64,000 bases of DNA from Flavobacteriaceae bacterium (GTDB taxonomy: Bacteria > Bacteroidota > Bacteroidia > Flavobacteriales > Flavobacteriaceae): the NCBI GenBank assembly GCA_028281065.1, contig JANQKN010000014.1:1-64000 (forward strand), in the 5' to 3' direction. Below are positions 1 through 64,000 of the stretch, in pieces. A model generated the notes under the pieces. That model was given only the letters and a program-made list of their open reading frames with translations. It did no database searches and was not told the DNA's origin. Position 1 is the stretch's first letter. Each line of letters begins with the position of its first letter. Made by a program: the position numbers and the translations under genes.

Positions 1-136
1 CAGGGAAATCGTATGGGACGGGCTGGACGACTTCGGCGATAAAATCGGAAAAGGCGTCTATGTATACAAGCTTACGGTAAAATCACCGTTAATAGACCAA
101 CAGGTCGAAAAATTTGAAAAACTGGTCATTTTATAG
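1..136 (+). CDS. porU: Type IX secretion sortase PorU, C-terminal end only (partial)
   Basis: An open frame enters from the left edge and ends in TAG at 134-136. The visible 44 residues hold the pattern VWDGLDDFGDKIGKGVYVYK followed by a charged tail ending in KLVIL. This resembles the C-terminal beta-domain of PorU, the peptidase that removes sorting domains and attaches cargo to the cell surface in type IX secretion. The WDG...GKGVYVYK pattern also occurs in other FlgD-like or T9SS-related C-terminal domains, so the name rests on the C-terminus alone. porT and several sorting-domain cargo proteins elsewhere in the window fit the assignment. Confidence 0.6.
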   Translation, partial: REIVWDGLDDFGDKIGKGVYVYKLTVKSPLIDQQVEKFEKLVIL

Positions 137-286
137 GTACCCTTCAGCAGTTACATACATATCAAAATTCTGTAAGGGAATGGCAATTCTGCACACATAA
201 ACAGGTACAATTCAAGTAATGGAATATTTTATACTATCCCTTAGGAAGATAGTACTACTTATTCCGTTTGCTAGCTCTTAAATTTG

Positions 287-294
287 TACCTTTG
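287..294 (+). promoter_or_regulatory. Bacteroidetes -7 box upstream of pruA
   Basis: TACCTTTG matches the TAnnTTTG -7 element of Bacteroidetes and lies 33 bases before the pruA start. A TTTG at 267-270 could be the -33 box, although the spacing is short. No Shine-Dalgarno site is visible, as is usual in this group. Confidence 0.5.
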
Positions 295-327
295 CAACTC
301 AATTTTTAAAAACCAAAATTCGATACC

Positions 328-1953
328 ATGGGAAAAGGATTTTTTGAAGTTCCAATAGCCGTAAACGAACCGGTTTGGGGATATGCCCCTGGCTCTCCAG
401 AACGCCAAACTGTGTCAGACACCTATAAAGAAATGTACAACAGCACCATCGATGTGCCTTTGTATATTAATGGGGAACACATATCCACGGGAAATACAGC
501 TACCATGTCCCCTCCACATGATCACCAACATGTATTGGGGAGCTACCACAAAGCTGAAAAATCGCATATAGAACAAGCTATTGCTACTGCTTTGGAAGCC
601 CGAAAAAAATGGGCACAGATGCCATGGGAGCAACGCGCCGCTATTTTCTTACGTGCTGCAGAACTCATTGCAGGCCCTTACCGCGCAAAGATCAATGCCG
701 CTACTATGTTGGCACAATCCAAAACCATACACCAAGCTGAGATTGATGCTGCTTGTGAATTGATCGATTTCCTTCGATTCAACGTGCAGTTCATGACCGA
801 AATATACCACGAGCAACCTGAGTCTACTTCTGGGGCATGGAACCGTTTGGAGTACCGCCCTTTGGAAGGATTCATCTATGCCATTACGCCATTTAACTTT
901 ACGGCCATTTCCGCCAACCTTCCTGCAAGTGCGGCTTTAATGGGTAATGTTGTGGTATGGAAACCCAGTGATAGCCAAGTATATTCTGCCAAGGTAATCT
1001 TGGATGTTTTTAAAGAAGCTGGGGTACCTCCTGGGGTAATCAATATGGTGATGGGAGATCCAGTTATGATTACGGATACCGTCTTGGCAAGTCCCGATTT
1101 TAGTGGATTGCACTTTACAGGTTCTACCCATGTATTTAAAGACATCTGGCAAAAGATCGGAACCAATATCCATAACTACAAAACTTACCCAAGAATCGTT
1201 GGGGAGACCGGTGGAAAAGATTTTATTGTAGCCCATAAATCCTCGAATCCAAAACAAGTAGCTACGGCTATTGCGCGAGGGGCATTCGAATTCCAAGGAC
1301 AAAAGTGTAGTGCTGCCAGTCGTTGCTATATTTCAAAGAGCATCTGGAACGATGTAGAAAAGCATTTGAAAGCTGACTTGGCTTCCTTTACAATGGGATC
1401 GCCAGAGGATATGAGCAATTTCATCACTGCTGTGATCCACGAGGGATCTTTCGATAAGCTAGCTAGCTACATCGATGGTGCCAAAGCAGACGCCAATGCC
1501 GAAATCGTTGCGGGTGGAAACTACGACAAGAGCAAGGGATACTTTATCGAGCCAACAGTTATAAAAACCAACGATCCTAAATACACCACCATGTGCACGG
1601 AATTGTTCGGACCTGTGGTTACGATCTATGTTTTTGAAGATGACGCTTGGGAAGAGACCCTACACTTGGTGGATGAAACCAGTGAATACGCTTTAACGGG
1701 TGCTGTATTCAGTGAAGACCGTTACGAGTTGGAAAAAGGCATCAAGATTTTGGAAAATGCCGCAGGAAACTTCTACGTAAACGACAAGCCTACGGGAGCT
1801 GTTGTAGGGCAACAACCTTTTGGAGGTGCCCGCGCCAGTGGAACCAATGATAAGGCAGGAAGTAAGTTGAACTTATACCGTTGGGTTTCACCAAGAATGA
1901 TTAAAGAAACCTTTGTTTCCCCAACAGATTATAGATATCCATTTTTGGGATAA
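328..1953 (+). CDS. pruA: L-glutamate gamma-semialdehyde (1-pyrroline-5-carboxylate) dehydrogenase
   Basis: This is an NAD-dependent aldehyde dehydrogenase of 541 residues, the usual length for the stand-alone P5C dehydrogenase that oxidises glutamate semialdehyde to glutamate in proline catabolism. The catalytic glutamate lies in GETGGKD (about residue 293) and the nucleophilic cysteine in GQKCSAASR (about residue 327). The cofactor fold is indicated by ITPFNFTAI and FTGSTHVFK. The C-terminal PFGGARASGTNDKAG segment is typical of this subfamily. The ATG follows a -7 box by 33 bases and a strong terminator follows the stop, so it is probably a single-gene unit. No proline dehydrogenase is adjacent. 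Confidence 0.95.
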   Translation: MGKGFFEVPIAVNEPVWGYAPGSPERQTVSDTYKEMYNSTIDVPLYINGEHISTGNTATMSPPHDHQHVLGSYHKAEKSHIEQAIATALEARKKWAQMPWEQRAAIFLRAAELIAGPYRAKINAATMLAQSKTIHQAEIDAACELIDFLRFNVQFMTEIYHEQPESTSGAWNRLEYRPLEGFIYAITPFNFTAISANLPASAALMGNVVVWKPSDSQVYSAKVILDVFKEAGVPPGVINMVMGDPVMITDTVLASPDFSGLHFTGSTHVFKDIWQKIGTNIHNYKTYPRIVGETGGKDFIVAHKSSNPKQVATAIARGAFEFQGQKCSAASRCYISKSIWNDVEKHLKADLASFTMGSPEDMSNFITAVIHEGSFDKLASYIDGAKADANAEIVAGGNYDKSKGYFIEPTVIKTNDPKYTTMCTELFGPVVTIYVFEDDAWEETLHLVDETSEYALTGAVFSEDRYELEKGIKILENAAGNFYVNDKPTGAVVGQQPFGGARASGTNDKAGSKLNLYRWVSPRMIKETFVSPTDYRYPFLG

Positions 1954-1973
1954 AGTTTAAAACTTATCGACAT

Positions 1974-2018
1974 AAAAACCTTTCAAACTTTATTGTGTTT
2001 GAAAGGTTTTTCTTTTTT
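1974..2018 (+). terminator. Rho-independent terminator of pruA
   Basis: A 15-base arm (AAAAACCTTTCAAAC) pairs perfectly with 1997-2011 around an 8-base loop and is followed by a T-rich run. It lies 20 bases after the pruA stop. Confidence 0.85.
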
Positions 2019-2041
2019 TAGTAGTCATAATTGAAACGTTT

Positions 2042-3139
2042 ATGAAAAAAGCATTATCCCTTCTATTATTTTGCACCTTTTCTTCCCTTTTTTCTCAGCA
2101 AATCCAGCAAATAACCATAGAACGTTGGGAAGCGAGCATTTGGGAAAACAATGTTAGGCAATCCTATAACTATAACAGTAATGATCAAATTTCATCTATT
2201 CTAGAAGAACTTTGGAATGGAGGCAATTACAATAACAACGGCCTTATTAGTTACAGCAATTATATGGGTGATATTGTTGGGGAAACTATTTCTCAACTAT
2301 GGAATGGTGCCGACTGGCAAAATAGCACGCGGATATTGAATCAAGTGAACGGTGACAATCTTTTATCCGAATCCGAACTTTCTACATGGTTCAATGATAC
2401 TTGGAACAATCTCAATTTACGCGAATACATGTATGACGGCAACAATCATCTAATAGTATTAACACAAAAGAACTGGGATGGCACTTCGTATGTAAATGAC
2501 CTCCGCATAACCCATACCAATAATCCAGATGGTTTCCCCATCGAACTTATTGGAGAATCTTGGAACGAATCGAATAGCTCCTGGGAAAACTCATACCGAA
2601 CCACCAACATCTACAACAGTGATAATAAAATTCTGGAATTTTTGAATGAAATCTGGAATGGGAGTCAATATGTGAACAGCTCTAGAAATACCTATGCGTA
2701 CGATGCGAATGGATACCTTATAGAACTTTTAACCCAATTTTGGGATGAAACAGAAAACACTTGGGAGAACTCTGCCTTTATAACCTACCAAAACAATAGC
2801 AATGGTTCCATAAACACTATTATCTCACAATTATGGACAGCATCCAACACCTGGGAGAATTCCAATCGATGGACGTACTTCTATAACCCTTTGACTACAG
2901 AAGAGGTGGAATTGGAAACTGAAACAGTATATCCAAACCCTACTTCGGGCACTCTTTTTATAGCCGAACCCACTAAGGACTACACCTATGCTGTTTACGA
3001 TTTACAGGGCAAACGTTTAATCAATGGCTACCATGCACCTGGAAGTTCCATTGATTTTGCTGGGCTAACCTCAGGAGTATACATCCTTTCCTTAACTTCT
3101 GAAGGTGAAACTATGGTTAAAAAGATCATTAAAGAGTAA
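2042..3139 (+). CDS. Secreted repeat protein with type IX sorting domain
   Basis: The 365-residue protein starts with a signal peptide (MKKALSLLLFCTFSSLFSQQ). The middle is built from roughly 40-residue repeats with the pattern LWNG..Y.N..R..Y.Y...G.L.E, about seven copies, similar in feel to YD-type or WD-like surface repeats. The last 75 residues (from about VYPNPTSGTLFI to MVKKIIKE) form a type A C-terminal sorting domain, so it should be exported by type IX secretion and attached to or released from the surface. The repeat family was not recognised and no catalytic motif is visible. Its start is 102 bases after pruA and beyond that gene's terminator, so it is transcribed separately. Confidence 0.8.
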   Translation: MKKALSLLLFCTFSSLFSQQIQQITIERWEASIWENNVRQSYNYNSNDQISSILEELWNGGNYNNNGLISYSNYMGDIVGETISQLWNGADWQNSTRILNQVNGDNLLSESELSTWFNDTWNNLNLREYMYDGNNHLIVLTQKNWDGTSYVNDLRITHTNNPDGFPIELIGESWNESNSSWENSYRTTNIYNSDNKILEFLNEIWNGSQYVNSSRNTYAYDANGYLIELLTQFWDETENTWENSAFITYQNNSNGSINTIISQLWTASNTWENSNRWTYFYNPLTTEEVELETETVYPNPTSGTLFIAEPTKDYTYAVYDLQGKRLINGYHAPGSSIDFAGLTSGVYILSLTSEGETMVKKIIKE

Positions 3140-3151
3140 AGGCCGAAGCCA

Positions 3152-3781
3152 TTATCCTTTATATTTCATGGGAAGGTGTACGACACTTTTTGTTTCGAAG
3201 AAATCCTCTTTAAAAAACGAAGAAAGGGGATATACTTTAGCGGTTCGATAATGGGCTAATTCTTCAGTTAAGTCACCTCCTTTTAAGTACAGAATACCAT
3301 TTTTAAGATCATGTTCACTGGTTTTCTTCACCTTTCCCTTTACCCAACGCACAAAGGTCTCCATTTGGGCCACGGCACGGCTTACTATAAAATCATACTG
3401 ATCGTTTACCGTCTCTACCCTAGCGTTGGTTACCTTCACATTTTCCAGTCCTAAGCCATCCCGAACTTCTTCCACTACCTTGATCTTTTTCCCTATGCTA
3501 TCCACCAAATGAAACTGAGTCTCGGGAAATAGTATAGCCAAGGGAATCCCGGGGAATCCACCTCCTGTACCTACGTCCATTACTTTAGAACCCGGTAAAA
3601 AGGCTTGTACTTTGGCAATTCCCAAGGAATGCAACACATGCCTAAGGTAGAGTTCGTCGATATCTTTACGCGAAACAACATTGATCTTTAGGTTCCAATC
3701 CTTGTAAAGATCCTCTAATGCAGTGAATTGCGAAATTTGGGTGTCCGATAAATCGGAAAAGTAAGTTTGAAGTAATTCCAT
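3152..3781 (-). CDS. rsmG: 16S rRNA (guanine-527 N7) methyltransferase RsmG
   Basis: This is a 209-residue SAM-dependent methyltransferase that modifies G527 of 16S rRNA. The N-terminal segment (NLKINVVSRKDIDELYLRHVLHSL) and motif I (VMDVGTGGGFPGIPLAI, about residue 70) are characteristic of GidB/RsmG. The downstream LVDSIGKKIKVV and the SRAVAQ motif complete the family signature. It converges on the sorting-domain gene with only 12 bases between stops and has the usual family length. Confidence 0.95.
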   Translation of the reverse strand: MELLQTYFSDLSDTQISQFTALEDLYKDWNLKINVVSRKDIDELYLRHVLHSLGIAKVQAFLPGSKVMDVGTGGGFPGIPLAILFPETQFHLVDSIGKKIKVVEEVRDGLGLENVKVTNARVETVNDQYDFIVSRAVAQMETFVRWVKGKVKKTSEHDLKNGILYLKGGDLTEELAHYRTAKVYPLSSFFKEDFFETKSVVHLPMKYKG

Positions 3782-3911
3782 AGTGAGTTATCAACTGCAA
3801 AAGTAGCATTTCCTTGATAAATTTTAAGATTTCATACACCGCTATCTAAGTTAAGATGCGTATTTTAGTGGCTTAATTTTTTGGCTCCCCCAAAACCTAA
3901 AAATACTGACT

Positions 3912-5012
3912 GTGAGCGAGACACAAATAAAATTTTCCAGGGTTGATTCTGCTAAGTTCTTTAGAACCCTCAACAAACGAGTAAACACCTATTTTAAGGA
4001 AAACAACCTATCCCGAACCGGAAACTGGAAATTACATATAAAAACCATCGTTATGTTTGCCCTGTATTTAGGGCCTTATTTTTTGATTCTTTTTGTTGAT
4101 ATGCCTTGGTACCTTCGATTGTTGGGTACTATCATTATGGGTGTTGGCATGGCCGGCGTGGGAATGAACGTTATGCACGATGCCAATCATGGTTCGTATT
4201 CTTCGAAGAAATGGGTTAATAAAGTCATGGGAAGCAGTATGTATATCCTAGCCGGAAACGTATACAATTGGCAGGTGCAGCACAATGTATTGCACCACAC
4301 CTATACCAACATCCATGGACATGACGAAGATTTAGAAACTGGGGAAATCCTCCGTTTCACAAAGCATTCAAAATGGAGACGCTTTCATAAATTCCAGCAT
4401 ATTTACGGTATTTTTCTATATGGTTTGCTTACCATTAATTGGGTACTAACAGCAGACTTTAAACAGACCAAACGGTATTTGGCCAAAAAGCTGTCCTACG
4501 GTAAACTACCGAAACCTTTTGCACAATGGAGCATCCTTATATCGACCAAAATGCTATATGCCTTTGTTTGGGTTGTCATTCCAATTTTGTTCTTCCCAGT
4601 TGCTTGGTGGCAGGTACTTATAGGCTTTTTTATTATGCACTATGTGGCAGGACTTATTTTAAGTGTTGTTTTTCAGTTGGCACATGTTGTAGAAGATACC
4701 GAAATGCCCTTACCGGATCCTTCGGGAACCATGAAGAACACCTGGGCTATCCATCAGTTGTTTACAACCGTTAATTTTGCTACCAAAAATCGCATCATGA
4801 ATTGGTTTACCGGTGGACTTAACCATCAGGTAGAGCACCATATTTTTCCTAACATAAGCCATGTTCATTACCGAAAGATTTCAGAAATCGTAAAGAACAC
4901 GGCTAGGGAATTCAATTTACCTTATCACGAATACAAAACCACACGAAAAGCAATTATCGCTCACTTTAAGCATTTAAAACAAATGGGCATGAAACCAGCC
5001 CTAACCACCTAA
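3912..5012 (+). CDS. Membrane fatty acid desaturase
   Basis: A 366-residue integral membrane diiron desaturase with all three histidine boxes: HDANH at about 89-93, QHNVLHHTYTN at about 123-132 and NHQVEHHIFP near residue 305. Hydrophobic pairs at about 45-85 and 215-255 fit the four-helix membrane fold. The HQVEHH third box is the type seen in front-end and acyl-lipid desaturases, but no cytochrome b5 domain is present, so the electron donor must be separate. The start is GTG at 3912. The aminotransferase starts 8 bases after its stop, so the two genes are probably cotranscribed. Confidence 0.88.
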   Translation: MSETQIKFSRVDSAKFFRTLNKRVNTYFKENNLSRTGNWKLHIKTIVMFALYLGPYFLILFVDMPWYLRLLGTIIMGVGMAGVGMNVMHDANHGSYSSKKWVNKVMGSSMYILAGNVYNWQVQHNVLHHTYTNIHGHDEDLETGEILRFTKHSKWRRFHKFQHIYGIFLYGLLTINWVLTADFKQTKRYLAKKLSYGKLPKPFAQWSILISTKMLYAFVWVVIPILFFPVAWWQVLIGFFIMHYVAGLILSVVFQLAHVVEDTEMPLPDPSGTMKNTWAIHQLFTTVNFATKNRIMNWFTGGLNHQVEHHIFPNISHVHYRKISEIVKNTAREFNLPYHEYKTTRKAIIAHFKHLKQMGMKPALTT

Positions 5013-5020
5013 CAACCATT

Positions 5021-6208
5021 ATGAATCCAAAACTATCCAACCGCGTTAACCAAATGGCCACCTCGGCCACCTTGGCAATGGCAGCCAAGGCGCGTGAATT
5101 AAGGGAGCAAGGAAAAGACATTATCGGACTTAGTTTGGGAGAACCCGATTTTACGGTTCCGGACTTTGTAAAAAATGCCGCCATACAGGCTGTACAGGAT
5201 GATTACCATTCGTACACCCCTGTAGACGGCTATGGCGATTTAAAACAAGCCATCATTACCAAGTTTCAACGGGATAATGAACTAACATACAACCCAGCCC
5301 AGATTGTGGTTTCAACGGGAGCTAAACAATCTTTGGCCAATCTGGCCCAAGTACTTTTAAACCCTGGGGATGAAGTATTGTTACCCGCTCCTTATTGGGT
5401 AAGTTACAGCGACATCAGTAAAGTGGCCGGTGGTGTACCCGTAGAAATCCCCACTTCCATAGAAAGTGATTTTAAGGTGACCCCAGAAGCCTTGGAAGCC
5501 TCTATTACGGAGAAAACCAAAATGATGATCTATAGCTCTCCCTGCAACCCAAGTGGTTCGGTATATTCCAAAGAAGAGCTAAGGGCCCTTGCCGATGTAT
5601 TGGTAAAGTACCCAGACATCATCGTGGTTAGCGATGAAATCTATGAGCACATCAACTTTACAGGACCTCATGTTTCCATGGCTGGTTTTGATGATATGTA
5701 CGATCGCACCGTAACGGTTAATGGAGTATCCAAAGCTTTTTCCATGACGGGATGGCGTATTGGTTATATTGGTGCTCCAGAGTACATTGCCCGTGCCTGT
5801 AACAAAATGCAAGGACAGGTAACCAGTGGAGCTAACTGTATTGCCCAAAGAGCTACCATTGCAGCATTGGAAACATCTCCAAGTGCCATTCAATATATGA
5901 TCGATGCATTCCGTGAGCGCAGAACGCTGATTTTGGGACTCTTGAAAGAAATCCCTGGTTTTAAAACCAACGAACCCGAAGGAGCCTTCTATGTTTTCCC
6001 GGACATTTCCCACTATTTTGGAAAAACCCTTCGTGGAAAAACCATAATAAACGCAAGCGATTTTGCCTTGTATCTGTTAGAAGAAGCCAACGTAGCGACC
6101 GTAACGGGACAAGCGTTTGGGGATCCCAACTGTATCAGGATTTCGTATGCAGCTTCCGAAGAAGACATAAAGCAAGCCATCTCCAGAATACGGGAGGCAT
6201 TGGCTTAA
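5021..6208 (+). CDS. PLP-dependent aminotransferase, aspartate aminotransferase type
   Basis: A 395-residue fold-type I aminotransferase of the class I gamma subgroup. The PLP lysine is in VNGVSKAFSMTGWRIGY (about residue 236) and the YSSPCNPSGSVYS motif carries the asparagine that contacts the cofactor. SDEIYEH supplies the pyridine-N aspartate and the tyrosine. The C-terminal arginine of NCIRISYA binds the substrate carboxylate. It is most likely aspartate transaminase, but substrate use cannot be told from sequence alone. It follows the desaturase gene closely. Confidence 0.9.
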   Translation: MNPKLSNRVNQMATSATLAMAAKARELREQGKDIIGLSLGEPDFTVPDFVKNAAIQAVQDDYHSYTPVDGYGDLKQAIITKFQRDNELTYNPAQIVVSTGAKQSLANLAQVLLNPGDEVLLPAPYWVSYSDISKVAGGVPVEIPTSIESDFKVTPEALEASITEKTKMMIYSSPCNPSGSVYSKEELRALADVLVKYPDIIVVSDEIYEHINFTGPHVSMAGFDDMYDRTVTVNGVSKAFSMTGWRIGYIGAPEYIARACNKMQGQVTSGANCIAQRATIAALETSPSAIQYMIDAFRERRTLILGLLKEIPGFKTNEPEGAFYVFPDISHYFGKTLRGKTIINASDFALYLLEEANVATVTGQAFGDPNCIRISYAASEEDIKQAISRIREALA

Positions 6209-6249
6209 TGGACTAATAAAACGGCATCCATGCCGAATAACATAAATTT

Positions 6250-6281
6250 ATCCACTAGAGTACATCTAGTGGATTTTTTTT
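6250..6281 (+). terminator. Rho-independent terminator of the desaturase-aminotransferase unit
   Basis: A perfect 10-bp stem (ATCCACTAGA with TCTAGTGGAT) and 5-base loop are followed by a run of T residues, 41 bases after the aminotransferase stop. Confidence 0.88.
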
Positions 6282-6342
6282 GAAAATTAACCTTCAGGAA
6301 ACACAAAAGGGCTTATTTTTAGGGTATTGAAATCTTTTGGTT

Positions 6343-7146
6343 TTGAAAAACATTGCCTTTTTTCTGCTTCTTTTACCCTCGTTGTTGGCAGCACAAAGCG
6401 AGAAGAAATTCACATTGTATTACGCCAACGATCAATACGAACTTACACCAAAGCATCACAAACTGCTGGACAGTTTAAAGATGCTCCCCGATAAAGATTC
6501 TTTGGATGTACACATAAAAGGCTACACCAATAGTGTGGGTGGGGAAAATTATAATTTGGAACTTTCCCAAAAAAGGGCCGAGAACGTAAAAAGAGAGCTT
6601 CGGCAATTTACCATTATCTCCTCACAGGGGTATGGTGAACTAGGAAGTACTGCTGCCGACAATAGGCGTGTAGATATACTGGTTCACCTTAAAAGGGATC
6701 ACGTTCCGGTAGCTGGGGAAATCGTAGAGGAACCCATTATAGAGGCAGAGCCTACCATTGTAGCTCTCTCCAATCCTAAAAAAGGGGATAAAATCGCCTT
6801 ACGGGGTATTCGGTTTTATCCAGACAGGGATGTTATTATGGACGAAAGCAAGGAAACCCTTAATGAGTTGGTGACTTTTTTGAAGAACAACCCCAAGGTA
6901 AAATTCAAACTCATTGGTCATATTTGTTGTGGCGATCCCATGAAACCCTACAAGGACGTTAAGAATGTCCGAACTGGAAAAGACAACCTTTCCGAAGCCC
7001 GGGCGCAAGCCCTTCACAACTACCTCGTAAAAAAAGGCATCAACAAACGAAGAATGCGCTATTTGGGTATGGCTTTTATGCAACCCACAGGTAAGGGTAG
7101 TGAGTACGATCGAAGGGTAGAGATCGAAATTACTTCGGTAGACTAA
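6343..7146 (+). CDS. OmpA-family outer membrane/peptidoglycan protein
   Basis: About 267 residues with a signal peptide (MKNIAFFLLLLPSLLAAQ). Two OmpA-like segments are visible: one at about 25-110 (IKGYTNSVGGENYNLELSQKRAENVKREL) and a complete one at about 170-265 (KFKLIGHICCGD...LSEARAQALHNYLVKKGINKRRMRYLGMAF). The C-terminal module should bind peptidoglycan. The start codon is not ATG: TTG at 6343 gives a lysine-containing signal peptide, and TTG at 6337 is an alternative. No barrel domain is present, so it is probably periplasmic. It stands alone between a terminator and a convergent gene. Confidence 0.8.
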   Translation: MKNIAFFLLLLPSLLAAQSEKKFTLYYANDQYELTPKHHKLLDSLKMLPDKDSLDVHIKGYTNSVGGENYNLELSQKRAENVKRELRQFTIISSQGYGELGSTAADNRRVDILVHLKRDHVPVAGEIVEEPIIEAEPTIVALSNPKKGDKIALRGIRFYPDRDVIMDESKETLNELVTFLKNNPKVKFKLIGHICCGDPMKPYKDVKNVRTGKDNLSEARAQALHNYLVKKGINKRRMRYLGMAFMQPTGKGSEYDRRVEIEITSVD

Positions 7147-7149
7147 TCC

Positions 7150-7569
7150 TTAAAATTTCCTTTCGTTTTCTGTAATAGCTACATCGTTGATGCTGGCAAA
7201 ACGTTTTTTCATGAGTCCGTTTTCATCGAATTCCCAATTCTCGTTGCCATAGGCCCTAAACCAATCCCCTTCTTTGGTTTGGTATTCGTATTCAAACCGG
7301 ACCGCAATGCGATTGTCCACATGTGCCCAATAGGATTTCTTTAATTTGTAGTTCAGTTCATTCTGCCATTTATCGGACAAAAATTCTTGAATCTCCTCCC
7401 GACCGTTAATAAATTGGGAACGATTGCGCCATTCACTATCTACGGTATACGCCATGGATACTTTTGTCGGGTCTTTGCTGTTCCAGGCATCTTCGGCCAT
7501 TTGTATTTTTTGCTTTGCTGTTTCCGTGGTAAAGGGAGGAACGGGTAGCTTTTTTTCCTGCTGTGTCAT
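7150..7569 (-). CDS. DUF1348 / SnoaL-like (NTF2-fold) small protein
   Basis: A 139-residue protein with the NTF2-like pattern: an N-terminal helix pair ([40 protein letters not shown]) and beta strands ending in [24 protein letters not shown]. This is the DUF1348 group of the NTF2-like superfamily. Members are often annotated as nuclear transport factor 2 family proteins, and their biochemical role is unknown. It converges on the OmpA gene, with 3 bases between stops. Confidence 0.8.
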
Positions 7570-7640
7570 AATAGGATTGTTTAGATTCTCTAGGTCGTTG
7601 AAAAAAAAGGAAACTTACTGTAGATCGTCTTTGAATACCC

Positions 7641-9146
7641 TTAGCGGTTTCGCCAGAAAAACGGGGTAAGCAAGATAAGCACGGTGAACAATTCCAAACG
7701 CCCAATAAGCATTAGGAAGGAGGACCACCATTTGGCTCCATTGGAAAGGGATGCATAATTCTGAACAGGACCCAAATCGCCCAATGCCGGACCTACATTC
7801 CCCAAACTGGAAGCAGCACCTCCCAAAGCGGTTTCAAAGTCCAATCCCAATACCGAAAAAACCAGAACCCCTATAATAAAGGAGAGCATGTACAGGATAA
7901 AGAACGCAAGGATGTTGAATACAATGGGCTGTCGTACCCCCCTCATGTTGTACCTAACAGGTAGAATCGCATTGGGGTGCAGCGTACGTTTAAACTCCAA
8001 CAAACCGTTTTTTATCATGATCAAGTGGCGCACTATTTTAATACCTCCAGCCGTGGATCCCGCCGATCCCCCCAAAAACATCAACCCAAAGAAAAAGATA
8101 GTGAGGAAGGGCGTCCAAGCCGTAAAATCGGCAGTGACAAACCCCGTAGTGGTTACTACTGCCAATACTTGAAACAAACCATGCCTAAAAGCGCTTTCTA
8201 CCTCGCCCAATACCATAGGATGAGCTACAGTGGACGTAGAAACATCTGCCTTAAAATAGATGAACAGAACCGCAGTTAACGTAAGACCCGCTATAAAAAA
8301 AGCATAAGCCCTAAATTCTTCATCTTTTAGGATTTTACTGAACTTGGTCTTAAAAGCAAAGTAACTCAATACAAAATTGGTTCCCGCCAAGAACATGAAA
8401 GCCATGATAATGTATTGGATCAACGGTTGATCGTTCCAATGGGCAATACTGGCATTTTTGGTAGAGAAACCACCTGTACTCAAGGTACTCAACGAATGGT
8501 TAATGGCATCGAAAAAGCTCATCCCCGCCACTTTCAACAAAATGGTTTCAGCAATGGTATATCCTACGTAGATAAGCCATAACCTTTTGGCTGTATCGGT
8601 AATCCTTGGATGCAGTTTATCTCCTCCTGGACCCGGTGCTTCGGCAGCAAATAACTGCATACCACCAATACCTAGTAGAGGTAGAATGGCAATGGCCAGT
8701 ACAATGATCCCCATACCCCCTATCCAGTGCGTTATGCTTCGCCAAAAAAGCACACTTTCGGGAAGACTCTCAATGTCGTTAAGGATAGATGCTCCAGTCG
8801 TGGTAAACCCACTCATGGTTTCGAAAAAAGCATCGGTAAAGTTGGGGATAGCCCCCGTAATTATATAAGGCAATGTACCTACCAAAGACATGGAAATCCA
8901 TCCAAAAGTCACGATTACATAACCGTCCCTTTTGCCCAATTCCCTTCTATGTTTTCTAGTGGAAAGCATGAGGGATCCTCCCATGAGTAAGGTAAGTACC
9001 CCAGAAAGCACCATCTCCAAACCAACCCCATCCTTGTAAATAAAACTGAACAGGGACGCAATGAGCATGAAACCTCCGTTGAACAACCACAGAAGCCCCA
9101 TAAGGTGAAAAATAATCTTGTAGTTAAGTTTGGAGACCGAGCCCAT
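7641..9146 (-). CDS. trkH: TrkH potassium uptake channel subunit
   Basis: A potassium-translocating membrane subunit of about 501 residues with repeated membrane-pore-membrane units. Selectivity-loop segments are visible in TMSGFTTTGASIL, HSLSTLSTGGFSTKN, VVTTTGFVTADF and SSLGNVGPALGDLG. I place the start at the ATG at 9146, which shares one base with the trkA stop (TAATG) and gives a normal TrkH N-terminus (MGSVSKLNYKIIFHLMGLLW). A longer frame begins at 9194 inside trkA and is less likely. Together with TrkA it forms a Trk-type potassium uptake system in the inner membrane. Confidence 0.93.
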   Translation of the reverse strand: MGSVSKLNYKIIFHLMGLLWLFNGGFMLIASLFSFIYKDGVGLEMVLSGVLTLLMGGSLMLSTRKHRRELGKRDGYVIVTFGWISMSLVGTLPYIITGAIPNFTDAFFETMSGFTTTGASILNDIESLPESVLFWRSITHWIGGMGIIVLAIAILPLLGIGGMQLFAAEAPGPGGDKLHPRITDTAKRLWLIYVGYTIAETILLKVAGMSFFDAINHSLSTLSTGGFSTKNASIAHWNDQPLIQYIIMAFMFLAGTNFVLSYFAFKTKFSKILKDEEFRAYAFFIAGLTLTAVLFIYFKADVSTSTVAHPMVLGEVESAFRHGLFQVLAVVTTTGFVTADFTAWTPFLTIFFFGLMFLGGSAGSTAGGIKIVRHLIMIKNGLLEFKRTLHPNAILPVRYNMRGVRQPIVFNILAFFILYMLSFIIGVLVFSVLGLDFETALGGAASSLGNVGPALGDLGPVQNYASLSNGAKWWSSFLMLIGRLELFTVLILLTPFFWRNR

Positions 9147-10495
9147 TACACAAAAAGTTTTTCTACTTTTTTGATGGATTGGGGAAGCGAACAAACCACG
9201 ATACGGTCCCCGCTTTCTATTTTAAAGTCCCCAAGGGCAATCATCCCGACCCCATCGCGGATCACTCCACCAATAATGGCCGATCTTGGGAAATCGATTT
9301 CACGTATTACCTTGTCACATACTTTTGAAGAAGACGAAACAATAAACTCCAACAACTCGGCATTCATATTGTTGAGCATGGTCATGGCAACGATCTCCCC
9401 TTTTCGAACATGACGGAATATATTATTGGCCGCCAATAGTTTTTTATTAATGAGGGTATCGATACCAATGGAATGGGACAACTGAAAGTAATCCATGTTC
9501 TCTACCAAGGCAATCGTTTTCTTTACTCCTTTGGATTTGGCCACCAAACATGACATGATATTGGTTTCACTGTTCCCCGTTACCGAAATAAAGGCATCCA
9601 TATCCTGAATGGATTCCTCCTGAAGGAGTTCCACATTTCTTCCATCACCATGAATTACCAAACAGCTGGGAATATCATCTGCAATCTCGAAAGCCTTTTC
9701 CTTACTGTTTTCAATCAGTTTTACATTGAATTTGGCCTTGCAAAGATCGTTTGCAGTCTTGTATCCAATTTTACTTCCCCCTAAGATCATTACGTTCTTA
9801 ATGGGTTCCTTGACTTTTCCAGTAAGCCTATAGATATGTTCCACCCCTTCTTGGGTTGTAGTAAAATACACCTGATCTCCTTCCTTAAACATGGTATCCC
9901 CCCTTGGGATAAGGGTATATTGGGTTCCATAGCGCTGAATAGCGATAGGCACGTAGTCCAACTCTGGGTATTGAAACCCTACTTCTTTCACGGTTTTACC
10001 CACAAAAGTGGCAGTACGCGATAACTGAAGACCGATCATCATTAATGCCCCTTCCTCAAACTCATAAGTGTCGTTAAATCCACTTTGGTGCAACAACAGC
10101 TCTATTTCTGATGAAGCCAGTGATTCTGGTGAAATCAACTCATCGATCCCAAACTTGGTAAACTGCACCTCGTCTTTGTTTTCGAGAAATTCAGTATTCG
10201 AAATTCGGGCAATGGTTCGTTTGGCTCCCAATTGTTTTGCCAACACACAAACGGTAATATTGGTGGTTTCTGAAGAAGTTACCGCAATCACTAAGTCGGT
10301 TCCATCCACTTGCCCTTCCTTAAGTACGGAAATGGAAGTAGCATCCCCACGGATCACCCTAATATCCAAATGGGTATCGGCATACGCCAACGATTCACGA
10401 TTGGTATCGATAAGGGTAATATCTTGGGACTCGAAAGAAAGGAGTTTTGCTAAATGAAATCCTACTTCACCGGCACCGGCAATAATAATTTTCAT
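9146..10495 (-). CDS. trkA: TrkA potassium uptake regulatory subunit
   Basis: The cytosolic gating subunit, about 449 residues, contains two RCK modules. Each has an N-terminal Rossmann motif (MKIIIAGAGEVGFHLAK at residue 1, and VMILGGSKIGYKTANDL near 230) followed by a TrkA-C domain. I chose the ATG at 10495 because the glycine-rich motif starts immediately there; an in-frame start at 10531 would add twelve unrelated residues. The gene is translationally coupled to trkH through the one-base overlap. Nucleotide binding to the RCK domains normally opens the TrkH channel. Confidence 0.94.
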   Translation of the reverse strand: MKIIIAGAGEVGFHLAKLLSFESQDITLIDTNRESLAYADTHLDIRVIRGDATSISVLKEGQVDGTDLVIAVTSSETTNITVCVLAKQLGAKRTIARISNTEFLENKDEVQFTKFGIDELISPESLASSEIELLLHQSGFNDTYEFEEGALMMIGLQLSRTATFVGKTVKEVGFQYPELDYVPIAIQRYGTQYTLIPRGDTMFKEGDQVYFTTTQEGVEHIYRLTGKVKEPIKNVMILGGSKIGYKTANDLCKAKFNVKLIENSKEKAFEIADDIPSCLVIHGDGRNVELLQEESIQDMDAFISVTGNSETNIMSCLVAKSKGVKKTIALVENMDYFQLSHSIGIDTLINKKLLAANNIFRHVRKGEIVAMTMLNNMNAELLEFIVSSSSKVCDKVIREIDFPRSAIIGGVIRDGVGMIALGDFKIESGDRIVVCSLPQSIKKVEKLFV

Positions 10496-10625
10496 ATATA
10501 ACCATACAGTATAAGTGAGGCAAAGGTACAAATTTACAGCTATAAGTTATGACACATATGAAACTAGATAATCAAAAGCCATTTCATTAAAATATATCTC
10601 GTGCTATAAAAAGTTAATATTTTTT

Positions 10626-10644
10626 GTACGTAAAATTTACGTAC
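10626..10644. promoter_or_regulatory. Operator 1 of the DUF1778/GNAT toxin-antitoxin unit
   Basis: GTACGTAAAATTTACGTAC is a perfect 19-bp palindrome 69 bases before the antitoxin start. A near-identical copy lies 31 bp downstream centre to centre. Ribbon-helix-helix antitoxins usually bind such paired palindromes to repress their own operon. Confidence 0.8.
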
Positions 10645-10656
10645 AAATTATAAAAT

Positions 10657-10680
10657 GTACGGATATTTTACGTACATTTG
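10657..10680 (+). promoter_or_regulatory. Operator 2 overlapping the -7 promoter box of the toxin-antitoxin unit
   Basis: GTACGGATATTTTACGTAC (10657-10675) is a second, imperfect copy of the upstream palindrome. It overlaps TACATTTG (10673-10680), a match to the TAnnTTTG -7 box. Binding here would directly block RNA polymerase, which fits autorepression by the antitoxin. Confidence 0.75.
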
Positions 10681-10712
10681 TCTCACCAATACACTATAAC
10701 CCAATTCAATTC

Positions 10713-11000
10713 ATGGAAAAGTCAATGAAATTGACCGAAAAGACTCGGTTTGACACGAGGCTTTCAGTTGATCAAAAAAAGTTATTTGAAAAAGCAACCT
10801 TATTAGGTGGATTTAGGAGTTTAAGTGAGTTTGTAATTCGTGCTGCTACAAAACAAGCAGAGGAAATCATACGTGAAAAAGAAATGATCATTGCCTCCAA
10901 AAGAGATAGTGAAATTTTTTTCAATACCATCTTACATCCAGAAGAACCTAATGAAGCTTTATCAAATGCTGCCAAACGGTATTTAGATAAATTAAATTAG
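10713..11000 (+). CDS. DUF1778 (TacA-like) antitoxin
   Basis: A 95-residue protein with the DUF1778 ribbon-helix-helix pattern: TRFDTRLSVDQKKLFEKATLLGGFRSLSEFVIRAATKQAEEIIREK. The N-terminal strand-helix-helix binds DNA and the C-terminal tail (FNTILHPEEPNEALSNAAKRYLDKLN) normally wraps the toxin. The stop at 11000 is followed directly by the toxin ATG at 11001. Two palindromic operators precede it. This is the standard arrangement for antitoxin-first pairs with a GNAT toxin. Confidence 0.9.
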   Translation: MEKSMKLTEKTRFDTRLSVDQKKLFEKATLLGGFRSLSEFVIRAATKQAEEIIREKEMIIASKRDSEIFFNTILHPEEPNEALSNAAKRYLDKLN

Positions 11001-11516
11001 ATGAAACTAATTACAGAACCATTAAGCAAAGCTCATTATAGAAAAGATTTTGACTGTGGAAATACTGCCCTAGATGACTACTTAAAAAAACAAGCCAATC
11101 AAGACATAAAAAAACAACTTGCCGTTTGTTTTGTCTATATAGAACCTATTGAGAACATTCAATATGTAAAAGGTTATTTTACATTATCCAACTTTGGTAT
11201 ATCCCGTGAACTAATTCCCCCTGGATTAAGCAGCAAATTCCCCAAATCTTATCAAACAATTCCAACAACTTTACTTGGAAGGCTTGCAAGAGATAAAAAG
11301 TGTACTGCAAATAGACTCGGAGAAAGCCTGTTGATGGAAGCATTATATAGAGCGTATATTACCTCAAAAAAGGTAGCCTCCTTTGCTGTAGTTGTAGACC
11401 CCATCGATGAAAATGCAAAACATTTCTACTCTAAATATGGTTTCAAATTGTTGCCAGATAGCGGCAAGATGTTTTTACCCATGGCTACAATCGCCAAATC
11501 TTTCAAGACCACATAG
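11001..11516 (+). CDS. GNAT acetyltransferase toxin (TacT-like)
   Basis: A 171-residue GNAT-fold acetyltransferase paired with the preceding antitoxin. The family opening (EPLSKAHYRKDFDCGNTALDDYLKKQANQD) and the acetyl-CoA loop region (LARDKKCTANRLGESLLMEAL) are clear, and the C-terminal HFYSKYGFKLLPDSGKMFLPM is typical. TacT-type toxins acetylate the amino group of aminoacyl-tRNAs and stop translation. Which tRNA is targeted here cannot be told from sequence. Confidence 0.9.
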   Translation: MKLITEPLSKAHYRKDFDCGNTALDDYLKKQANQDIKKQLAVCFVYIEPIENIQYVKGYFTLSNFGISRELIPPGLSSKFPKSYQTIPTTLLGRLARDKKCTANRLGESLLMEALYRAYITSKKVASFAVVVDPIDENAKHFYSKYGFKLLPDSGKMFLPMATIAKSFKTT

Positions 11517-11605
11517 CTAAAAAATCTCTGCTTTAATGCTTACTTACACAAAATGATGTGCAAAAAGTATCCGAAAAGTACGTAGCTTTGCATCCGTTTT
11601 AAACC

Positions 11606-12331
11606 ATGGCTGAGAAAGTTACACCATACAAAGACTCCAAAGACACCAAGAAACAGCAGGTCGAGGAAATGTTCGATACCATTTCGGGCAATTACGATGG
11701 GCTTAATAGGGTAATCTCTTTGGGTTCCGATGTAAAATGGAGGAAAAAAGTGGTTCAATTGGTGGCAGACCATGAGCCAGCATCTATTTTGGACATTGCG
11801 ACGGGAACGGGTGATTTGGCTCTTCAGTTTTCAAAAAAAATACCGGACGCTAAAGTGGTTGGTTTGGATTTAAGTGAAGGGATGTTGTCTGTAGCCCGTA
11901 AAAAAGCTTCCCGTTCTTCACTGAATGTTTCCTTTGTAAAGGGCGATAGTGAAGCACTTCCTTTCGAAGATGATTCCTTCAATGCCATTACGGTTTCCTT
12001 TGGAATACGGAATTTCGAAACCCTGGAAAAGGGACTTGCCGAAATATACCGAGTACTAACACCCGGGGGGAAATTTGTAATTCTGGAAACCAGTGTTCCA
12101 TCCCGATTCCCCTGGAAACAAGGGTATTACATTTACACCAAAGGCATTTTACCCATAATAGGCAAATTGTTTTCTAAAGATAAAGTTGCCTACCGTTATT
12201 TAAGTGAAAGTGCATCCGTTTTTCCATTTGGGGAAAAACTCAACAATATTTTAAGGAAAATTGGGTTTATAGAGGTTGAAAATAATCCCCAGACATTGGG
12301 TGTAGCCACCATATATACAGCTACGAAATGA
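11606..12331 (+). CDS. ubiE: Demethylmenaquinone methyltransferase (UbiE/MenG)
   Basis: A 241-residue SAM-dependent methyltransferase for the last step of menaquinone synthesis. The family signatures are visible: VEEMFDTISGNYDGLNRVISLGSDVKWRK at the N-terminus, motif I ILDIATGTGDLAL and VSFGIRNFETLEKGLAEIYRVLTPGGKFVILE. The last bases overlap the porT start (ATGA), so the two genes are translationally coupled. This ubiE-porT pairing is familiar in Flavobacteriia. Confidence 0.95.
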   Translation: MAEKVTPYKDSKDTKKQQVEEMFDTISGNYDGLNRVISLGSDVKWRKKVVQLVADHEPASILDIATGTGDLALQFSKKIPDAKVVGLDLSEGMLSVARKKASRSSLNVSFVKGDSEALPFEDDSFNAITVSFGIRNFETLEKGLAEIYRVLTPGGKFVILETSVPSRFPWKQGYYIYTKGILPIIGKLFSKDKVAYRYLSESASVFPFGEKLNNILRKIGFIEVENNPQTLGVATIYTATK

Positions 12332-13038
12332 TGAGACATGTTTTTTTGATTGTTGGTTTTCTTATGTTAGGACAGGTTTCCCACGCACAGCTATTTAGCA
12401 AGGAACGGATTGCCAATATTGAAAATTTCGATAAAAGGTTCCTTTCTTGGGGTTACTTTTTGGGCTTTAACAGCTATGACTTCAAAATTGAGTACAACAA
12501 CCAGATTACCGATGAGTTAACCGATATCTCCGTAGAAAGCCAGTTGGGCTTTAATGTAGGACTTATCGGGGATATGCGCATAAACAAATACGTCAACCTT
12601 CGGTTGGAACCGGGACTCTATTTTACCCAGAGAAATTTGCGATTCCCCAACTTTGTTGAGGAGAACGACGCCCTTAGGGAAGTAAAATCCACCTACATCC
12701 ACGTTCCTTTATTGGTAAAATTTTCCACCAAACGATTGAACAATTTTAAGCCTTTTGTGGTGGCAGGGGTTTCCCGTTCCATCAACCTGAGCAGCAACGA
12801 GAAAAATCCTGAGGACAACAACGAAGGTCAATTTAGGATGACCCGTGGCACGAATTATTTTGAAGTGGGATTCGGAATCGATTTCTACCTATACTATTTC
12901 AAGTTTACCCCATCCATTCGCGGGGTCTTTGCTATGAGCAATGAACTCGTTCCCGACGATGATCCCGACAGCCCCTGGACCTCCAACATTTCCAACATGG
13001 CTACACGCGGGGTTTTCATCAACTTTACATTTCAATAG
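12328..13038 (+). CDS. porT: Type IX secretion outer membrane protein PorT
   Basis: A 236-residue outer membrane beta-barrel protein with a signal peptide ending near VSHAQ. The pattern WGYFLGFNSYDFKIEYN, RLEPGLYFTQRNL, STYIHVPLLVKFSTKR and the final aromatic residues (VFINFTFQ) fit the PorT family, which is needed for type IX secretion. It overlaps the ubiE stop by four bases. Its 3' end overlaps the convergent methyltransferase gene by 14 bases. Confidence 0.88.
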   Translation: MMRHVFLIVGFLMLGQVSHAQLFSKERIANIENFDKRFLSWGYFLGFNSYDFKIEYNNQITDELTDISVESQLGFNVGLIGDMRINKYVNLRLEPGLYFTQRNLRFPNFVEENDALREVKSTYIHVPLLVKFSTKRLNNFKPFVVAGVSRSINLSSNEKNPEDNNEGQFRMTRGTNYFEVGFGIDFYLYYFKFTPSIRGVFAMSNELVPDDDPDSPWTSNISNMATRGVFINFTFQ

Positions 13039-13753
13039 TCCTTCGAAACTCGTTTAGGAGGATTCCTGTTGCCGTAGCTACATTAAGGCTTTCGGCTGTA
13101 TCTGGATTCCCAAAATACGGAATGGTAATCCTTTTGTTTACAAAAACCTCCACTTCTTTGGAAATTCCGTTGGCTTCATTGCCCATGACCAACAATGCGT
13201 CTTTGGGAAACTTTTCTTTATAAACGGAAGTACCATCCATAACAGCAGCGTAAACAGGAAGTTGGGTTTGTTGCAGAAACGAAGGCAATTCTTCATAAAT
13301 CAAGGTTACCCTTGCTATGGAGCCCATGGTAGCCTGCACTACTTTTGGATTAAAACAATCTACCGTATCGGGAGAGCACACGATTTGGGTAACCCCAAAC
13401 CAATCGCACAGACGTATAATGGTACCTAGGTTTCCAGGATCCCTAACCGAGTCCAAAACCAAGGTTAGGCCCTTTTCTTCGATGGCATGAAGTTTGGGTA
13501 TATGGAAAACGGCCAGTTGGGTATTTGCCGTAGTTAAGGCACTTATCCTTTGTAGGTCGGCATGGGATATGGTTTCAAAATCTGGGGTAATATGCGAAGC
13601 ATCGTCGGTGGCGTACATCGAGTGCAGTTGAATTCCAGCACGAACTAAATCCCCAATAATCTTGGGGCCTTCGGCAATGAAAAGACCGTGTTTGTTTCGG
13701 TACTTTTTTTGATGGAGCCCCGTTATAAATTTAATTTGGTTTTTGCTTATCAA
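13025..13753 (-). CDS. TrmH/SpoU-family rRNA 2'-O-methyltransferase
   Basis: A SPOUT methyltransferase of about 242 residues. The N-terminal substrate-binding domain begins SKNQIKFITGLHQKKYRNKHGLFIAEGPK. The trefoil-knot motifs are LVLDSVRDPGNLGTIIRLCDWFG, LLVMGNEANGIS and IPYFGNPDTAESLNVATATGILL. I prefer the TTG at 13753, since homologous proteins start just before SKNQIKFI; a longer frame starts at 13798. Probably a 23S rRNA or tRNA ribose methylase. It is divergent from the barrel lipoprotein gene. Confidence 0.88.
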   Translation of the reverse strand: MISKNQIKFITGLHQKKYRNKHGLFIAEGPKIIGDLVRAGIQLHSMYATDDASHITPDFETISHADLQRISALTTANTQLAVFHIPKLHAIEEKGLTLVLDSVRDPGNLGTIIRLCDWFGVTQIVCSPDTVDCFNPKVVQATMGSIARVTLIYEELPSFLQQTQLPVYAAVMDGTSVYKEKFPKDALLVMGNEANGISKEVEVFVNKRITIPYFGNPDTAESLNVATATGILLNEFRRTIEM

Positions 13754-13789
13754 AATATAGTATTTTTGAACTTGAGAAACTCGAACTAT

Positions 13790-16351
13790 TTGGCTCAAAC
13801 CCTCACAAAAATATCATTAATTTTAGGAACCGTGATGGTGCTCGTTTCCTGCAATACAGTGAAACATGTAAAGGATAACGAGATGTTGCTTACCGAAAAC
13901 ACTATTATTGTAGATGGTGAGGAAGTGAACGATAGTGAGTTAAACAGTTTACTGGTACAAAAACCCAATCCGAAAATCCCTGTATTGGGTATGCCTTTTG
14001 GCCTTCATTTTTACAATATGGCCGAAAAAAACCCAGATTCTACCTTCCAAGATTGGCTTCACCACAGAAAACCCAAACGACTGGACCGATGGAGCCAGTT
14101 GATTTCCCGAAAACAGATTGAAGGTATTGGCCGAACCAAGGTAAGCATCCACGAATGGATAAAACGAACCGGAAGTGAACCGGTGATCATTAAACCTTCT
14201 AAAGCCAAAAAATCATTGCGTGAACTAAAGCGCTACTATTTTACCAAAGGGTGGTTTAATGTGGACGGAAGCTATAAAATCAACAGGGATACATTAAAGG
14301 AAAAAAGGGGCAGCATTACCTACACTATTAATAAACACAAACCTTATTTTATCGATTCAATTTCCGAAAAAATAAGCTCTCCGGTAGTGGATTCCCTTTT
14401 TCAGGTTACCAAAGAAAACTCCTTTATCATTCCTGGCAAGCAGTACAATGTAAATGATTTCAACAATGAGCAGGACCGTTTAACGATTCAGATGCGGAAC
14501 TCGGGTTTGTATTATTTCGATCAGGAATACATTGGTTTCGATGCTGATACCAACAATACGGGACATAAGGTACATGTAGATTACATTATCCCTGACCGAA
14601 GGATTACGCAGGGGGATACCATTACCAATGTTCCCTTCAAAATCCATAAAATAAATGAGGTTCGTATCATCACGGATTATTCGTATGCTAATAAGGACAA
14701 GTCCATAACCGACTCCACCAACTATTCGGGCTACAAACTGTATAGTTACGACAAGCTTAAGTACCGCCCAAAGGCTATTACCAACGCTGTTTCCATTACG
14801 CCTGGGGAGATTTTCAGGGATATTGACCGTACACTTACCTACAATCAATTACGGGAGCTCCGCAATTTTCGGTACCCAAACATAAGTTATCATGAAGACC
14901 CCAACGATTCCACGGGTACAGGATTAATTTCTACGATATTACTCACCCCAAAGAAGAAGTATACAGCCAGTGTGGATTTTGATGCCTACACCTCGACCAT
15001 TCAACAATTCGGAATTGGGTTTAGTGGAAGTTTCTTAATCAGGAACGTTTTTAAAGGAGCAGAAAACCTGGAAATTTCGGCTTCAGGAAGTGTGGGTTCC
15101 TCCAAGGACAATGCGGATAGTGACAGTAGTTTTTTCAATACTTCCGATGTGGGGGGCGATATAAAACTCACCCTCCCTTCCATCCTATTCCCCATAAATA
15201 CCAACAAGGTGATTCCTAAATATATGTCGCCTTTTACAAGCATAAGCTTAGGAGTGAATGCGCAGAACAATATTGGACTGGACCGTCAGAATTTTAATGG
15301 AATTTTCAGTTACCGATGGAAACCCCAGACCATCCGCACCAATCAGTTCGACTTGGTGAACGTGCAATACGTACGCAACCTCAACCCAGAGAACTATTTT
15401 AATGTATACCAGACTTCCTACGATCGATTGAATGAGATCGCTACCGAAGTAGGGTATGATTTCGAGAATGACAACGGAATGTTGAGCATTCCCGATGAAA
15501 CCAATCTTTTTATTGCAACGGTCCTGTTTGTGGAAGACAATGGTTTGGACGTCACCCCCGAGATTTTTGAAGAAGTGATCAGTATTGCACAACGACAAGC
15601 GCGTCTCACCGAAAACAACCTCATCTTTGCTTCTTCTTTTAACTGGTCTAGGGATACGCGGGAAGGTATTTACGACAATAGTTGGTCCCGTTTTCGATGG
15701 AAGATCGAAGCAGCTGGAAATTTACTATCCACGATTGCCTCTACGATTGGTTTGGAGAAAAACAACGATGGCAATTTCGAAACCTTTGGTGTTGCCTTTT
15801 CGCAATACGTGAAATTTGAAACCGATTATATAAAACACTGGGAATTGCCCAACAATTCCATATTTGCCATTCGGGCCTTTGGGGGAATCGCCCTTCCCTA
15901 CGGGAACAGCAACAGTATCCCTTTTACCCGAAGTTATTTTGCAGGGGGCGCCAACGACAACCGTGGTTGGAGGGCCTACGATTTGGGTCCGGGTAGCAGT
16001 GGTAGTATCCTCGATTTTAACGAAGCCAATTTTAAGCTGGCTTTTAATGCTGAATACCGATATACCATTTTGGGGAGTTTTAAAGGGGCATTTTTTATAG
16101 ATGCCGGTAACATCTGGAACGTTAAGGACAATATCGATATCCCCGAGTTCCGTTTCGATGGGCTCCAAGACCTTTCGGAACTGGCCATTGCCTCTGGATT
16201 AGGGCTTCGTTATGACTTCGGATTTTTTGTACTTCGCTTCGATGTAGGCTTTAAAACCTACGACCCCGCTAGATTAGAGGGGCAAAGATGGTTTAAGGAT
16301 TATAACTTTAAAAATTCGGTATTGAACATTGGTATCAACTATCCGTTCTAA
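13790..16351 (+). CDS. BamA/TamA-family outer membrane barrel lipoprotein
   Basis: A large outer membrane protein of about 853 residues with a C-terminal Omp85-type barrel. With the TTG at 13790 it opens with a lipoprotein signal (MAQTLTKISLILGTVMVLVSC) followed by NTVKHVKDNEMLLTENTI. Longer frames begin at 13688, 13766 or 13772 and are possible. POTRA-like modules lie at about 160-350; the barrel carries the Omp85 turn motif FAGGANDNRGWRAYDLGPGS and ends in NIGINYPF. This Flavobacteriia family resembles TamA and presumably inserts or transports outer membrane components. Confidence 0.85.
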   Translation: MAQTLTKISLILGTVMVLVSCNTVKHVKDNEMLLTENTIIVDGEEVNDSELNSLLVQKPNPKIPVLGMPFGLHFYNMAEKNPDSTFQDWLHHRKPKRLDRWSQLISRKQIEGIGRTKVSIHEWIKRTGSEPVIIKPSKAKKSLRELKRYYFTKGWFNVDGSYKINRDTLKEKRGSITYTINKHKPYFIDSISEKISSPVVDSLFQVTKENSFIIPGKQYNVNDFNNEQDRLTIQMRNSGLYYFDQEYIGFDADTNNTGHKVHVDYIIPDRRITQGDTITNVPFKIHKINEVRIITDYSYANKDKSITDSTNYSGYKLYSYDKLKYRPKAITNAVSITPGEIFRDIDRTLTYNQLRELRNFRYPNISYHEDPNDSTGTGLISTILLTPKKKYTASVDFDAYTSTIQQFGIGFSGSFLIRNVFKGAENLEISASGSVGSSKDNADSDSSFFNTSDVGGDIKLTLPSILFPINTNKVIPKYMSPFTSISLGVNAQNNIGLDRQNFNGIFSYRWKPQTIRTNQFDLVNVQYVRNLNPENYFNVYQTSYDRLNEIATEVGYDFENDNGMLSIPDETNLFIATVLFVEDNGLDVTPEIFEEVISIAQRQARLTENNLIFASSFNWSRDTREGIYDNSWSRFRWKIEAAGNLLSTIASTIGLEKNNDGNFETFGVAFSQYVKFETDYIKHWELPNNSIFAIRAFGGIALPYGNSNSIPFTRSYFAGGANDNRGWRAYDLGPGSSGSILDFNEANFKLAFNAEYRYTILGSFKGAFFIDAGNIWNVKDNIDIPEFRFDGLQDLSELAIASGLGLRYDFGFFVLRFDVGFKTYDPARLEGQRWFKDYNFKNSVLNIGINYPF

Positions 16352-16394
16352 ACCATCATTTTTTTATATTTTTACCCCCTAAATAAAACAATAC

Positions 16395-17465
16395 ATGAGC
16401 TACGACATTACACCCGGTGTGGCCACTGGAAAAGATGTTCAGAAAATACATCAACTTGCCAAAGAAAAAGGATTCGCCATGCCTGCGGTTAACGTAGTGG
16501 GGTCCAACAGCGTCAACACAGTTTTGGAAACCGCTAAAGAGTTGAACTCCCCAGTTATTATTCAGTTTTCCAATGGGGGAGCACATTTCAATGCTGGGAA
16601 AGGACTTTCCAACGACGGACAGAAAGCCGCTATTGCTGGTGGTGTTGCTGGAGCATACCATGTGCACGAAATGGCAAAGGCTTATGGAGCTACTGTAATC
16701 CTACATACTGACCACTGTGCCAAAAAATTATTGCCTTGGATAGATGGTCTTTTGGATGCGGGCGAAGCGTATTATAAAAGAACAGGGACTTCTTTGTACA
16801 GTTCGCATATGATCGATCTTTCTGAAGAACCTTTGGAAGAAAACATCGAGATCTGTAAAAGATACTTGGAGCGTATGTCCAAAATAGGCATGACCCTAGA
16901 GATCGAATTGGGGATTACCGGTGGCGAAGAAGATGGCGTGGACAACACAGATGTGGATAGCTCTAAGTTATACACCCAACCCGAAGAAGTAGCTTATGCG
17001 TATGAAGAGCTTAAAAAGGTAAGTGACCAATTTACAATCGCAGCTGCTTTTGGTAACGTACACGGTGTTTACAAGCCTGGAAATGTAAAACTAACTCCAA
17101 AAATCCTTAAGAACTCCCAAGAATATGTTCAGGAAAAGTACGGAACAGGATACAACCCTATCGACTTTGTATTTCATGGGGGAAGCGGTTCTACCTTAGA
17201 AGAGATTAGGGAAGCCATTGGCTATGGAGTGGTAAAGATGAATATCGATACTGATCTTCAGTTTGCTTTCAACGAAGGAGTTCGTGATTATATGGTCGGA
17301 AAAATAGATTATCTTAAAACCCAAATTGGGAATCCAGAAGGAGATGATGTTCCCAACAAGAAATATTACGATCCACGAAAGTGGCTACGCGAAGGGGAAC
17401 TTACGTTCAAAAAACGTTTGATTCAAGCTTTCGAAGACTTAAACAATGTTAACACACTTTCATAA
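16395..17465 (+). CDS. fbaA: Class II fructose-bisphosphate aldolase
   Basis: A 356-residue zinc-dependent aldolase of glycolysis and gluconeogenesis. Zinc and catalytic residues are visible in VILHTDHCAKK (Asp and His), GNVHGVYKPGNVKL and FVFHGGSGST. The substrate loop VVKMNIDTDLQ is also present. The length and motifs match the FbaA/long class II type. accD starts 27 bases downstream, so the genes may share a transcript. Confidence 0.95.
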   Translation: MSYDITPGVATGKDVQKIHQLAKEKGFAMPAVNVVGSNSVNTVLETAKELNSPVIIQFSNGGAHFNAGKGLSNDGQKAAIAGGVAGAYHVHEMAKAYGATVILHTDHCAKKLLPWIDGLLDAGEAYYKRTGTSLYSSHMIDLSEEPLEENIEICKRYLERMSKIGMTLEIELGITGGEEDGVDNTDVDSSKLYTQPEEVAYAYEELKKVSDQFTIAAAFGNVHGVYKPGNVKLTPKILKNSQEYVQEKYGTGYNPIDFVFHGGSGSTLEEIREAIGYGVVKMNIDTDLQFAFNEGVRDYMVGKIDYLKTQIGNPEGDDVPNKKYYDPRKWLREGELTFKKRLIQAFEDLNNVNTLS

Positions 17466-17492
17466 TACTAAGACTGACTAAATCCTCCTCAT

Positions 17493-18359
17493 ATGGCTTG
17501 GTTTAAAAGAACAAAAAAGGGAATTCAAACCCCTACCGAAGAAAAGAAGGATGTACCTAAGGGACTTTGGTACAAATCCCCTACTGGAAAAATTGTCGAT
17601 GCCGAAGAACTTGAGAAGAACTTCTATGTAAGTCCAGAAGACGGTTATCACGTTCGTATTGGTAGTAAAGAGTATTTCGAGATTCTTTTCGACGATAACG
17701 AATTTAAAGAATTGGATCCCAACCTCACTTCCAAAGACCCTTTAAAATTTGAAGACAGCAAAAAATATACAGACCGTCTAAAGGCGGCCCAAGAAAAAAC
17801 AGGGCTTAAAGATGCTGTTAGAACGGCCGTGGGTAAATCCATGGGCAAAGACCTAGTGGTTGCCTGTATGGATTTCAGTTTCATTGGAGGTTCCATGGGA
17901 AGCGTTGTAGGGGAAAAAATTGCCCGTGCAGCAGGATATGCCCTAGACAACAAACTTCCTTTCCTAATGATTTCAAAAAGTGGTGGTGCCCGAATGATGG
18001 AAGCCGCCCTATCCTTAATGCAGTTGGCAAAAACAAGTGCCAAACTGGCTCAATTGGCCGAGGCAAAAATCCCGTACATTTCATTATGTACCGACCCTAC
18101 TACAGGAGGAACAACAGCTTCCTTCGCTATGTTGGGTGATATCAACATCAGTGAGCCTGGAGCCCTTATCGGGTTTGCAGGGCCTAGGGTAGTACGCGAC
18201 ACTACGGGTAAAGAACTTCCCGAAGGTTTCCAAACTGCAGAGTTTGTATTAGATCACGGTTTCTTGGATTTTATAAGTCACCGAAAAGATCTAAAGCGAA
18301 AAATAAACCTCTATTTGGATCTTATATTAAACCAACCCTTACGGGAAATCACGGCTTAA
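17493..18359 (+). CDS. accD: Acetyl-CoA carboxylase carboxyltransferase subunit beta
   Basis: A 288-residue carboxyltransferase beta subunit, which with AccA transfers carboxyl from biotin to acetyl-CoA in fatty acid synthesis. The crotonase-fold oxyanion motifs are clear: [30 protein letters not shown] and [16 protein letters not shown]. The N-terminal region where many AccD proteins have a four-cysteine zinc ribbon reads [18 protein letters not shown] and has no cysteines. This is how I recall flavobacterial AccD, so it is a lineage trait rather than damage. Confidence 0.95.
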
Positions 18360-18375
18360 TAGTACCAAATCAACA

Positions 18376-18404
18376 TAAAAAAATCGGCTCCTTTCGGAGC
18401 CGAT
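18376..18404 (-). terminator. Rho-independent terminator for the minus-strand lipoprotein gene
   Basis: A perfect 9-bp stem (ATCGGCTCC with GGAGCCGAT) and 4-base loop are followed on the minus strand by seven T. It lies just after the lipoprotein stop at 18433 and between convergent genes, so it may also help end accD transcription. Confidence 0.8.
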
Positions 18405-18432
18405 CCCATTTACAAAAACCACCAACTAACTA

Positions 18433-19266
18433 TTAATCTAAGATAATAGTATACGTTTCTCCATTCACGGTAAGGGTTGCAATATTGTCGCAAGTACCAT
18501 CACCAAAGTCTAGGATTCCAGTTCCATTGTTTCGGGTAATTTCTACCGTTCCACTAACAAAATGCGGGCAGGTCGCTTCCCTGCGTAGGGGTTCAATAAC
18601 AATTGCATAGTGCGAAAACCCGGTACTTACATCGATATCACGATTTCCTGTTACCAAGAATACATTGTCTTCCCAAGTACCACTTCCAACCCCTTCAATC
18701 CACTCGGAGACACGGGTACCATCCAGGGTAACGACTACGCCATTAGGAAGGGTTACTTCCAAATCGTGGTTAACGGTATGCTGTGGATTTCCACTGGCAT
18801 TGTTCCGCTCCCTAAACAAAGAACCTCCCCCAGCAATAAACTTGTTATTGTAGGCAAAATTCTCCAGGTCGTAGGTAATGGTTACTGTACCCGCTTGCGA
18901 TGGGTTGTAGGTAAGATACAGGATTCCCGATACGATATCCCCATTGGGAAGTTGGCAAGCCTGTCCAAAATTAAGGGTAACAAACTTTACTCCATTTTGC
19001 ATGCTCACAGTAATGGTAACACAGCTGGAAAAATAGCTGGAATTCCTTCCTTCTTCCTCTTCCTGCTCTGCATAGGCGATATCCATTAAATTGAAAAGCC
19101 CATCCGAAGCGATCTCGGCTTCGGTGGTTTGTTCGGCATTCTCTGCAGTAATTGCTGCCGTTGCATTTTCTTCGTTGGTTTCTGTGTCATCCTGACTACA
19201 GGAGGTAAAAAGGATGCTGATTCCCATAAGGAACAACGCTCCCGTTTTTAATACGTTCGTTTTCAT
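18433..19266 (-). CDS. Hypothetical lipoprotein
   Basis: A 277-residue protein with a lipoprotein signal (MKTNVLKTGALFLMGISILFTSC), followed by an acidic low-complexity linker rich in Glu, Thr and Ala. The rest reads as beta-rich repeats (VTITYDLENFAYNNKFIAGGGSLF, HDLEVTLPNGVVVTLDG, TVEITRNNGTGILDFGDGTCDN). No catalytic motif is visible and the family was not recognised; similar lipoproteins of unknown role are frequent in Flavobacteriia. It is a single gene with its own terminator. Confidence 0.75.
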   Translation of the reverse strand: MKTNVLKTGALFLMGISILFTSCSQDDTETNEENATAAITAENAEQTTEAEIASDGLFNLMDIAYAEQEEEEGRNSSYFSSCVTITVSMQNGVKFVTLNFGQACQLPNGDIVSGILYLTYNPSQAGTVTITYDLENFAYNNKFIAGGGSLFRERNNASGNPQHTVNHDLEVTLPNGVVVTLDGTRVSEWIEGVGSGTWEDNVFLVTGNRDIDVSTGFSHYAIVIEPLRREATCPHFVSGTVEITRNNGTGILDFGDGTCDNIATLTVNGETYTIILD

Positions 19267-19360
19267 AGTGTTTGTATTTAAGAGTTTTACATCCTTATGA
19301 CCCTATAAAAACAAAAGGGTTTAATCCCAACCCATAAAAATATTTTTTTCGGGCTAACCC

Positions 19361-19390
19361 TTTGCGAAACAATTAAAAAGGGTATCTTTG
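19361..19390 (+). promoter_or_regulatory. Promoter of rpsO
   Basis: A TTTG -33 box (19361-19364) and a TATCTTTG -7 box (19383-19390) are separated by 18 bases, a good match to the Bacteroidetes promoter. The predicted mRNA start is about 50 bases before the rpsO ATG. Confidence 0.7.
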
Positions 19391-19447
19391 CACCCTGATT
19401 ACGAGAAACGTAATTGTATACATAAAAATCATTTAAATAATATTGGC

Positions 19448-19717
19448 ATGTATTTATCACCTGAAAAAAAACAGGAAATTTTTGCAAAACACGGTAAAGG
19501 GAAAAACGATACCGGTTCTGCAGAAGGACAAATCGCTTTGTTCACTTACCGAATTGAACACCTAACCAAACACCTAAAAGACAACCACAAGGACTTCAAC
19601 ACAGAGCGTTCTTTGGTAAAACTAGTAGGTAAACGTCGTTCGCTTTTAAACTATCTAATGAAGAAAGACATCATGAGATACCGTGCGATCGTTAAGGAAT
19701 TAGGATTGCGTAAATAA
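19448..19717 (+). CDS. rpsO: 30S ribosomal protein S15
   Basis: An 89-residue S15 that binds the central domain of 16S rRNA. The family signature GSAEGQIALFTYRIEHLTKHLKDNHKD and SLVKLVGKRRSLLNYL is intact. The start is the ATG at 19448 (MYLSPEKKQEI); an upstream in-frame ATG at 19388 overlaps the promoter and is rejected. A terminator follows and pnp comes next, the usual order in many bacteria. Confidence 0.97.
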   Translation: MYLSPEKKQEIFAKHGKGKNDTGSAEGQIALFTYRIEHLTKHLKDNHKDFNTERSLVKLVGKRRSLLNYLMKKDIMRYRAIVKELGLRK

Positions 19718-19725
19718 GAAAAATC

Positions 19726-19751
19726 GAGGGGGCAGTTTGTCCCCTCTTTTT
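19726..19751 (+). terminator. Terminator after rpsO
   Basis: GAGGGG pairs with CCCCTC (19741-19746) around a 9-base loop and is followed by five T. It lies 8 bases after the rpsO stop. Confidence 0.75.
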
Positions 19752-19896
19752 ATATTACCCAAGGGCTTAGCCCTAAGCATACTGAAAAAGCTACCCTCAG
19801 TTTTTCATTGGTCACACCACAACAACACAACTTACGGCCGAAAAACGGTCGCTGACCATTACGAATGCCCATATACAATGGGATAATGAAAAACAA

Positions 19897-22131
19897 ATGA
19901 TACCACAAGTATTTAGAGAGGTCATAGACCTTGGTGACGGTAGGGAAATATCTATCGAAACCGGAAAATTAGCAAAGCAGGCCCACGGTTCTGTTGTTGT
20001 TCAATCTGGAAAATGTATGTTGCTTTGTACCGTAGTTTCCAATTACAAACAAAGCGATGTAGATTTTCTACCCCTAACGGTAGATTATCGTGAAAAATTT
20101 GCCGCTTCTGGTCGCTATCCAGGAGGTTTCTTTAAAAGAGAAGCTCGTCCTAGTGACGGAGAAGTATTAACTATGCGTTTGGTGGACCGTGTATTGCGCC
20201 CCCTTTTTCCTAAGGATTACCACAGTGAGACACAAGTGATGATTCAGTTAATGTCCCACGACGAAGACGTAATGCCAGATGCTATGGCTGGATTGGCAGC
20301 TTCTGCAGCCATCCAACTTTCGGATTTCCCTTTTGAATGTGCTATTTCCGAAGTCCGTGTAGGACGTATTAACGGAGAATTCATCATCAACCCTTCCAGA
20401 GCGCAATTGGACGAAAGTGACATCGACATGGTGATCGGTGCTTCCCAAGACAGCGTAATGATGGTAGAAGGTGAAATGGACGAGATTTCTGAAGAAGAAA
20501 TGACCGAAGCCATCAAATTTGCGCATGAAGCCATTAAGGTACAATGTGCTGCTCAGATTCGTTTGGCAGAAGCCTTCGGTAAGAAGGAAGTTCGTGAATA
20601 CGAAGGAGAAAGAGAAGACGAAGACCTTCAGAAAAAAATCCACGACATGGCATACGACAAAGTATATGCCGTAGCCAAGCAAGGATCTTCCAAAAAAGAA
20701 AGGGGTATGGCCTTTTCAGAAATCAAGGAAGAAATCCTAGCTTCTTTTACCGAAGAAGAATTGGAAGATATTGGAGACTTGGTTTCCAAATACTACAACA
20801 AAGCCGAAAAAGAAGCCGTTCGCGATCTTACCCTTAACGAAGGACTTCGATTGGACGGTAGAAAAACCGACGAAATCCGTCCTATCTGGTGTGAAGTAGA
20901 TTACCTTCCATCCACGCACGGATCATCCATCTTTACCCGTGGGGAAACCCAAGCTTTGGCAACCGTAACCTTGGGAACTTCCCGTGAAGCCAACGTAATC
21001 GACATGCCATCTTACGAAGGTGAAGAGACTTTCTACCTTCACTACAACTTCCCTCCTTTCTCGACCGGGGAAGCACGCCCTATTAGAGGAACGTCCCGTC
21101 GTGAGGTTGGACACGGTAACCTGGCACAACGTGCTTTAAAAGGAATGGTTCCAGACGATTGCCCTTATACCGTTCGTGTAGTAAGTGAAGTATTGGAATC
21201 CAACGGTTCCTCTTCCATGGCAACCGTATGTAGTGGAACCATGGCATTGATGGATGCCGGGGTTCAATTAAAGAAGCCCGTTTCTGGAATCGCCATGGGA
21301 TTGATTTCTGATGGTGACAGTGGCAAATATGCTGTATTGAGTGATATCCTAGGGGACGAAGATCACTTAGGGGATATGGACTTTAAAGTAACGGGTACTG
21401 CCGATGGTATTACGGCTTGCCAGATGGACATTAAGATCAAGGGACTTAGCTATGAGATCTTGATCAATGCATTGAACCAAGCCCGTGACGGACGTCTTCA
21501 TATTTTGGAGAAATTAACCGACACCATTGCTACACCTAACCCAGATGTAAAACCACATGCTCCAAAAATGGTTACTACTACCATTGCAAACGAGTACATT
21601 GGTGCCCTTATTGGTCCTGGAGGAAAAGTGATCCAAGAGCTTCAGAAAGAAACCAAAACCACAATCGTTATCAACGAAGACCCAGTTACCGAAGAAGGAA
21701 TTGTAGAGATTCTTGGTACAGATCAGGCGGGTATCGACGCGGTATTGGCTAAGATCGACTCCATCACCTTTAAACCTGAGGTGGGAAGTGTGTATGAAGT
21801 AAAAGTGATTAAGATTTTGGATTTTGGCGCTGTTGTTGAATACGTAGATGCTCCAGGAAACGAAACCTTATTGCACGTTTCTGAATTGGCTTGGGAACGC
21901 ACCGAAAATGTAACCGATGTGGTAAACATTGGCGACGTGATCGATGTGAAGTATTTCGGGATCGATTCCCGAACCCGAAAGGAAAAGGTTTCCCGAAAGG
22001 CAATTTTGCCAAAGCCTGAAGGGTATCAAGACCGCCCAAAACGTGACGGAAACCGAAGCGGTGGAAATCATAGAGGACGTGACAACAGAAATCGCGACAA
22101 CAGAAACCGCGACCACAAAAAGAAAGACTAA
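19897..22131 (+). CDS. pnp: Polyribonucleotide nucleotidyltransferase (PNPase)
   Basis: A 744-residue phosphorolytic 3'-5' exoribonuclease of RNA turnover. Two RNase PH modules are visible ([21 protein letters not shown] in the first; [44 protein letters not shown] in the second). They are followed by a KH domain with [15 protein letters not shown] near residue 570 and an S1 domain ([17 protein letters not shown]). The C-terminus has an unusual arginine-asparagine-aspartate-rich tail of about 40 residues, probably an RNA-binding extension. The start at 19897 places the usual N-terminus ([22 protein letters not shown]). Confidence 0.97.
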
Positions 22132-22149
22132 ACGACTTTCCTAGATAAC

Positions 22150-22180
22150 AAAAAGCCTTCCCTTTCGGAAGGCTTTTTTT
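22150..22180 (+). terminator. Rho-independent terminator of pnp
   Basis: GCCTTCC pairs with GGAAGGC (22167-22173) around a 5-base loop and is flanked by A- and T-runs. It ends one base before the first ATG of the next frame, which argues for a later start of the sigma factor gene. Confidence 0.88.
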
Positions 22181-22282
22181 ATGCTCACAATCAAGATATT
22201 ACTACTTTTTTTCTTAGCTCACGCAACTTTTTACTTTCTTACAGACTATATAATAGAAATTTCACAAAACAAGTTTTTGCAC

Positions 22283-22831
22283 TTGGAGCTCAAAGAATTA
22301 ATTAAAAAGGCCAAAAAGAACAGCAGGGAGGCGCAAGGAGAACTGTTCAGAAGATACAAAGACAAGATTTATTTTTTGTCGTTGAAGTATTGCCGTAATC
22401 AAGAAGATGCCGAAGACAATTTGCAAGATGCTTTTGTTACTATTTTTTCTAAGATTCAAGACTATAAAGGAAAAGGTTCTTTTGAAGGGTGGATGAAACG
22501 TATCGCGATATACAAAGCCATAGACCGATACAAAAACCAGAAAGAAATACCCTTTCCCGAATTGCGCGATACAACGGTTACCGACACCCATGTGGAAAGT
22601 GACCTACTGAACATTCCCTTGAACACCCTGTTGCAATGCATCCAAGAGCTACCGGATCGGTATAGGATGGTGTTCAACTTGTACCAAATGGACAACTATT
22701 CGCATAAAGAAATCGCAGCGTTGTTGTCCATTACAGAAAGCACATCAAAATCGAATTACCATAGAGCCAAATTGATTTTGAAAGAACAATTAAGCCCAGA
22801 GCTAACAAAAACCCCAATAGCTAAGTCATGA
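22283..22831 (+). CDS. ECF-type RNA polymerase sigma factor
   Basis: A sigma-70 family extracytoplasmic-function sigma factor of about 182 residues. Region 2 reads AQGELFRRYKDKIYFLSLKYCRNQEDAEDNLQDAFVTIF and KGSFEGWMKRIAIYKAIDRYK; region 4 reads LPDRYRMVFNLYQMDNYSHKEIAALLSITESTSKSNYHRAKLIL. I prefer the TTG at 22283 (MELKELIKKA), the usual family start. The frame is open back to an ATG at 22181, but that ATG abuts the pnp terminator and would add a hydrophobic N-terminus. It overlaps the next gene by four bases, implying coupling to its likely regulator. Confidence 0.85.
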   Translation: MELKELIKKAKKNSREAQGELFRRYKDKIYFLSLKYCRNQEDAEDNLQDAFVTIFSKIQDYKGKGSFEGWMKRIAIYKAIDRYKNQKEIPFPELRDTTVTDTHVESDLLNIPLNTLLQCIQELPDRYRMVFNLYQMDNYSHKEIAALLSITESTSKSNYHRAKLILKEQLSPELTKTPIAKS

Positions 22832-24411
22832 ACACAAAAAAAGACATAGGAAAAATAATCTCGGAGCGATTGGAAGAGGCTTCCTTCGTCGCAGACGAAA
22901 AACAATGGACCGCCATTGTACAGCGTCTGGATGAAAAGAAAAGAAAAAGACGTTTCTTATTCGCCTTGTTGCTCCTTCTTACGGGTACTTTGGGATTCCT
23001 GTTGTTCTCTCCATTTTCAGATAGACAGGATGAAACAAAAATTGGCAATGAAGAGACCGTGAATACCCAAAACACCCCAACGGAAAATATACAAGAAAAC
23101 AATACAGACCACGCTACTACTACACTAAATAAAGTAAACCCATCTGAAAAAAGGAATGTGTTGGGACTAGACAGCATCAACAAAAACGTCCCTAACATTC
23201 AGGGAGATACCCCACAAACAGAGTCTTCGACAGAAACAAATGAAGGCAATAGCATAATTGCAGAAACTCCGCTGGAAAAAAAAGGAAACCAACAAAACAA
23301 TTTGGTTACTAGTTCAGCTTTAAAAAACAAGAATACTACCAAGGTCGTAGACAAGACAAATGCATCAAAACCAATACCTAAAAAGAATACGAGCTTCGAT
23401 ACTGGAGCTACTCAAAAAACGTCGTATTACTACTACAACAGTGCCGACAATACAACATTGGAAACGGAAAACAAAAAGGTGATAGACAGTATTCTTTCTA
23501 ACCCTAAAACCGGTGTTACAAAAGATGATAGTAATAATGGAAACAATTCTAATGGGATAGACGACCTTCAACTTCAGAAGGATACTGATGCGGCAGATCA
23601 AGCTCAATATACGCTCGATTCAAAAACGGGGGAATCTGACTATAATTCAGAAAAAACAGAGGTTCAGGATAGTTTAAAGACCAAGGGAGTTAAGTTCAAG
23701 GAGGATGATAAGGAAGCGATTTCCGATTCTTTATCAATACAAGAAGAAGAGGAAACAAAATCCCGTTGGGGAATCCGTGCCATTGGAGCACCCACTTACT
23801 ATAGTGTACCCCACAACGGATCCATTTTTGGGAGAAGTGTAGAGGTTACCTCTTCCGAAGGGCAATTCACTTTTAACTATGGAGCAGAGGTTAATTTCGA
23901 ATTCAACAAAAAAATGTCGATAAGCTTAGGTGCACTAAGAACCAAATTGACGAATACAAGTAATGCAATACACTCTTTCAATGTAGTAACCGACACACTT
24001 ACCACTATCGAGTCCGTTGCTGTAAGGCTAAAGCAAGACATAGAATACATTGAGGTTCCCCTTACATTAGATTATACCTTTTTAGGTAAGGAAAAGCTTG
24101 GGGTAAAGGCCTTAGGGGGATTCAGCACCTATTTTTTGACCAACAATGATATTACCATCGAAGATATAGGCGAAACACCCACACCATTCAATCCAACAGA
24201 AAACCTATCCCGTATAAACCTAAGCCTTAACATAGGGATTGGATTCTATGGCGCATTAGCAGACAATCTCTATTTCGAATTTAGACCCCTATACAAATAC
24301 CATATAAACACCTACCAGACAAGTTCCCGAAACACGAGTTATTCCTTTGGGCTTAATTTCGGGCTCCGCTATGTGTTCGATAAAAAAAAGAAAGAAATAC
24401 CGAAGGGTTAA
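22828..24411 (+). CDS. Membrane protein with cytoplasmic stub and predicted outer membrane barrel, likely sigma-factor partner
   Basis: A 527-residue protein translated from ATGA overlap with the sigma factor. The N-terminal 45 residues are charged and helical (ERLEEASFVADEKQWTAIVQRLDEKKRKRR), followed by one membrane segment at about 46-62. Residues 70-310 are low-complexity, rich in Asn, Thr, Asp and Lys, so a periplasmic linker. The C-terminal 200 residues look like an outer membrane beta-barrel (YIEVPLTLDYTFLGKEKLGVKALGGFSTYF, YSFGLNFGLRYVF). The position and the cytoplasmic stub suggest an anti-sigma role. No anti-sigma motif was recognised with certainty. Confidence 0.7.
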   Translation: MNTKKDIGKIISERLEEASFVADEKQWTAIVQRLDEKKRKRRFLFALLLLLTGTLGFLLFSPFSDRQDETKIGNEETVNTQNTPTENIQENNTDHATTTLNKVNPSEKRNVLGLDSINKNVPNIQGDTPQTESSTETNEGNSIIAETPLEKKGNQQNNLVTSSALKNKNTTKVVDKTNASKPIPKKNTSFDTGATQKTSYYYYNSADNTTLETENKKVIDSILSNPKTGVTKDDSNNGNNSNGIDDLQLQKDTDAADQAQYTLDSKTGESDYNSEKTEVQDSLKTKGVKFKEDDKEAISDSLSIQEEEETKSRWGIRAIGAPTYYSVPHNGSIFGRSVEVTSSEGQFTFNYGAEVNFEFNKKMSISLGALRTKLTNTSNAIHSFNVVTDTLTTIESVAVRLKQDIEYIEVPLTLDYTFLGKEKLGVKALGGFSTYFLTNNDITIEDIGETPTPFNPTENLSRINLSLNIGIGFYGALADNLYFEFRPLYKYHINTYQTSSRNTSYSFGLNFGLRYVFDKKKKEIPKG

Positions 24412-24523
24412 ATTCTCTTTTGAATAGAAGAAGGTATTTATCGCAATTCAAGTTTTAAGACTCCTTTTTCTTTCAATAGAGGCCGTTAAACCTTAGATTT
24501 AAATTAAAAAAAGATCAACATCT

Positions 24524-25588
24524 ATGAAAAAGTTAGCACTAACATCCTTGGCATTGCTATGCCTAATTTTAACGAGCTGTGAAAACGAACCCATTGGGGA
24601 AACCATCATTAACCGGGATACCTTCGAGGTAGATTCCGAGCTCTACGCCCTTTTGGAACGCACCCCTGGAGATGCAGCCGAAGACCCTTTGGAATGCATC
24701 GATTTTAACTACGCCTTTGTCATTTTCATTTTCGATGAAAACCTGGAATACATAGAACCCATATCCATCCAGGACAATGAACAGTTTATAGGCTTGCTTA
24801 ACGCCATGCCCGACAACTATTCCATAAGTATTAGTTACCCCATAAAAGGAACACAAAGCAATGGAGAATTGTTGGAAATAAACAATAACGACGAGCTAAA
24901 GGAAGCTTTGGAAGCCTGTGAAAAAGACGAAGAGCTACGCAATTGCAACGGTACCTTTAGATCCTGCTATTGGCAGATCGACGAATGGGAAGGCTATGAA
25001 AATGGTTATGAAGGCTTGTATATTGCCGTAAACGATCACGATTTATTACAACTTCATGTAGGCACCAAAATCTACTTTGGTTCCTGGGTTACTTTCCATA
25101 TCGGTGACGAACTGCACATGAATGTTAGTTTTATTACCGAAGAGGAAAATGAGGTAGGTAGCTTCTGGAACAACGACTGGAGGGTCATTTCATTAAGCGA
25201 TAATCTTATTGAACTGGAAAATGGTCCCCGTAGAGTGAGGATCATACAGAATTGCGACTGGAGCTGTGAGACACAAGTATATCAAGTATGTGAACAAGAT
25301 GGGACTCCCGGCGAGGCTTTGTTAAACCTATACGATTACAGCCTCTGTACCGAAATACCTACAACACACGATAGGTCCAGCTCTCTTTTGCTTTCCTATT
25401 TTGAAACCGAACAGGATGCCATAGATGATGTTAACGAAGTAGAACCTGCGGAATACACCAATGTATCCAATCCGCAGACCATTTATTTCCGGATAGAAAC
25501 CATAGAGGAAGAAGAACTCTTGGGAATCGAGTCTTTCGATATAGAAGCCATTCCATGCGATCCATTATCGCAAGGAAATAATAAGTAA
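24524..25588 (+). CDS. Hypothetical lipoprotein
   Basis: A 354-residue lipoprotein: signal MKKLALTSLALLCLILTSC, then an acidic mature part. It contains cysteine-rich stretches (CEKDEELRNCNGTFRSCYW and NCDWSCETQVYQVC) and a segment resembling a beta-sandwich or lipocalin-like fold (LHVGTKIYFGSWVTFHIGDELHMNVSF). No known family was identified. It lies 112 bases after the barrel gene and ends at a strong terminator, so it could belong to the regulon of the upstream sigma factor; that is inference from position only. Confidence 0.72.
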   Translation: MKKLALTSLALLCLILTSCENEPIGETIINRDTFEVDSELYALLERTPGDAAEDPLECIDFNYAFVIFIFDENLEYIEPISIQDNEQFIGLLNAMPDNYSISISYPIKGTQSNGELLEINNNDELKEALEACEKDEELRNCNGTFRSCYWQIDEWEGYENGYEGLYIAVNDHDLLQLHVGTKIYFGSWVTFHIGDELHMNVSFITEEENEVGSFWNNDWRVISLSDNLIELENGPRRVRIIQNCDWSCETQVYQVCEQDGTPGEALLNLYDYSLCTEIPTTHDRSSSLLLSYFETEQDAIDDVNEVEPAEYTNVSNPQTIYFRIETIEEEELLGIESFDIEAIPCDPLSQGNNK

Positions 25589-25594
25589 GCATAT

Positions 25595-25629
25595 AAAAAG
25601 GGCTTGTAGTATGGTTACAAGCCCTTTTA
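25595..25629. terminator. Bidirectional terminator between convergent genes
   Basis: A perfect 13-bp stem (AAAAGGGCTTGTA with TACAAGCCCTTTT) with a 7-base loop and A/T runs on both sides lies between two convergent genes and can serve both. Confidence 0.85.
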
Positions 25630-25653
25630 TCCTCTTTTTTTATCCTAGCAAAG

Positions 25654-26436
25654 TTAGCTTTTGAACTGCCAATTTATAAAAGGCAAAGACCGCTTACCGT
25701 TCTTGTTCCAAAGCCCTAACTGAATCCCCCTTAAATCCTTGGAATCGTTCCACAAACCTACCTGTATACCATACATGCGCTCATGGGATATATTAACAAT
25801 TCCTGTCTGGACCCCTTTAAACTGCTGGTTCAAGTTTTCCAAGCCCAATTGAAGCCCATGTCCAGTGGTTCTTATTGAATTCCACATTCCGATTTGGATA
25901 CCATTATATCGATGCCCCAAGTTGCCAAGGCCCAAGGATATACCATTCCCTTTATATAAATCATTCCCAAATCCCCCAATAAATATCCCGTTGCCGGATT
26001 CGACCATATTTGTCATTCCAACCACGGATATACCATTCATACGATACAAATATTGCATTACCAAACTAGCCGAAAAACCATTTACATAGGTTTCGCCAAA
26101 AGTTCCCGTGGAAAAATTCCAACCATAAATGATCTCTGTAGGGGCTTGTGCGAGTGTCTTTTCGAAAGAATCCTGAGTAGTTGAAACTGGGGATTTTGGT
26201 ATTATAAAACTAAACACCCCAAATATGGACGGTTCAACCCGAACTCCAAATGTGCGGGTTAAGGTAGTATCATTTTTAATAATATCCTTGGGGAATGCAG
26301 CCAATGAAAGTCCAACTATATCCACATTCTTGCTATGGGTGATCCATGCAGGTGCCCTAAGTTTCCGTTTTTCTTGTTGGGCTTGCGCCACCAAAGTAGT
26401 AGCAAACAATGCCAGTAGTATCATCTTGATTTTCAT
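25654..26436 (-). CDS. Secreted LA_2272-type surface-repeat protein
   Basis: A 260-residue protein with a signal peptide (MKIKMILLALFATTLVAQA). The C-terminal half consists of about eight repeats of roughly 16-20 residues with the pattern NGIQIGMWN, HGLQLGLENL, KGVQTGIVN, YGIQVGLWN and RGIQLGLWN. This G-I-Q-x-G-x-W-N pattern matches the LA_2272 surface repeat, probably short antiparallel beta strands in an outer membrane or surface protein. Function unknown. It is divergent from an HTH-like regulator, which could control it. Confidence 0.75.
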   Translation of the reverse strand: MKIKMILLALFATTLVAQAQQEKRKLRAPAWITHSKNVDIVGLSLAAFPKDIIKNDTTLTRTFGVRVEPSIFGVFSFIIPKSPVSTTQDSFEKTLAQAPTEIIYGWNFSTGTFGETYVNGFSASLVMQYLYRMNGISVVGMTNMVESGNGIFIGGFGNDLYKGNGISLGLGNLGHRYNGIQIGMWNSIRTTGHGLQLGLENLNQQFKGVQTGIVNISHERMYGIQVGLWNDSKDLRGIQLGLWNKNGKRSLPFINWQFKS

Positions 26437-26553
26437 ACTTTTTGAATTTAGTTACTGTTCAAAACTATTGCTATATTCACATAATTAATCTGTATTTTCA
26501 CAATGTAATAGTTTATTTTTTGTGATACTCACAAATATTGTATCTTTACTATT

Positions 26554-27522
26554 ATGTTTCAACAGGAGTTTTTGGATCGGATAAAGAAAAGACTACCCGC
26601 AAACAGTTCTTTAATCGAAGGGGTCGCCGAGGCTTTGGATATTAGTTACGACGCTGCACACCGACGAACCAGCTTAAAAAGCAAGCTGTCTTTGGAAGAA
26701 AGTATGGTGTTGGCACGAAGATTCCATATTTCCCTGGACAAATTGCAGGAGGTAACATCCAACGATATAGTCGCTGTTCAAAAAACAGCTTCCATAACTA
26801 ACGAAGAAGAACTACAGAAATACTTCGAAAGGTCCTACACTTCCCTATCCTCATTAAAGGCTAGTAAAGAAGGGCACCTTTTATATTCCGCAAAGGATAT
26901 CCCACTCTTTTATTTATTGGAAGGCAACCTACTTACTCGGTTCAAATGCTACGTATGGTTAAAACTTTTAAACCCAAACTTTACGGACAAAAAGTTTTCC
27001 GAATTCCATCCCAACTTGTCCCTACTCACCTCAGCCAAAGAATTGGCTAGTATCTACAGCAACCTAACCGTAAGCGAGATTTGGGACATTACCACTATAA
27101 ACAGTACCCTAAAGCAAATTCATTTCTACTATGAAGCAGGATTGTTGGATATAGAAGACGCATTGCAGTTATGCACCCATTTGGAAGAGTTAATAAGTGG
27201 GGTAGCAAAAAAAGTTTCAAAAAACAACGGGACGTTCCAGCTTTTCTACAACGAACTGTTGCTCATGAACAACCAAGTGTTGGTGCAAACCCCAACCCAA
27301 CAGTCCTTGTACGTTCCTTTTTCGATGCTCTCCTATTACTTAACAAGCGACCCACACACCTGCGAACAGGCTTTCAATTATTTTCAAAAACAATTGGAGC
27401 ATTCCAAATTGCTAAACAAGGCAGGCGAAAAAGAGCAGAAAACATTCTTCAATAAAATATATTCCAAAATAAATTCCTTAAAACAGCTCCTTTCTGCTGT
27501 TGAGAACTTAAATTTTGAATGA
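26554..27522 (+). CDS. Helix-turn-helix-like transcriptional regulator
   Basis: A 322-residue soluble protein. The first 65 residues form a predicted helix-turn-helix (LIEGVAEALDISYDAAHRRTSLKSKLSLEESMVLARRFHISLDKL), close to the BetR/XRE-like type seen in Bacteroidota. The remaining 250 residues are helical with no recognised domain and may be a ligand or protein-binding region. It is divergent from the surface-repeat gene, with 117 bases between starts, so a shared control region is plausible. Confidence 0.65.
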   Translation: MFQQEFLDRIKKRLPANSSLIEGVAEALDISYDAAHRRTSLKSKLSLEESMVLARRFHISLDKLQEVTSNDIVAVQKTASITNEEELQKYFERSYTSLSSLKASKEGHLLYSAKDIPLFYLLEGNLLTRFKCYVWLKLLNPNFTDKKFSEFHPNLSLLTSAKELASIYSNLTVSEIWDITTINSTLKQIHFYYEAGLLDIEDALQLCTHLEELISGVAKKVSKNNGTFQLFYNELLLMNNQVLVQTPTQQSLYVPFSMLSYYLTSDPHTCEQAFNYFQKQLEHSKLLNKAGEKEQKTFFNKIYSKINSLKQLLSAVENLNFE

Positions 27523-27665
27523 TTCTTAAAGCCCTAAAAACAAGTATTTTATCGGAGTTTTTTGTAATTAACCCGAAAAACATTTACAATAATGTAACTT
27601 TTTGGTAATCTTTTACGTATAACCCGATACGAAAGGAAAGATAACTTAAAGCGACATTACCTTAC

Positions 27666-28529
27666 ATGAGACAACTTAAAATCACAAAGCAGGTTACCAA
27701 TAGGGAAACTGCATCTTTGGACAAGTACCTACAGGAAATTGGAAAAGTTGACTTAATTACCGCAGACGAGGAAGTAGAATTGGCACAGCGCATTAAAGCG
27801 GGTGACCAACGTGCGTTGGAAAAATTGACCAAGGCAAACCTTCGTTTCGTGGTTTCGGTAGCAAAACAGTATCAGAATCAGGGATTAACCCTTCCCGATC
27901 TTATCAACGAAGGGAACCTGGGGCTTATAAAAGCAGCACAACGTTTTGACGAAACCCGTGGATTTAAATTTATTTCCTATGCCGTTTGGTGGATTAGACA
28001 ATCTATCCTACAAGCATTGGCAGAACAATCGCGTATTGTTCGTTTACCATTGAACAAAATTGGTAGTATCAATAAAATCAATAAGACGTTTGCCTTCCTA
28101 GAGCAAGCCCATGAGCGTCCACCTTCTGCAGAAGAAATTGCAAAAGAGCTGGATATGACGATTAATGACGTAAAAGAGTCTATGAAAAACTCCGGTCGTC
28201 ACGTCTCCATGGATGCGCCTTTGGTAGAAGGGGAAGATTCTAACCTTTACGATGTATTGCGTAGTGGGGAATCTCCAAACCCAGACCGTTCGCTGTTGCA
28301 CGAATCACTGCGTACAGAAATAGAACGTGCTTTGGAAACCCTTACACCTCGTGAGGCCGACGTAATTAGATTGTACTTTGGATTGGGGAATCAACACCCT
28401 ATGACCCTTGAAGAAATTGGGGAGACATTCGATCTTACCCGCGAACGAGTTCGCCAGATCAAGGAAAAAGCAATCCGCAGATTAAAACATACGTCCAGAA
28501 GTAAAATTTTAAAGACCTATTTGGGATAA
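27666..28529 (+). CDS. rpoD: Primary sigma factor RpoD/SigA
   Basis: A 287-residue sigma-70 of the short Bacteroidetes form. All conserved regions are present: 1.2 ([32 protein letters not shown]), 2 ([57 protein letters not shown]), 3 and 4 ([44 protein letters not shown]). It lacks region 1.1, as usual in this group. It directs transcription from the TAnnTTTG promoters found across the window. Confidence 0.96.
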
Positions 28530-28589
28530 TACCCAATGACAGCAACAACAGTTACAAAACATAACTGTTCGTTTTTTGATTGATGAATG

Positions 28590-28618
28590 CCTCCGGAGTG
28601 ATTCCCGGAGGTTTTTTT
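28590..28618 (+). terminator. Rho-independent terminator of rpoD
   Basis: CCTCCGG pairs with CCGGAGG (28605-28611) around an 8-base loop and is followed by seven T, 60 bases after the rpoD stop. Confidence 0.85.
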
Positions 28619-28665
28619 ATCCCCTAGTTTTACCAAAGGGTTCTGGTTTTATAATTCATTATCAC

Positions 28666-28673
28666 TACTTTTG
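28666..28673 (+). promoter_or_regulatory. -7 promoter box of rpe
   Basis: TACTTTTG matches TAnnTTTG and lies 17 bases before the rpe ATG, so the mRNA leader must be very short. No convincing -33 box is visible. Confidence 0.5.
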
Positions 28674-28690
28674 CCCAAACCAACAATCTC

Positions 28691-29350
28691 ATGAGCCAAA
28701 CCCTTGTAGCACCTTCTGTACTGGCAGCCGATTTTGCCAACTTGCAACGCGATGTGGAAATGATTAACGAAAGCCAAGCCGATTGGTTTCATATCGATAT
28801 CATGGATGGTGTTTTTGTGCCCAACATCTCCTTTGGGATGCCCGTATTAAGGGACATTGCAAAGCATGCAAAGAAAATCATCGATGTGCATTTAATGATC
28901 GTAGAACCCGATCGCTACATCAAAACCTTTGCCTCCTTAGGTGCAGATGTCCTAACCGTACATTACGAGGCTTGCACTCATCTTCATAGAACTTTACAAG
29001 CTATAAAAGCAGAAGGAATGAAAGCTGGTGTAGCGCTTAACCCACATACTAATGTGCATTTGTTGGAAGATACCATTCAAGACATCGACCTGGTGTGCCT
29101 CATGAGTGTAAACCCTGGGTTTGGTGGACAGAGTTTTATAGAAAACACCTATCAAAAAGTAAAGGATCTACGTGAAATTATCGTGGAAAAAGGGGCCAGC
29201 ACCAAAATTGAAATTGATGGTGGTGTTACCAATAAAAATGCGCTTCAACTTAAAGAAGCCGGTGCAGATGTATTGGTTGCTGGAAGTTATGTGTTTAAAT
29301 CCGAAGACCCTATACAAACCATTGCAGGACTAAAAGACCTATTGGCTTAA
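28691..29350 (+). CDS. rpe: Ribulose-phosphate 3-epimerase
   Basis: A 219-residue TIM-barrel epimerase that interconverts ribulose 5-phosphate and xylulose 5-phosphate in the pentose phosphate pathway. Metal and catalytic residues are in WFHIDIMDGVFVPNISFG, IIDVHLMI, VNPGFGGQSFI and EIDGGVTNKNA. The phosphate-binding end VLVAGSYVF is present. Full family length; single gene with its own promoter box. Confidence 0.96.
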   Translation: MSQTLVAPSVLAADFANLQRDVEMINESQADWFHIDIMDGVFVPNISFGMPVLRDIAKHAKKIIDVHLMIVEPDRYIKTFASLGADVLTVHYEACTHLHRTLQAIKAEGMKAGVALNPHTNVHLLEDTIQDIDLVCLMSVNPGFGGQSFIENTYQKVKDLREIIVEKGASTKIEIDGGVTNKNALQLKEAGADVLVAGSYVFKSEDPIQTIAGLKDLLA

Positions 29351-29506
29351 TTGTAAAGCCCTCCCTTCCCAATTACATCCTATTTTCCTTTAAGAAGAGC
29401 TGGTATCTTAACTTTTTGACTGCCTGAAAATAGAAAAGGAATTAATATCTTCGTTTTAAATCTCTTGGAACCGTTACGTTTCAATGGGTTTTTATACTAA
29501 CCCTTT

Positions 29507-30895
29507 ATGACAAACAAACTAACAAGCTTTATCATAATATTAGGTTTTGGTTGGATCTTGATGAGTGCTACCATAGATTTGGATAACCTCTTCAATTATG
29601 CCAATCAGGATATTCCGGACTATATTTTCAGGGACAATACAGATGACAATCCTATTGATGACAGAACCGCAACCTTAGGGCGGGTGCTGTTTTACGATAA
29701 AAACCTCTCCAACGATGGTACCATCGCCTGTGCCAGTTGCCACATCCAAGCGCACGCCTTTGGCGACCCAGACATTCAGAGCACAGGGGTTAATGGACTC
29801 ACAGGTAGGCATTCCATGCGATTGGTAAATCCCCGATTTGCACAAGAAGAACATTTTTTCTGGGACGAACGTGCCGAAACCCTGGAAGCCCAAACCACCC
29901 AACCCATACAGGACCATATAGAGATGGGGTTTAGTGGCACCAATGGCGATCCCGACATGGATGACCTTATAAACCACTTAGAAAGCCTTGACTACTATAA
30001 CACCCTATTCGAATTTGCTTTTGGGGATACCGAAATCACCGAAAACCGCATGCAATTGGCCCTGGCTCAATTTATACGGAGTATACAATCCTTCGATTCT
30101 AAGTTTGATGAAGGCTTGGCCCAAGTAGACAATTTTACAGTACCCTTTCCCAATTACACACCCCAGGAGAATATGGGTAAAAACCTGTTTATAAACACAG
30201 GACTTGAAGGTGCAGGTTGTGCAGATTGCCACTTTCCGCCCGAATTTTCCATTACAACAAACACCCAAAACAATGGGGTAATCACAGTGGCTGGGATGCC
30301 CGGCGAAATAGATTTAACCAATACCCGCGCCCCTTCCCTCAGGGATCTCGTAAACCCAGACGGCACCTTAAATACACCTTTAATGCACGATGGGAGTTTT
30401 ACAAGCTTGTTGGATGTGGTAAACCATTACAACGATATACCCGACAATCCCGAAAACACCCATTTGGACGGACGGTTGATGGATGCTGAAGGAAACCCCC
30501 AAGAATTAAACCTTACCGAAGCCGAAAAGCAAAGCCTAGTGGCTTTTTTGAGAACCCTTACGGGATCTGATATGTATACGAACGAAAAATGGTCCGATCC
30601 TTTCGATCCAGACGGATCCATTAAAATAATAGGAGGTACTTTGGGCATTGCTGAAGAAAGCCTCTCCCCTTTTATCTCTATTTCCCCCAATCCAGTGGTT
30701 CATACGACCACGGTGGAAGCCAACTTGGGGCATTTCAAGATTCAAGTTTACAGTTCAACAGGAAAGTTGTTGTTTGAAAAAGAAGCTGACCAACAAACCA
30801 TACTGGATCTTAGCAAGCAAGCTTCTGGATTGTATTTTGTAATCGTTAAAGATGAACAAGGGAAATCCTATAGTAAAAAGCTGTTGAAGCGGTAA
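29507..30895 (+). CDS. Diheme cytochrome c peroxidase (MauG/CcpA type) with type IX sorting domain
   Basis: A 462-residue exported protein. Two heme c motifs are visible: CASCH near residue 76 and CADCH near residue 239, in the spacing of bacterial diheme peroxidases. The linking segment AFGDPDIQSTGVNGLTGRHSMRLVNPRF matches that family. The last 75 residues (SISPNPVVHTTTVEANLGHFKIQVYSS...SYSKKLLKR) form a type A sorting domain. The enzyme would thus be carried across the outer membrane, unlike the usual periplasmic form. Start MTNKLTSFIIILGFGWILMS is an N-terminal export signal. Confidence 0.88.
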   Translation: MTNKLTSFIIILGFGWILMSATIDLDNLFNYANQDIPDYIFRDNTDDNPIDDRTATLGRVLFYDKNLSNDGTIACASCHIQAHAFGDPDIQSTGVNGLTGRHSMRLVNPRFAQEEHFFWDERAETLEAQTTQPIQDHIEMGFSGTNGDPDMDDLINHLESLDYYNTLFEFAFGDTEITENRMQLALAQFIRSIQSFDSKFDEGLAQVDNFTVPFPNYTPQENMGKNLFINTGLEGAGCADCHFPPEFSITTNTQNNGVITVAGMPGEIDLTNTRAPSLRDLVNPDGTLNTPLMHDGSFTSLLDVVNHYNDIPDNPENTHLDGRLMDAEGNPQELNLTEAEKQSLVAFLRTLTGSDMYTNEKWSDPFDPDGSIKIIGGTLGIAEESLSPFISISPNPVVHTTTVEANLGHFKIQVYSSTGKLLFEKEADQQTILDLSKQASGLYFVIVKDEQGKSYSKKLLKR

Positions 30896-30974
30896 AAGGC
30901 GAATAAAAAGTCTAATCTTATAACTTTTTACCCCTCCCCATGTAAATATTGTATCTTGAAACTAAAATTGAAAG

Positions 30975-32072
30975 ATGCAAGACGCACCATCGTTAGACAC
31001 TTGGACTTCAGGCTTTTTATTAGCTGTGGCTTTGGGATTATTCCTGTTTATTCTACTACTTACCAGTAGGAATAGAAAAAACCTCCCCATCGCTTTCCTT
31101 ATTTTGGCATTTTCGGTCATTCTCTTTCAATATGTACTGTTTTGGACCCGTTACGAAGTGGAATTCCCCTATTTAGTCCTGCTCCCCCCGTTCTGCTATT
31201 ACCTCACCGGCCCCCTACTCTATCTGTATTTATTGAAGCTTTACAAAAAAGAGATCTCCTTTAATTATGCCTTGCATTTTTTACCCGCTGCCATCATGCT
31301 TATCCCCAATGTGGTACTTTGGATGAAATACCTAAGGCTTACCGAAAGCAAGATCGTTTTCCTAAAGCTCGTACAACAACATTGGCTTATTGCTGCCCAT
31401 ATGCTTATCTATACCTTTTTGTTTTTCCGCTTGGTCTATAAAAACTCGGACAAAAACTCCGAATTATCCAAGGTACGAAACCGTTGGACCCGCATCTTAT
31501 CCGGACTTTACCTTGTATTTGTCCTGGCTTACATATCATACTACGTACTGGTCAACTTTTCCTTTTTCAACGATCAGTGGGATTATATGATCTCGGTGAC
31601 CATGAGTGTGGGGATCTATACTATAGGATATTTCATTTTTATGCAACCTCAGATTTTTAATGGGGAACTGTATTCGGATTTGTTCCTTCCCATTAAGAAC
31701 AAAAACGAGTCCTTCGAATCTTCCCTTATGAGCGAACTTTTCGAAAAACTGACGCAACATATGGAAACCGAAAAACCCTATATAGACAACGAGCTGCGGT
31801 TGGTTCATTTGGCAGATCAGTTAGGGTTTTCCACCCACCTACTTTCTAAAGTCATCAATAAAAAAGCGGGCAAGAATTTCAATCAATTCGTGAACGAATA
31901 CCGTTTGCTGGAAGCACAACGGTTATTGAGTGAAGGTGACGACTCCAGTATTAAGAGTATTTACTTCGATGTAGGTTTTAACAACAAAGCCACGTTCTAC
32001 AATGCTTTCAAGAAAAAGTTCAACTGCACTCCTACACAATATCGAAATGCCCAAATAGGTCTTAAAACTTAA
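30975..32072 (+). CDS. Membrane-anchored AraC-family transcriptional regulator
   Basis: A 365-residue protein with seven to eight predicted membrane segments in the first 230 residues (starting FLLAVALGLFLFILLL) and a cytoplasmic AraC-type DNA-binding domain at about 265-362 (LRLVHLADQLGFSTHLLSKVINKKAGKNFNQFVNEYRLLEAQRLL, SIKSIYFDVGFNNKATFYNAFKKKFNCTPTQYR). Such 7TM-AraC proteins are common in Bacteroidota and sense signals at the membrane. Its position just upstream of the two NHL-type genes suggests it may regulate them, which is inference. Confidence 0.85.
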   Translation: MQDAPSLDTWTSGFLLAVALGLFLFILLLTSRNRKNLPIAFLILAFSVILFQYVLFWTRYEVEFPYLVLLPPFCYYLTGPLLYLYLLKLYKKEISFNYALHFLPAAIMLIPNVVLWMKYLRLTESKIVFLKLVQQHWLIAAHMLIYTFLFFRLVYKNSDKNSELSKVRNRWTRILSGLYLVFVLAYISYYVLVNFSFFNDQWDYMISVTMSVGIYTIGYFIFMQPQIFNGELYSDLFLPIKNKNESFESSLMSELFEKLTQHMETEKPYIDNELRLVHLADQLGFSTHLLSKVINKKAGKNFNQFVNEYRLLEAQRLLSEGDDSSIKSIYFDVGFNNKATFYNAFKKKFNCTPTQYRNAQIGLKT

Positions 32073-32158
32073 ATAAAGGGTTTACAATTATAAAATTGAA
32101 CGGGTTATTCTATAGGAATAAGGTACTTCGTTACAGATAACGTTAAAATCCAATTCCT

Positions 32159-33289
32159 ATGAAAAATCTAAAACTATTTTTAATTCTAGCAATTTTATGT
32201 TGTGTGAGCCCACTTTCTGCACAGCAAGATTTCATCTACGTGAGTGACGCCGGAGGATTTAATATACAACCCTGGCAAATCCTTCGTTTCGATATCGATG
32301 GAAGCAATCCCGTAACCCTGGTAGACAACGACTTTTTTGTAAACAATGGGTTAGGATGGCCCCAAGACATTGTCTTCCTAGAGAACGAAAACGCTATGCT
32401 TATCTCTTGTTTGGTGGGTAATAGAATCACCAAACACAACGCCACCACTGGAGCTTACATCGAAGACTTCGCCTCGGTGCCTGGTGGGCCCACTCGAATG
32501 AAAATTGGTAATGACAACCTTCTATATGTCATCCAATGGAGCAATTCGGACAATCAAGTCCTCCGTTTTGAGTTAGACGGAACCCCTTTGGGACCATATA
32601 CAACTGTAGGAGTACAACAAAGTATAGGGCTTGACTGGGACAGTGCAGGTAATATGTATGTTTCCTCTTTTGTGGGCGACAATGTACACCAATACGACAA
32701 TAGTGGTAACTATATAGGTGTTTATGTAGATTCGGAACTAGTTGGGCCTACCAACATATGGTTCGATGACAACGACCACTTATTTATTTTGAACTGGAAC
32801 GGAAGCAATATTGAAGAATTCGACGACACTCCTACCCATGTAGGGCCTTTTGCAGCTGGACTACCCCAAGTAGAAGGGGTCGACTTTTTACCCAACGGAA
32901 ATATCCTAGTGGGTAATGGCGGTAATGCCAGTATCGACCAGTTTGAACCCGACGGTACATCCCTAGGAAGTTTAGTTCCAAGTGGTTCTGGGGGACTTCA
33001 ACAACCCAATGCAGTTACAATTAGGCAAAATGTTGCGGGTTTGGAAGACGCCGAACTGAATAAAGTCCAAGTGGCACCCACTATGGGAAACGAATTCCAG
33101 ATAAGAACCGAAAACGCGCCCCTAAAAAGCATTGAAATTCTTAGCATGGACGGAAAGAAAATCGCAACCCTCCCTATTTCCGAAACTGTTACCTGGAATG
33201 CTTCTTCGTATGCCGAAGGAATCTATTTCTTGGTACTTACTTTGGAAAACAACCGAAAAGGAACCCGGAAAATTGTAGTAAAAAGGTAA
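32159..33289 (+). CDS. Secreted NHL-type beta-propeller with type IX sorting domain
   Basis: A 376-residue protein with signal peptide MKNLKLFLILAILCCVSPLSAQ. The centre consists of beta-propeller repeats (GLGWPQDIVFLENENAMLISC, GPTRMKIGNDNLLYVIQW, QSIGLDWDSAGNMYVSSF, GPTNIWFDDNDHLFILNWNGSNIEEF) of NHL or SMP-30 type. The C-terminal 80 residues are a sorting domain ending GTRKIVVKR. It may bind or sense a ligand outside the cell; no catalytic motif is visible. The next gene is a paralogue, so the pair arose by tandem duplication. Confidence 0.78.
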   Translation: MKNLKLFLILAILCCVSPLSAQQDFIYVSDAGGFNIQPWQILRFDIDGSNPVTLVDNDFFVNNGLGWPQDIVFLENENAMLISCLVGNRITKHNATTGAYIEDFASVPGGPTRMKIGNDNLLYVIQWSNSDNQVLRFELDGTPLGPYTTVGVQQSIGLDWDSAGNMYVSSFVGDNVHQYDNSGNYIGVYVDSELVGPTNIWFDDNDHLFILNWNGSNIEEFDDTPTHVGPFAAGLPQVEGVDFLPNGNILVGNGGNASIDQFEPDGTSLGSLVPSGSGGLQQPNAVTIRQNVAGLEDAELNKVQVAPTMGNEFQIRTENAPLKSIEILSMDGKKIATLPISETVTWNASSYAEGIYFLVLTLENNRKGTRKIVVKR

Positions 33290-33302
33290 GGTTACTCAAT
33301 TA

Positions 33303-33334
33303 AAACCCCCTGTTTTTATGAACGCAGGGGGTTG
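33303..33334. terminator. Hairpin between the two NHL-type genes
   Basis: AACCCCCTG pairs with CAGGGGGTT around a 12-base loop, 14 bases after the first paralogue. The T-run is short on both strands, so it is a weak terminator or an attenuator/processing hairpin. Confidence 0.5.
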
Positions 33335-33407
33335 TAAAACTTTGTCGGGATTACCCCTTACTTCTGGAATAGTTATTATTTTAACTGTAAACCAAAAAAC
33401 AATTGTT

Positions 33408-34511
33408 ATGAAAAAGACGATACTATTCCTTTTATGGAGCATTCCCGCTATTGTATTTTCCCAAGACACCGAAGTATTTGCCAGCGATCGTGGAAACAAT
33501 GCTGTTAACAAATACGATATCGATGGAAATTTTATAGAAGTCTTCATCGATCCCAACTCGGGCGGACTATCCAATCCTCAGGATATTGTGTTTCATCCCG
33601 ATGGTTCGGTGCTCATCTCAGGATTCCTGAACAATGCCATCTTACAATACGATGGAAACACAGGGAATTTTATGGGGGAATTTTCATCCAATTATTCCCT
33701 TCAGGGAGCCACCCGGATGGAGCTAAAAGAAGACAACCTTATCTATGTATTGCAATGGAGCGGCAACTACAAAACGGTTCGGTTCGACCTTAACGGAAAC
33801 TTCGTAGACGAGTTTACCGACATCGGGGTTTTTCAATCCATAGGCATCGATTGGGATACAGACGACAACATGTATATATCCACATGGGCCAATGGTTCTA
33901 ACGGGAATGTGCAGGTATTCGACTCCAATGGTACCGGTATGGGAGTCTTTGGTGACACGGCTTTGTTGGTTGGCCCCACCAACATCTGGTTTACCGACAA
34001 TAATGAACTATGGGTGCTGGATTACAATGCCAATCGGGTTACCCGATTCGATGAGAACGGAACTTTTATCGACCATGTCATCACTGGGGTAGCTAACCCC
34101 GAAGGGTTCGATTATTTACCCAATGGTAACTTATTGATTGCCGAAAGGGGTGGAAACCAAATCAAGGAATTTACTGCCGATGGAACATTTATTGGTCGTT
34201 GGGACAACGGTGGTTCGCTAAACACCCCCAACTTTGTGCGGGTTAGAGAACCCGTTTTATCGATCACTCAAAACGAACAGCAAGACCAATGGGTCGTCCC
34301 TACCATAGGAACCCGCTTTATGATGTCTCCCACTATCGTCGAAAACTATCAGGTAGTGTACGTATACTCAATTACAGGCACTTTGATTGCCCAATTAAAT
34401 CCCTCCGAGTCCCAGTTTTGGGATGCTTCCCAACTTTCCAAGGGAATGTACTTCCTAAGGGCTTCTGGCCCAAATGGTATTTTCTTGTCCCAAAAACTGT
34501 TGGTAAACTGA
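33408..34511 (+). CDS. Secreted NHL-type beta-propeller with type IX sorting domain, paralogue of the preceding gene
   Basis: About 367 residues from the ATG at 33408 (MKKTILFLLWSIPAIVFSQ, a good signal peptide); the frame is open back to 33318 but without a signal. The repeats match the preceding protein closely: LSNPQDIVFHPDGSVLISGF, ATRMELKEDNLIYVLQWSG, QSIGIDWDTDDNMYISTW, VGPTNIWFTDNNELWVLDY. A C-terminal sorting domain ends LSQKLLVN. It should be surface-exposed or released; ligand unknown. Confidence 0.78.
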   Translation: MKKTILFLLWSIPAIVFSQDTEVFASDRGNNAVNKYDIDGNFIEVFIDPNSGGLSNPQDIVFHPDGSVLISGFLNNAILQYDGNTGNFMGEFSSNYSLQGATRMELKEDNLIYVLQWSGNYKTVRFDLNGNFVDEFTDIGVFQSIGIDWDTDDNMYISTWANGSNGNVQVFDSNGTGMGVFGDTALLVGPTNIWFTDNNELWVLDYNANRVTRFDENGTFIDHVITGVANPEGFDYLPNGNLLIAERGGNQIKEFTADGTFIGRWDNGGSLNTPNFVRVREPVLSITQNEQQDQWVVPTIGTRFMMSPTIVENYQVVYVYSITGTLIAQLNPSESQFWDASQLSKGMYFLRASGPNGIFLSQKLLVN

Positions 34512-34547
34512 GTTGGTTTTCAGATTACTGAGTTTTTGTTTTTTGTG

Positions 34548-34582
34548 AACCCATTGCTGTTTTGCAGCAATGGGTTTGCTTT
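34548..34582 (+). terminator. Terminator after the NHL-type gene pair
   Basis: AACCCATTGCTG pairs perfectly with CAGCAATGGGTT (34565-34576) around a 5-base loop and is followed by a T-rich stretch. Confidence 0.85.
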
Positions 34583-34613
34583 TATATATAGCAAAAGTTT
34601 CCTTCCAAAATAG

Positions 34614-34621
34614 TACTTTTG
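34614..34621 (+). promoter_or_regulatory. -7 box of the YpdA-like reductase gene
   Basis: TACTTTTG matches TAnnTTTG and ends three bases before the ATG at 34625, so the mRNA would be leaderless or nearly so. This argues against the TTG at 34619 as the start. Confidence 0.45.
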
Positions 34622-34624
34622 AAC

Positions 34625-35605
34625 ATGCAAAAAAATCTGGATGTAGTCATTATTGGAGGAGGCCCCATTGGGATCGCCTGTGCGTTGGAATGCAAGAAAA
34701 AGCAACTGAGTTATGTGGTTTTGGAAAAAGGGGCTTTGTGCAATTCATTGTACAACTATCCCTTGAACATGACTTTCTTTTCCACTTCGGAAAAATTGGA
34801 GATTGACAATATCCCATTCATAAGCAACAATGCCAAACCCAACCGAAACGAGGCGTTGGAATACTACCGAAGGGTAGCCACATCGAATAAATTGTGCATT
34901 CACTTATTCGAAAAAGTAACCCAAGTTGAAAAACAGGGCGAACAGTTCCATATTCATTCAGAAAAAGACACCTACACATCCAACAACCTTGTTGTTTGCA
35001 CAGGTTTTTACGACATCCCAAAATTGCTGAATGTCCCTGGCGAAGAGCTTTCAAAGGTTTCCCATTATTTTAAGGAAGCCCATCCTTATGTCATGCAAAA
35101 AACCATAGTGGTAGGCGCCAGCAACAGCGCTGTAGATGCTGCATTGGAAATATGGAGAAAAGGCGGCGATGTTACCATGGTGGTTCGAGGACCCCATATT
35201 GGCGACAGGGTAAAGTATTGGGTGCGTCCCGATATTGACAATAGGATCAAGGAAGGGAGTATAAAGGCGATATTCGATGCACAAATTACTGAAATAAGTC
35301 AGGATTCGGTTACGATACAAACCCCTGAAGGTAGTCAGGAACTGGAAAACGACTTTGTATTGGCTCTTACGGGCTATTTACCCAATTTTGAGTTTTTACA
35401 ATCCTTAGGAGTTGTACTTAATGGTGCTAAAAATGTCCCTTCATACAATGAAAATACCATGGAAAGCAATGTAAAAGGGCTTTATTTAGCAGGTGTGGTT
35501 TGTGGGGGAACGGAAACCCATAAGTGGTTTATTGAAAACTCCAGGGTACATGCAAAAATTATCACTAAGGCCATTGTGGATGGTGTTAATATCCCGCAAA
35601 CCTAA
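34625..35605 (+). CDS. YpdA-family thioredoxin-reductase-like flavoprotein
   Basis: About 326 residues with the FAD motif VVIIGGGPIGIACALECKKK at the N-terminus and a second dinucleotide motif VVGASNSAVDAALEIWRKGGDVTMVVRG near residue 165 for NADPH. It belongs to the YpdA (bacillithiol disulfide reductase) group of thioredoxin-reductase-like flavoproteins and lacks a CxxC redox pair. Whether this organism makes bacillithiol cannot be judged from this window. I choose the ATG at 34625; an upstream TTG at 34619 is an alternative. It overlaps the convergent peptidase gene by 20 bases. Confidence 0.85.
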   Translation: MQKNLDVVIIGGGPIGIACALECKKKQLSYVVLEKGALCNSLYNYPLNMTFFSTSEKLEIDNIPFISNNAKPNRNEALEYYRRVATSNKLCIHLFEKVTQVEKQGEQFHIHSEKDTYTSNNLVVCTGFYDIPKLLNVPGEELSKVSHYFKEAHPYVMQKTIVVGASNSAVDAALEIWRKGGDVTMVVRGPHIGDRVKYWVRPDIDNRIKEGSIKAIFDAQITEISQDSVTIQTPEGSQELENDFVLALTGYLPNFEFLQSLGVVLNGAKNVPSYNENTMESNVKGLYLAGVVCGGTETHKWFIENSRVHAKIITKAIVDGVNIPQT

Positions 35606-36419
35606 AGTTCAGCAACTTTTGGGTATACACATAGAGCTGTGGGAAATGTGTTTTGAATTCCTTGGGGGATTCTATAAAATATTCCGAAAGTACCGCCATA
35701 AATTCGTATTGATTGGTAAAGGCATAGGATCTAAAATACTGAGTTTCGTCCAGCTTGTCCTTTACTTCCTTATGGGTAAGTCTTCGCAAGATATTTTGAA
35801 ACTGCTTCGCAAAACGGGTAGAATCCAAATCCCTGCTTTTTCGGGCTTCCAGTTGCATAGCATGCATAAATTCGTGAATGCCCAAATTACGGTTGTCATT
35901 GGGTATTTTATATCCCAATTCAAAATCTTTCCATGATAGTACCAGAGCCTTTCCTTTTGGGTTAAATTCGCCTTTGTGCATGGCATCGTTCATGGTACTA
36001 TAAAACTCGCCAGGGTATATTAAAATATGCTCTATGAGACCGTAATCAAAATTTTTACGCCCAAAACTAAGCATACAACCTACAGCAGAGATCAATACCT
36101 TCATTCGGTCGGTAATGGTAATACCATCCCTTGCCACGAAGTTTTTGTCTTTCATAAAAGCAGCTACCCGATGTTGAAACCGTCTTTTTTCTTTTTTGGA
36201 AAGGAGGTTGTAGAACGAAAACTCATTCTCAAGTATGGTTACCTGGGCTGGCTTCAGTTTTCTGAAAATGAAATAATTTCTATAAAGGGGACGATCGTAT
36301 GTGCTTGCGTACCAATTCTCGAAAACTCGAAACAAAAAAAACACAAACCCAAGCAATACAATAGCGTACGCGTAAGGCGCCAACCATGGAGCATTCTCTT
36401 CGGCCTGCAATAGTAACAT
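35586..36419 (-). CDS. MtfA-like zinc peptidase (M90 family)
   Basis: A 277-residue protein with one N-terminal membrane segment (PYAYAIVLLGFVFFLFRVF) and a zincin domain with the motif HEFMHAMQLE (HExxH) near residue 180. The sequences GEFYSTMNDAMHKGEFNPKGKALVLSW and LGIHEFMHAMQ match the MtfA/DUF980 family. In Escherichia coli MtfA links Mlc to glucose uptake, but in Bacteroidota the role is unknown. Its 3' end overlaps the reductase gene. Confidence 0.82.
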   Translation of the reverse strand: MLLLQAEENAPWLAPYAYAIVLLGFVFFLFRVFENWYASTYDRPLYRNYFIFRKLKPAQVTILENEFSFYNLLSKKEKRRFQHRVAAFMKDKNFVARDGITITDRMKVLISAVGCMLSFGRKNFDYGLIEHILIYPGEFYSTMNDAMHKGEFNPKGKALVLSWKDFELGYKIPNDNRNLGIHEFMHAMQLEARKSRDLDSTRFAKQFQNILRRLTHKEVKDKLDETQYFRSYAFTNQYEFMAVLSEYFIESPKEFKTHFPQLYVYTQKLLNFRFAGY

Positions 36420-36517
36420 CTTCTCGATTTGGAAAGGGCAAGATAGCGATTATTTTACTAAACCCCAGTAATTTAGTATACTAAACGAACGAAGATCATT
36501 TAAAGTATGTCAGCTTA

Positions 36518-37237
36518 TTAATCGTTGTTAAGGATGCTTAAAACATACCAAAATAGTAACATTAACGAAGCAAAAAGTCCTAAGGAAGCTGCAACGTATT
36601 GGTCCTCTTCATACTTATGAATCATATTGGATGTTTGGTAAAGGATAGATCCTCCTGCCAGTACAACCATCCCTACGCTAAAGACAAGTCCTAGGTTAAA
36701 ACCAAAGAGGGTTCCCGCTACAATAAGGCCAATGGCTATAAAACCACCAATCATTAAAGCGGAGCGTAAAAAAGAGAAATCTTTCTTGGTTATAAAAACT
36801 ATGGCAGACAAGCCCATAAACAAGGACAGTGTAATAATGGCTGCTTGATTCAATATTCCAAAACCACCATCACCGGCATATGCTATAGCAATGAAAATAA
36901 GGGGGAGAAAAATAAAGGCTTCGGCAATTACATATAACAACAAACCCAAGTACTGTGTGTTTTTATCGTGTGTTTTCATGGCCATTTTCTCAGCATAGTT
37001 GGTAGCCAACATAAAACCACCCAACATAAGCAGCCAAAGCGATCCTTGGGTTAGGGATAAAGCAAATTCAAGAACTGCGGGAATTTGAAAGAATATGGTT
37101 TCTACCAGGATAAACAACAGTACGGCCAACGCCAAATGGGTATAGGTTTTTCTGTAAAAAGCAGCTCTTGCTTCTGTGTTTAGACCTGCTACTTTAGGCA
37201 CTTGTACTTCGGTGGATTGCATTTCTTCCATATTCAA
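36518..37237 (-). CDS. Bax inhibitor-1/YccA family membrane protein
   Basis: A 239-residue protein with seven predicted membrane segments and the BI-1 family pattern (FYRKTYTHLALAVLLFILVE, GFMLATNYAEKMAMKTHDKNTQYLGLLLYVIAEAFIFLPL, GSILYQTSNMIHKYEEDQYVAASLGLFASLMLLFWYVLSIL). It is related to YccA, which modulates FtsH, and to pH-sensitive calcium leak channels. The aspartate-containing C-terminal helices are conserved here. Confidence 0.88.
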   Translation of the reverse strand: MNMEEMQSTEVQVPKVAGLNTEARAAFYRKTYTHLALAVLLFILVETIFFQIPAVLEFALSLTQGSLWLLMLGGFMLATNYAEKMAMKTHDKNTQYLGLLLYVIAEAFIFLPLIFIAIAYAGDGGFGILNQAAIITLSLFMGLSAIVFITKKDFSFLRSALMIGGFIAIGLIVAGTLFGFNLGLVFSVGMVVLAGGSILYQTSNMIHKYEEDQYVAASLGLFASLMLLFWYVLSILNND

Positions 37238-37273
37238 AAAAAATTAATTGAGTTAGTATTAATTAAAGCTACA

Positions 37274-37807
37274 TCATTTTTTGGAACTTTCCCCTTTAAA
37301 ATGTTGGGAATTGTTCTTAAAAAGTACATTAAATGTAGTGAGACTCCCGTAGCAACGGGTAATGTATTGTTGCAGGTCTATCTTGTCCTGCGCTTCCAAA
37401 ACCTTGCTGGAATTTATCTTTTGTTCCATAACCCGTAAACGGTCACGCAACATTACTATTTTATGAAAAAAGGTATTGATAGGGACCTCTTTGTTCGCCA
37501 AACCAGGATCCTTGGGTTGTAAGATTAGTGTTCCCCCTTTGTATTTATCGGCTATGGGTACAATTTCACTGGCATCGCTCCATTTCTTTAAAATGTCCCT
37601 TAGGCTTTTCTCCACTTCATAAAAGCTCACTGTATCCAGATCATCATCGGAAGCCTCTATCACTTCAAAATCGTCATCAAGCGGAATGGTTTCCAATCCT
37701 CCTTCTATGAAGGTGATCCAATACATTTTAGAATCTACATTAGTAACTACACCTTTACCGTATTCTGGATGATCTATTCGGGAACCTATACCGAGTATCT
37801 TGTTCAT
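37274..37807 (-). CDS. Conserved hypothetical protein with SH3/Tudor-like N-terminus
   Basis: A 177-residue protein. The N-terminal 50 residues (GIGSRIDHPEYGKGVVTNVDSKMYWITFIEGGLETIPLDDDFEVIE) read as a small beta-barrel of SH3/Tudor or CarD-like type, with the pattern G-x-x-V-x-H-x-x-Y-G-x-G-V-V. The rest is helical, with a coiled-coil-like stretch (IVMLRDRLRVMEQKINSSKVLEAQDKIDLQQYITRC). It is well formed and has the look of a flavobacterial core protein. Function unknown; a nucleic-acid-linked role is possible. Confidence 0.72.
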   Translation of the reverse strand: MNKILGIGSRIDHPEYGKGVVTNVDSKMYWITFIEGGLETIPLDDDFEVIEASDDDLDTVSFYEVEKSLRDILKKWSDASEIVPIADKYKGGTLILQPKDPGLANKEVPINTFFHKIVMLRDRLRVMEQKINSSKVLEAQDKIDLQQYITRCYGSLTTFNVLFKNNSQHFKGESSKK

Positions 37808-38036
37808 AGTTTTCAGAAATTTTTCCGAAAGATACTAAGAACTTGTATTTTTAGGTACTTGCATTACAAAAAATATAGGGGTATAAAACGGCCTAGAATG
37901 CGATTTAATATTACAACTAATCTTTTTAGGGGCAACTGCTTTCAATAGTACTGATTTTGGGAACCCTTACATCAATAATTTACTATATTGACTTTCCATT
38001 TGGGATAGTTACCCAAACGGGAAACAAGCGGAGGCG

Positions 38037-38062
38037 GGCATCCCATCGGGGTGCCTGTTTTT
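38037..38062 (+). terminator. Plus-strand terminator-like hairpin with no upstream gene
   Basis: GGCATCCC pairs with GGGGTGCC (38048-38055, with one G-T pair) around ATC, followed by TGTTTTTA. No plus-strand gene precedes it nearby, so it may be the remnant of a lost gene. Confidence 0.55.
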
Positions 38063-38092
38063 ATTGCGGTATTGGGTTGGCCGGTGTGGAAT

Positions 38093-38125
38093 AAAAAAAC
38101 GTCCTTTTCATGGGAAAGGGCGTTT
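38093..38125 (-). terminator. Terminator for the NUMOD4/HNH-type gene
   Basis: On the minus strand a stem built from AAACG/CGTTT and CCTTT/AAAGG with two mismatches is followed by seven T. It lies 154 bases after the stop of the minus-strand gene. Confidence 0.65.
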
Positions 38126-38278
38126 CGGATAAACGGGGAGTCCCATTTATGCAAATAAACCTTTTATATTGCAAGATAAAGCTATGGATTGACGGAACCT
38201 TGAAATATACCACCCCTGACTATTTAAAGTGTTGGGTTAAAGGATGTATCGAATAACCTACCGTCCAACCCTTTTGCC

Positions 38279-38941
38279 CTAAAGGTATTCAAAGTGATGC
38301 CCCGGAAATGGGCGTTTCTTTCCTTTCAGTACCCTCCCGATATCGGAAGCATCGAGTTTCAATGCCCTGGAAGCCTCCGCGATACTTTTATATTCGGTGA
38401 CCTCGTTATCGGAAGATATGTGTTTTATGGGGATCATCCTGGAGTAAGCTCCATGGGTCTTCGGCCATGATGACCTATCCGCCGTTTTTAAGGTATCATA
38501 AAACCTGTTCCTCCCTTCTATGCGTTTGAACCGTTCTGAATAGGAGACCTTTTGCAGGTTATCGATATGGTTGTTGTAACCATTGAAATCCTTGTTGACT
38601 ATACACATATAGCTTTTTTTAAAATCTAGTTTCTCGACGAAAGAAGAGTAGACCAACCGTTTTACGCTATGGTATTTTACTTTGTTGTACTTATTCAATG
38701 CAACAACACAATCCACATAATAGTCCTCGAAATGCTTGGATGTTGATTTCTTGATGTTTTGCCTCAATATCCTGGGATGGATGAATCGCCATCCAAACCT
38801 TGCGTGTTCAACATACCTCGGGAGTGATTTTACCCTCCCATAGTTCGATACTTCATAATATCCTTCATACCCATCTATTTCCTTCCATACCTCATCGGGA
38901 AGGTTTTCCAGGGAATGTTCTTTGTAGGCTTCAAACTCCAT
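38279..38941 (-). CDS. NUMOD4/HNH homing-endonuclease-like protein
   Basis: A 220-residue protein in three parts. Residues 14-40 (PDEVWKEIDGYEGYYEVSNYGRVKSLPRY) are a NUMOD4 DNA-binding motif. Residues 93-130 (YHSVKRLVYSSFV...VNKDFNGYNNHIDNLQKVSYSE) align with HNH_3 nucleases, but the histidine normally seen in the NHxDxxxxNN segment is missing. Residues 180-220 (KSIAEASRALKLDASDIGRVLKGKKRPFPGHHFEYL) form a NUMOD1-like helix-turn-helix. Such genes are selfish or phage-borne. Catalytic activity is doubtful. No intron host gene was identified next to it. Confidence 0.8.
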   Translation of the reverse strand: MEFEAYKEHSLENLPDEVWKEIDGYEGYYEVSNYGRVKSLPRYVEHARFGWRFIHPRILRQNIKKSTSKHFEDYYVDCVVALNKYNKVKYHSVKRLVYSSFVEKLDFKKSYMCIVNKDFNGYNNHIDNLQKVSYSERFKRIEGRNRFYDTLKTADRSSWPKTHGAYSRMIPIKHISSDNEVTEYKSIAEASRALKLDASDIGRVLKGKKRPFPGHHFEYL

Positions 38942-39267
38942 TATGAGTTGTTTGTTTTGCTTCTGCGAGAGTATAGGGTCTCCTTACTTCTCATTGGTCA
39001 TCTTAGGCTAACCCTGATCGGGGAAACTATTGTCGCTACATCTTCTGTTTACCCCTCCAACTGTCAATATTTAGGAGATACAAACCATTGGGTTTGTCTG
39101 ATATTGTTGGGGTAGCTCCGCTCGGCTGCCCTGTACTTAAATTCTTCTGAATACTGCCTGATTTTTTTTTGTATATGATTAAGTCTTAAACAAATAAATA
39201 TCCTTTTCTTCCATGTCCAAGCCAATTTAGTAATTCCAAATTACTTAGTCTTATTTATGTGCATCAC
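38942..39267. other. Gene-free leader with a long palindromic structure
   Basis: No convincing gene is visible. A three-part stem at 39051-39113 consists of ACCCC/GGGGT, CAATAT/ATATTG and ACAAACC/GGTTTGT around a 4-base loop. It could be a structured RNA or a mobile-element end; the order of pairing is exact in all three blocks. Confidence 0.5.
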
Positions 39268-39429
39268 CTACCTGTTTACGATTAAATAGATTATTCCTGC
39301 TACGATCCCAAATACTGCCCCGACCGGGACAGAGATTATGCTAAGTACAATGAAAACCAGCACCAGCACCAAACAACCACAGCCTGGGCCATCATCTTTA
39401 CGCTTGGCCATTTGATATGATCTACTCAT
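39268..39429 (-). CDS. Small single-pass or two-pass membrane protein (53 residues)
   Basis: An ATG frame of 53 residues: MSRSYQMAKRKDDGPGCGC followed by about 32 mostly hydrophobic residues (LVLVLVFIVLSIISVPVGAV, then FGIVAGIIYLIV) and ending VNR. The basic N-terminus, two cysteines and hydrophobic rest fit a small membrane protein such as a Pmp3-like or phage-type peptide. A second ATG at 39411 would give 47 residues. Sequence quality is convincing, but no family is assigned. Confidence 0.55.
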   Translation of the reverse strand: MSRSYQMAKRKDDGPGCGCLVLVLVFIVLSIISVPVGAVFGIVAGIIYLIVNR

Positions 39430-39570
39430 GAACCAGAATTATGTTTATCTAAAGGTGTTTTGGACTTTTTAGTGTATTACGAAGTTACTAAGTGTTAAGT
39501 TACCGTACTGGGTTACCCTCCCCCCTTTATTCCAAGGGGTGTGGGAAACTTTCATATGGCAAGAAACCGT

Positions 39571-39596
39571 AGCAGCCCCTCAATTGAGGAGCTGCT
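39571..39596. repeat. 26-bp near-perfect palindrome
   Basis: AGCAGC-C-CCTCAATTGAGG-A-GCTGCT is palindromic apart from one mismatched pair. It lies 112 bases past the stop of the minus-strand lipoprotein gene and could be its terminator, but there is no T-run. Confidence 0.55.
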
Positions 39597-39707
39597 GTCT
39601 ATACATTCATCTGTTAATCAACACAATGATTCTTACAGTTTAAAATAGCTCCAGTTTACCGAACTACCATACTCAGCAATACTCTTTTGAAAATAAAATT
39701 CACAAAA

Positions 39708-40106
39708 TTATCTAACAGAAAATCTAATGATTCCCTCCACAGGAATAGGATCATAAAATTTGAAGGTAAACTTGGATTCGTTGATTCCATAGTTTGTTTT
39801 GAAAAACTTCAAAATAACATCGACTCTTTTGTACTCGATAAATTGTGATTTCTCTTCCTCCGCTATGCTCGGAATTACTTCAAAATAATAATCATGCTCC
39901 GAATCATTACTATTTACAATCCAATTTCCTATGTGATTTAATAATTGTTCATCTTGTTTTGTTAAAACAATTTTATCCTTTTCAAATGAAATATCATAGA
40001 ATTGGTCTGTTACAATTTCAGCATTAGACTGTTCTTTTTGAGCAGCGCATTGTACGCAAAAAGTAGAAAGGAGTATTAGAATTAGAATGTTTATTTGATT
40101 TTTCAT
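39708..40106 (-). CDS. Small lipoprotein, candidate immunity partner of the RHS toxin
   Basis: About 132 residues from the ATG at 40106 with a lipoprotein signal (MKNQINILILILLSTFCVQC). The mature part (FEKDKIVLTKQDEQLLNHIGNWIVNS...YKRVDVILKFFKTNYGINESKFTFKFYDP) has a faint OmpA-like alternation of strand and helix, as in peptidoglycan-binding or C-OmpA folds. It starts one base after the RHS gene stop, the position usually held by an immunity gene. Periplasmic anchoring would suit protection from an imported toxin. The immunity role is inferred from position only. Confidence 0.6.
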   Translation of the reverse strand: MKNQINILILILLSTFCVQCAAQKEQSNAEIVTDQFYDISFEKDKIVLTKQDEQLLNHIGNWIVNSNDSEHDYYFEVIPSIAEEEKSQFIEYKRVDVILKFFKTNYGINESKFTFKFYDPIPVEGIIRFSVR

Positions 40107-40107
40107 T

Positions 40108-41079
40108 TTATAAGTTGTTATTAAAGATTGGTCCATTTGGTCTTATAGTTGATACAGGTTTTCTATCTGGCTCGGGCACACCTCCAAAATCCATATATGG
40201 AATTGTCCGGGTATCTCCACTTTTAGCACTTTGATCTATATCTCCAATAATAAAATGGTATAAGTTTTTATAATGAACACTATTAAAGTTTGTTGGATAG
40301 TGATTACTCATTATATCGCCACTAAAACCACTATCGGTCTTAGGATACCCTCCTTCAATGGTACTATATCTATCCCCAAGCCCTAATAAGTGTCCAATTT
40401 CATGAGTTGTTGTAATTGCGTTGGTTGCCTTACCCTCTCTTCCTCCTCTTACAGCAAACCCAGGGTTTCGAACACCAGTAGGAAATTTAGGATCTTCCTG
40501 TGCTGGGTAAAGATTGAGGTTTTTTCGACTTATTTCACTATTAATTTCAAATAAATTGTCCCCAGCATTAGCTTTTGTGGCTTCTATTGCATCCTCTTTT
40601 TTATCATGATGTTTCACACTAATATCAAAGTTTAACGTTACTCCATCGCCGACATTTCGTTCGCCTCCTAATTTTTCATAAAAACTTTCAATAAATTTTG
40701 CGGTATCATCGGAGGATTTATCTCCATAGGTATGAATTGTACTTTGAATTGTTATGTTAAAATTTCCTTCTTTATCTTTTTTAATTATTAACCTAAAGTC
40801 CTTTCCATCTGGATCAGTAAAATTCAAAGGAGAATTGAGAGTATAGTTGTATGGAGTAACAGTTGAGTATCTACTTGCATGAGGATCAATCTGCCCCATT
40901 CTTCCAATTGTAGGGTCATACATTCTTGCATGATAATCATACAAATTTAATCCTAAATTTTCCTCATATTCTTTTCCATTATATTTTCGCTTTTGAGCTA
41001 AGGCATTCCCGTGGCTCGAAATGTTGTTATTGTAACCAGAATGTTTAGAACCATAGGGATAGTAACTACCCCAGTTTTT
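40108..41079 (-). pseudogene. Truncated RHS-core gene with zinc-metalloprotease-like C-terminal toxin
   Basis: The frame is open for 324 codons but no start codon other than TTG or internal ATGs is visible (earliest ATG reads MYDPTIGRM). The first 80 residues are the C-terminal RHS core (WGSYYPYGSKHSGYN...GKEYEENLGLNLYDYHARMYDPTIGRMGQIDPHA, then YNYTLNSPLNFTDPDGKD), so the large N-terminal RHS shell is missing. The variable end contains HEIGHLLGLGDRYS, an HExxHxxGxxD zincin motif, and a following DIMSNHY that could be the Met-turn. It is probably a cassette left by C-terminal exchange. A TAA ends the frame at 41080-41082. Confidence 0.75.
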
Positions 41080-41091
41080 TTAGGGCTTTTG
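41054..41091. repeat. 38-bp direct repeat, left copy
   Basis: 34 of 38 positions match the right copy at 46462-46499. The left copy covers the start of the RHS fragment. The two copies flank the two-component/lipoprotein module. Confidence 0.65.
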
Positions 41092-41379
41092 GCCATTTTT
41101 AACTGTTATCCCTTTACATTTTTTACATCGTATATTTTTCTATCAACTAATTTAATCCATTATCTAAAAGGTGTTTATTTATAGTTCAAGAAAAAAGTTT
41201 TAGAAATAATAGATACTCTTCTAATTATGACAAATTAATATTTTATACTATTTTTATATATATAATTATATTTCAATTATTTAATTCCCCGTTTTTCTTA
41301 GCAAAATGCCCAAGGTTGGGTATTTCCATTCCTTCACGGAAATTTAACTTTACATGGTAAACCAACTAAATTTTATATC
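41080..41379. other. AT-rich regulatory gap before the two-component module
   Basis: No gene is seen in these 300 bases. They contain a long A/T stretch (41200-41290), a palindrome-like control motif at 41303-41327 and a weak -7 box (TAACTTTA, 41345-41352). Confidence 0.6.
41303..41327 (+). promoter_or_regulatory. Predicted response-regulator site 1
   Basis: The core CCCAAGGTTGGG (41309-41320) is a perfect inverted repeat within AAAATGCCCAAGG...GGTATTTCC. Its start is 42 bases before a TAnnTTT(G)-like box. A similar motif lies at the same distance from the promoter of the downstream lipoprotein gene. Confidence 0.55.
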
Positions 41380-41904
41380 ATGAAAAGAAATATGTTAATC
41401 GGACTTCTAATTCTTGGGTACTTGGTATCCCTCTTTGCGAATTATTATACACCAAAAGATGAAGTTTTAATCGAAAAGGCAACCCTAACTTTTAATATTA
41501 ATGACGAAAGATACCAACCGTTGTTTATCGATAAGTTTGGCGGTATCACATATATGATTCTGGCAAAGCCAATTCACAACAACTCGAAAGACACTTTGAA
41601 AAATATTGACTTTAAGATAAATAAGCTTTCTGGGCTCATGAATATGAAAATAGACACTGTCGATTATGATTCCAGAGGTAATTTAGAAATTAAATTGTCT
41701 TACGGATTCAAATCTACCGGATACACTGTTGGTAAGGTAAATATACCTCTTGATCCAACTATGCAACCTCAACGATTTGATGAGAAAATTGGTAGGAAGT
41801 TCTTAATAGGTGGTTATAGTTTTGTGTACATAAATAAGGATCCGGGGCACAGTACTTTGGGAATTAAAGGACGAATATGCAATTTTGATTGCATTCATGA
41901 ATGA
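41380..41904 (+). CDS. Membrane-anchored protein of unknown function, first gene of the two-component operon
   Basis: A 174-residue protein with a single N-terminal membrane segment (MLIGLLILGYLVSLFANYY) and an extracytoplasmic beta-rich part (ATLTFNINDERYQPLFIDKFGGITYMILAKPIHNNSKDTLKNIDFKIN, LDPTMQPQRFDEKIGRKFLIGGYSFVYINK). No known domain was recognised. It overlaps the histidine kinase start by four bases, so it is coupled to the two-component pair and could be a sensor accessory. Confidence 0.68.
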   Translation: MKRNMLIGLLILGYLVSLFANYYTPKDEVLIEKATLTFNINDERYQPLFIDKFGGITYMILAKPIHNNSKDTLKNIDFKINKLSGLMNMKIDTVDYDSRGNLEIKLSYGFKSTGYTVGKVNIPLDPTMQPQRFDEKIGRKFLIGGYSFVYINKDPGHSTLGIKGRICNFDCIHE

Positions 41905-43751
41905 TGAAACTATTTGTTGTTGTTCTTTTTATCACTTTTGTTTCACTGATAAGTTGTCAGGAAGAGATTAAAACAGAACATTTTAATTATTTCAAAGATT
42001 TACGAGATAAAGAATTAGAAAGCTTAGTTAATAGATTAGCGCTTCTTGATTCAACATCATTGCTCTATCAAACGATATCGTGGGAACTGGAATTGCTTCA
42101 AACAGGTGTAAGCAATGAATTAATACACAAAAGCATTTGTGAAAAAAATGCTGGGAGTTCTTTTAATAAGACGCTCAAGGAACTTCATTACGGAGAGTAC
42201 TGTTTACAGAATAACCTTCAAAATATAGCATTCGATCATTTTCGCAATGCATTTCACCTATCAAAAAAAATGTCAGATTCCGTATTGGTTTGTAAATCGC
42301 TTAATGGAATTCTCTTTGTTATAAGTCGTGCAACAGATAATGATTCTTTACAAAAGAAAAGGTCTCAGGATTACCTACGAAAATATGAAGTATATGCTTA
42401 TGATGAACTTGAGAGATTTTATGTTGAATACTATCGTAACTATTTTAAATTACAAAGTAATTTTAAGATAGATAAAACCGAGTTATCTGATAAAATTATA
42501 AAGGAATATATATTAGCTCAACGTGCGAATAACTACTTTGGCTTTATAGAGTATTATCAAAAAAATGGGGTTTACCTTGAAGTTTTGTTGGACCAACCTG
42601 ACACGGCTTTGGCTTATTATGATAAAGCATTGACAATAATTGAAGGAAAACCAAATTATCATTTTTTACAGGAACGTGTAAAGGGGCTTCATACGAATAT
42701 AGGAATTATCCACTATTTTAATGAAGATTATGCCTCTGCTGAAAAGGAGTTCAATAAAGCCTATAGCATTAAATCCACTAAAAAAAGAATTAAGAATGAT
42801 ATTGATCTCACAAATTGGAGGGCAAAAAACTACTTAAAACTAAACAGGATTGATAGTGCTGCTTTATACTTTGGGAAAAAAGATTCACTTTATGGAGTTC
42901 TCAATCAGTTAGAGCTCACTGCCAAGATAGAAGAATCGGAAAGAAAATATAATGTCGATTTGGCAAGGAGCAAAACCAGACTTTCGATAATGCTTTTTTC
43001 AGTTTCGATCGTATTAATATTGATTGCTAGCCATTTTTCTTTAAGATATCAAAAGGGAAAACGCTTTTTATTAGAAAAGGAGAAGGAAGTCCTTATAAAA
43101 GACCGGGAACTCATGAGTATTGACGCTATGATCAAAGGACAAGAAAAGGAGAGGCAGTTGATAGCTCAGGAACTTCATCGGGATTTCGGAAATATTTTGG
43201 CTACAATAAGACTGTACTTTAAAAGTTTTCAGACTAGAATGAATGAGATTGACATGGAGACGAACGATATGATTGATAAAACCAGTCAAATGCTTGATGA
43301 TGCTTCTGATAAGGTTCGAACTATTGCACATTTCAAACATGCACACAACTTGGTTCCAGATGGTCTAATCGAATCCATTCGAAAATATGCTTCAACGGTT
43401 GCTGATTCAGGTCAAATTGAAATTGAAATACTTCATTATAATTTCGAAAACGCAAGGCTTAACGATACTTTGAAAAACATTTTATTCAGTACTACTACCG
43501 AACTCATTTTAAATGTTATTAAGCACTCTGAAGCTAATAAAGCATCCGTTAGCCTTACAAATCATGAGGATCATGTTAACCTAATAGTAAGTGATAATGG
43601 TGTTGGGTTTGAAGAAAAGGATATTGAGAATATAAATGGAATAGGACTAGATTCTATAAAGTCATGGGTAAAAAAATTAAATGGCAACATACATATAGAC
43701 ACTAATAGAAATCGAGGCGCCACCATTATTATAGATTTTCCAAGGATATGA
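41901..43751 (+). CDS. TPR-containing sensor histidine kinase (lipoprotein-type N-terminus)
   Basis: A 616-residue kinase. It starts with a lipoprotein-like signal (MKLFVVVLFITFVSLISC), then TPR-like helices up to about residue 330 (YLEVLLDQPDTALAYYDKALTIIE, NIGIIHYFNEDYASAEKEFNKAYSI). A membrane segment lies at about 362-382. The dimerisation region has the HisKA_3-like ERQLIAQELHRDFGN with the phospho-accepting histidine, and the ATPase has HSEANKASVSL, DNGVGFEEKD and GIGLDSIKSWVKKLNG. It overlaps the regulator gene by four bases. This is the NarL-paired class of kinase, common in Flavobacteriia. Confidence 0.88.
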   Translation: MMKLFVVVLFITFVSLISCQEEIKTEHFNYFKDLRDKELESLVNRLALLDSTSLLYQTISWELELLQTGVSNELIHKSICEKNAGSSFNKTLKELHYGEYCLQNNLQNIAFDHFRNAFHLSKKMSDSVLVCKSLNGILFVISRATDNDSLQKKRSQDYLRKYEVYAYDELERFYVEYYRNYFKLQSNFKIDKTELSDKIIKEYILAQRANNYFGFIEYYQKNGVYLEVLLDQPDTALAYYDKALTIIEGKPNYHFLQERVKGLHTNIGIIHYFNEDYASAEKEFNKAYSIKSTKKRIKNDIDLTNWRAKNYLKLNRIDSAALYFGKKDSLYGVLNQLELTAKIEESERKYNVDLARSKTRLSIMLFSVSIVLILIASHFSLRYQKGKRFLLEKEKEVLIKDRELMSIDAMIKGQEKERQLIAQELHRDFGNILATIRLYFKSFQTRMNEIDMETNDMIDKTSQMLDDASDKVRTIAHFKHAHNLVPDGLIESIRKYASTVADSGQIEIEILHYNFENARLNDTLKNILFSTTTELILNVIKHSEANKASVSLTNHEDHVNLIVSDNGVGFEEKDIENINGIGLDSIKSWVKKLNGNIHIDTNRNRGATIIIDFPRI

Positions 43752-44365
43752 TTCGAGTAATTGTAGTAGATGATCATTTAGGCTTGCTTGACGGTATAAA
43801 GGAGTATTTCAAGTATTATGAAGACATTCAAATTATGCACACTTTTACAAATGGAAATGAACTTCTAAACCGCTTGAAAGAAGGCTATTTTGATGTTCTA
43901 GTTACTGATATTCAGATGCCTATGCTTAATGGTGTTTATTTAGCTAAAAAAGTTCTAGAAGATTTTCCCGAAGCTAAGATTTTAACATATACAATGCATG
44001 CCAACCCTGAAAGTTTTCGCCAAATGATAATGACAGGTGTTCATGGTTATGTCTTAAAAACTTCCAGCTTGGAAACCTTATATCTTGGTATCAAAGCGAT
44101 ATCTTCAGGCGATCCCTTTTTTGACAAGGACATTCCCTTTGATGTTACAAACAGGAACAAGGAAAAGGGGACGCTATCCAAAAGAGAATGGCAAATTCTC
44201 TGGCTAATTGCAGATGGTTTAAATAATCAGCAAATTGCAGATCGGCTTTTTATATCCCGTCGAACAGTAGAGACTCATAGGAAAAATATGAGGTTTAAAC
44301 TTAGGCTTACATCTTCGAGTCAGTCCTTAGTTGAATACAGTATTAATCTTCGTTATAACGGCTAA
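43748..44365 (+). CDS. LuxR/NarL-type response regulator
   Basis: A 205-residue regulator with a receiver domain (VIVVDDHLGLLDGIKEYF; phospho-accepting Asp in VLVTDIQMPMLNG, about residue 56) and a C-terminal LuxR helix-turn-helix (LSKREWQILWLIADGLNNQQIADRLFISRRTVETHRKNMRFKL). It is the partner of the upstream kinase. Two matching motifs upstream of the operon and of the next gene suggest what it binds. Confidence 0.92.
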   Translation: MIRVIVVDDHLGLLDGIKEYFKYYEDIQIMHTFTNGNELLNRLKEGYFDVLVTDIQMPMLNGVYLAKKVLEDFPEAKILTYTMHANPESFRQMIMTGVHGYVLKTSSLETLYLGIKAISSGDPFFDKDIPFDVTNRNKEKGTLSKREWQILWLIADGLNNQQIADRLFISRRTVETHRKNMRFKLRLTSSSQSLVEYSINLRYNG

Positions 44366-44386
44366 CTTAGTTATAACTTCACAAAT

Positions 44387-44412
44387 AAAATACCCAAGCT
44401 AAGGTATGTTTT
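44387..44412 (+). promoter_or_regulatory. Predicted response-regulator site 2
   Basis: AAAATACCCAAGC...AAGGTATGTTTT resembles the site at 41303-41327. It starts 43 bases before a TAAGTTTG -7 box (44430-44437), nearly the same spacing as site 1. Confidence 0.55.
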
Positions 44413-44429
44413 CATACTTCTTTTGAGAG

Positions 44430-44437
44430 TAAGTTTG
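44430..44437 (+). promoter_or_regulatory. -7 box of the DUF-type lipoprotein gene
   Basis: TAAGTTTG matches TAnnTTTG and lies 89 bases before the lipoprotein ATG at 44527. It is preceded by the predicted regulator site at a spacing expected for activation. Confidence 0.55.
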
Positions 44438-44526
44438 AACAATCCTATCTCCTTAATAGGCAGGCATTCTGAAAACGATTTGTTTTCATTAATAAAGAAA
44501 TTACTGAATAAATAAAACCATGTATT

Positions 44527-46323
44527 ATGAAAAGGCTCTTCTTTCTGTCCATAATGATCTGTACTGCTCTGGTAAGTTCAAGTTGCAGCATTAAAAAACA
44601 TGTAAATAATCAGTTCCCTCCACTTTCTACAACTGATCAACAAGTCCTTGCAATTAAGCAAAACCTCAACAGCATTGATTCAATTCGCCCGTCACTAGGA
44701 TTATATCTAGGTGAAGATGTTTTAGTGAGCTATTTAAAACGAGAAATCCGAAAGGGTTTGGAATCGAATCAATCTGAGGATTTAAAGGTCTTGTGGTTAG
44801 AACCTGTAATCTCATTTGACAAGCAGGCCATTGTTTTTGATATTGATGCTATTCTAAAGGTTCCAAAACATCATGTTACGATGAAAGTAAAGATGAAGGG
44901 ACTGTCTGCCATCTCTTCAAGCTCCGACACATTATATATTAGAAACGCATTCAAATCTGTTAAACTTTACGATATAACCTTCACAAAGTGTCCTGGCTTA
45001 AAGAGATGGGCGATAGCCAAATTACTGCCTCCCATCTTGAATAATTTTATCAATAATGTCAACGGAGAATATCTTAGGAAACCATTAGTTCTTGATCTCA
45101 ATTGGAAAAGAAATCTTCGCTTTGATCCAAAAGTTGTATTTGGAAGAACGGCGACTGGTCCGGTTGTAAATATTGAAAGGTACCTTAAAACTACTTCTTG
45201 GAAAATCGATAATAACGGACTATCAATTTTAATTGAACTATCGCGTGACAAGCCAATTTCGGAAGAAAATTCTCTGCCATCTGGAGAAGGATTCAACGAA
45301 GAATATCTTACTGAAATTTTTTCTCGCTACGATAGCATCTATTCACAACTTTGGAATAAACATTTTACGGCATTGGATTCAACAACACTAATTTCTGCTT
45401 CGCTAAAAAAACATGAACTTGCAAGTGTCTTCAATCAAGGAATGAGCAAAGGAATTACTTTCCAGCAAGGATATGAAGTGGAACGAGAGAATTTTCGCTC
45501 CGAGATGAAAGTATTTCGTGATAAAGTTCGCTGTAGTTGGGTTCGTGACAACTGTAGTAGAGATTGTTGCATATCAGAGGTGTGGGGAAACTGTGTATTG
45601 TGGGACCCAGTTTGTCTAGCATCTGTTGCAGCCTGCGAAGGACTAAATATAACAAAGGTAACAGCTTGTGAGTTAGCTAAAGCTACAAATGAACTTATGG
45701 ATCTCGGTGCTTTTCAAGGATACACTCTAGGGTATGGAAACACTCGAATTGATCTTATCAAAGCAATGATAACAGACGACTTGTCTCAAATTAATCTTAA
45801 CTACGGTGGTGCGGTTACGGGTAATTTTAAAGCGCAGCTTGAAATAAGGCCAAAATGGCTTGGGCACATTTTATTGTGCAACTCAAAGTATAAAAAAAAT
45901 ATAACAAGCAGATTGGCATTTGATATCCCACAACAGGAATCAAAAATATTCATGAATGTGACACAAGTTGGAGATCAGGTCGTATTAAATGGTAGATTTG
46001 AGCCCATCTCGTACGAAGCATCTGTCAACCCGAGCCCCTTGCACGCATTTCTAACGGATCCAAACATGATTCGTCAGTGTCCAATATTATGGGGAGTAAT
46101 TGGCAGTGGGTCAGCCGCAATAATGATTGGAAACTTTTTTGATATCGTTAAACTCGGCCCTGAAGACGAACTTCTACTTAAGGGATATACTTCTGGCACA
46201 TATCGCCCTGCTTCGTTTAGCAACAAATTGTATCCTCTTGATGTTACAATTAATGATTACTATCACTATCCGGCTAAAGTTGTTTGGTCAGAAAAGGCTA
46301 TAGAATACCGCCATAATGAATAA
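44527..46323 (+). CDS. Large lipoprotein of unknown function
   Basis: A 598-residue lipoprotein with signal MKRLFFLSIMICTALVSSSC. Some features recall DUF4403-type proteins (IRPSLGLYLGEDVLVSYLKREIRKGLES; beta-rich segments such as QAIVFDIDAILKVPKHHVTMKVKM), but I am not sure of that family. Near the middle is a cysteine cluster (VRCSWVRDNCSRDCCISEVWGNCVLWDPVC) that could form disulfides. It has its own promoter with a motif shared with the two-component operon, so it is the likely target of that regulator. Confidence 0.68.
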   Translation: MKRLFFLSIMICTALVSSSCSIKKHVNNQFPPLSTTDQQVLAIKQNLNSIDSIRPSLGLYLGEDVLVSYLKREIRKGLESNQSEDLKVLWLEPVISFDKQAIVFDIDAILKVPKHHVTMKVKMKGLSAISSSSDTLYIRNAFKSVKLYDITFTKCPGLKRWAIAKLLPPILNNFINNVNGEYLRKPLVLDLNWKRNLRFDPKVVFGRTATGPVVNIERYLKTTSWKIDNNGLSILIELSRDKPISEENSLPSGEGFNEEYLTEIFSRYDSIYSQLWNKHFTALDSTTLISASLKKHELASVFNQGMSKGITFQQGYEVERENFRSEMKVFRDKVRCSWVRDNCSRDCCISEVWGNCVLWDPVCLASVAACEGLNITKVTACELAKATNELMDLGAFQGYTLGYGNTRIDLIKAMITDDLSQINLNYGGAVTGNFKAQLEIRPKWLGHILLCNSKYKKNITSRLAFDIPQQESKIFMNVTQVGDQVVLNGRFEPISYEASVNPSPLHAFLTDPNMIRQCPILWGVIGSGSAAIMIGNFFDIVKLGPEDELLLKGYTSGTYRPASFSNKLYPLDVTINDYYHYPAKVVWSEKAIEYRHNE

Positions 46324-46449
46324 AGACAATATGCATACATAACCCGTTTTCTTTTCTGGATTAACATAGAAGATGGCTTGTAACAAAAACTGGACACAGA
46401 TAAAAGATTTACATGTCACTGGTCTTATTTAAAGTGGTTGTATTTCTGA

Positions 46450-46554
46450 TTACCTTTCAAGTAGGGATAACAACTCCCCCAGGTTTTTTAGGGCTTTTGC
46501 CTCTTTTTGATACCTCAGTCTTACTTGGAGCAGGTGGGTTATTTCAATGAACAT
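46450..46554 (-). CDS. Possible 34-residue peptide overlapping a repeat
   Basis: An ATG frame encodes 34 residues beginning MFIEITHLLQVRLRYQKE and ending LGELLSLLER, helical and amphipathic. It overlaps the right copy of the 38-bp repeat found at the RHS fragment. It may be the tail or head of a decayed larger gene. Low certainty that it is expressed. Confidence 0.25.
   Translation of the reverse strand: MFIEITHLLQVRLRYQKEAKALKNLGELLSLLER
46462..46499. repeat. 38-bp direct repeat, right copy
   Basis: Matches 41054-41091 at 34 of 38 positions in the same orientation, 5.4 kb away. The copies bracket the two-component/lipoprotein module. Confidence 0.65.
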
Positions 46555-46612
46555 TTTCTTATCTCAAATCTAAATATTCGAAAGATATTTGCTTAGATGT
46601 TACAGTAGAATT

Positions 46613-47191
46613 TTACTTAACCCAATCAGAAAAATTATTGTACCCATCATCATCCTTCCAATCATACACGGGATAATCGGATGACAATCGATAAATTTTA
46701 TTTCGATGCTCTTCTTTTGCTCGGTGTTCCAAAGTCCACCCATCTAAATCTGGGTATTTAATCCACTTCCCTTCAATTAAATCGTGAAGTTTTAATCTCT
46801 TTCCATCCTTAGAAAAGGAATAACCTAAATATCTAAATGGATTATTGCCATTATTCTTGGTCTTCTTGTTTTTCCCTTTTATACCATTTATATGGACTCC
46901 AAAAATATGATTCCCTCGCTCCATACTTTTCATAATCTCATAACAAACCCATTTTCGGTCGAACGTTTTAGAACCAATAAGCACACACGTGTTCGTGGTA
47001 TTCTTTAATCCTTTATTGATTAAACGCTTAATAGCAATATCCCCATCTTTTTTAGCTGTTTCCCAAATGGAGGCATCAAAAAATCCTGCTTCTTCCCTAT
47101 TGTCCTTGGTAAGCCAATGATTCCTAACCACATTCGCCCTAAAATCTATTACATCCTGATAATGGAAACTGAAAAACACTCTTTTGGCCAT
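46613..47191 (-). CDS. ThsB-like TIR protein (last gene of the TIR/SLOG operon)
   Basis: A 192-residue protein with the ThsB/MTH538 TIR-like domain: MAKRVFFSFHYQDVIDFRANVVRNHW at the start, AGFFDASIWETAKKDGDIAIKRLI, then CVLIGSKTFDRKWVCYEIMKSMERGNHIFGVHING. The putative catalytic glutamate is E85 in the CYEI motif. ThsB proteins make cyclic ADP-ribose isomers from NAD after phage sensing. It has an insertion near residues 100-150 and ends in YDWKDDDGYNNFSDW, a tail shared with the protein at 49709. It starts two bases after the upstream gene's stop. Confidence 0.85.
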   Translation of the reverse strand: MAKRVFFSFHYQDVIDFRANVVRNHWLTKDNREEAGFFDASIWETAKKDGDIAIKRLINKGLKNTTNTCVLIGSKTFDRKWVCYEIMKSMERGNHIFGVHINGIKGKNKKTKNNGNNPFRYLGYSFSKDGKRLKLHDLIEGKWIKYPDLDGWTLEHRAKEEHRNKIYRLSSDYPVYDWKDDDGYNNFSDWVK

Positions 47192-47193
47192 GA

Positions 47194-47895
47194 TTAATCC
47201 AAATTTATATGTACGTCGTACAAGTCCTTGTCATCCTTAATCTTAATGGCCTTCTCAATGTACCAATTGTAATTTTTATCATAAATAAAGCTGTCCCATT
47301 GAACTGTTTTTATAAAAGATGATTCACTTGTGGTATGAATTTTTGTCCCATTACATTCTCTAAATTGTTTTTCTAAAATATTGAACATATTATCTTTCAA
47401 TATTTTAAAAAGTTGGCCAGTATGATGGGTAGTGCTGTTGCAAGCTGGGTTTGAAGTATAATACCAATCATACGTCCCTGTTTCATCGGGTAGGACAACA
47501 CCCAAAACAGCATTCATTTGTTTGGTATTACCACCAGTGGGCACTGTTCTTAAAGAGTATGATATTTCCCAAGGAATCCATTGTTCATTCTCACTTTCAT
47601 TTGTTTTCATGCCTTTGGAAATCATAACAATGGTAATACTGGATTGTCTTATCTTTCCCTTTAAAGCAGTTTCAATGGTAGAATCCGTGAACTCGGCTAA
47701 GCTTTCACCATCTTTTTCCCCTAAATTAATATTGTCCTCACCTATAATCTCCTGTAATTTATCTACATAATCACGAACCCGGGTGGCTCTTGGCTTTGAA
47801 AAAAAATTCCTTCCATCAAACTCTATTTCAGTCATATTCAATGATTTTACCTGTGTATCCTTATACTTATAAGACACAAAAACTTTTCTCCCCAT
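47194..47895 (-). CDS. TIR-like domain protein
   Basis: A 233-residue protein of the same TIR-like superfamily but a different subgroup. The first strand is RKVFVSYKYKD, followed by a long helical insertion (ATRVRDYVDKLQEII), then ITIVMISKGMKTNESENEQWIPWEISYSL, where E110 is the likely catalytic glutamate. The C-terminal half (SSFIKTVQWDSFIYDKNYNWYIEKA) has no recognised domain. The ATG shares one base with the stop of the SLOG gene, so translation is coupled. It may produce or respond to an NAD-derived signal. Confidence 0.8.
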   Translation of the reverse strand: MGRKVFVSYKYKDTQVKSLNMTEIEFDGRNFFSKPRATRVRDYVDKLQEIIGEDNINLGEKDGESLAEFTDSTIETALKGKIRQSSITIVMISKGMKTNESENEQWIPWEISYSLRTVPTGGNTKQMNAVLGVVLPDETGTYDWYYTSNPACNSTTHHTGQLFKILKDNMFNILEKQFRECNGTKIHTTSESSFIKTVQWDSFIYDKNYNWYIEKAIKIKDDKDLYDVHINLD

Positions 47896-48485
47896 TAGTT
47901 TAGTTTTTTCATCAATAATTCTTCAAATACAGACATGTAGGCATAATCGGATTCCAAACGGTCTATCCGGTTTTGTTGATTTTGATGTATTATCTTGGCC
48001 GCTGCACCCGTATTGGCCATGGGCAATACAATGGCTTCTGGGTGAAATTGCCTAAACATTTCGTATTCTGTTTCAACACCATCCATACCACCAATAAATA
48101 TCCCAGCACTAAATTCATGATTATAAAACATCAACTCCCGCATCAATCCTAGGCTTTGATCCCGGTCTCCATGAATTGGGGTCAGTACTATGTTCTCAAA
48201 TTTGTTATTGTCTTCCGGATAGTACTGTTCAAAAAACTTGCTTTGGTAAAGCGTCAAATGTTCTTGAATATTAATTTTCATTTTTTGCATTACGTAATAA
48301 ACCAAAGGTGTAATAGAGGGATGACCACCCCAAATTAAACGATGCTTAGGCAGTACAATGGATGTAAGTGCAATTACAGCATCCCTTATAGCAATAACAT
48401 CTGCCGTTTCATAATAGATTGCATCACGCTCTGGAAGCGGAATACTCGCAGAAAGGAAAATGTTCTTTAATTGTTTTGCAGCCAT
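47895..48485 (-). CDS. SLOG-domain nucleotide-binding protein
   Basis: A 196-residue Rossmann-type protein with a SLOG signature: NIFLSASIPLPERD (8-21), RLIWGGHPSITPLV (50-62), and FSAGIFIGGMDGVETEYEMF (126-144) with a later MANTGAAAKII. The GGHP and GGMDGVE motifs correspond to the nucleotide-binding loops of the LOG/Smf/TRPM-type family. In Thoeris the SLOG part of ThsA binds the TIR-made signal; here SLOG is a separate protein with no fused effector. It overlaps the TIR gene upstream by 19 bases and the one downstream by one base. Confidence 0.78.
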   Translation of the reverse strand: MAAKQLKNIFLSASIPLPERDAIYYETADVIAIRDAVIALTSIVLPKHRLIWGGHPSITPLVYYVMQKMKINIQEHLTLYQSKFFEQYYPEDNNKFENIVLTPIHGDRDQSLGLMRELMFYNHEFSAGIFIGGMDGVETEYEMFRQFHPEAIVLPMANTGAAAKIIHQNQQNRIDRLESDYAYMSVFEELLMKKLN

Positions 48486-49633
48486 GTCTCAAAGTTTTGC
48501 TTTTTCAGTGTTTTTACTTTTAGGTATACATTCAACCAATCCAAATGCTCCAACCACTTTTCCCTAATGCGTAAATCATCGAATATTAAGTGGATACTAT
48601 CTATTTCGTACTCAGAAATTTCTTGTCGCAACTTATCAGACTGGTTGCAATCCATGGATCGAGGGATGCCAATGGTTGGAATAAATATTCTCCTTTTATT
48701 ACCTCCCAGATCTTCTGTTAGATACCGTGCGGGTTGTAAATGAACTTCTTTCCCTTTTGTTCGTGCTAGGTTCGTGAATTCTGTAATTAAGTTATCCTGT
48801 CTCGCGGCAAGGTTTCTAGCCCTCATAGATTCAGCAGTATTTACAATTCTAGCAACACAACTATCAATAAGTTTAGAGGTGTCTTTAGAAGCATATTGCT
48901 CATCTACAAAATCTTCTTGCTGCAAAAAAATAGGTTCACTTATATGCGAAGTATTTTCCAAGGTATGGTCTGGCCAAACTACTTGAACTATTCCTATCTG
49001 CTTGGCATTTGCCTCTGCCAGTTCTTCCTTGCACCATTTACTGGTCATAAAGCCCTCGGTATTGAGCATTACAATTACATCGCAATCCGTCATACGATGC
49101 CATAGCTCTTCCTGAAAAAGCTCCCCCTGCTTAATAGAATGAGTGTCTAGGAAAACATCGAAATTATTCCGTTCCAGTGCCTCATACAATTGGATAGCTA
49201 CTGATGACGAATCATCTCTTTTGTAGCTCACAAATACTTTCCGGGAATGTCGTAGTTTGCCAAAGGACTCCAGTGCCAGATTCACTATTTTACTGTCAAC
49301 AGTAGCATCGTACTTTTGCCCATTGTAATTTTCCAACACTTTGGGTATTTCTTTACTGAAAGAATTTTCAAAAATTGGAAGTATTGGTGTTGCATCTTTT
49401 ATAAGCCTATTAACAAATGTGTGGTTTTTAAAATTTCCATTTGGACTACCAAAATAGAAACAGAAGGCTGGCTGATTTTCTTTATAATCTTGCGTAAAAT
49501 TTGCCGGTGTAACTACTAAAAAAGCACTCTCAGGCAATCTTAATTCCGAGACCTTTTCAAAAAATAGATCTTGAATTTTCTTTGAGTTCTCTCCAAGGTT
49601 ACCCAAAAAAATTAATTGATATTTATATTTCAT
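48467..49633 (-). CDS. Three-part TIR protein
   Basis: A 388-residue protein. Residues 1-125 form an unknown alpha/beta domain (YQLIFLGNLGENSKKIQDLFFEKVSEL). Residues 131-240 are a canonical TIR domain: RKVFVSYKRDDSSSVAIQLYEAL, NFDVFLDTHSIKQG and VIVMLNTEGFMTSKWCKEEL with the NAD-hydrolysing glutamate at about 204. Residues 260-388 form another uncharacterised domain. It is the only canonical (not ThsB-type) TIR of the operon. It overlaps the SLOG gene by 19 bases, so the two products are probably made together. Confidence 0.85.
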   Translation of the reverse strand: MKYKYQLIFLGNLGENSKKIQDLFFEKVSELRLPESAFLVVTPANFTQDYKENQPAFCFYFGSPNGNFKNHTFVNRLIKDATPILPIFENSFSKEIPKVLENYNGQKYDATVDSKIVNLALESFGKLRHSRKVFVSYKRDDSSSVAIQLYEALERNNFDVFLDTHSIKQGELFQEELWHRMTDCDVIVMLNTEGFMTSKWCKEELAEANAKQIGIVQVVWPDHTLENTSHISEPIFLQQEDFVDEQYASKDTSKLIDSCVARIVNTAESMRARNLAARQDNLITEFTNLARTKGKEVHLQPARYLTEDLGGNKRRIFIPTIGIPRSMDCNQSDKLRQEISEYEIDSIHLIFDDLRIREKWLEHLDWLNVYLKVKTLKKQNFETWLQNN

Positions 49634-49708
49634 GAGTGTATTTTTCTCTCATCTCTCCTAATAAATTATGACTTAAAATCATTTTCATTTCTATACAAAT
49701 GAACTATT

Positions 49709-50197
49709 CTATTTCCCAGCATCTTTGGCGGCTTGCTCAATCCAATCTCCCATATTGCTATAACCATTATCATTTACCCAATCATAGGTATTAAATCTCT
49801 CGAAGAAATATTTTTTATCGTCTAAACCATTTGTAAACAACGGACCAAATGTATTATCTCCTTTTTTGCTGGTATTCCCATCACTGTCTTTTATGTTATG
49901 AACATATATACCTAAAATTCCATTCCCTTTTTCCCAGCTCTTTTCAAGTTCGTATTTAATATAATCTCTGTTGCTAGTATCAGTTCCAATTAAAACTACA
50001 GTCACAGAAGTTCCATCAAGTTGCTCTCTAATCCATTTTTTAATCGCAGAATCTCCACCCTTTTTTATTTCTTCAAAATCTGCAGCGTCAATAAAACCTG
50101 CTGCTTTTCTATCTTGAGTTACCCAACTATTTCTTACGATATTTGCTCTCCAAACGTCGTTTGCATAATGAAAGCTGAAAAAAGTTCTTCTTGCCAT
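49709..50197 (-). CDS. ThsB-like TIR protein
   Basis: A 162-residue ThsB/MTH538-type TIR protein: MARRTFFSFHYANDVWRANIVRNSW, AAGFIDAADFEEIKKGGDSAIKKWI, VTVVLIGTDTSNRDYIKYELEKSWEKGNGILGIYVHNI. The likely catalytic glutamate is E83 in KYELEKS. It shares its N-terminus and its C-terminal YDW..DNGYSNMGDW with the 46613 protein, so the two are paralogues. 75 bases separate it from the next gene downstream, more than elsewhere in the operon. Confidence 0.87.
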   Translation of the reverse strand: MARRTFFSFHYANDVWRANIVRNSWVTQDRKAAGFIDAADFEEIKKGGDSAIKKWIREQLDGTSVTVVLIGTDTSNRDYIKYELEKSWEKGNGILGIYVHNIKDSDGNTSKKGDNTFGPLFTNGLDDKKYFFERFNTYDWVNDNGYSNMGDWIEQAAKDAGK

Positions 50198-50248
50198 AAT
50201 TTGTTAATTATAAATTGTTAAAATTCCGATATTGAATAAGACCATGGG

Positions 50249-50380
50249 TTAATCTCCTTTCTTGTGCTTATGTGGTTTTAGAGATGGTGTATTCCCGGGT
50301 GTCTTTTTGTTATCCCTTTGACGTCTATCCGGTTTTCCTGTTGATTTTGCGATTCTTTTTGGTCCTGGTTTAATTCCCAT
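50249..50380 (-). CDS. Small basic protein (43 residues) at the head of the TIR operon
   Basis: An ATG frame of 43 residues starting MGIKPGPKRIAKSTGKPDR and ending HKKGD. It is very rich in Lys, Arg and Pro, so a nucleic-acid-binding or disordered peptide. The stop lies 51 bases before the first TIR gene on the same strand. Too short for most gene finders; sequence composition and position make it plausible. Confidence 0.55.
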   Translation of the reverse strand: MGIKPGPKRIAKSTGKPDRRQRDNKKTPGNTPSLKPHKHKKGD

Positions 50381-50400
50381 AATATTAGTTTTTTATAATG

Positions 50401-50565
50401 CTAAATATCCATCTTCTTTTTGACTTTCCTAAGCACATAATGCTCAGCTGAATCACCTGAAGTTCGGTTTGTTGCAACACCAGCCAAGCCACATTTTTCT
50501 AGTAGTAGCTTTTTATTAAGATTGGTAAGGTTAATTTCATTTGTATACAAATATTTATTTGACAA
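50401..50565 (-). CDS. Possible small protein (54 residues) upstream of the basic peptide
   Basis: A TTG-started frame of 54 residues: it begins SNKYLYTNEINLTNLNKKLL after the start and continues EKCGLAGVATNRTSGDSAEH and YVLRKVKKKMDI. The mixture of charged and hydrophobic residues looks coding. The start codon is uncertain. It would be the first gene of the TIR operon, 20 bases upstream of the basic peptide. Confidence 0.38.
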   Translation of the reverse strand: MSNKYLYTNEINLTNLNKKLLLEKCGLAGVATNRTSGDSAEHYVLRKVKKKMDI

Positions 50566-50623
50566 TTAGAAAAGTCAATTACTATTCCATTATCACAATA
50601 AAGTCATTTTGGCATAACTTTAC

Positions 50624-50639
50624 CTACGGATTTCCGTAG
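50624..50639. promoter_or_regulatory. 16-bp palindrome upstream of the TIR operon
   Basis: CTACGGATTTCCGTAG: 7-bp perfect arms and a 2-base centre. It lies about 60 bases before the first candidate small gene. The size and symmetry suit a dimeric regulator, possibly of LuxR type, but the binder is unknown. Confidence 0.5.
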
Positions 50640-50661
50640 AACAATGCTGGGGAGTTATTCC

Positions 50662-50741
50662 GGGGAGAGTAAAAAGTAAAGATACGACAATTAGATGATT
50701 GGATGCAAACTCTCAATCATCTCATGAAGGTTTTCCAGATC
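50662..50741. repeat. 80-bp direct repeat, left copy (orphan 3' end of the recombinase gene)
   Basis: About 70 of 80 positions match 53565-53644 without gaps. On the minus strand it encodes the end of the second recombinase (DLENLHEMIESLHPI followed by a stop at 50691-50693), plus 29 bases beyond. Nothing of the recombinase lies upstream: homology starts right after the HEPN gene stop. Confidence 0.85.
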
Positions 50742-50757
50742 ATTCCGTTCTTCTGAC

Positions 50758-52245
50758 TTAGTCCTTATTCACCTGTTCTCCTGCTGGTCTGTCAATTTGT
50801 TTTATTGGCGTACCTTTTACACTGTAGTCGATATAATATCCTTCATAGCCTAAAAGTTTTAAGATCACCCTGTTAAATAGGACTTCATAAGTTCTTGAGG
50901 AAACCAATTCACTATATAGTTTAGGTTTTTTAGAGTAATCTGAACTTCCATGAGCCATTTTATTTCTCAAAGCCAAGGACTTACTTTCCTTTTCACCAAT
51001 TTTAAGACCAATAAGCTCGAAAAACATGAGGGTTTTCTCATTAGGCCCTTTCCTAAAAGCCCCTTTAATCTTTCTTTTAATGATGTCATTTCCACTTACA
51101 CCTTGAAGCTTTGAAGAGATTGTTTTCAATTCTTTGTCAATCAGGGACAGGTATTCCTTCTCGGATAGATATTCGAAAGTCTTGATCTTTTTTAATTTGA
51201 AGTACTTCGCTATTATGGTTTCAAGAGCACTTGCCAGGATAGGAAGATTTGTTCCCAAAGGAGCATTGTTGGCAATAAATGCCTTATCAATGACTATACC
51301 CAGATAAAGTTCCTTTTGAAGCTCCAAATAAGCAGGAAGGTGAGAATTGAGGAGATAACCCAAATTGCCCCACTCGTATTGGTAATTGAACTTAATAGGA
51401 GGCATAGATTTATCTTCAGGGTACTCATAAAGGGAGATTGCAAAACGTTCTAATACCTTTTCCCCATCCAAGATGCTATACCCTATGTTTTGTAATTTAT
51501 TGCCCAATAAAAAACCAACGAAATTTCGTGTTCCATCTACCATTTGTTCATCCATATCCTTTACGTTACCCCGAAATTCTAGACAAAGGCCGCTAATATC
51601 ATTTGGGATTAAATTATCAGGAACCTTGCCAATGATGAAGTCGTGTTCTTTAAATCGTACCCTGCAAAAATCCCGCGAGGATGAACTTCCTTTTAGGTGT
51701 TCTTGGGTGTCGTCTTCAAGATCGATCCCAAGGCGAATCCTTTTTTTTCTTTTTTTTAAATACCTTTTTGTTGATCCATTAAAATTAGCGGGGATTCTTT
51801 TGCAAACAAACCATTGAAACCTTATTGGCTTCTCAATGAGATTTGGGTGGGTCTCAGTAACAATCTTTATTGAATCAAAAATGATTTCGGCTTCGGTTTT
51901 CATTGCCAACCCTTTTGGGTCCACCCCAGTTTGCGACACCCCACCTATAAAGCACTGATACATTTCAATGTAGTTGTTATTTACATCCCTTCCAGTAATT
52001 GTTTGACCTTCTATGATATTACCTTCACCAACAAAATCATCTCTGTCAATCTTTTCGAACATTTTTAAAGTACCGTTAATCTGACCCTTGAGTCTTAATC
52101 TGTCGTCCCTCCATACTAATATTGAATTGTCTTCTTTGAAGCCCCAGTCATTCTTTTCGAAGGTTAACTGGGATATCTCGATTGGGAATTCAATGTGTTC
52201 CCATTCCAGTTGCGGAATTTGAAATTCAATTGGGTCTATCATCAT
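50758..52245 (-). CDS. HEPN-domain protein, ApeA-like, candidate antiphage effector
   Basis: A 495-residue protein. The N-terminal 300 residues have a beta-rich ApeA-like or substrate-sensing region. The C-terminal domain has the HEPN motif R-x4-H in LALRNKMAHGSSDY (R427 to H432), preceded by helices typical of HEPN RNases (ASALETIIAKYF; MFFELIGLKIGEKES). HEPN proteins of this build often cut RNA upon infection. It is immediately followed by the orphan repeat and preceded, seven bases away, by the 398-residue gene. The two probably act together. Confidence 0.72.
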   Translation of the reverse strand: MMIDPIEFQIPQLEWEHIEFPIEISQLTFEKNDWGFKEDNSILVWRDDRLRLKGQINGTLKMFEKIDRDDFVGEGNIIEGQTITGRDVNNNYIEMYQCFIGGVSQTGVDPKGLAMKTEAEIIFDSIKIVTETHPNLIEKPIRFQWFVCKRIPANFNGSTKRYLKKRKKRIRLGIDLEDDTQEHLKGSSSSRDFCRVRFKEHDFIIGKVPDNLIPNDISGLCLEFRGNVKDMDEQMVDGTRNFVGFLLGNKLQNIGYSILDGEKVLERFAISLYEYPEDKSMPPIKFNYQYEWGNLGYLLNSHLPAYLELQKELYLGIVIDKAFIANNAPLGTNLPILASALETIIAKYFKLKKIKTFEYLSEKEYLSLIDKELKTISSKLQGVSGNDIIKRKIKGAFRKGPNEKTLMFFELIGLKIGEKESKSLALRNKMAHGSSDYSKKPKLYSELVSSRTYEVLFNRVILKLLGYEGYYIDYSVKGTPIKQIDRPAGEQVNKD

Positions 52246-52252
52246 CTATAGT

Positions 52253-53449
52253 TCAACTTTCAGTTTTGTTATTGGTTTCAGGGGATATCGAAATTTTCTT
52301 CCTTTGAATCTTCTTGCTTAGATTTATGTTTCGTTCGTTAGGCTTTTTTCGTCCATATACTTTTTCCCCAAGCCAGAGAATGTCCTTATATTCTTTGCTA
52401 TAGAAGTAATCGTAGACCTCCAATTTATCGAAGTGGTTAGGTATTTTTCCAAAAATGAAAATTTCACCCATTCCGAATTCATACTCTTGATCGTTTCCGC
52501 CTACCTGTTTGTTAAAATAGGCATCAAAAACCTCAAGTTCATTGATGGTCAAGAGTGGGACATCGGTAGTTAGTTCTGCAACTAAATTCTCTTCAACATA
52601 TATCTTGATTCGGGACTTATATGTCTTCGTTACTTCAACTGAAACATCTACCAATTGCATTTTACCATATTCAATAGGCTGTTCTGCACTTATCAAATGA
52701 TCGTTGCCAAAACTATCGACAATCAAAAAATGTAATCTCCCATGATTCAATATCAGTGAAAACCTATTGGGGTTATTTGGTAATTGGTAGTCAAAAAGAA
52801 AAATATCACCCTTTACTTTCTTTTCGGTTAGATAGAAATGGATATAAAAGTCGATGTCAGTAACCGTTTTTAACAAGCTTATTCCAAGATCAGTGGTTAG
52901 ATCGGATAATTGAATTACGAATTGATTCAACATCGGCTGTCCATTGAATCCAATGGACAGCATCTCGTATAGGTATCTATGTGTAGTTCTTGAATAATGT
53001 GCACCCCCATATCTATTTGCCAGTTCTTCAATAATTCTTTTGAGCTTGAATTTTCTTCCCTTATATGTGAGCAAATCTATTTCAAGATATTCGGACAATG
53101 CTATCTTGATATGCTTCGGGTGTGATTTATACCTACTCGGGGAATTAGAGGATATTCGGAATGTCATCCCTTCGGTAAATTGTGGTGCATCCTCTTCAAA
53201 AGTATCTGGGATATGGTAGATTTCCAATTCCTTCTCCATGAAAGAAGCCACTTCGAACAGGAGCGGGGACATTTTCTTGCTTCTCTCTGTTAAAAGGCTT
53301 CGTAATTGCCCATATATAACAGAAATCTGATAGTAATGGCCTTTAAATATCAATGCCCTGCTGTCAGTAATAATCCTTAGGGCATAGTACAATTCTTTTA
53401 TTCTTTCGTGCCCGCTTTTTGTCACATGCTGAAAATGCTCTTCTTTCAT
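52253..53449 (-). CDS. Protein of unknown function, partner of the HEPN gene
   Basis: A 398-residue protein. The first 100 residues are helical (HERIKELYYALRIITDSRALIFKGHYYQISVIYGQLRSLLTE), then mixed, and residues 220-330 are beta-rich with a concanavalin/LamG-like look (GDIFLFDYQLPNNPNRFSLILNHGRLHFLIVDSFG, DVSVEVTKTYKSRIKIYVEENLVAELTT). No catalytic motif was recognised. The seven-base gap to the HEPN gene suggests one transcript. It may be an antitoxin, sensor or scaffold; this is inference. Confidence 0.6.
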   Translation of the reverse strand: MKEEHFQHVTKSGHERIKELYYALRIITDSRALIFKGHYYQISVIYGQLRSLLTERSKKMSPLLFEVASFMEKELEIYHIPDTFEEDAPQFTEGMTFRISSNSPSRYKSHPKHIKIALSEYLEIDLLTYKGRKFKLKRIIEELANRYGGAHYSRTTHRYLYEMLSIGFNGQPMLNQFVIQLSDLTTDLGISLLKTVTDIDFYIHFYLTEKKVKGDIFLFDYQLPNNPNRFSLILNHGRLHFLIVDSFGNDHLISAEQPIEYGKMQLVDVSVEVTKTYKSRIKIYVEENLVAELTTDVPLLTINELEVFDAYFNKQVGGNDQEYEFGMGEIFIFGKIPNHFDKLEVYDYFYSKEYKDILWLGEKVYGRKKPNERNINLSKKIQRKKISISPETNNKTES

Positions 53450-53564
53450 TTTAGTTCTGTATTCTTTTAAGGTGTAGAGATTATTTAAGAACAGATTATG
53501 TTCCTTAGTAAACCACAGGAATATGAACGAATAGGTTGTGACAATTCACAGTCCTAAAATTGTT

Positions 53565-53644
53565 GGGGAGAGTAAAAAGTAAAGATAGGATAATTAGGTG
53601 ATAGGATGCAAACTCTCTATCATTTCATGCAGGTTCTCTAGGTC
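53565..53644. repeat. 80-bp direct repeat, right copy (3' end of the intact recombinase)
   Basis: Includes the last 16 codons and stop of the second recombinase (stop at 53594-53596) and 29 bases beyond. Matches 50662-50741. The copies enclose the HEPN module (2.8 kb). Confidence 0.85.
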
Positions 53645-54490
53645 GTCTTGCTGGTAACGTTCGGTAGAGGAAATATAACGGTGCCCTGCCATATACTGAA
53701 CCTCACGGATATTATGGTGTTTTAGCCAATGGGTAATGACCGATGCTCGTACCTGTCTTACGTCTTTAACATTGAGATTGATCCTACGTAGTTTTTTAAA
53801 CAAAGCATATAATAAAGGAAAACGTTCCCCGCCAACGGGGATAAGTGCATCGGTGTGGCAGTTTATTTCATTCTGAAGAGCTGGTCTTGATTCCTCAATG
53901 AATTTTGAAAACGAAAGGATCTGCTGGGATTTGATCTCCAGTTCCCTTGCATTGGTCTTTCGGGTTGAGGGAATATAGATTTTCCCTTTTTCCAGATTGA
54001 TATGTTCCAGTTTCAGTGCCTTTAACGAGGTAGCGTTCAATCCTTGATATACCATCAATCCCGTAATCACCTTATCCCTTACGGCAACCGTTGGTAAATT
54101 GGGTAATTGGATATTTCGGGTTTGTAAACTGTAGAACAAATCCTCCAGTTCTTCGTATTCCAAAAGATTATGATTGACAGTGCGTTTTACCCCTCGAATG
54201 TTCATGTTCTGGAACGGGTTGTCCCCTCGATGGTTTTCATCGATCAGGTAATTGAAAAATACCTTCAATGCACCAATCTGGTGTTTGGCCGTTTTCCTGC
54301 TCCTTGTCTTCCCTTTGATTGGTGTTTGGATATACTTAGCATACGACAGACAGTCTTTATAATCTATGGTTTCCAATTCATGTCCTTTGGATTCACACCA
54401 GCCAACAAAATAATCACGGTATCGCAGATAACATTCTATTGTGGTTGGAGCATAGTTGTTTTCAACTAGATAAGTTTCATAGTTCTTCAT
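53594..54490 (-). CDS. Tyrosine recombinase, second of a pair, with degenerate active site
   Basis: A 298-residue phage-integrase-family protein with a SAM-like N-terminal domain (residues 1-90) and a C-terminal catalytic domain. The nucleophile Tyr is retained at about 279 (STERYQ) with GH at 269-270 and Arg248 in RQVRAS. The first catalytic Arg is replaced: the segment usually reading GLR is GLN at 150-152. The usual HxxR reads RQVR. It may therefore need its neighbour for activity. The start ATGA overlaps the first recombinase gene's stop. Confidence 0.85.
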   Translation of the reverse strand: MKNYETYLVENNYAPTTIECYLRYRDYFVGWCESKGHELETIDYKDCLSYAKYIQTPIKGKTRSRKTAKHQIGALKVFFNYLIDENHRGDNPFQNMNIRGVKRTVNHNLLEYEELEDLFYSLQTRNIQLPNLPTVAVRDKVITGLMVYQGLNATSLKALKLEHINLEKGKIYIPSTRKTNARELEIKSQQILSFSKFIEESRPALQNEINCHTDALIPVGGERFPLLYALFKKLRRINLNVKDVRQVRASVITHWLKHHNIREVQYMAGHRYISSTERYQQDDLENLHEMIESLHPIT

Positions 54491-55437
54491 AATCGAATTG
54501 GCTTTTCTTTTCTGTCCCCTCGCACTGCGAGATGGGTGTATAGTTGGGTTGATTCCAAAGATGAGTGACCGAGAAACTGACTGGTGGATTTCAACGGCAC
54601 ATTGTTTTCCAAAAGGTGGGTGGCGATGGAGTGCCTTAGTGTATGGAGCGTGATCCCCTTTTCGATGATGGTTTCGTTTTCTGTGGCATCGATGATTGCG
54701 TTCAAACGGTTGGCAAAAGTGAGTTCACCCATTCGCCTTCCCCAGTGGCTTAGGAACAGTGCATCGGTCTGGTAATTCTTGATGAATTCCAAACGCCCTT
54801 CATATAGGTATTCTTCCAACATTGAAAGGTTATGCGAGTTGATCGGAACCAAACGTTCTTTGTAATTCTTGCCTTTCCGAACATGTACACGCCCTTTTTC
54901 AAAAAGGATATCATCGCAGTTAAGGCCAACGGCCTCACTTCTCCTAAGTCCCAAGCTATAGAGCACAACCAATATGGCACGGTCACGCATCCTGAAATGC
55001 TCGCCCATGTGCGACCAATCACAGGCTTCGAAAAGTTCCTTGATCTCGGATTGAGTAAGTATCCGTTTGTTTTCGGTATAATCGGTCTTTTCCCCCTTGA
55101 GGTGGATTCCGAATTTTACATTTGCCTTATGCTCCTTCAGATATTTTAGGAACAGTTTCAATGCCTGTTGGTGTTTGTTGAGATAGGCTTTGGATAGCCC
55201 ACCGCCAAAACGCTCATTTTCCCGAACCGATAACTGGCCGTAGTATTCCTGGACAAGTTTAGTGGTCACGTGGCCCAAATGTTTGTGGCCGTTCCCTTCA
55301 AGGAAATAGAAGAATTCCTGTAAGTGGTTCGGAAGGGATATTAAGGTAGATTCTGCATAACCCAAGACATCCAACCATCCCTTATAGGATTCCAGAAGGG
55401 CGATAAATGTTTCGTTTCTAAGCCTTAGTCTCTTCAA
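54487..55437 (-). CDS. Tyrosine recombinase/integrase, first of a pair, intact active site
   Basis: A 316-residue recombinase of XerC/D type. The N-terminal core-binding domain (residues 10-105) is followed by the catalytic domain with R165 (YSLGLRRSE), K190 region, H265-R268 (LHTLRHSIATHLL), H291 (FLGHSSL) and Y300 (TQLYTHL). All six catalytic positions look functional. It is likely to mobilise the element; the overlap with the degenerate recombinase suggests a heterodimer, as with XerC/XerD. Confidence 0.92.
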   Translation of the reverse strand: MKRLRLRNETFIALLESYKGWLDVLGYAESTLISLPNHLQEFFYFLEGNGHKHLGHVTTKLVQEYYGQLSVRENERFGGGLSKAYLNKHQQALKLFLKYLKEHKANVKFGIHLKGEKTDYTENKRILTQSEIKELFEACDWSHMGEHFRMRDRAILVVLYSLGLRRSEAVGLNCDDILFEKGRVHVRKGKNYKERLVPINSHNLSMLEEYLYEGRLEFIKNYQTDALFLSHWGRRMGELTFANRLNAIIDATENETIIEKGITLHTLRHSIATHLLENNVPLKSTSQFLGHSSLESTQLYTHLAVRGDRKEKPIRL

Positions 55438-55504
55438 TTCTTAACTGTATTGCTTCTTATAATTAACTGTCAGTTTCACTGACCTTTCTTTTCTTCCAAG
55501 TTTT

Positions 55505-55593
55505 GTGGCGAACCCCTCACTGATTTTTGACTATCAAGTACTTAACTTCGCCATTCTACCAGTGGCGAACCTCTGGCGCACCGCAGTGCGGTG
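55505..55593. promoter_or_regulatory. Cluster of short repeats, candidate recombination or control site
   Basis: GTGGCGAACC occurs at 55505-55514 and 55562-55571. TTCGCCA at 55547-55553 forms a perfect inverted repeat with TGGCGAA (55563-55569) across a 9-base spacer, the layout of a tyrosine-recombinase core site. CACCGCA-G-TGCGGTG (55579-55593) is a second perfect palindrome. Confidence 0.45.
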
Positions 55594-55604
55594 GGACAAT
55601 TATT

Positions 55605-57155
55605 TTACTCGGATGGTATCATTTCGGACACTTCGTTTTGTAGTTGTTCCAAACATTCATCCAGTGCTTTTTCCACAGCCTCCTCCAAGGATTTGAATTC
55701 ATCCACGTCCACTATCTCGTAACTGAAGGAAGTCCCACGCCTTATTTCCCCATGACGTTTTATAAACCCTTCCTCTAGCAAAAGGTTATTGTACCTGCGG
55801 AGCGTGGTTTCCTTTATCCGTAGTTCCCTTCTTATTTCACCATTGGAAAAGACCGTATCATTCTTTTCGTTCAGATATGTTTTCAACCTTTCCAAATAAT
55901 TGCGTGTGGCTCCATTGAGCGGATCGGATTTTCTGAGCAATACCGATTTGATAAGACTATTCGCCTTCTTGATATCATCCAATGTAGTTTCTATATATGC
56001 CTCCCCAGTATGTTCACAGAACTTTTCTTCCCGCTGGTGCTGGTGGTAAAAAGTAACCGCTTCTATAAATTGAAGGTAATGTGCATTGGTTCTCCGTGGT
56101 TTAAATACAGATTTGGGAAGTATCAAATACTCGGCGTATGGGTTGATGATCCTGATGGGTTTCAATAGGCGTTGCACATTGCAGAGTATGGCTTGTGCAT
56201 CTATTTCATCCTGCTGATTTATTTTACCCGAGGCGGTTCGCCTCTGATATGCCATGATACGCTCGTCCTGTTCATCACTTTCATCTATGTACAGGAGAAA
56301 GGAACGGTTGCTGTTATCTTCATACAGGCTTTCCTTGGTGGTACAACCAGCAACAGACACAGGCCCTTCAACGGTTAGGTTTTTGGTTTTTCCTTCCCCG
56401 CCGATTCCTTTCTGTACAACGGATTTGGTGATTCGCTTTTTGGTCTGGAGTTCCCGTAATGGGTACAATACTTCACCCGCACCGTCCAAATCCTCTATCA
56501 ACACCAATTTGTTTTTGAGTTCGTTCCGTTTGAAATAATAAAAGGCGTTGGCGGACAAAACCGTCAATTCGAGGCGATCCGCCTCAGGAATTAAATCTGC
56601 AACTTTATTTTGTAGATGGGTTTTACCCACACCTGAACTTCCGAATGAAATACAGTGGAGTGGGTTGGCTGTCTTTCTACTGGTAAAGATCAAATACATC
56701 AACAGTCGATTTTCGACTTCACCGATTACACCGCTTGCCCCGATCAACTTGTTGGTCTTTTCCAATAGGTCTGGTGATTTCAACAGGCGCATGGCTTGTC
56801 TCCTTTCATTCTGGTCCATCTGGTATTCGATCTCTTCTTCTTCGTTTTCCTTTTCCAATAGTTCCAGACGGTGTTTTTCCAACTTATTGATGAGCTGTTG
56901 CAATGCCCTCCTGAGTTTAGATGTCCCCACTTCAAGGAACTCTGCCAGTTTCCGCACCAGCTTTTCAACGGCATTGGAATTGTACAGATCGATATTGTGC
57001 CGTATGGCATGGAACCCGTTATCAGTTTTGTGTACTTTCAGTGTTACCCGCATACGATCCAGACCATTGATGTTCAACCCTCCCAAAATATGGAAGGAGA
57101 GCATCTCACTTGTGAATATATAGTGGTTTGTATTTGAGGTATCGAAATGGTTCAT
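55605..57155 (-). CDS. P-loop ATPase with C-terminal winged helix, mobile-element protein
   Basis: About 516 residues from the ATG at 57155 (MNHFDTSNTNH); the frame is open to 57212 but the promoter box lies inside that stretch. A Walker A motif GSSGVGKT lies at about 172-179 and a Walker B-like LVLIEDLDG at about 217-225, with a later GCTTKESLYED. The C-terminus has a winged-helix region (NGEIRRELRIKETTLRRYNNLLLEEGFIKRHGEI). It resembles DNA primase/helicase-like or MCM-type ATPases that accompany recombinases in Bacteroidota elements. The exact role is unknown. Confidence 0.75.
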   Translation of the reverse strand: MNHFDTSNTNHYIFTSEMLSFHILGGLNINGLDRMRVTLKVHKTDNGFHAIRHNIDLYNSNAVEKLVRKLAEFLEVGTSKLRRALQQLINKLEKHRLELLEKENEEEEIEYQMDQNERRQAMRLLKSPDLLEKTNKLIGASGVIGEVENRLLMYLIFTSRKTANPLHCISFGSSGVGKTHLQNKVADLIPEADRLELTVLSANAFYYFKRNELKNKLVLIEDLDGAGEVLYPLRELQTKKRITKSVVQKGIGGEGKTKNLTVEGPVSVAGCTTKESLYEDNSNRSFLLYIDESDEQDERIMAYQRRTASGKINQQDEIDAQAILCNVQRLLKPIRIINPYAEYLILPKSVFKPRRTNAHYLQFIEAVTFYHQHQREEKFCEHTGEAYIETTLDDIKKANSLIKSVLLRKSDPLNGATRNYLERLKTYLNEKNDTVFSNGEIRRELRIKETTLRRYNNLLLEEGFIKRHGEIRRGTSFSYEIVDVDEFKSLEEAVEKALDECLEQLQNEVSEMIPSE

Positions 57156-57204
57156 GTTGAATCTATGCGCTTTAGGTACACAAATATAAAAAATAATTGC
57201 TTTT

Positions 57205-57235
57205 AAACACATTAATTAATAAAATTAGTGTGTTT
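57205..57235. promoter_or_regulatory. 31-bp near-palindrome in the divergent promoter region
   Basis: AAACACA (57205-57211) pairs with TGTGTTT (57229-57235), followed inward by TAATT with AATTA; centred at 57220. It sits between the ATPase and XRE-type regulator genes, overlapping promoter elements on both sides. It is the likely operator of the XRE protein. Confidence 0.6.
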
Positions 57236-57259
57236 TTTGGTGTTTACAGGTTTCTGCCC

Positions 57260-57267
57260 TACATTTG
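57260..57267 (+). promoter_or_regulatory. -7 box of the XRE regulator gene
   Basis: TACATTTG matches TAnnTTTG, with TTTG at 57236-57239 twenty bases upstream. On the other strand TATATTTG (57187-57180) serves the ATPase gene, so the two promoters are divergent around the palindrome. Confidence 0.65.
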
Positions 57268-57287
57268 AAGTGAAAAAATTTCAATTT

Positions 57288-57692
57288 ATGACACCCATAC
57301 AGCAATTGATGATCGATAACCTGAAGTTCTACCGCAAGGAGAACAGACTGACCCAGGCAGAAGTGGCCAAACGGTCAGACATGCTTGCCAGTACCTATTC
57401 ACGTCTGGAGACAGGACAGGTGTCCCCGCAATTGCAGACCCTCGAGCGGGTATGTGATGCCATAGGCATTGCCGTGGTGGATCTGTTCCTTTCCCGTGAG
57501 GTATCAGATAAAACAGTAGTTCAGAAACTGGAGATGATCGGTGGACTATCCGACTACAACAAGAGTGTGGTGGAGATTCTTTTGGATTCCATTATAGAAA
57601 AAGATAAGCTCGAAAAGTCCCAAGTGGTCAAAATGAATAAACGGTTGGAGGAATTGGGAAGAATCCGGGATGTAGAATCCAGAAATTCTTAA
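57288..57692 (+). CDS. XRE-family helix-turn-helix regulator
   Basis: About 134 residues from the ATG at 57288 (MTPIQQLMIDNLKFYRKE). An XRE helix-turn-helix at residues 10-65 (LTQAEVAKRSDMLASTYSRLETGQVSPQLQTLERVCDAIGIAVVDLF) is followed by a helical tail. The frame is open upstream to 57228, but that part overlaps the promoter. It is divergent from the ATPase gene and probably represses both promoters through the 31-bp palindrome. Confidence 0.88.
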   Translation: MTPIQQLMIDNLKFYRKENRLTQAEVAKRSDMLASTYSRLETGQVSPQLQTLERVCDAIGIAVVDLFLSREVSDKTVVQKLEMIGGLSDYNKSVVEILLDSIIEKDKLEKSQVVKMNKRLEELGRIRDVESRNS

Positions 57693-57693
57693 T

Positions 57694-58446
57694 ATGATAC
57701 TCCCTGAAGATTCCTACATAAGAACACCACCATTGGAACTCTCCCCAAATCAAGTGGTAACTTTCAACGCTATGACCCATGCCCTTGATGCCTGTGAAAT
57801 ATCACACAAAAGATTAATAAATTCTCTTTCCGAACTTTCTGAAAAACAGCCATCAAATTTAGAGCCTTTGGATATTCCAACTATAGTATTAGATGTCAAT
57901 CAAATTATTGGTCATGCCCATTTATTCAAAAAGATTATTGTGAAAGAATTTGATGTTGATCAAAATGAAGAAATGTTTCAGGAAATAAACAAAGGAAAGA
58001 ACTTGAGGGATTCGAATCAGCATTTCGATGAACGCCTATTTGACAAGTATTCCGATGAATCTTCTTCAGTGAATGGATATTTGACTTGGCGAAAAAAATA
58101 TCCAGGTACCGATCGTGTTTCTATTTTTGGGGCCCGTCCAGGGTCATTAATAGGAGACACCCAAATAAAGGTATCGAATGAAAATTTTGATCATGAAGAA
58201 TTGGATCCCATTATCCAGAGGATCGAGTTTACAGCAATGGCTCGAAAAGGAAACAGAAAGTCCTATACCTATGAATCAGAAAGTATATTGATAAATAAGG
58301 TAATATTGGAACTCAAATCTTGGGTAAATCATATTGAACCACAACTGGAAAAACAATTTAAAAAAATAAATTTTTCGAAAAGAAATATTAAAGACGTAAT
58401 AATTACCCTTGACGGTTATGTAAACAATAACACAACCGATCCTTAA
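57694..58446 (+). CDS. Hypothetical protein cotranscribed with the XRE regulator
   Basis: A 250-residue soluble protein starting two bases after the XRE gene stop. The N-terminal half is helical with repeated Ile/Leu/Glu pattern (FNAMTHALDACEISHKRLINSLSELSEKQ and NQIIGHAHLFKKIIVKEFDV), the rest is mixed with a Lys-rich end. No known domain was identified; a possible HEPN-like helical bundle cannot be confirmed, since no Rx4-6H motif is evident. The close coupling suggests a function with the mobile element. Confidence 0.6.
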   Translation: MILPEDSYIRTPPLELSPNQVVTFNAMTHALDACEISHKRLINSLSELSEKQPSNLEPLDIPTIVLDVNQIIGHAHLFKKIIVKEFDVDQNEEMFQEINKGKNLRDSNQHFDERLFDKYSDESSSVNGYLTWRKKYPGTDRVSIFGARPGSLIGDTQIKVSNENFDHEELDPIIQRIEFTAMARKGNRKSYTYESESILINKVILELKSWVNHIEPQLEKQFKKINFSKRNIKDVIITLDGYVNNNTTDP

Positions 58447-58484
58447 AAGAGAAACAGTCCATTTACTTAAAATAAGCTTTCAAT

Positions 58485-61178
58485 CTATTCATTGATGTGA
58501 CCCATCAAATCCACATAGGCCCAATAATATTTGTCGTTTCTTGATTCCAGTATCTTCTTACTAATGAAAGACCTTATCTTTCTATGATCCGACATTATCT
58601 TTTTAATAGCATAATATGATTTCCTATATGCTATGTAGAACCAATGGATATTCAGTCCGCCTTCTTCCAACAAATCAGGATTTATAAGGAAATCATAATA
58701 ATCGGATCTTCCCAAGAATTGTTTTAAATGATTATAAGGATCATCATAATGCATGTACACATGGTTTAAAAAAATATTCAAAATATCCAAGTCTTGTATT
58801 TCCCTATCGATTGTATCAGATTGGTAACGTTTTTCTTCCTGACCAAATGCTTTGACAACCTGTTCCAAAAAAATGGAATACGATTTTTTGGAAATCTGAA
58901 TTACCCCTTCAATACAGAACCTATCATAAACCCTCCCATCAAAACCTGAATCATTGTTTACAATTTCATTGACCTTTTCAAATGCAAGGGTCTTTATATT
59001 ATCCGGGGCCAATTTATATAGTTTATGGAGAACATATGATCGATAATATCCCGTCTCTTTCTCTATGTCTTCAGAAAGGAAAATCTCCCATTGGGCATTG
59101 CTAAGCTTTATGGATTTAAACTGTTTCATTAAATCAAATATGTTTGCAATCTTAAAAGAGATGTCACGTTTTCCATTGAACATGGCTTTGATGTATGTAG
59201 ATGCACTTTTCTTGTTCAAGGCCTCTATCCTGTTCTGGATCAAGGAACCAAAGAGGGTTTCTTTTCTATCCCTTTGCATTTCGTCTTCAGGGTAAACCCC
59301 GTATATCTTCAAAATAAGGCTATTGGTCATTGTTTTGGGAAAATCAATATAACCCAACAAAAAAGCAATCTTTTTTAACTGATCAAGGTAATGTTTCCGA
59401 TACGGATGTCCTAGACTGAGCTTGTTTACCTGTGGAAAGCTGTCCACTATGGGGTCGAAAAACTCATAAATATTTCGAATACTGTCTTTATGAAAGTTCA
59501 ATGCCTTTACCCCCAACTCATGAAAAAACACTCTATAATCCTCAATTTTGATATAGGGGAATGTGGTCTTGAAGAGGTAATCGTTTATGTAGTAAAGTAC
59601 ATCCCTATCTTTTGAGGCGTATAAATTCTGTTTGAAGGTGATTTTGGCAAACCGCTTTATATTCGTATAGTAATCGAAAAACAGTCCATTGTTCCAAATG
59701 GTTCGATTTACTTCTGACCATCTTATAACATTTTTCCAATCAATGTTGGAATTATAGGAATGTCCAAGTCCATTATGTATATCGTATCTTTTTTTTACAC
59801 CCTCCAGATCTTCGCTTAAATCGAAAAACTTGTAATCAAAGAATTTGGAATATTTGAGGTATCCGATGATAGATGTAATCCCTTTTTCCAAGACTTGGTT
59901 CTCTTTGGTCAGCTTAATTCTTTTTCTTTCCTCTTCAAATCTGTCATCACTTGCAAACCACATTCGTTCTAGAATAAAGATATTTTCCCTTGCTATGGCA
60001 TAAATGGTAGGATACTCTTTTTCATTTACCTCTGATAAGATTTTTTGGGTTGTATTTAACGCATCGTAAAAATCCTTGATCTTAAATTGATAAAAAGCTG
60101 TCTTGAGCAATTGTTTAGGAGAATTATCCAAAGTCCATCCCTCTATCTTTGATCTTACGTCCAAAATTGAACATCTAAAAAGTGTACACTCACCACATTG
60201 ACAGAGGCCTTTTGGTTTTGGGATATCTATTTTTATATCCACTTTCTTTCTTCCATAACCCACATTATAAACAAGGTTCTCATTGAGCTTTATCAGTATA
60301 GCTTCAAAATCGGAAACTTCTTCATCCGATTCAAAAAATGCTCTATTGATCTCAATACCATTTGACTCATGGGTAACCAACGCAGCTTCAAAAAAATCGA
60401 AGAGTTTTTTGTTGTCGGTTTTAAGAGTAGTTCCATTAAAATACGTTTGGGAACCTTCGTTTGACTTGAATGGATAGATGTTTGACAGGAAGGATAGTGG
60501 AATAAAATCCAACTCCCGATAATAATATTTGATAGCTTCTTTGAGCTGGTCGAAAATGTCTTTGTTATTAACCTGTAACCTAAACGCTTTCCAATTGTAC
60601 AATTCGTATCTGTTTAATCCAGCCGTACGAGCCCTATGAATTCCCAGTTCCTTATATAAAGTTTTCCTTAAATCAGTGGAGAGTTTTATGGAAAGTCCAT
60701 TGTCCCTAAACTTCTCGAAAATATCTGGGTGTAACGAATAACTATTTTTACTCCTGAAGTGTGAGTCCAGGGAAACCAACCAAAAATCGGTGCCCCTGTC
60801 CAAGGTCAGCAAGGTATTCAATATAATAGTATCCTCATAGTTGTTTGCGTCGTGGTTCGGGGCTTTACCGCTTGTCACCCATTCAATTATTCCTTCAACT
60901 TCAGTCTTTATTCTGAATGATAAATCAAATATCCCAAAAATCGTCTGAACGATAGAATCCAAATCCTGTTGCGATACCCTACCGTTTTTCTTCAGGGTTT
61001 CCTCAAGGACCTTTTCCAATTTTCTCTTGAATTCAAGTTCCACAGAGTCTGGGAGAAGTATAGAAAGTCGATTGTTCTTTACATTCTCGGACAATTCCTC
61101 GAGCAAATCGAATTCAAGATTCTCAATTATTCCAAGCCAGATATTGGTGTCAAGTGCTAGATTGTTTGTTGTCCCCAT
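58485..61178 (-). CDS. Large PIN-domain protein (897 residues)
   Basis: The N-terminal 145 residues form a PIN-type nuclease domain with acidic residues in the expected order: D10 (LALDTNIW), E49 (VELEF), E115/D116 (NNYEDTIIL) and D138 (LVSLDSHF). This resembles the DUF4935 PIN group. The remaining 750 residues are mostly helical with no known domain. A Cys cluster (GLCQCGECTLFRC, about residues 325-340) might bind zinc. The protein is unusually long for a PIN protein, so the rest could sense or bind target RNA. It has no obvious antitoxin next to it. Confidence 0.72.
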   Translation of the reverse strand: MGTTNNLALDTNIWLGIIENLEFDLLEELSENVKNNRLSILLPDSVELEFKRKLEKVLEETLKKNGRVSQQDLDSIVQTIFGIFDLSFRIKTEVEGIIEWVTSGKAPNHDANNYEDTIILNTLLTLDRGTDFWLVSLDSHFRSKNSYSLHPDIFEKFRDNGLSIKLSTDLRKTLYKELGIHRARTAGLNRYELYNWKAFRLQVNNKDIFDQLKEAIKYYYRELDFIPLSFLSNIYPFKSNEGSQTYFNGTTLKTDNKKLFDFFEAALVTHESNGIEINRAFFESDEEVSDFEAILIKLNENLVYNVGYGRKKVDIKIDIPKPKGLCQCGECTLFRCSILDVRSKIEGWTLDNSPKQLLKTAFYQFKIKDFYDALNTTQKILSEVNEKEYPTIYAIARENIFILERMWFASDDRFEEERKRIKLTKENQVLEKGITSIIGYLKYSKFFDYKFFDLSEDLEGVKKRYDIHNGLGHSYNSNIDWKNVIRWSEVNRTIWNNGLFFDYYTNIKRFAKITFKQNLYASKDRDVLYYINDYLFKTTFPYIKIEDYRVFFHELGVKALNFHKDSIRNIYEFFDPIVDSFPQVNKLSLGHPYRKHYLDQLKKIAFLLGYIDFPKTMTNSLILKIYGVYPEDEMQRDRKETLFGSLIQNRIEALNKKSASTYIKAMFNGKRDISFKIANIFDLMKQFKSIKLSNAQWEIFLSEDIEKETGYYRSYVLHKLYKLAPDNIKTLAFEKVNEIVNNDSGFDGRVYDRFCIEGVIQISKKSYSIFLEQVVKAFGQEEKRYQSDTIDREIQDLDILNIFLNHVYMHYDDPYNHLKQFLGRSDYYDFLINPDLLEEGGLNIHWFYIAYRKSYYAIKKIMSDHRKIRSFISKKILESRNDKYYWAYVDLMGHINE

Positions 61179-61304
61179 TTGTCTATATTAAGTATTAACA
61201 GCAGATTCACCCACATCTATAAAAATTACCTTGTTTTGGGAGATACCAATATCAAAACTGAAAAAAACCGTCCTATGGGCAAATTCATTTATCTCCACAT
61301 CTAC

Positions 61305-61943
61305 TTATTTGAAACTGCTGTTATTATGTTCCCTTATTTCCCTTAGAAGTTCCGAATCCAAGTCCCATTCATGGATTACCTCTTTAATGTCGACCGACCT
61401 AAAAAGCAAAATGAAGGAAATGCAAGCAAGCAAAAGCATAACAGCCAAAGAGTCTTCTTTCAAAAAGTCAAATGAAACATAGATGCTCCCCTTCACTAAA
61501 ATATTCAAAATCATGGCCAGAAACAGATATCCAGAAAACTCGTAGGCATTTATCTTCTCTTCCCTGTCTTTCTTCAATTCATTGTAATAAGCATAAAGGG
61601 TGGAATTATCCTTTGCAATGGAAAAATCACGGACTTTGATCAACAGGATTTCTTTGCTTTTTGAAATCTCCCTGACCTTTGGCAAAACTTTCACCATAGC
61701 TTTTGAGAACAGGAAGTCAAAAAAGGGCATCAACACCCTTATTAATTTGAAGGTCAAAAGGCTTACGACCATAAACGGGAGTAAAAGTATGAGCCACTTA
61801 AAATTCTTCATTGCAATCTCTATATCCAGATAAGTAAGAAAGGTATCTATCTGTACTATCAAAAAAGTAGCAATGACCCAAAAGGATACCCTGAATATAT
61901 TTGAATTGGATGGGTCAAACGATTTTTTAAGAATATCCAGCAT
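61305..61943 (-). CDS. Membrane protein of unknown function, last of three-gene unit
   Basis: A 212-residue protein with two hydrophobic segments near residues 20-70 (VSFWVIATFLIVQIDTFLTYL; WLILLLPFMVVSLLTFKLI), then a charged cytoplasmic part and two more membrane segments near 140-180 (YLFLAMILNILVKGSIYVSF; LAVMLLLACISFILLF). No family is recognised. It starts 32 bases after the 413-residue gene and is probably cotranscribed. Confidence 0.62.
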   Translation of the reverse strand: MLDILKKSFDPSNSNIFRVSFWVIATFLIVQIDTFLTYLDIEIAMKNFKWLILLLPFMVVSLLTFKLIRVLMPFFDFLFSKAMVKVLPKVREISKSKEILLIKVRDFSIAKDNSTLYAYYNELKKDREEKINAYEFSGYLFLAMILNILVKGSIYVSFDFLKEDSLAVMLLLACISFILLFRSVDIKEVIHEWDLDSELLREIREHNNSSFK

Positions 61944-61975
61944 AATATTTGTGTGTTTTTAATGAAGGGTAAAGT

Positions 61976-63217
61976 TCAAAAAATGTCCTTTATCCATTCC
62001 AATAATTTGGGGCTCAAAAAAGAAAAAACCTGTCCAGCCAAAGCGAACAAGAGTTGGGGCAGGTTATAAATATTTGGGTTGATCGGTTTAGAAGCGTCGA
62101 AAAAATCAGTCAAGCTTTTTAAACGGTAAAGCTGTGAGGCATTCTCGGAGTTTATGATGTTTTCCAAACTTTTTTCATTGACCGAAATATCCATCCTCCC
62201 GTAAAAGGAAGAGAATATCCAGTTGGTTGCAAGGTCCTGGCTTCTGTTGAGTAACCTTGTGTAGATGTATTGGGGTGTAAAGAGTGTAACAAACCCAACC
62301 AATGAAATAAGGGAAAGCACACCGACAGAAAGCCAGTCCCAAATGGAAAACAGCATTACCCCAAAAAGGGAGACCCCAATGAACCAATTAAAACTGGTTA
62401 TGAGATAAAGCCGGGAAAGTTTCCCCAACCTTAGTTTAATCAGGTTCGGTATTGGAATTACGGGAAGCTTCAACAGATCCATTAAAAAGAAAAAATTAAC
62501 GAACAATATCCTCAGGCAGGTTATCAGTATGGAGGATATAACCAGTATATAAAAACCAAACAGGGCGAACTTCACCTTAAGGTGTACTGACTCGTACCAA
62601 CCATTGACCTTAAATGAGATCAACTCGAGTGAGAGAAGGTTAAGTTTATTGTAAGTCGTCTCATCATAAAGTTTATAGTACAAAAGCATCCCAAGAAAGA
62701 TGCTTGTTGCTATGGTGATAAAAAGGATAATCCTGTTATTCGAAAGCCTTTTGAACCAAGTATCCAAAAAATAACGGTATTCACCGTCACTGACCATGAA
62801 ACAGGGCCTGAGGCTGGATAGAGAACTATGTATACCCTTACTGCTGAACCTAATGGTCAGAATGGAAAGGAATATCCCAAAACTCATAAGGTAAACAGCC
62901 AAGGTGTTGATGTAATTACCATGGAAATCGATTGTATATGAAACCACAAGGCCGATCGTGTAAACCAGAGCTGATATAAGGATTGCACTCAAGAAATCAG
63001 GTAATCCAAAAAGATCAAAAATCCAGTCCAGCCAAGTCCTGTAATCCTTTGCTTGGGTTTCATATTCCCTATAATTGAAATCATTGTCCTTTTTCTGGAG
63101 GACATATTTTATGTCGATCGTACTGGAAACACTCGATAGGTCACCAATGAAAATCTTATACAACAATAAGATTATCGATTTCAGGTACAAAAGGGCAAAT
63201 GAAAAAAAACCTCTCAC
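61976..63217 (-). CDS. Polytopic membrane protein of unknown function
   Basis: A 413-residue protein with about eight hydrophobic segments (for example FLSAILISALVYTIGLVVSY; IILFITIATSIFLGMLLYY; FALFGFYILVISSILITC). Hydrophilic ends contain no recognised domain. It starts with ATGA overlap at the methyltransferase gene's stop, so the two are coupled. Function unknown; possibly a membrane effector or transporter of the accessory region. Confidence 0.62.
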   Translation of the reverse strand: MRGFFSFALLYLKSIILLLYKIFIGDLSSVSSTIDIKYVLQKKDNDFNYREYETQAKDYRTWLDWIFDLFGLPDFLSAILISALVYTIGLVVSYTIDFHGNYINTLAVYLMSFGIFLSILTIRFSSKGIHSSLSSLRPCFMVSDGEYRYFLDTWFKRLSNNRIILFITIATSIFLGMLLYYKLYDETTYNKLNLLSLELISFKVNGWYESVHLKVKFALFGFYILVISSILITCLRILFVNFFFLMDLLKLPVIPIPNLIKLRLGKLSRLYLITSFNWFIGVSLFGVMLFSIWDWLSVGVLSLISLVGFVTLFTPQYIYTRLLNRSQDLATNWIFSSFYGRMDISVNEKSLENIINSENASQLYRLKSLTDFFDASKPINPNIYNLPQLLFALAGQVFSFLSPKLLEWIKDIF

Positions 63218-64000
63218 TTTTTCCTAAGGATAATTCTATTGTATGTCTGTACTTCCTGCATGATCGAAAAGGGCATCAAAAGCCCGGCTATGGTATTCTT
63301 GATGAGATTGCTGGGCATAATCGCCAAGATCAGTTTGGAAAGGAAAGTGTATTTGAAATATTTCCTCGCCAACCTATGGAACCTGATCAGGTTGGGCATA
63401 ATCGCATAGGAAATATCATCGTTTGTCTCTACCTTGAATCCAACCTTTTTGGCAGTCTCCAACCATAGATCAACCCTATACCCTTCATTGACTGCCATGG
63501 ATTTTTCGATCAAAACTGCCATTTTTTTCTGGAGGTCTGTGAGGTTTTCGTATCCTGGGGACCTAAAACCTTCATACAGGACAAACTTACCTCCCTTTTT
63601 CAGCACCCTGTGCACTTCTCTCAACAGTTTTTCGGGGTCGTTGGAGTGACAAACGGATTCAAGTTCGAACACCACATCGAATATCGAATCTTCGAAATTG
63701 ATGGAATGGAAATCCCCAAAAGAAAAATTAAGGTTCTCCAACCCCTTGGCTTTCTTCTTGGCATACGAAAGGTGCTTGTTCGAAATATCTATCCCCTGAA
63801 AAGAAGAACCCTTTACCTTATCCGCAAGGTAAAAGGAATTAAATCCCTTACCACATCCCAGTTCCAACACCATATTTTTTTTGTCGGGTGAAAGGTGCTT
63901 TTCTATTTCCCTTACCTGTTGGTAGTAACCATCTTCCGAAAACATGCCATTATAGTTCAGTGCCATGTGCACTGCCCCGTCTTTGGAATGGACAAGGTTG
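63214..64000 (-). CDS. SAM-dependent methyltransferase, 5' end beyond the window (partial)
   Basis: A class I methyltransferase: motif I VLELGCGKGFNSFYLA, then GIDISNKHLSYAKKKAKG, FGDFHSINFEDSIFDVVFELESVCHSNDPEKLLREVHRVLKKGGKFVLYE. The type is closest to the sterol/ubiquinone-like small-molecule group. The frame is open to the right edge without a stop (NLVHSKDGAVHMALNYNG), so the true start is outside; a GTG at 63972 is less likely. Substrate unknown. The gene is coupled to two downstream membrane-protein genes. Confidence 0.78.
   Translation of the reverse strand, partial: NLVHSKDGAVHMALNYNGMFSEDGYYQQVREIEKHLSPDKKNMVLELGCGKGFNSFYLADKVKGSSFQGIDISNKHLSYAKKKAKGLENLNFSFGDFHSINFEDSIFDVVFELESVCHSNDPEKLLREVHRVLKKGGKFVLYEGFRSPGYENLTDLQKKMAVLIEKSMAVNEGYRVDLWLETAKKVGFKVETNDDISYAIMPNLIRFHRLARKYFKYTFLSKLILAIMPSNLIKNTIAGLLMPFSIMQEVQTYNRIILRKK

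Follow-up and report, generated by a model that had tools for sequence, protein, structure and literature searches.

A PIN-domain protein from a Flavobacteriaceae mobile island with a C-terminal region related to the sensor of the anti-phage sirtuin DSR2

What might be the function of an 897-residue protein that starts with a PIN domain, continues with some 700 further residues and is encoded without an antitoxin? This question is raised by a gene of a Flavobacteriaceae bacterium (GCA_028281065.1, contig JANQKN010000014.1, positions 1–64,000 of the forward strand; this 64-kb stretch, the whole of the DNA analysed, is termed the window). The very long PIN-domain reading frame noticed in the original prediction turned out to be real and intact, with PIN_12 at the N-terminus as the sole Pfam domain above cut-off, and the remainder is mostly helical, as had been claimed. 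The contrast drawn there with PIN toxins of 130–150 residues was overstated, as further PIN_12 proteins from related genomes comprise 405–560 aa, with different C-termini and none with the sensor described below. Searched on its own, the 897-aa sequence gave no match in PADLOC-DB 2.0.0, NCBIfam or the PDB sequences. The protein is divided as follows:

58485–61178, minus strand: complete gene for the 897-aa PIN/DSR2-like sensor protein (intact open reading frame; full-length homologue, L002, 42% identical)
60639–61178, minus strand: N-terminal putative PIN effector domain, residues 1–180 (Pfam PIN_12 above cut-off; AlphaFold2 pLDDT 86; VapC-type fold matches with weak E-values)
58485–60611, minus strand: C-terminal DSR2-like sensor module, residues 190–897 (profile matches to DSR2 only; hhalign with controls; top 47 Foldseek matches)

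The C-terminal ~700 residues are almost certainly homologous to the middle and C-terminal sensor region of DSR2, the defence-associated sirtuin 2 of Bacillus subtilis (known structures: PDB 8WKX, 8WKS, 8WFN, 8K98). A profile built from four family sequences gave a weak DSR2 match among the PDB sequences (E = 2.3e-4), and in the same search a TPR assignment of the middle region found nothing beyond E = 0.06–0.75 matches to designed proteins, among them several TPRs. A profile of 13 nuclease-type members, none bearing SIR2, matched DSR2 at E = 2.8e-8, with the next sequence at 0.38. Inclusion of two SIR2 relatives lowered the value to 1.4e-13; the best chain was a C-terminal fragment, and the matched stretch corresponds to residues 360–1001 of full-length DSR2. 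Alignment of the family with two DSR2 sequences by hhalign yielded E = 3.3e-14 over 525 columns, compared with 0.85 for reversed DSR2 and 0.06 or worse for 20 column shuffles. Such shuffled and reversed controls were included because these proteins are AT-rich, rich in Lys and Asn, and helical, a composition also reflected in the high HMMER bias of 47 bits; among 700 sequence shuffles, none scored better than E = 42 in HMMER. Sequence identity between the window protein and DSR2 is only ~14%, and a direct bridge is provided by the SIR2-bearing relative L019, which matches the window protein in plain BLASTP at 2.9e-8. An AlphaFold model of the protein, built without templates (pLDDT 78, pTM 0.65), was compared with the PDB using Foldseek. 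Here, the fold search of the long C-terminal region that had been proposed earlier returned DSR2 chains only among the top 47: all 47 matches at E <= 0.001 were DSR2 chains (best 3.4e-12), and the first other match followed at 5e-3. The best DSR2 chain devoid of the SIR2 part, a C-terminal chain, reached a Foldseek TM score of 0.64 relative to its own length.

The core of DSR2 consists of four SIR2 domains. Tail tube protein is bound as a monomer by the middle and C-terminal domains, and this binding alters their conformation and turns the NADase on (PMC11087589, PMC10981675); tail tube protein docked on these domains thus activates SIR2 (PMC11087589, PMC10981675, PMC10973363). By analogy, the C-terminal ~700 residues of the window protein would act as sensor and the PIN domain, in place of DSR2's SIR2 NADase, as effector, so that the same input would yield RNA cleavage. 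In the resting state, the PIN domain may be kept inactive, probably within a DSR2-like oligomer. Upon infection, a freshly synthesised structural protein of the phage, with the tail tube protein as leading candidate, would dock in the sensor groove and the C-terminal solenoid ring, and the ensuing conformational change would free the PIN domain to cut cellular RNA, thereby halting phage production by the infected cell (abortive infection). We consider it likely that the protein is a single-gene anti-phage receptor of this kind, combining a PIN effector for nuclease output with a DSR2-type sensor. Two sequence features of the sensor module merit attention:

58626–58700, minus strand: most conserved C-terminal motif, YYxxL...W846...Y (family alignment)
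60186–60203, minus strand: C326-x-C328-xx-C331 cluster, a mark of the Bacteroidota sensor branch, absent from Bacillota DSR2, L017 and L030

The identity of the trigger is a more delicate matter. The main tail-tube contacts of DSR2 (L495, L497, L498) lie in a DSR2-specific stretch outside the columns common to the family, so the trigger may differ from the tail tube protein, and for this reason our confidence in a sensor of phage proteins is well above that in a sensor of the tail tube protein. The latter, based on analogy with DSR2, is a tentative assignment that we hold to be possible. There is close to an even chance that the same receptor–effector design responds to another phage protein, such as capsid, portal or a different tail part, or to a change in the host; beyond the position of the primary contacts, the identity of just 12–18% between most members and the window protein would fit sensors under diversifying pressure. 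What speaks against another trigger is that the overall fold is retained, together with the C-terminal ring in which DSR2 accommodates the tail-tube loop, and that W846, the counterpart of DSR2 W958, is invariant in 20 of 20 sequences; W958 is located in this ring, and the tail-tube contact L966 follows eight residues later.

The cysteine cluster of the original prediction, written there as CQCGEC, is present as well, but belongs to the sensor module and is not peculiar to the PIN protein: CxCxxC is kept in 16 of 18 members from Bacteroidota, whatever their effector (SIR2, DUF4365, SMEK, MmeI_N or PIN), and is missing from the two Bacillota DSR2s and the sister pair L017/L030. Only the three cysteines of CxCxxC are conserved, with C336 falling outside the motif, and no fourth metal ligand was identified. 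Taken together, the window protein resembles DSR2 in being a single-protein system with an N-terminal effector, a homologous helical sensor and the conserved W958/W846 motif. It differs by the CxCxxC cluster, the low identity, the location of the primary tail-tube contacts outside the shared columns, and by a PIN domain in the position of the SIR2 NADase, with no SIR2 hit in Pfam. Since the SIR2 domain is absent, the protein is not a DSR2; judged by its sequence, it is a PIN-bearing member of a wider family that shares DSR2's sensor.

Relatives were gathered from whole genomes, first by sequence and then by profiles. The family is rare and patchy: it was detected in 5 of 299 genomes sampled across the window's family, in 8 of 299 from G590's genus and in 4 of 296 across the phylum, and the gene is absent from eight other genomes of the window's genus. 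Relatives with the same C-terminal region occur in Flavobacteriaceae, Chryseobacterium and Pedobacter; named carriers are Pontimicrobium aquaticum, Chryseobacterium defluvii, Pedobacter alluvionis and a Flavobacteriales bacterium. Searches with the sequence of the window protein alone retrieved nothing from GTDB contigs, plasmids, phages or the PDB. Viral contigs gave no match with the four-sequence profile, nor did viral contigs and phages with a DSR2 fragment as query; the viral scans thus gave no sign of a phage-borne copy. In plasmids, the DSR2 fragment had one match, a Priestia DSR2. Two weak early matches (L003, L004) were dropped as they lay in interrupted frames or inside unrelated genes. 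Among the members, the C-terminal ~700 residues align end to end, whereas the N-terminal 160–260 residues stem from unrelated families:

PIN: window protein, L002, L005, L030
DUF4365: L006, L011, L013, L015, L016 (Pfam); L029 by similarity
MmeI_N: L020, L021 (Pfam); L023 by similarity
SMEK_N: L022 (Pfam)
SIR2_2: L019, L025 (Pfam)
Mrr-like: L017 (by eye, no Pfam hit)
without assignment: L031

That effectors have been exchanged within the sensor family can hardly be doubted. The Mrr-like L017 and the PIN-bearing L030, sisters in the tree at 100/100, share 36% identity over residues 166–872/235–945 and none before. Forcing the four PIN members into a single clade was rejected (AU test, p = 1.4e-8, on a tree with long branches), which argues that PIN was joined to, or lost from, the sensor more than once. 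In one genome, two paralogous sensor proteins adjoin (L043, 2117–7692), one with an Mrr-like and the other with an MmeI_N-like effector.

Regarding the effector of the window protein itself, PIN_12 (PF16289) covers residues 9–73 with E = 8.8e-8 and 33.2 bits against a cut-off of 32. When the PIN part was modelled with AlphaFold (pLDDT 86), the best PDB matches of the model were VapC-type PIN proteins, with probabilities of 0.95–0.99 and E-values of 8e-3 or worse. The acidic residues are:

61149–61151, minus strand: D10, first PIN acid, in a DTN motif (invariant in five aligned PIN relatives)
61032–61034, minus strand: E49, second PIN acid (likewise invariant)
60831–60833, minus strand: D116, third PIN acid (likewise invariant)
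60765–60767, minus strand: D138, probable fourth PIN acid (PIN alignment; two residues later in L005 and L030)

The acid set as predicted thus stood for D10, E49 and D116, which are unchanged in all five aligned PINs despite their divergence, while D138 varies in position, being common only to the window protein and its closest homologue. Two remote PIN_8-like sequences were left out of this alignment owing to poor alignment of their second half. Loss of the PIN acids among homologues had been named beforehand as evidence against the prediction. Many homologues indeed lack a PIN domain, since another effector replaces it, but those that keep it retain the first three acids. The protein hence combines the two hallmarks of a PIN nuclease, the fold and a cluster of three to four acids, with D138 or the acid two residues further on as the fourth. 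PIN domains with such acids are usually RNases, as in VapC and related families, and from its fold we infer that the PIN domain of the window protein cuts RNA. That it is instead degenerate or acts on DNA, the protein working by binding or by DNA cleavage, appears unlikely to us: the fourth acid shifts among members and related members bear PD-(D/E)xK-type nuclease domains, but three acids are invariant in five divergent PINs and domains with these acids are, as said, mostly RNases.

The gene sits in a mobile island with defence genes. Two further genomes of the genus are syntenic with the window up to ~37.85 kb, and over much of the window beyond this break the GC content falls from ~0.42 to ~0.35. 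Further along, two gene groups mark the island:

46613–50197, minus strand: Thoeris-like cluster of ThsB-type TIR proteins, a TIR_2 protein and a SLOG cluster3 protein
53594–55437, minus strand: two tyrosine recombinases (Pfam Phage_integrase)

Beyond the window, the island continues with a relaxase, a coupling protein and a further integrase. In the Thoeris-like cluster, three TIR proteins are of the ThsB type, the TIR_2 protein matches a ThsB model at 5e-129 and the SLOG protein belongs to LD_cluster3; no SIR2 ThsA was evident beside them, and the cluster may be a variant of Thoeris that has several sensors and uses another effector. Between it and the recombinases (50758–53449), two proteins of 495 and 398 aa are encoded that have no significant Pfam or PADLOC match. 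Convergent to the PIN gene lie an XRE regulator (154 aa) and then a 250-aa protein (57228–58446), the latter without Pfam hit and with a weak AbiTi match (E = 0.017); the two might form a regulated toxin or defence pair of their own. On the strand of the PIN gene and upstream of it (61305–63217), there are two probable membrane proteins without Pfam hits, which were not seen next to homologues.

Comparison of the homologous loci revealed no antitoxin-like partner recurring beside the relatives, as the prediction had it, and the lack of any neighbour recurring at most loci argues for a self-contained gene. It is very improbable that the protein is a toxin–antitoxin-like PIN RNase controlled by a neighbour, the XRE regulator or the convergent 250-aa protein, rather than by a phage protein: the closest homologue, L002, does have an XRE gene directly upstream in the same orientation, and the window gene has its convergent pair, but no neighbour is conserved across the loci compared, the XRE gene of the window is on the opposite strand, the 250-aa protein proved unrelated to a HEPN protein near L002, and a DSR2-type sensor would be an internal control module. 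VapC toxins share with the window protein the PIN core and its acids, as do PIN_12 proteins, but VapC measures 130–150 aa and comes with a VapB antitoxin, whereas the window gene has no conserved partner. The homology to the DSR2 sensor, the exchange of effectors, the absence of a conserved partner and the location among mobile and defence genes support the preferred reading, in which PIN is the effector of a self-contained defence protein; the RNA-targeting part of the original proposal derives from the PIN fold.

As assigned from sequence, the sensor is joined to PIN and, in relatives, to five or more further kinds of enzyme, which suggests one sensor with interchangeable weapons. DUF4365, SMEK, Mrr and SIR2 are known as interchangeable effectors from short-Argonaute systems (PMC10810196, PMC12205087). 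The likeness to these systems (SPARSA, SPARDA, SPARTA, APAZ proteins) ends there, as the window family has no Argonaute, guide or APAZ domain and its sensor would be a protein-binding helical solenoid. Avs/AVAST proteins are STAND NTPases that act as receptors, recognise conserved structural proteins of phages and vary in their N-terminal effectors. The window family would be comparable in its ligands and in the variety of its effectors, but no Pfam hit in any member indicates an NTPase domain. On balance we lean towards the view that the DSR2 sensor represents a large undescribed class of modular, NTPase-less receptors for phage proteins. This class would parallel Avs without being STAND, and a single solenoid that senses tail proteins would be combined with at least six types of effector (PIN RNase, DUF4365, Mrr, MmeI-like, SMEK, SIR2). 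If so, one and the same signal of intrusion could lead to cleavage of RNA, cleavage of DNA or loss of NAD+, and DSR2, described in the papers cited above as a SIR2 system, would be one case of a wider receptor family with exchangeable effectors. Many 'hypothetical PIN/DUF4365/SMEK proteins' of Bacteroidota would then become candidate phage sensors with a testable class of trigger, and the sensor–effector boundary would offer a direct route to how ligand binding reaches unrelated enzymes. Literature searches, which extended neither to preprints, including bioRxiv, nor to most subscription journals, found no combination of DSR2 with PIN (together with SIR2 and tail tube) or with DUF4365, and no description of a PIN/DSR2-sensor family was recognised from titles and abstracts.

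Neighbours of other family members include a type IIG restriction enzyme at L047 (PADLOC) and a C5 methylase with a UvrD-like helicase at L008; AbiE-like, Wadjet-like, CHAT- and caspase-like neighbours at homologous loci were seen by eye in ORF lists only. A possible Wadjet-like operon, again assigned by eye, lies nine bases upstream of a DUF4365 family member (L042, 481–8072), and neither of the two Wadjet-like proteins compared with PADLOC scored a hit. Finally, adjacent and convergent to two different family members are long proteins that by eye appear related (L013, 10634–13900; L018, 1965–3347) and might represent a recurrent neighbour; the former has a DUF4297-like N-terminus by appearance.
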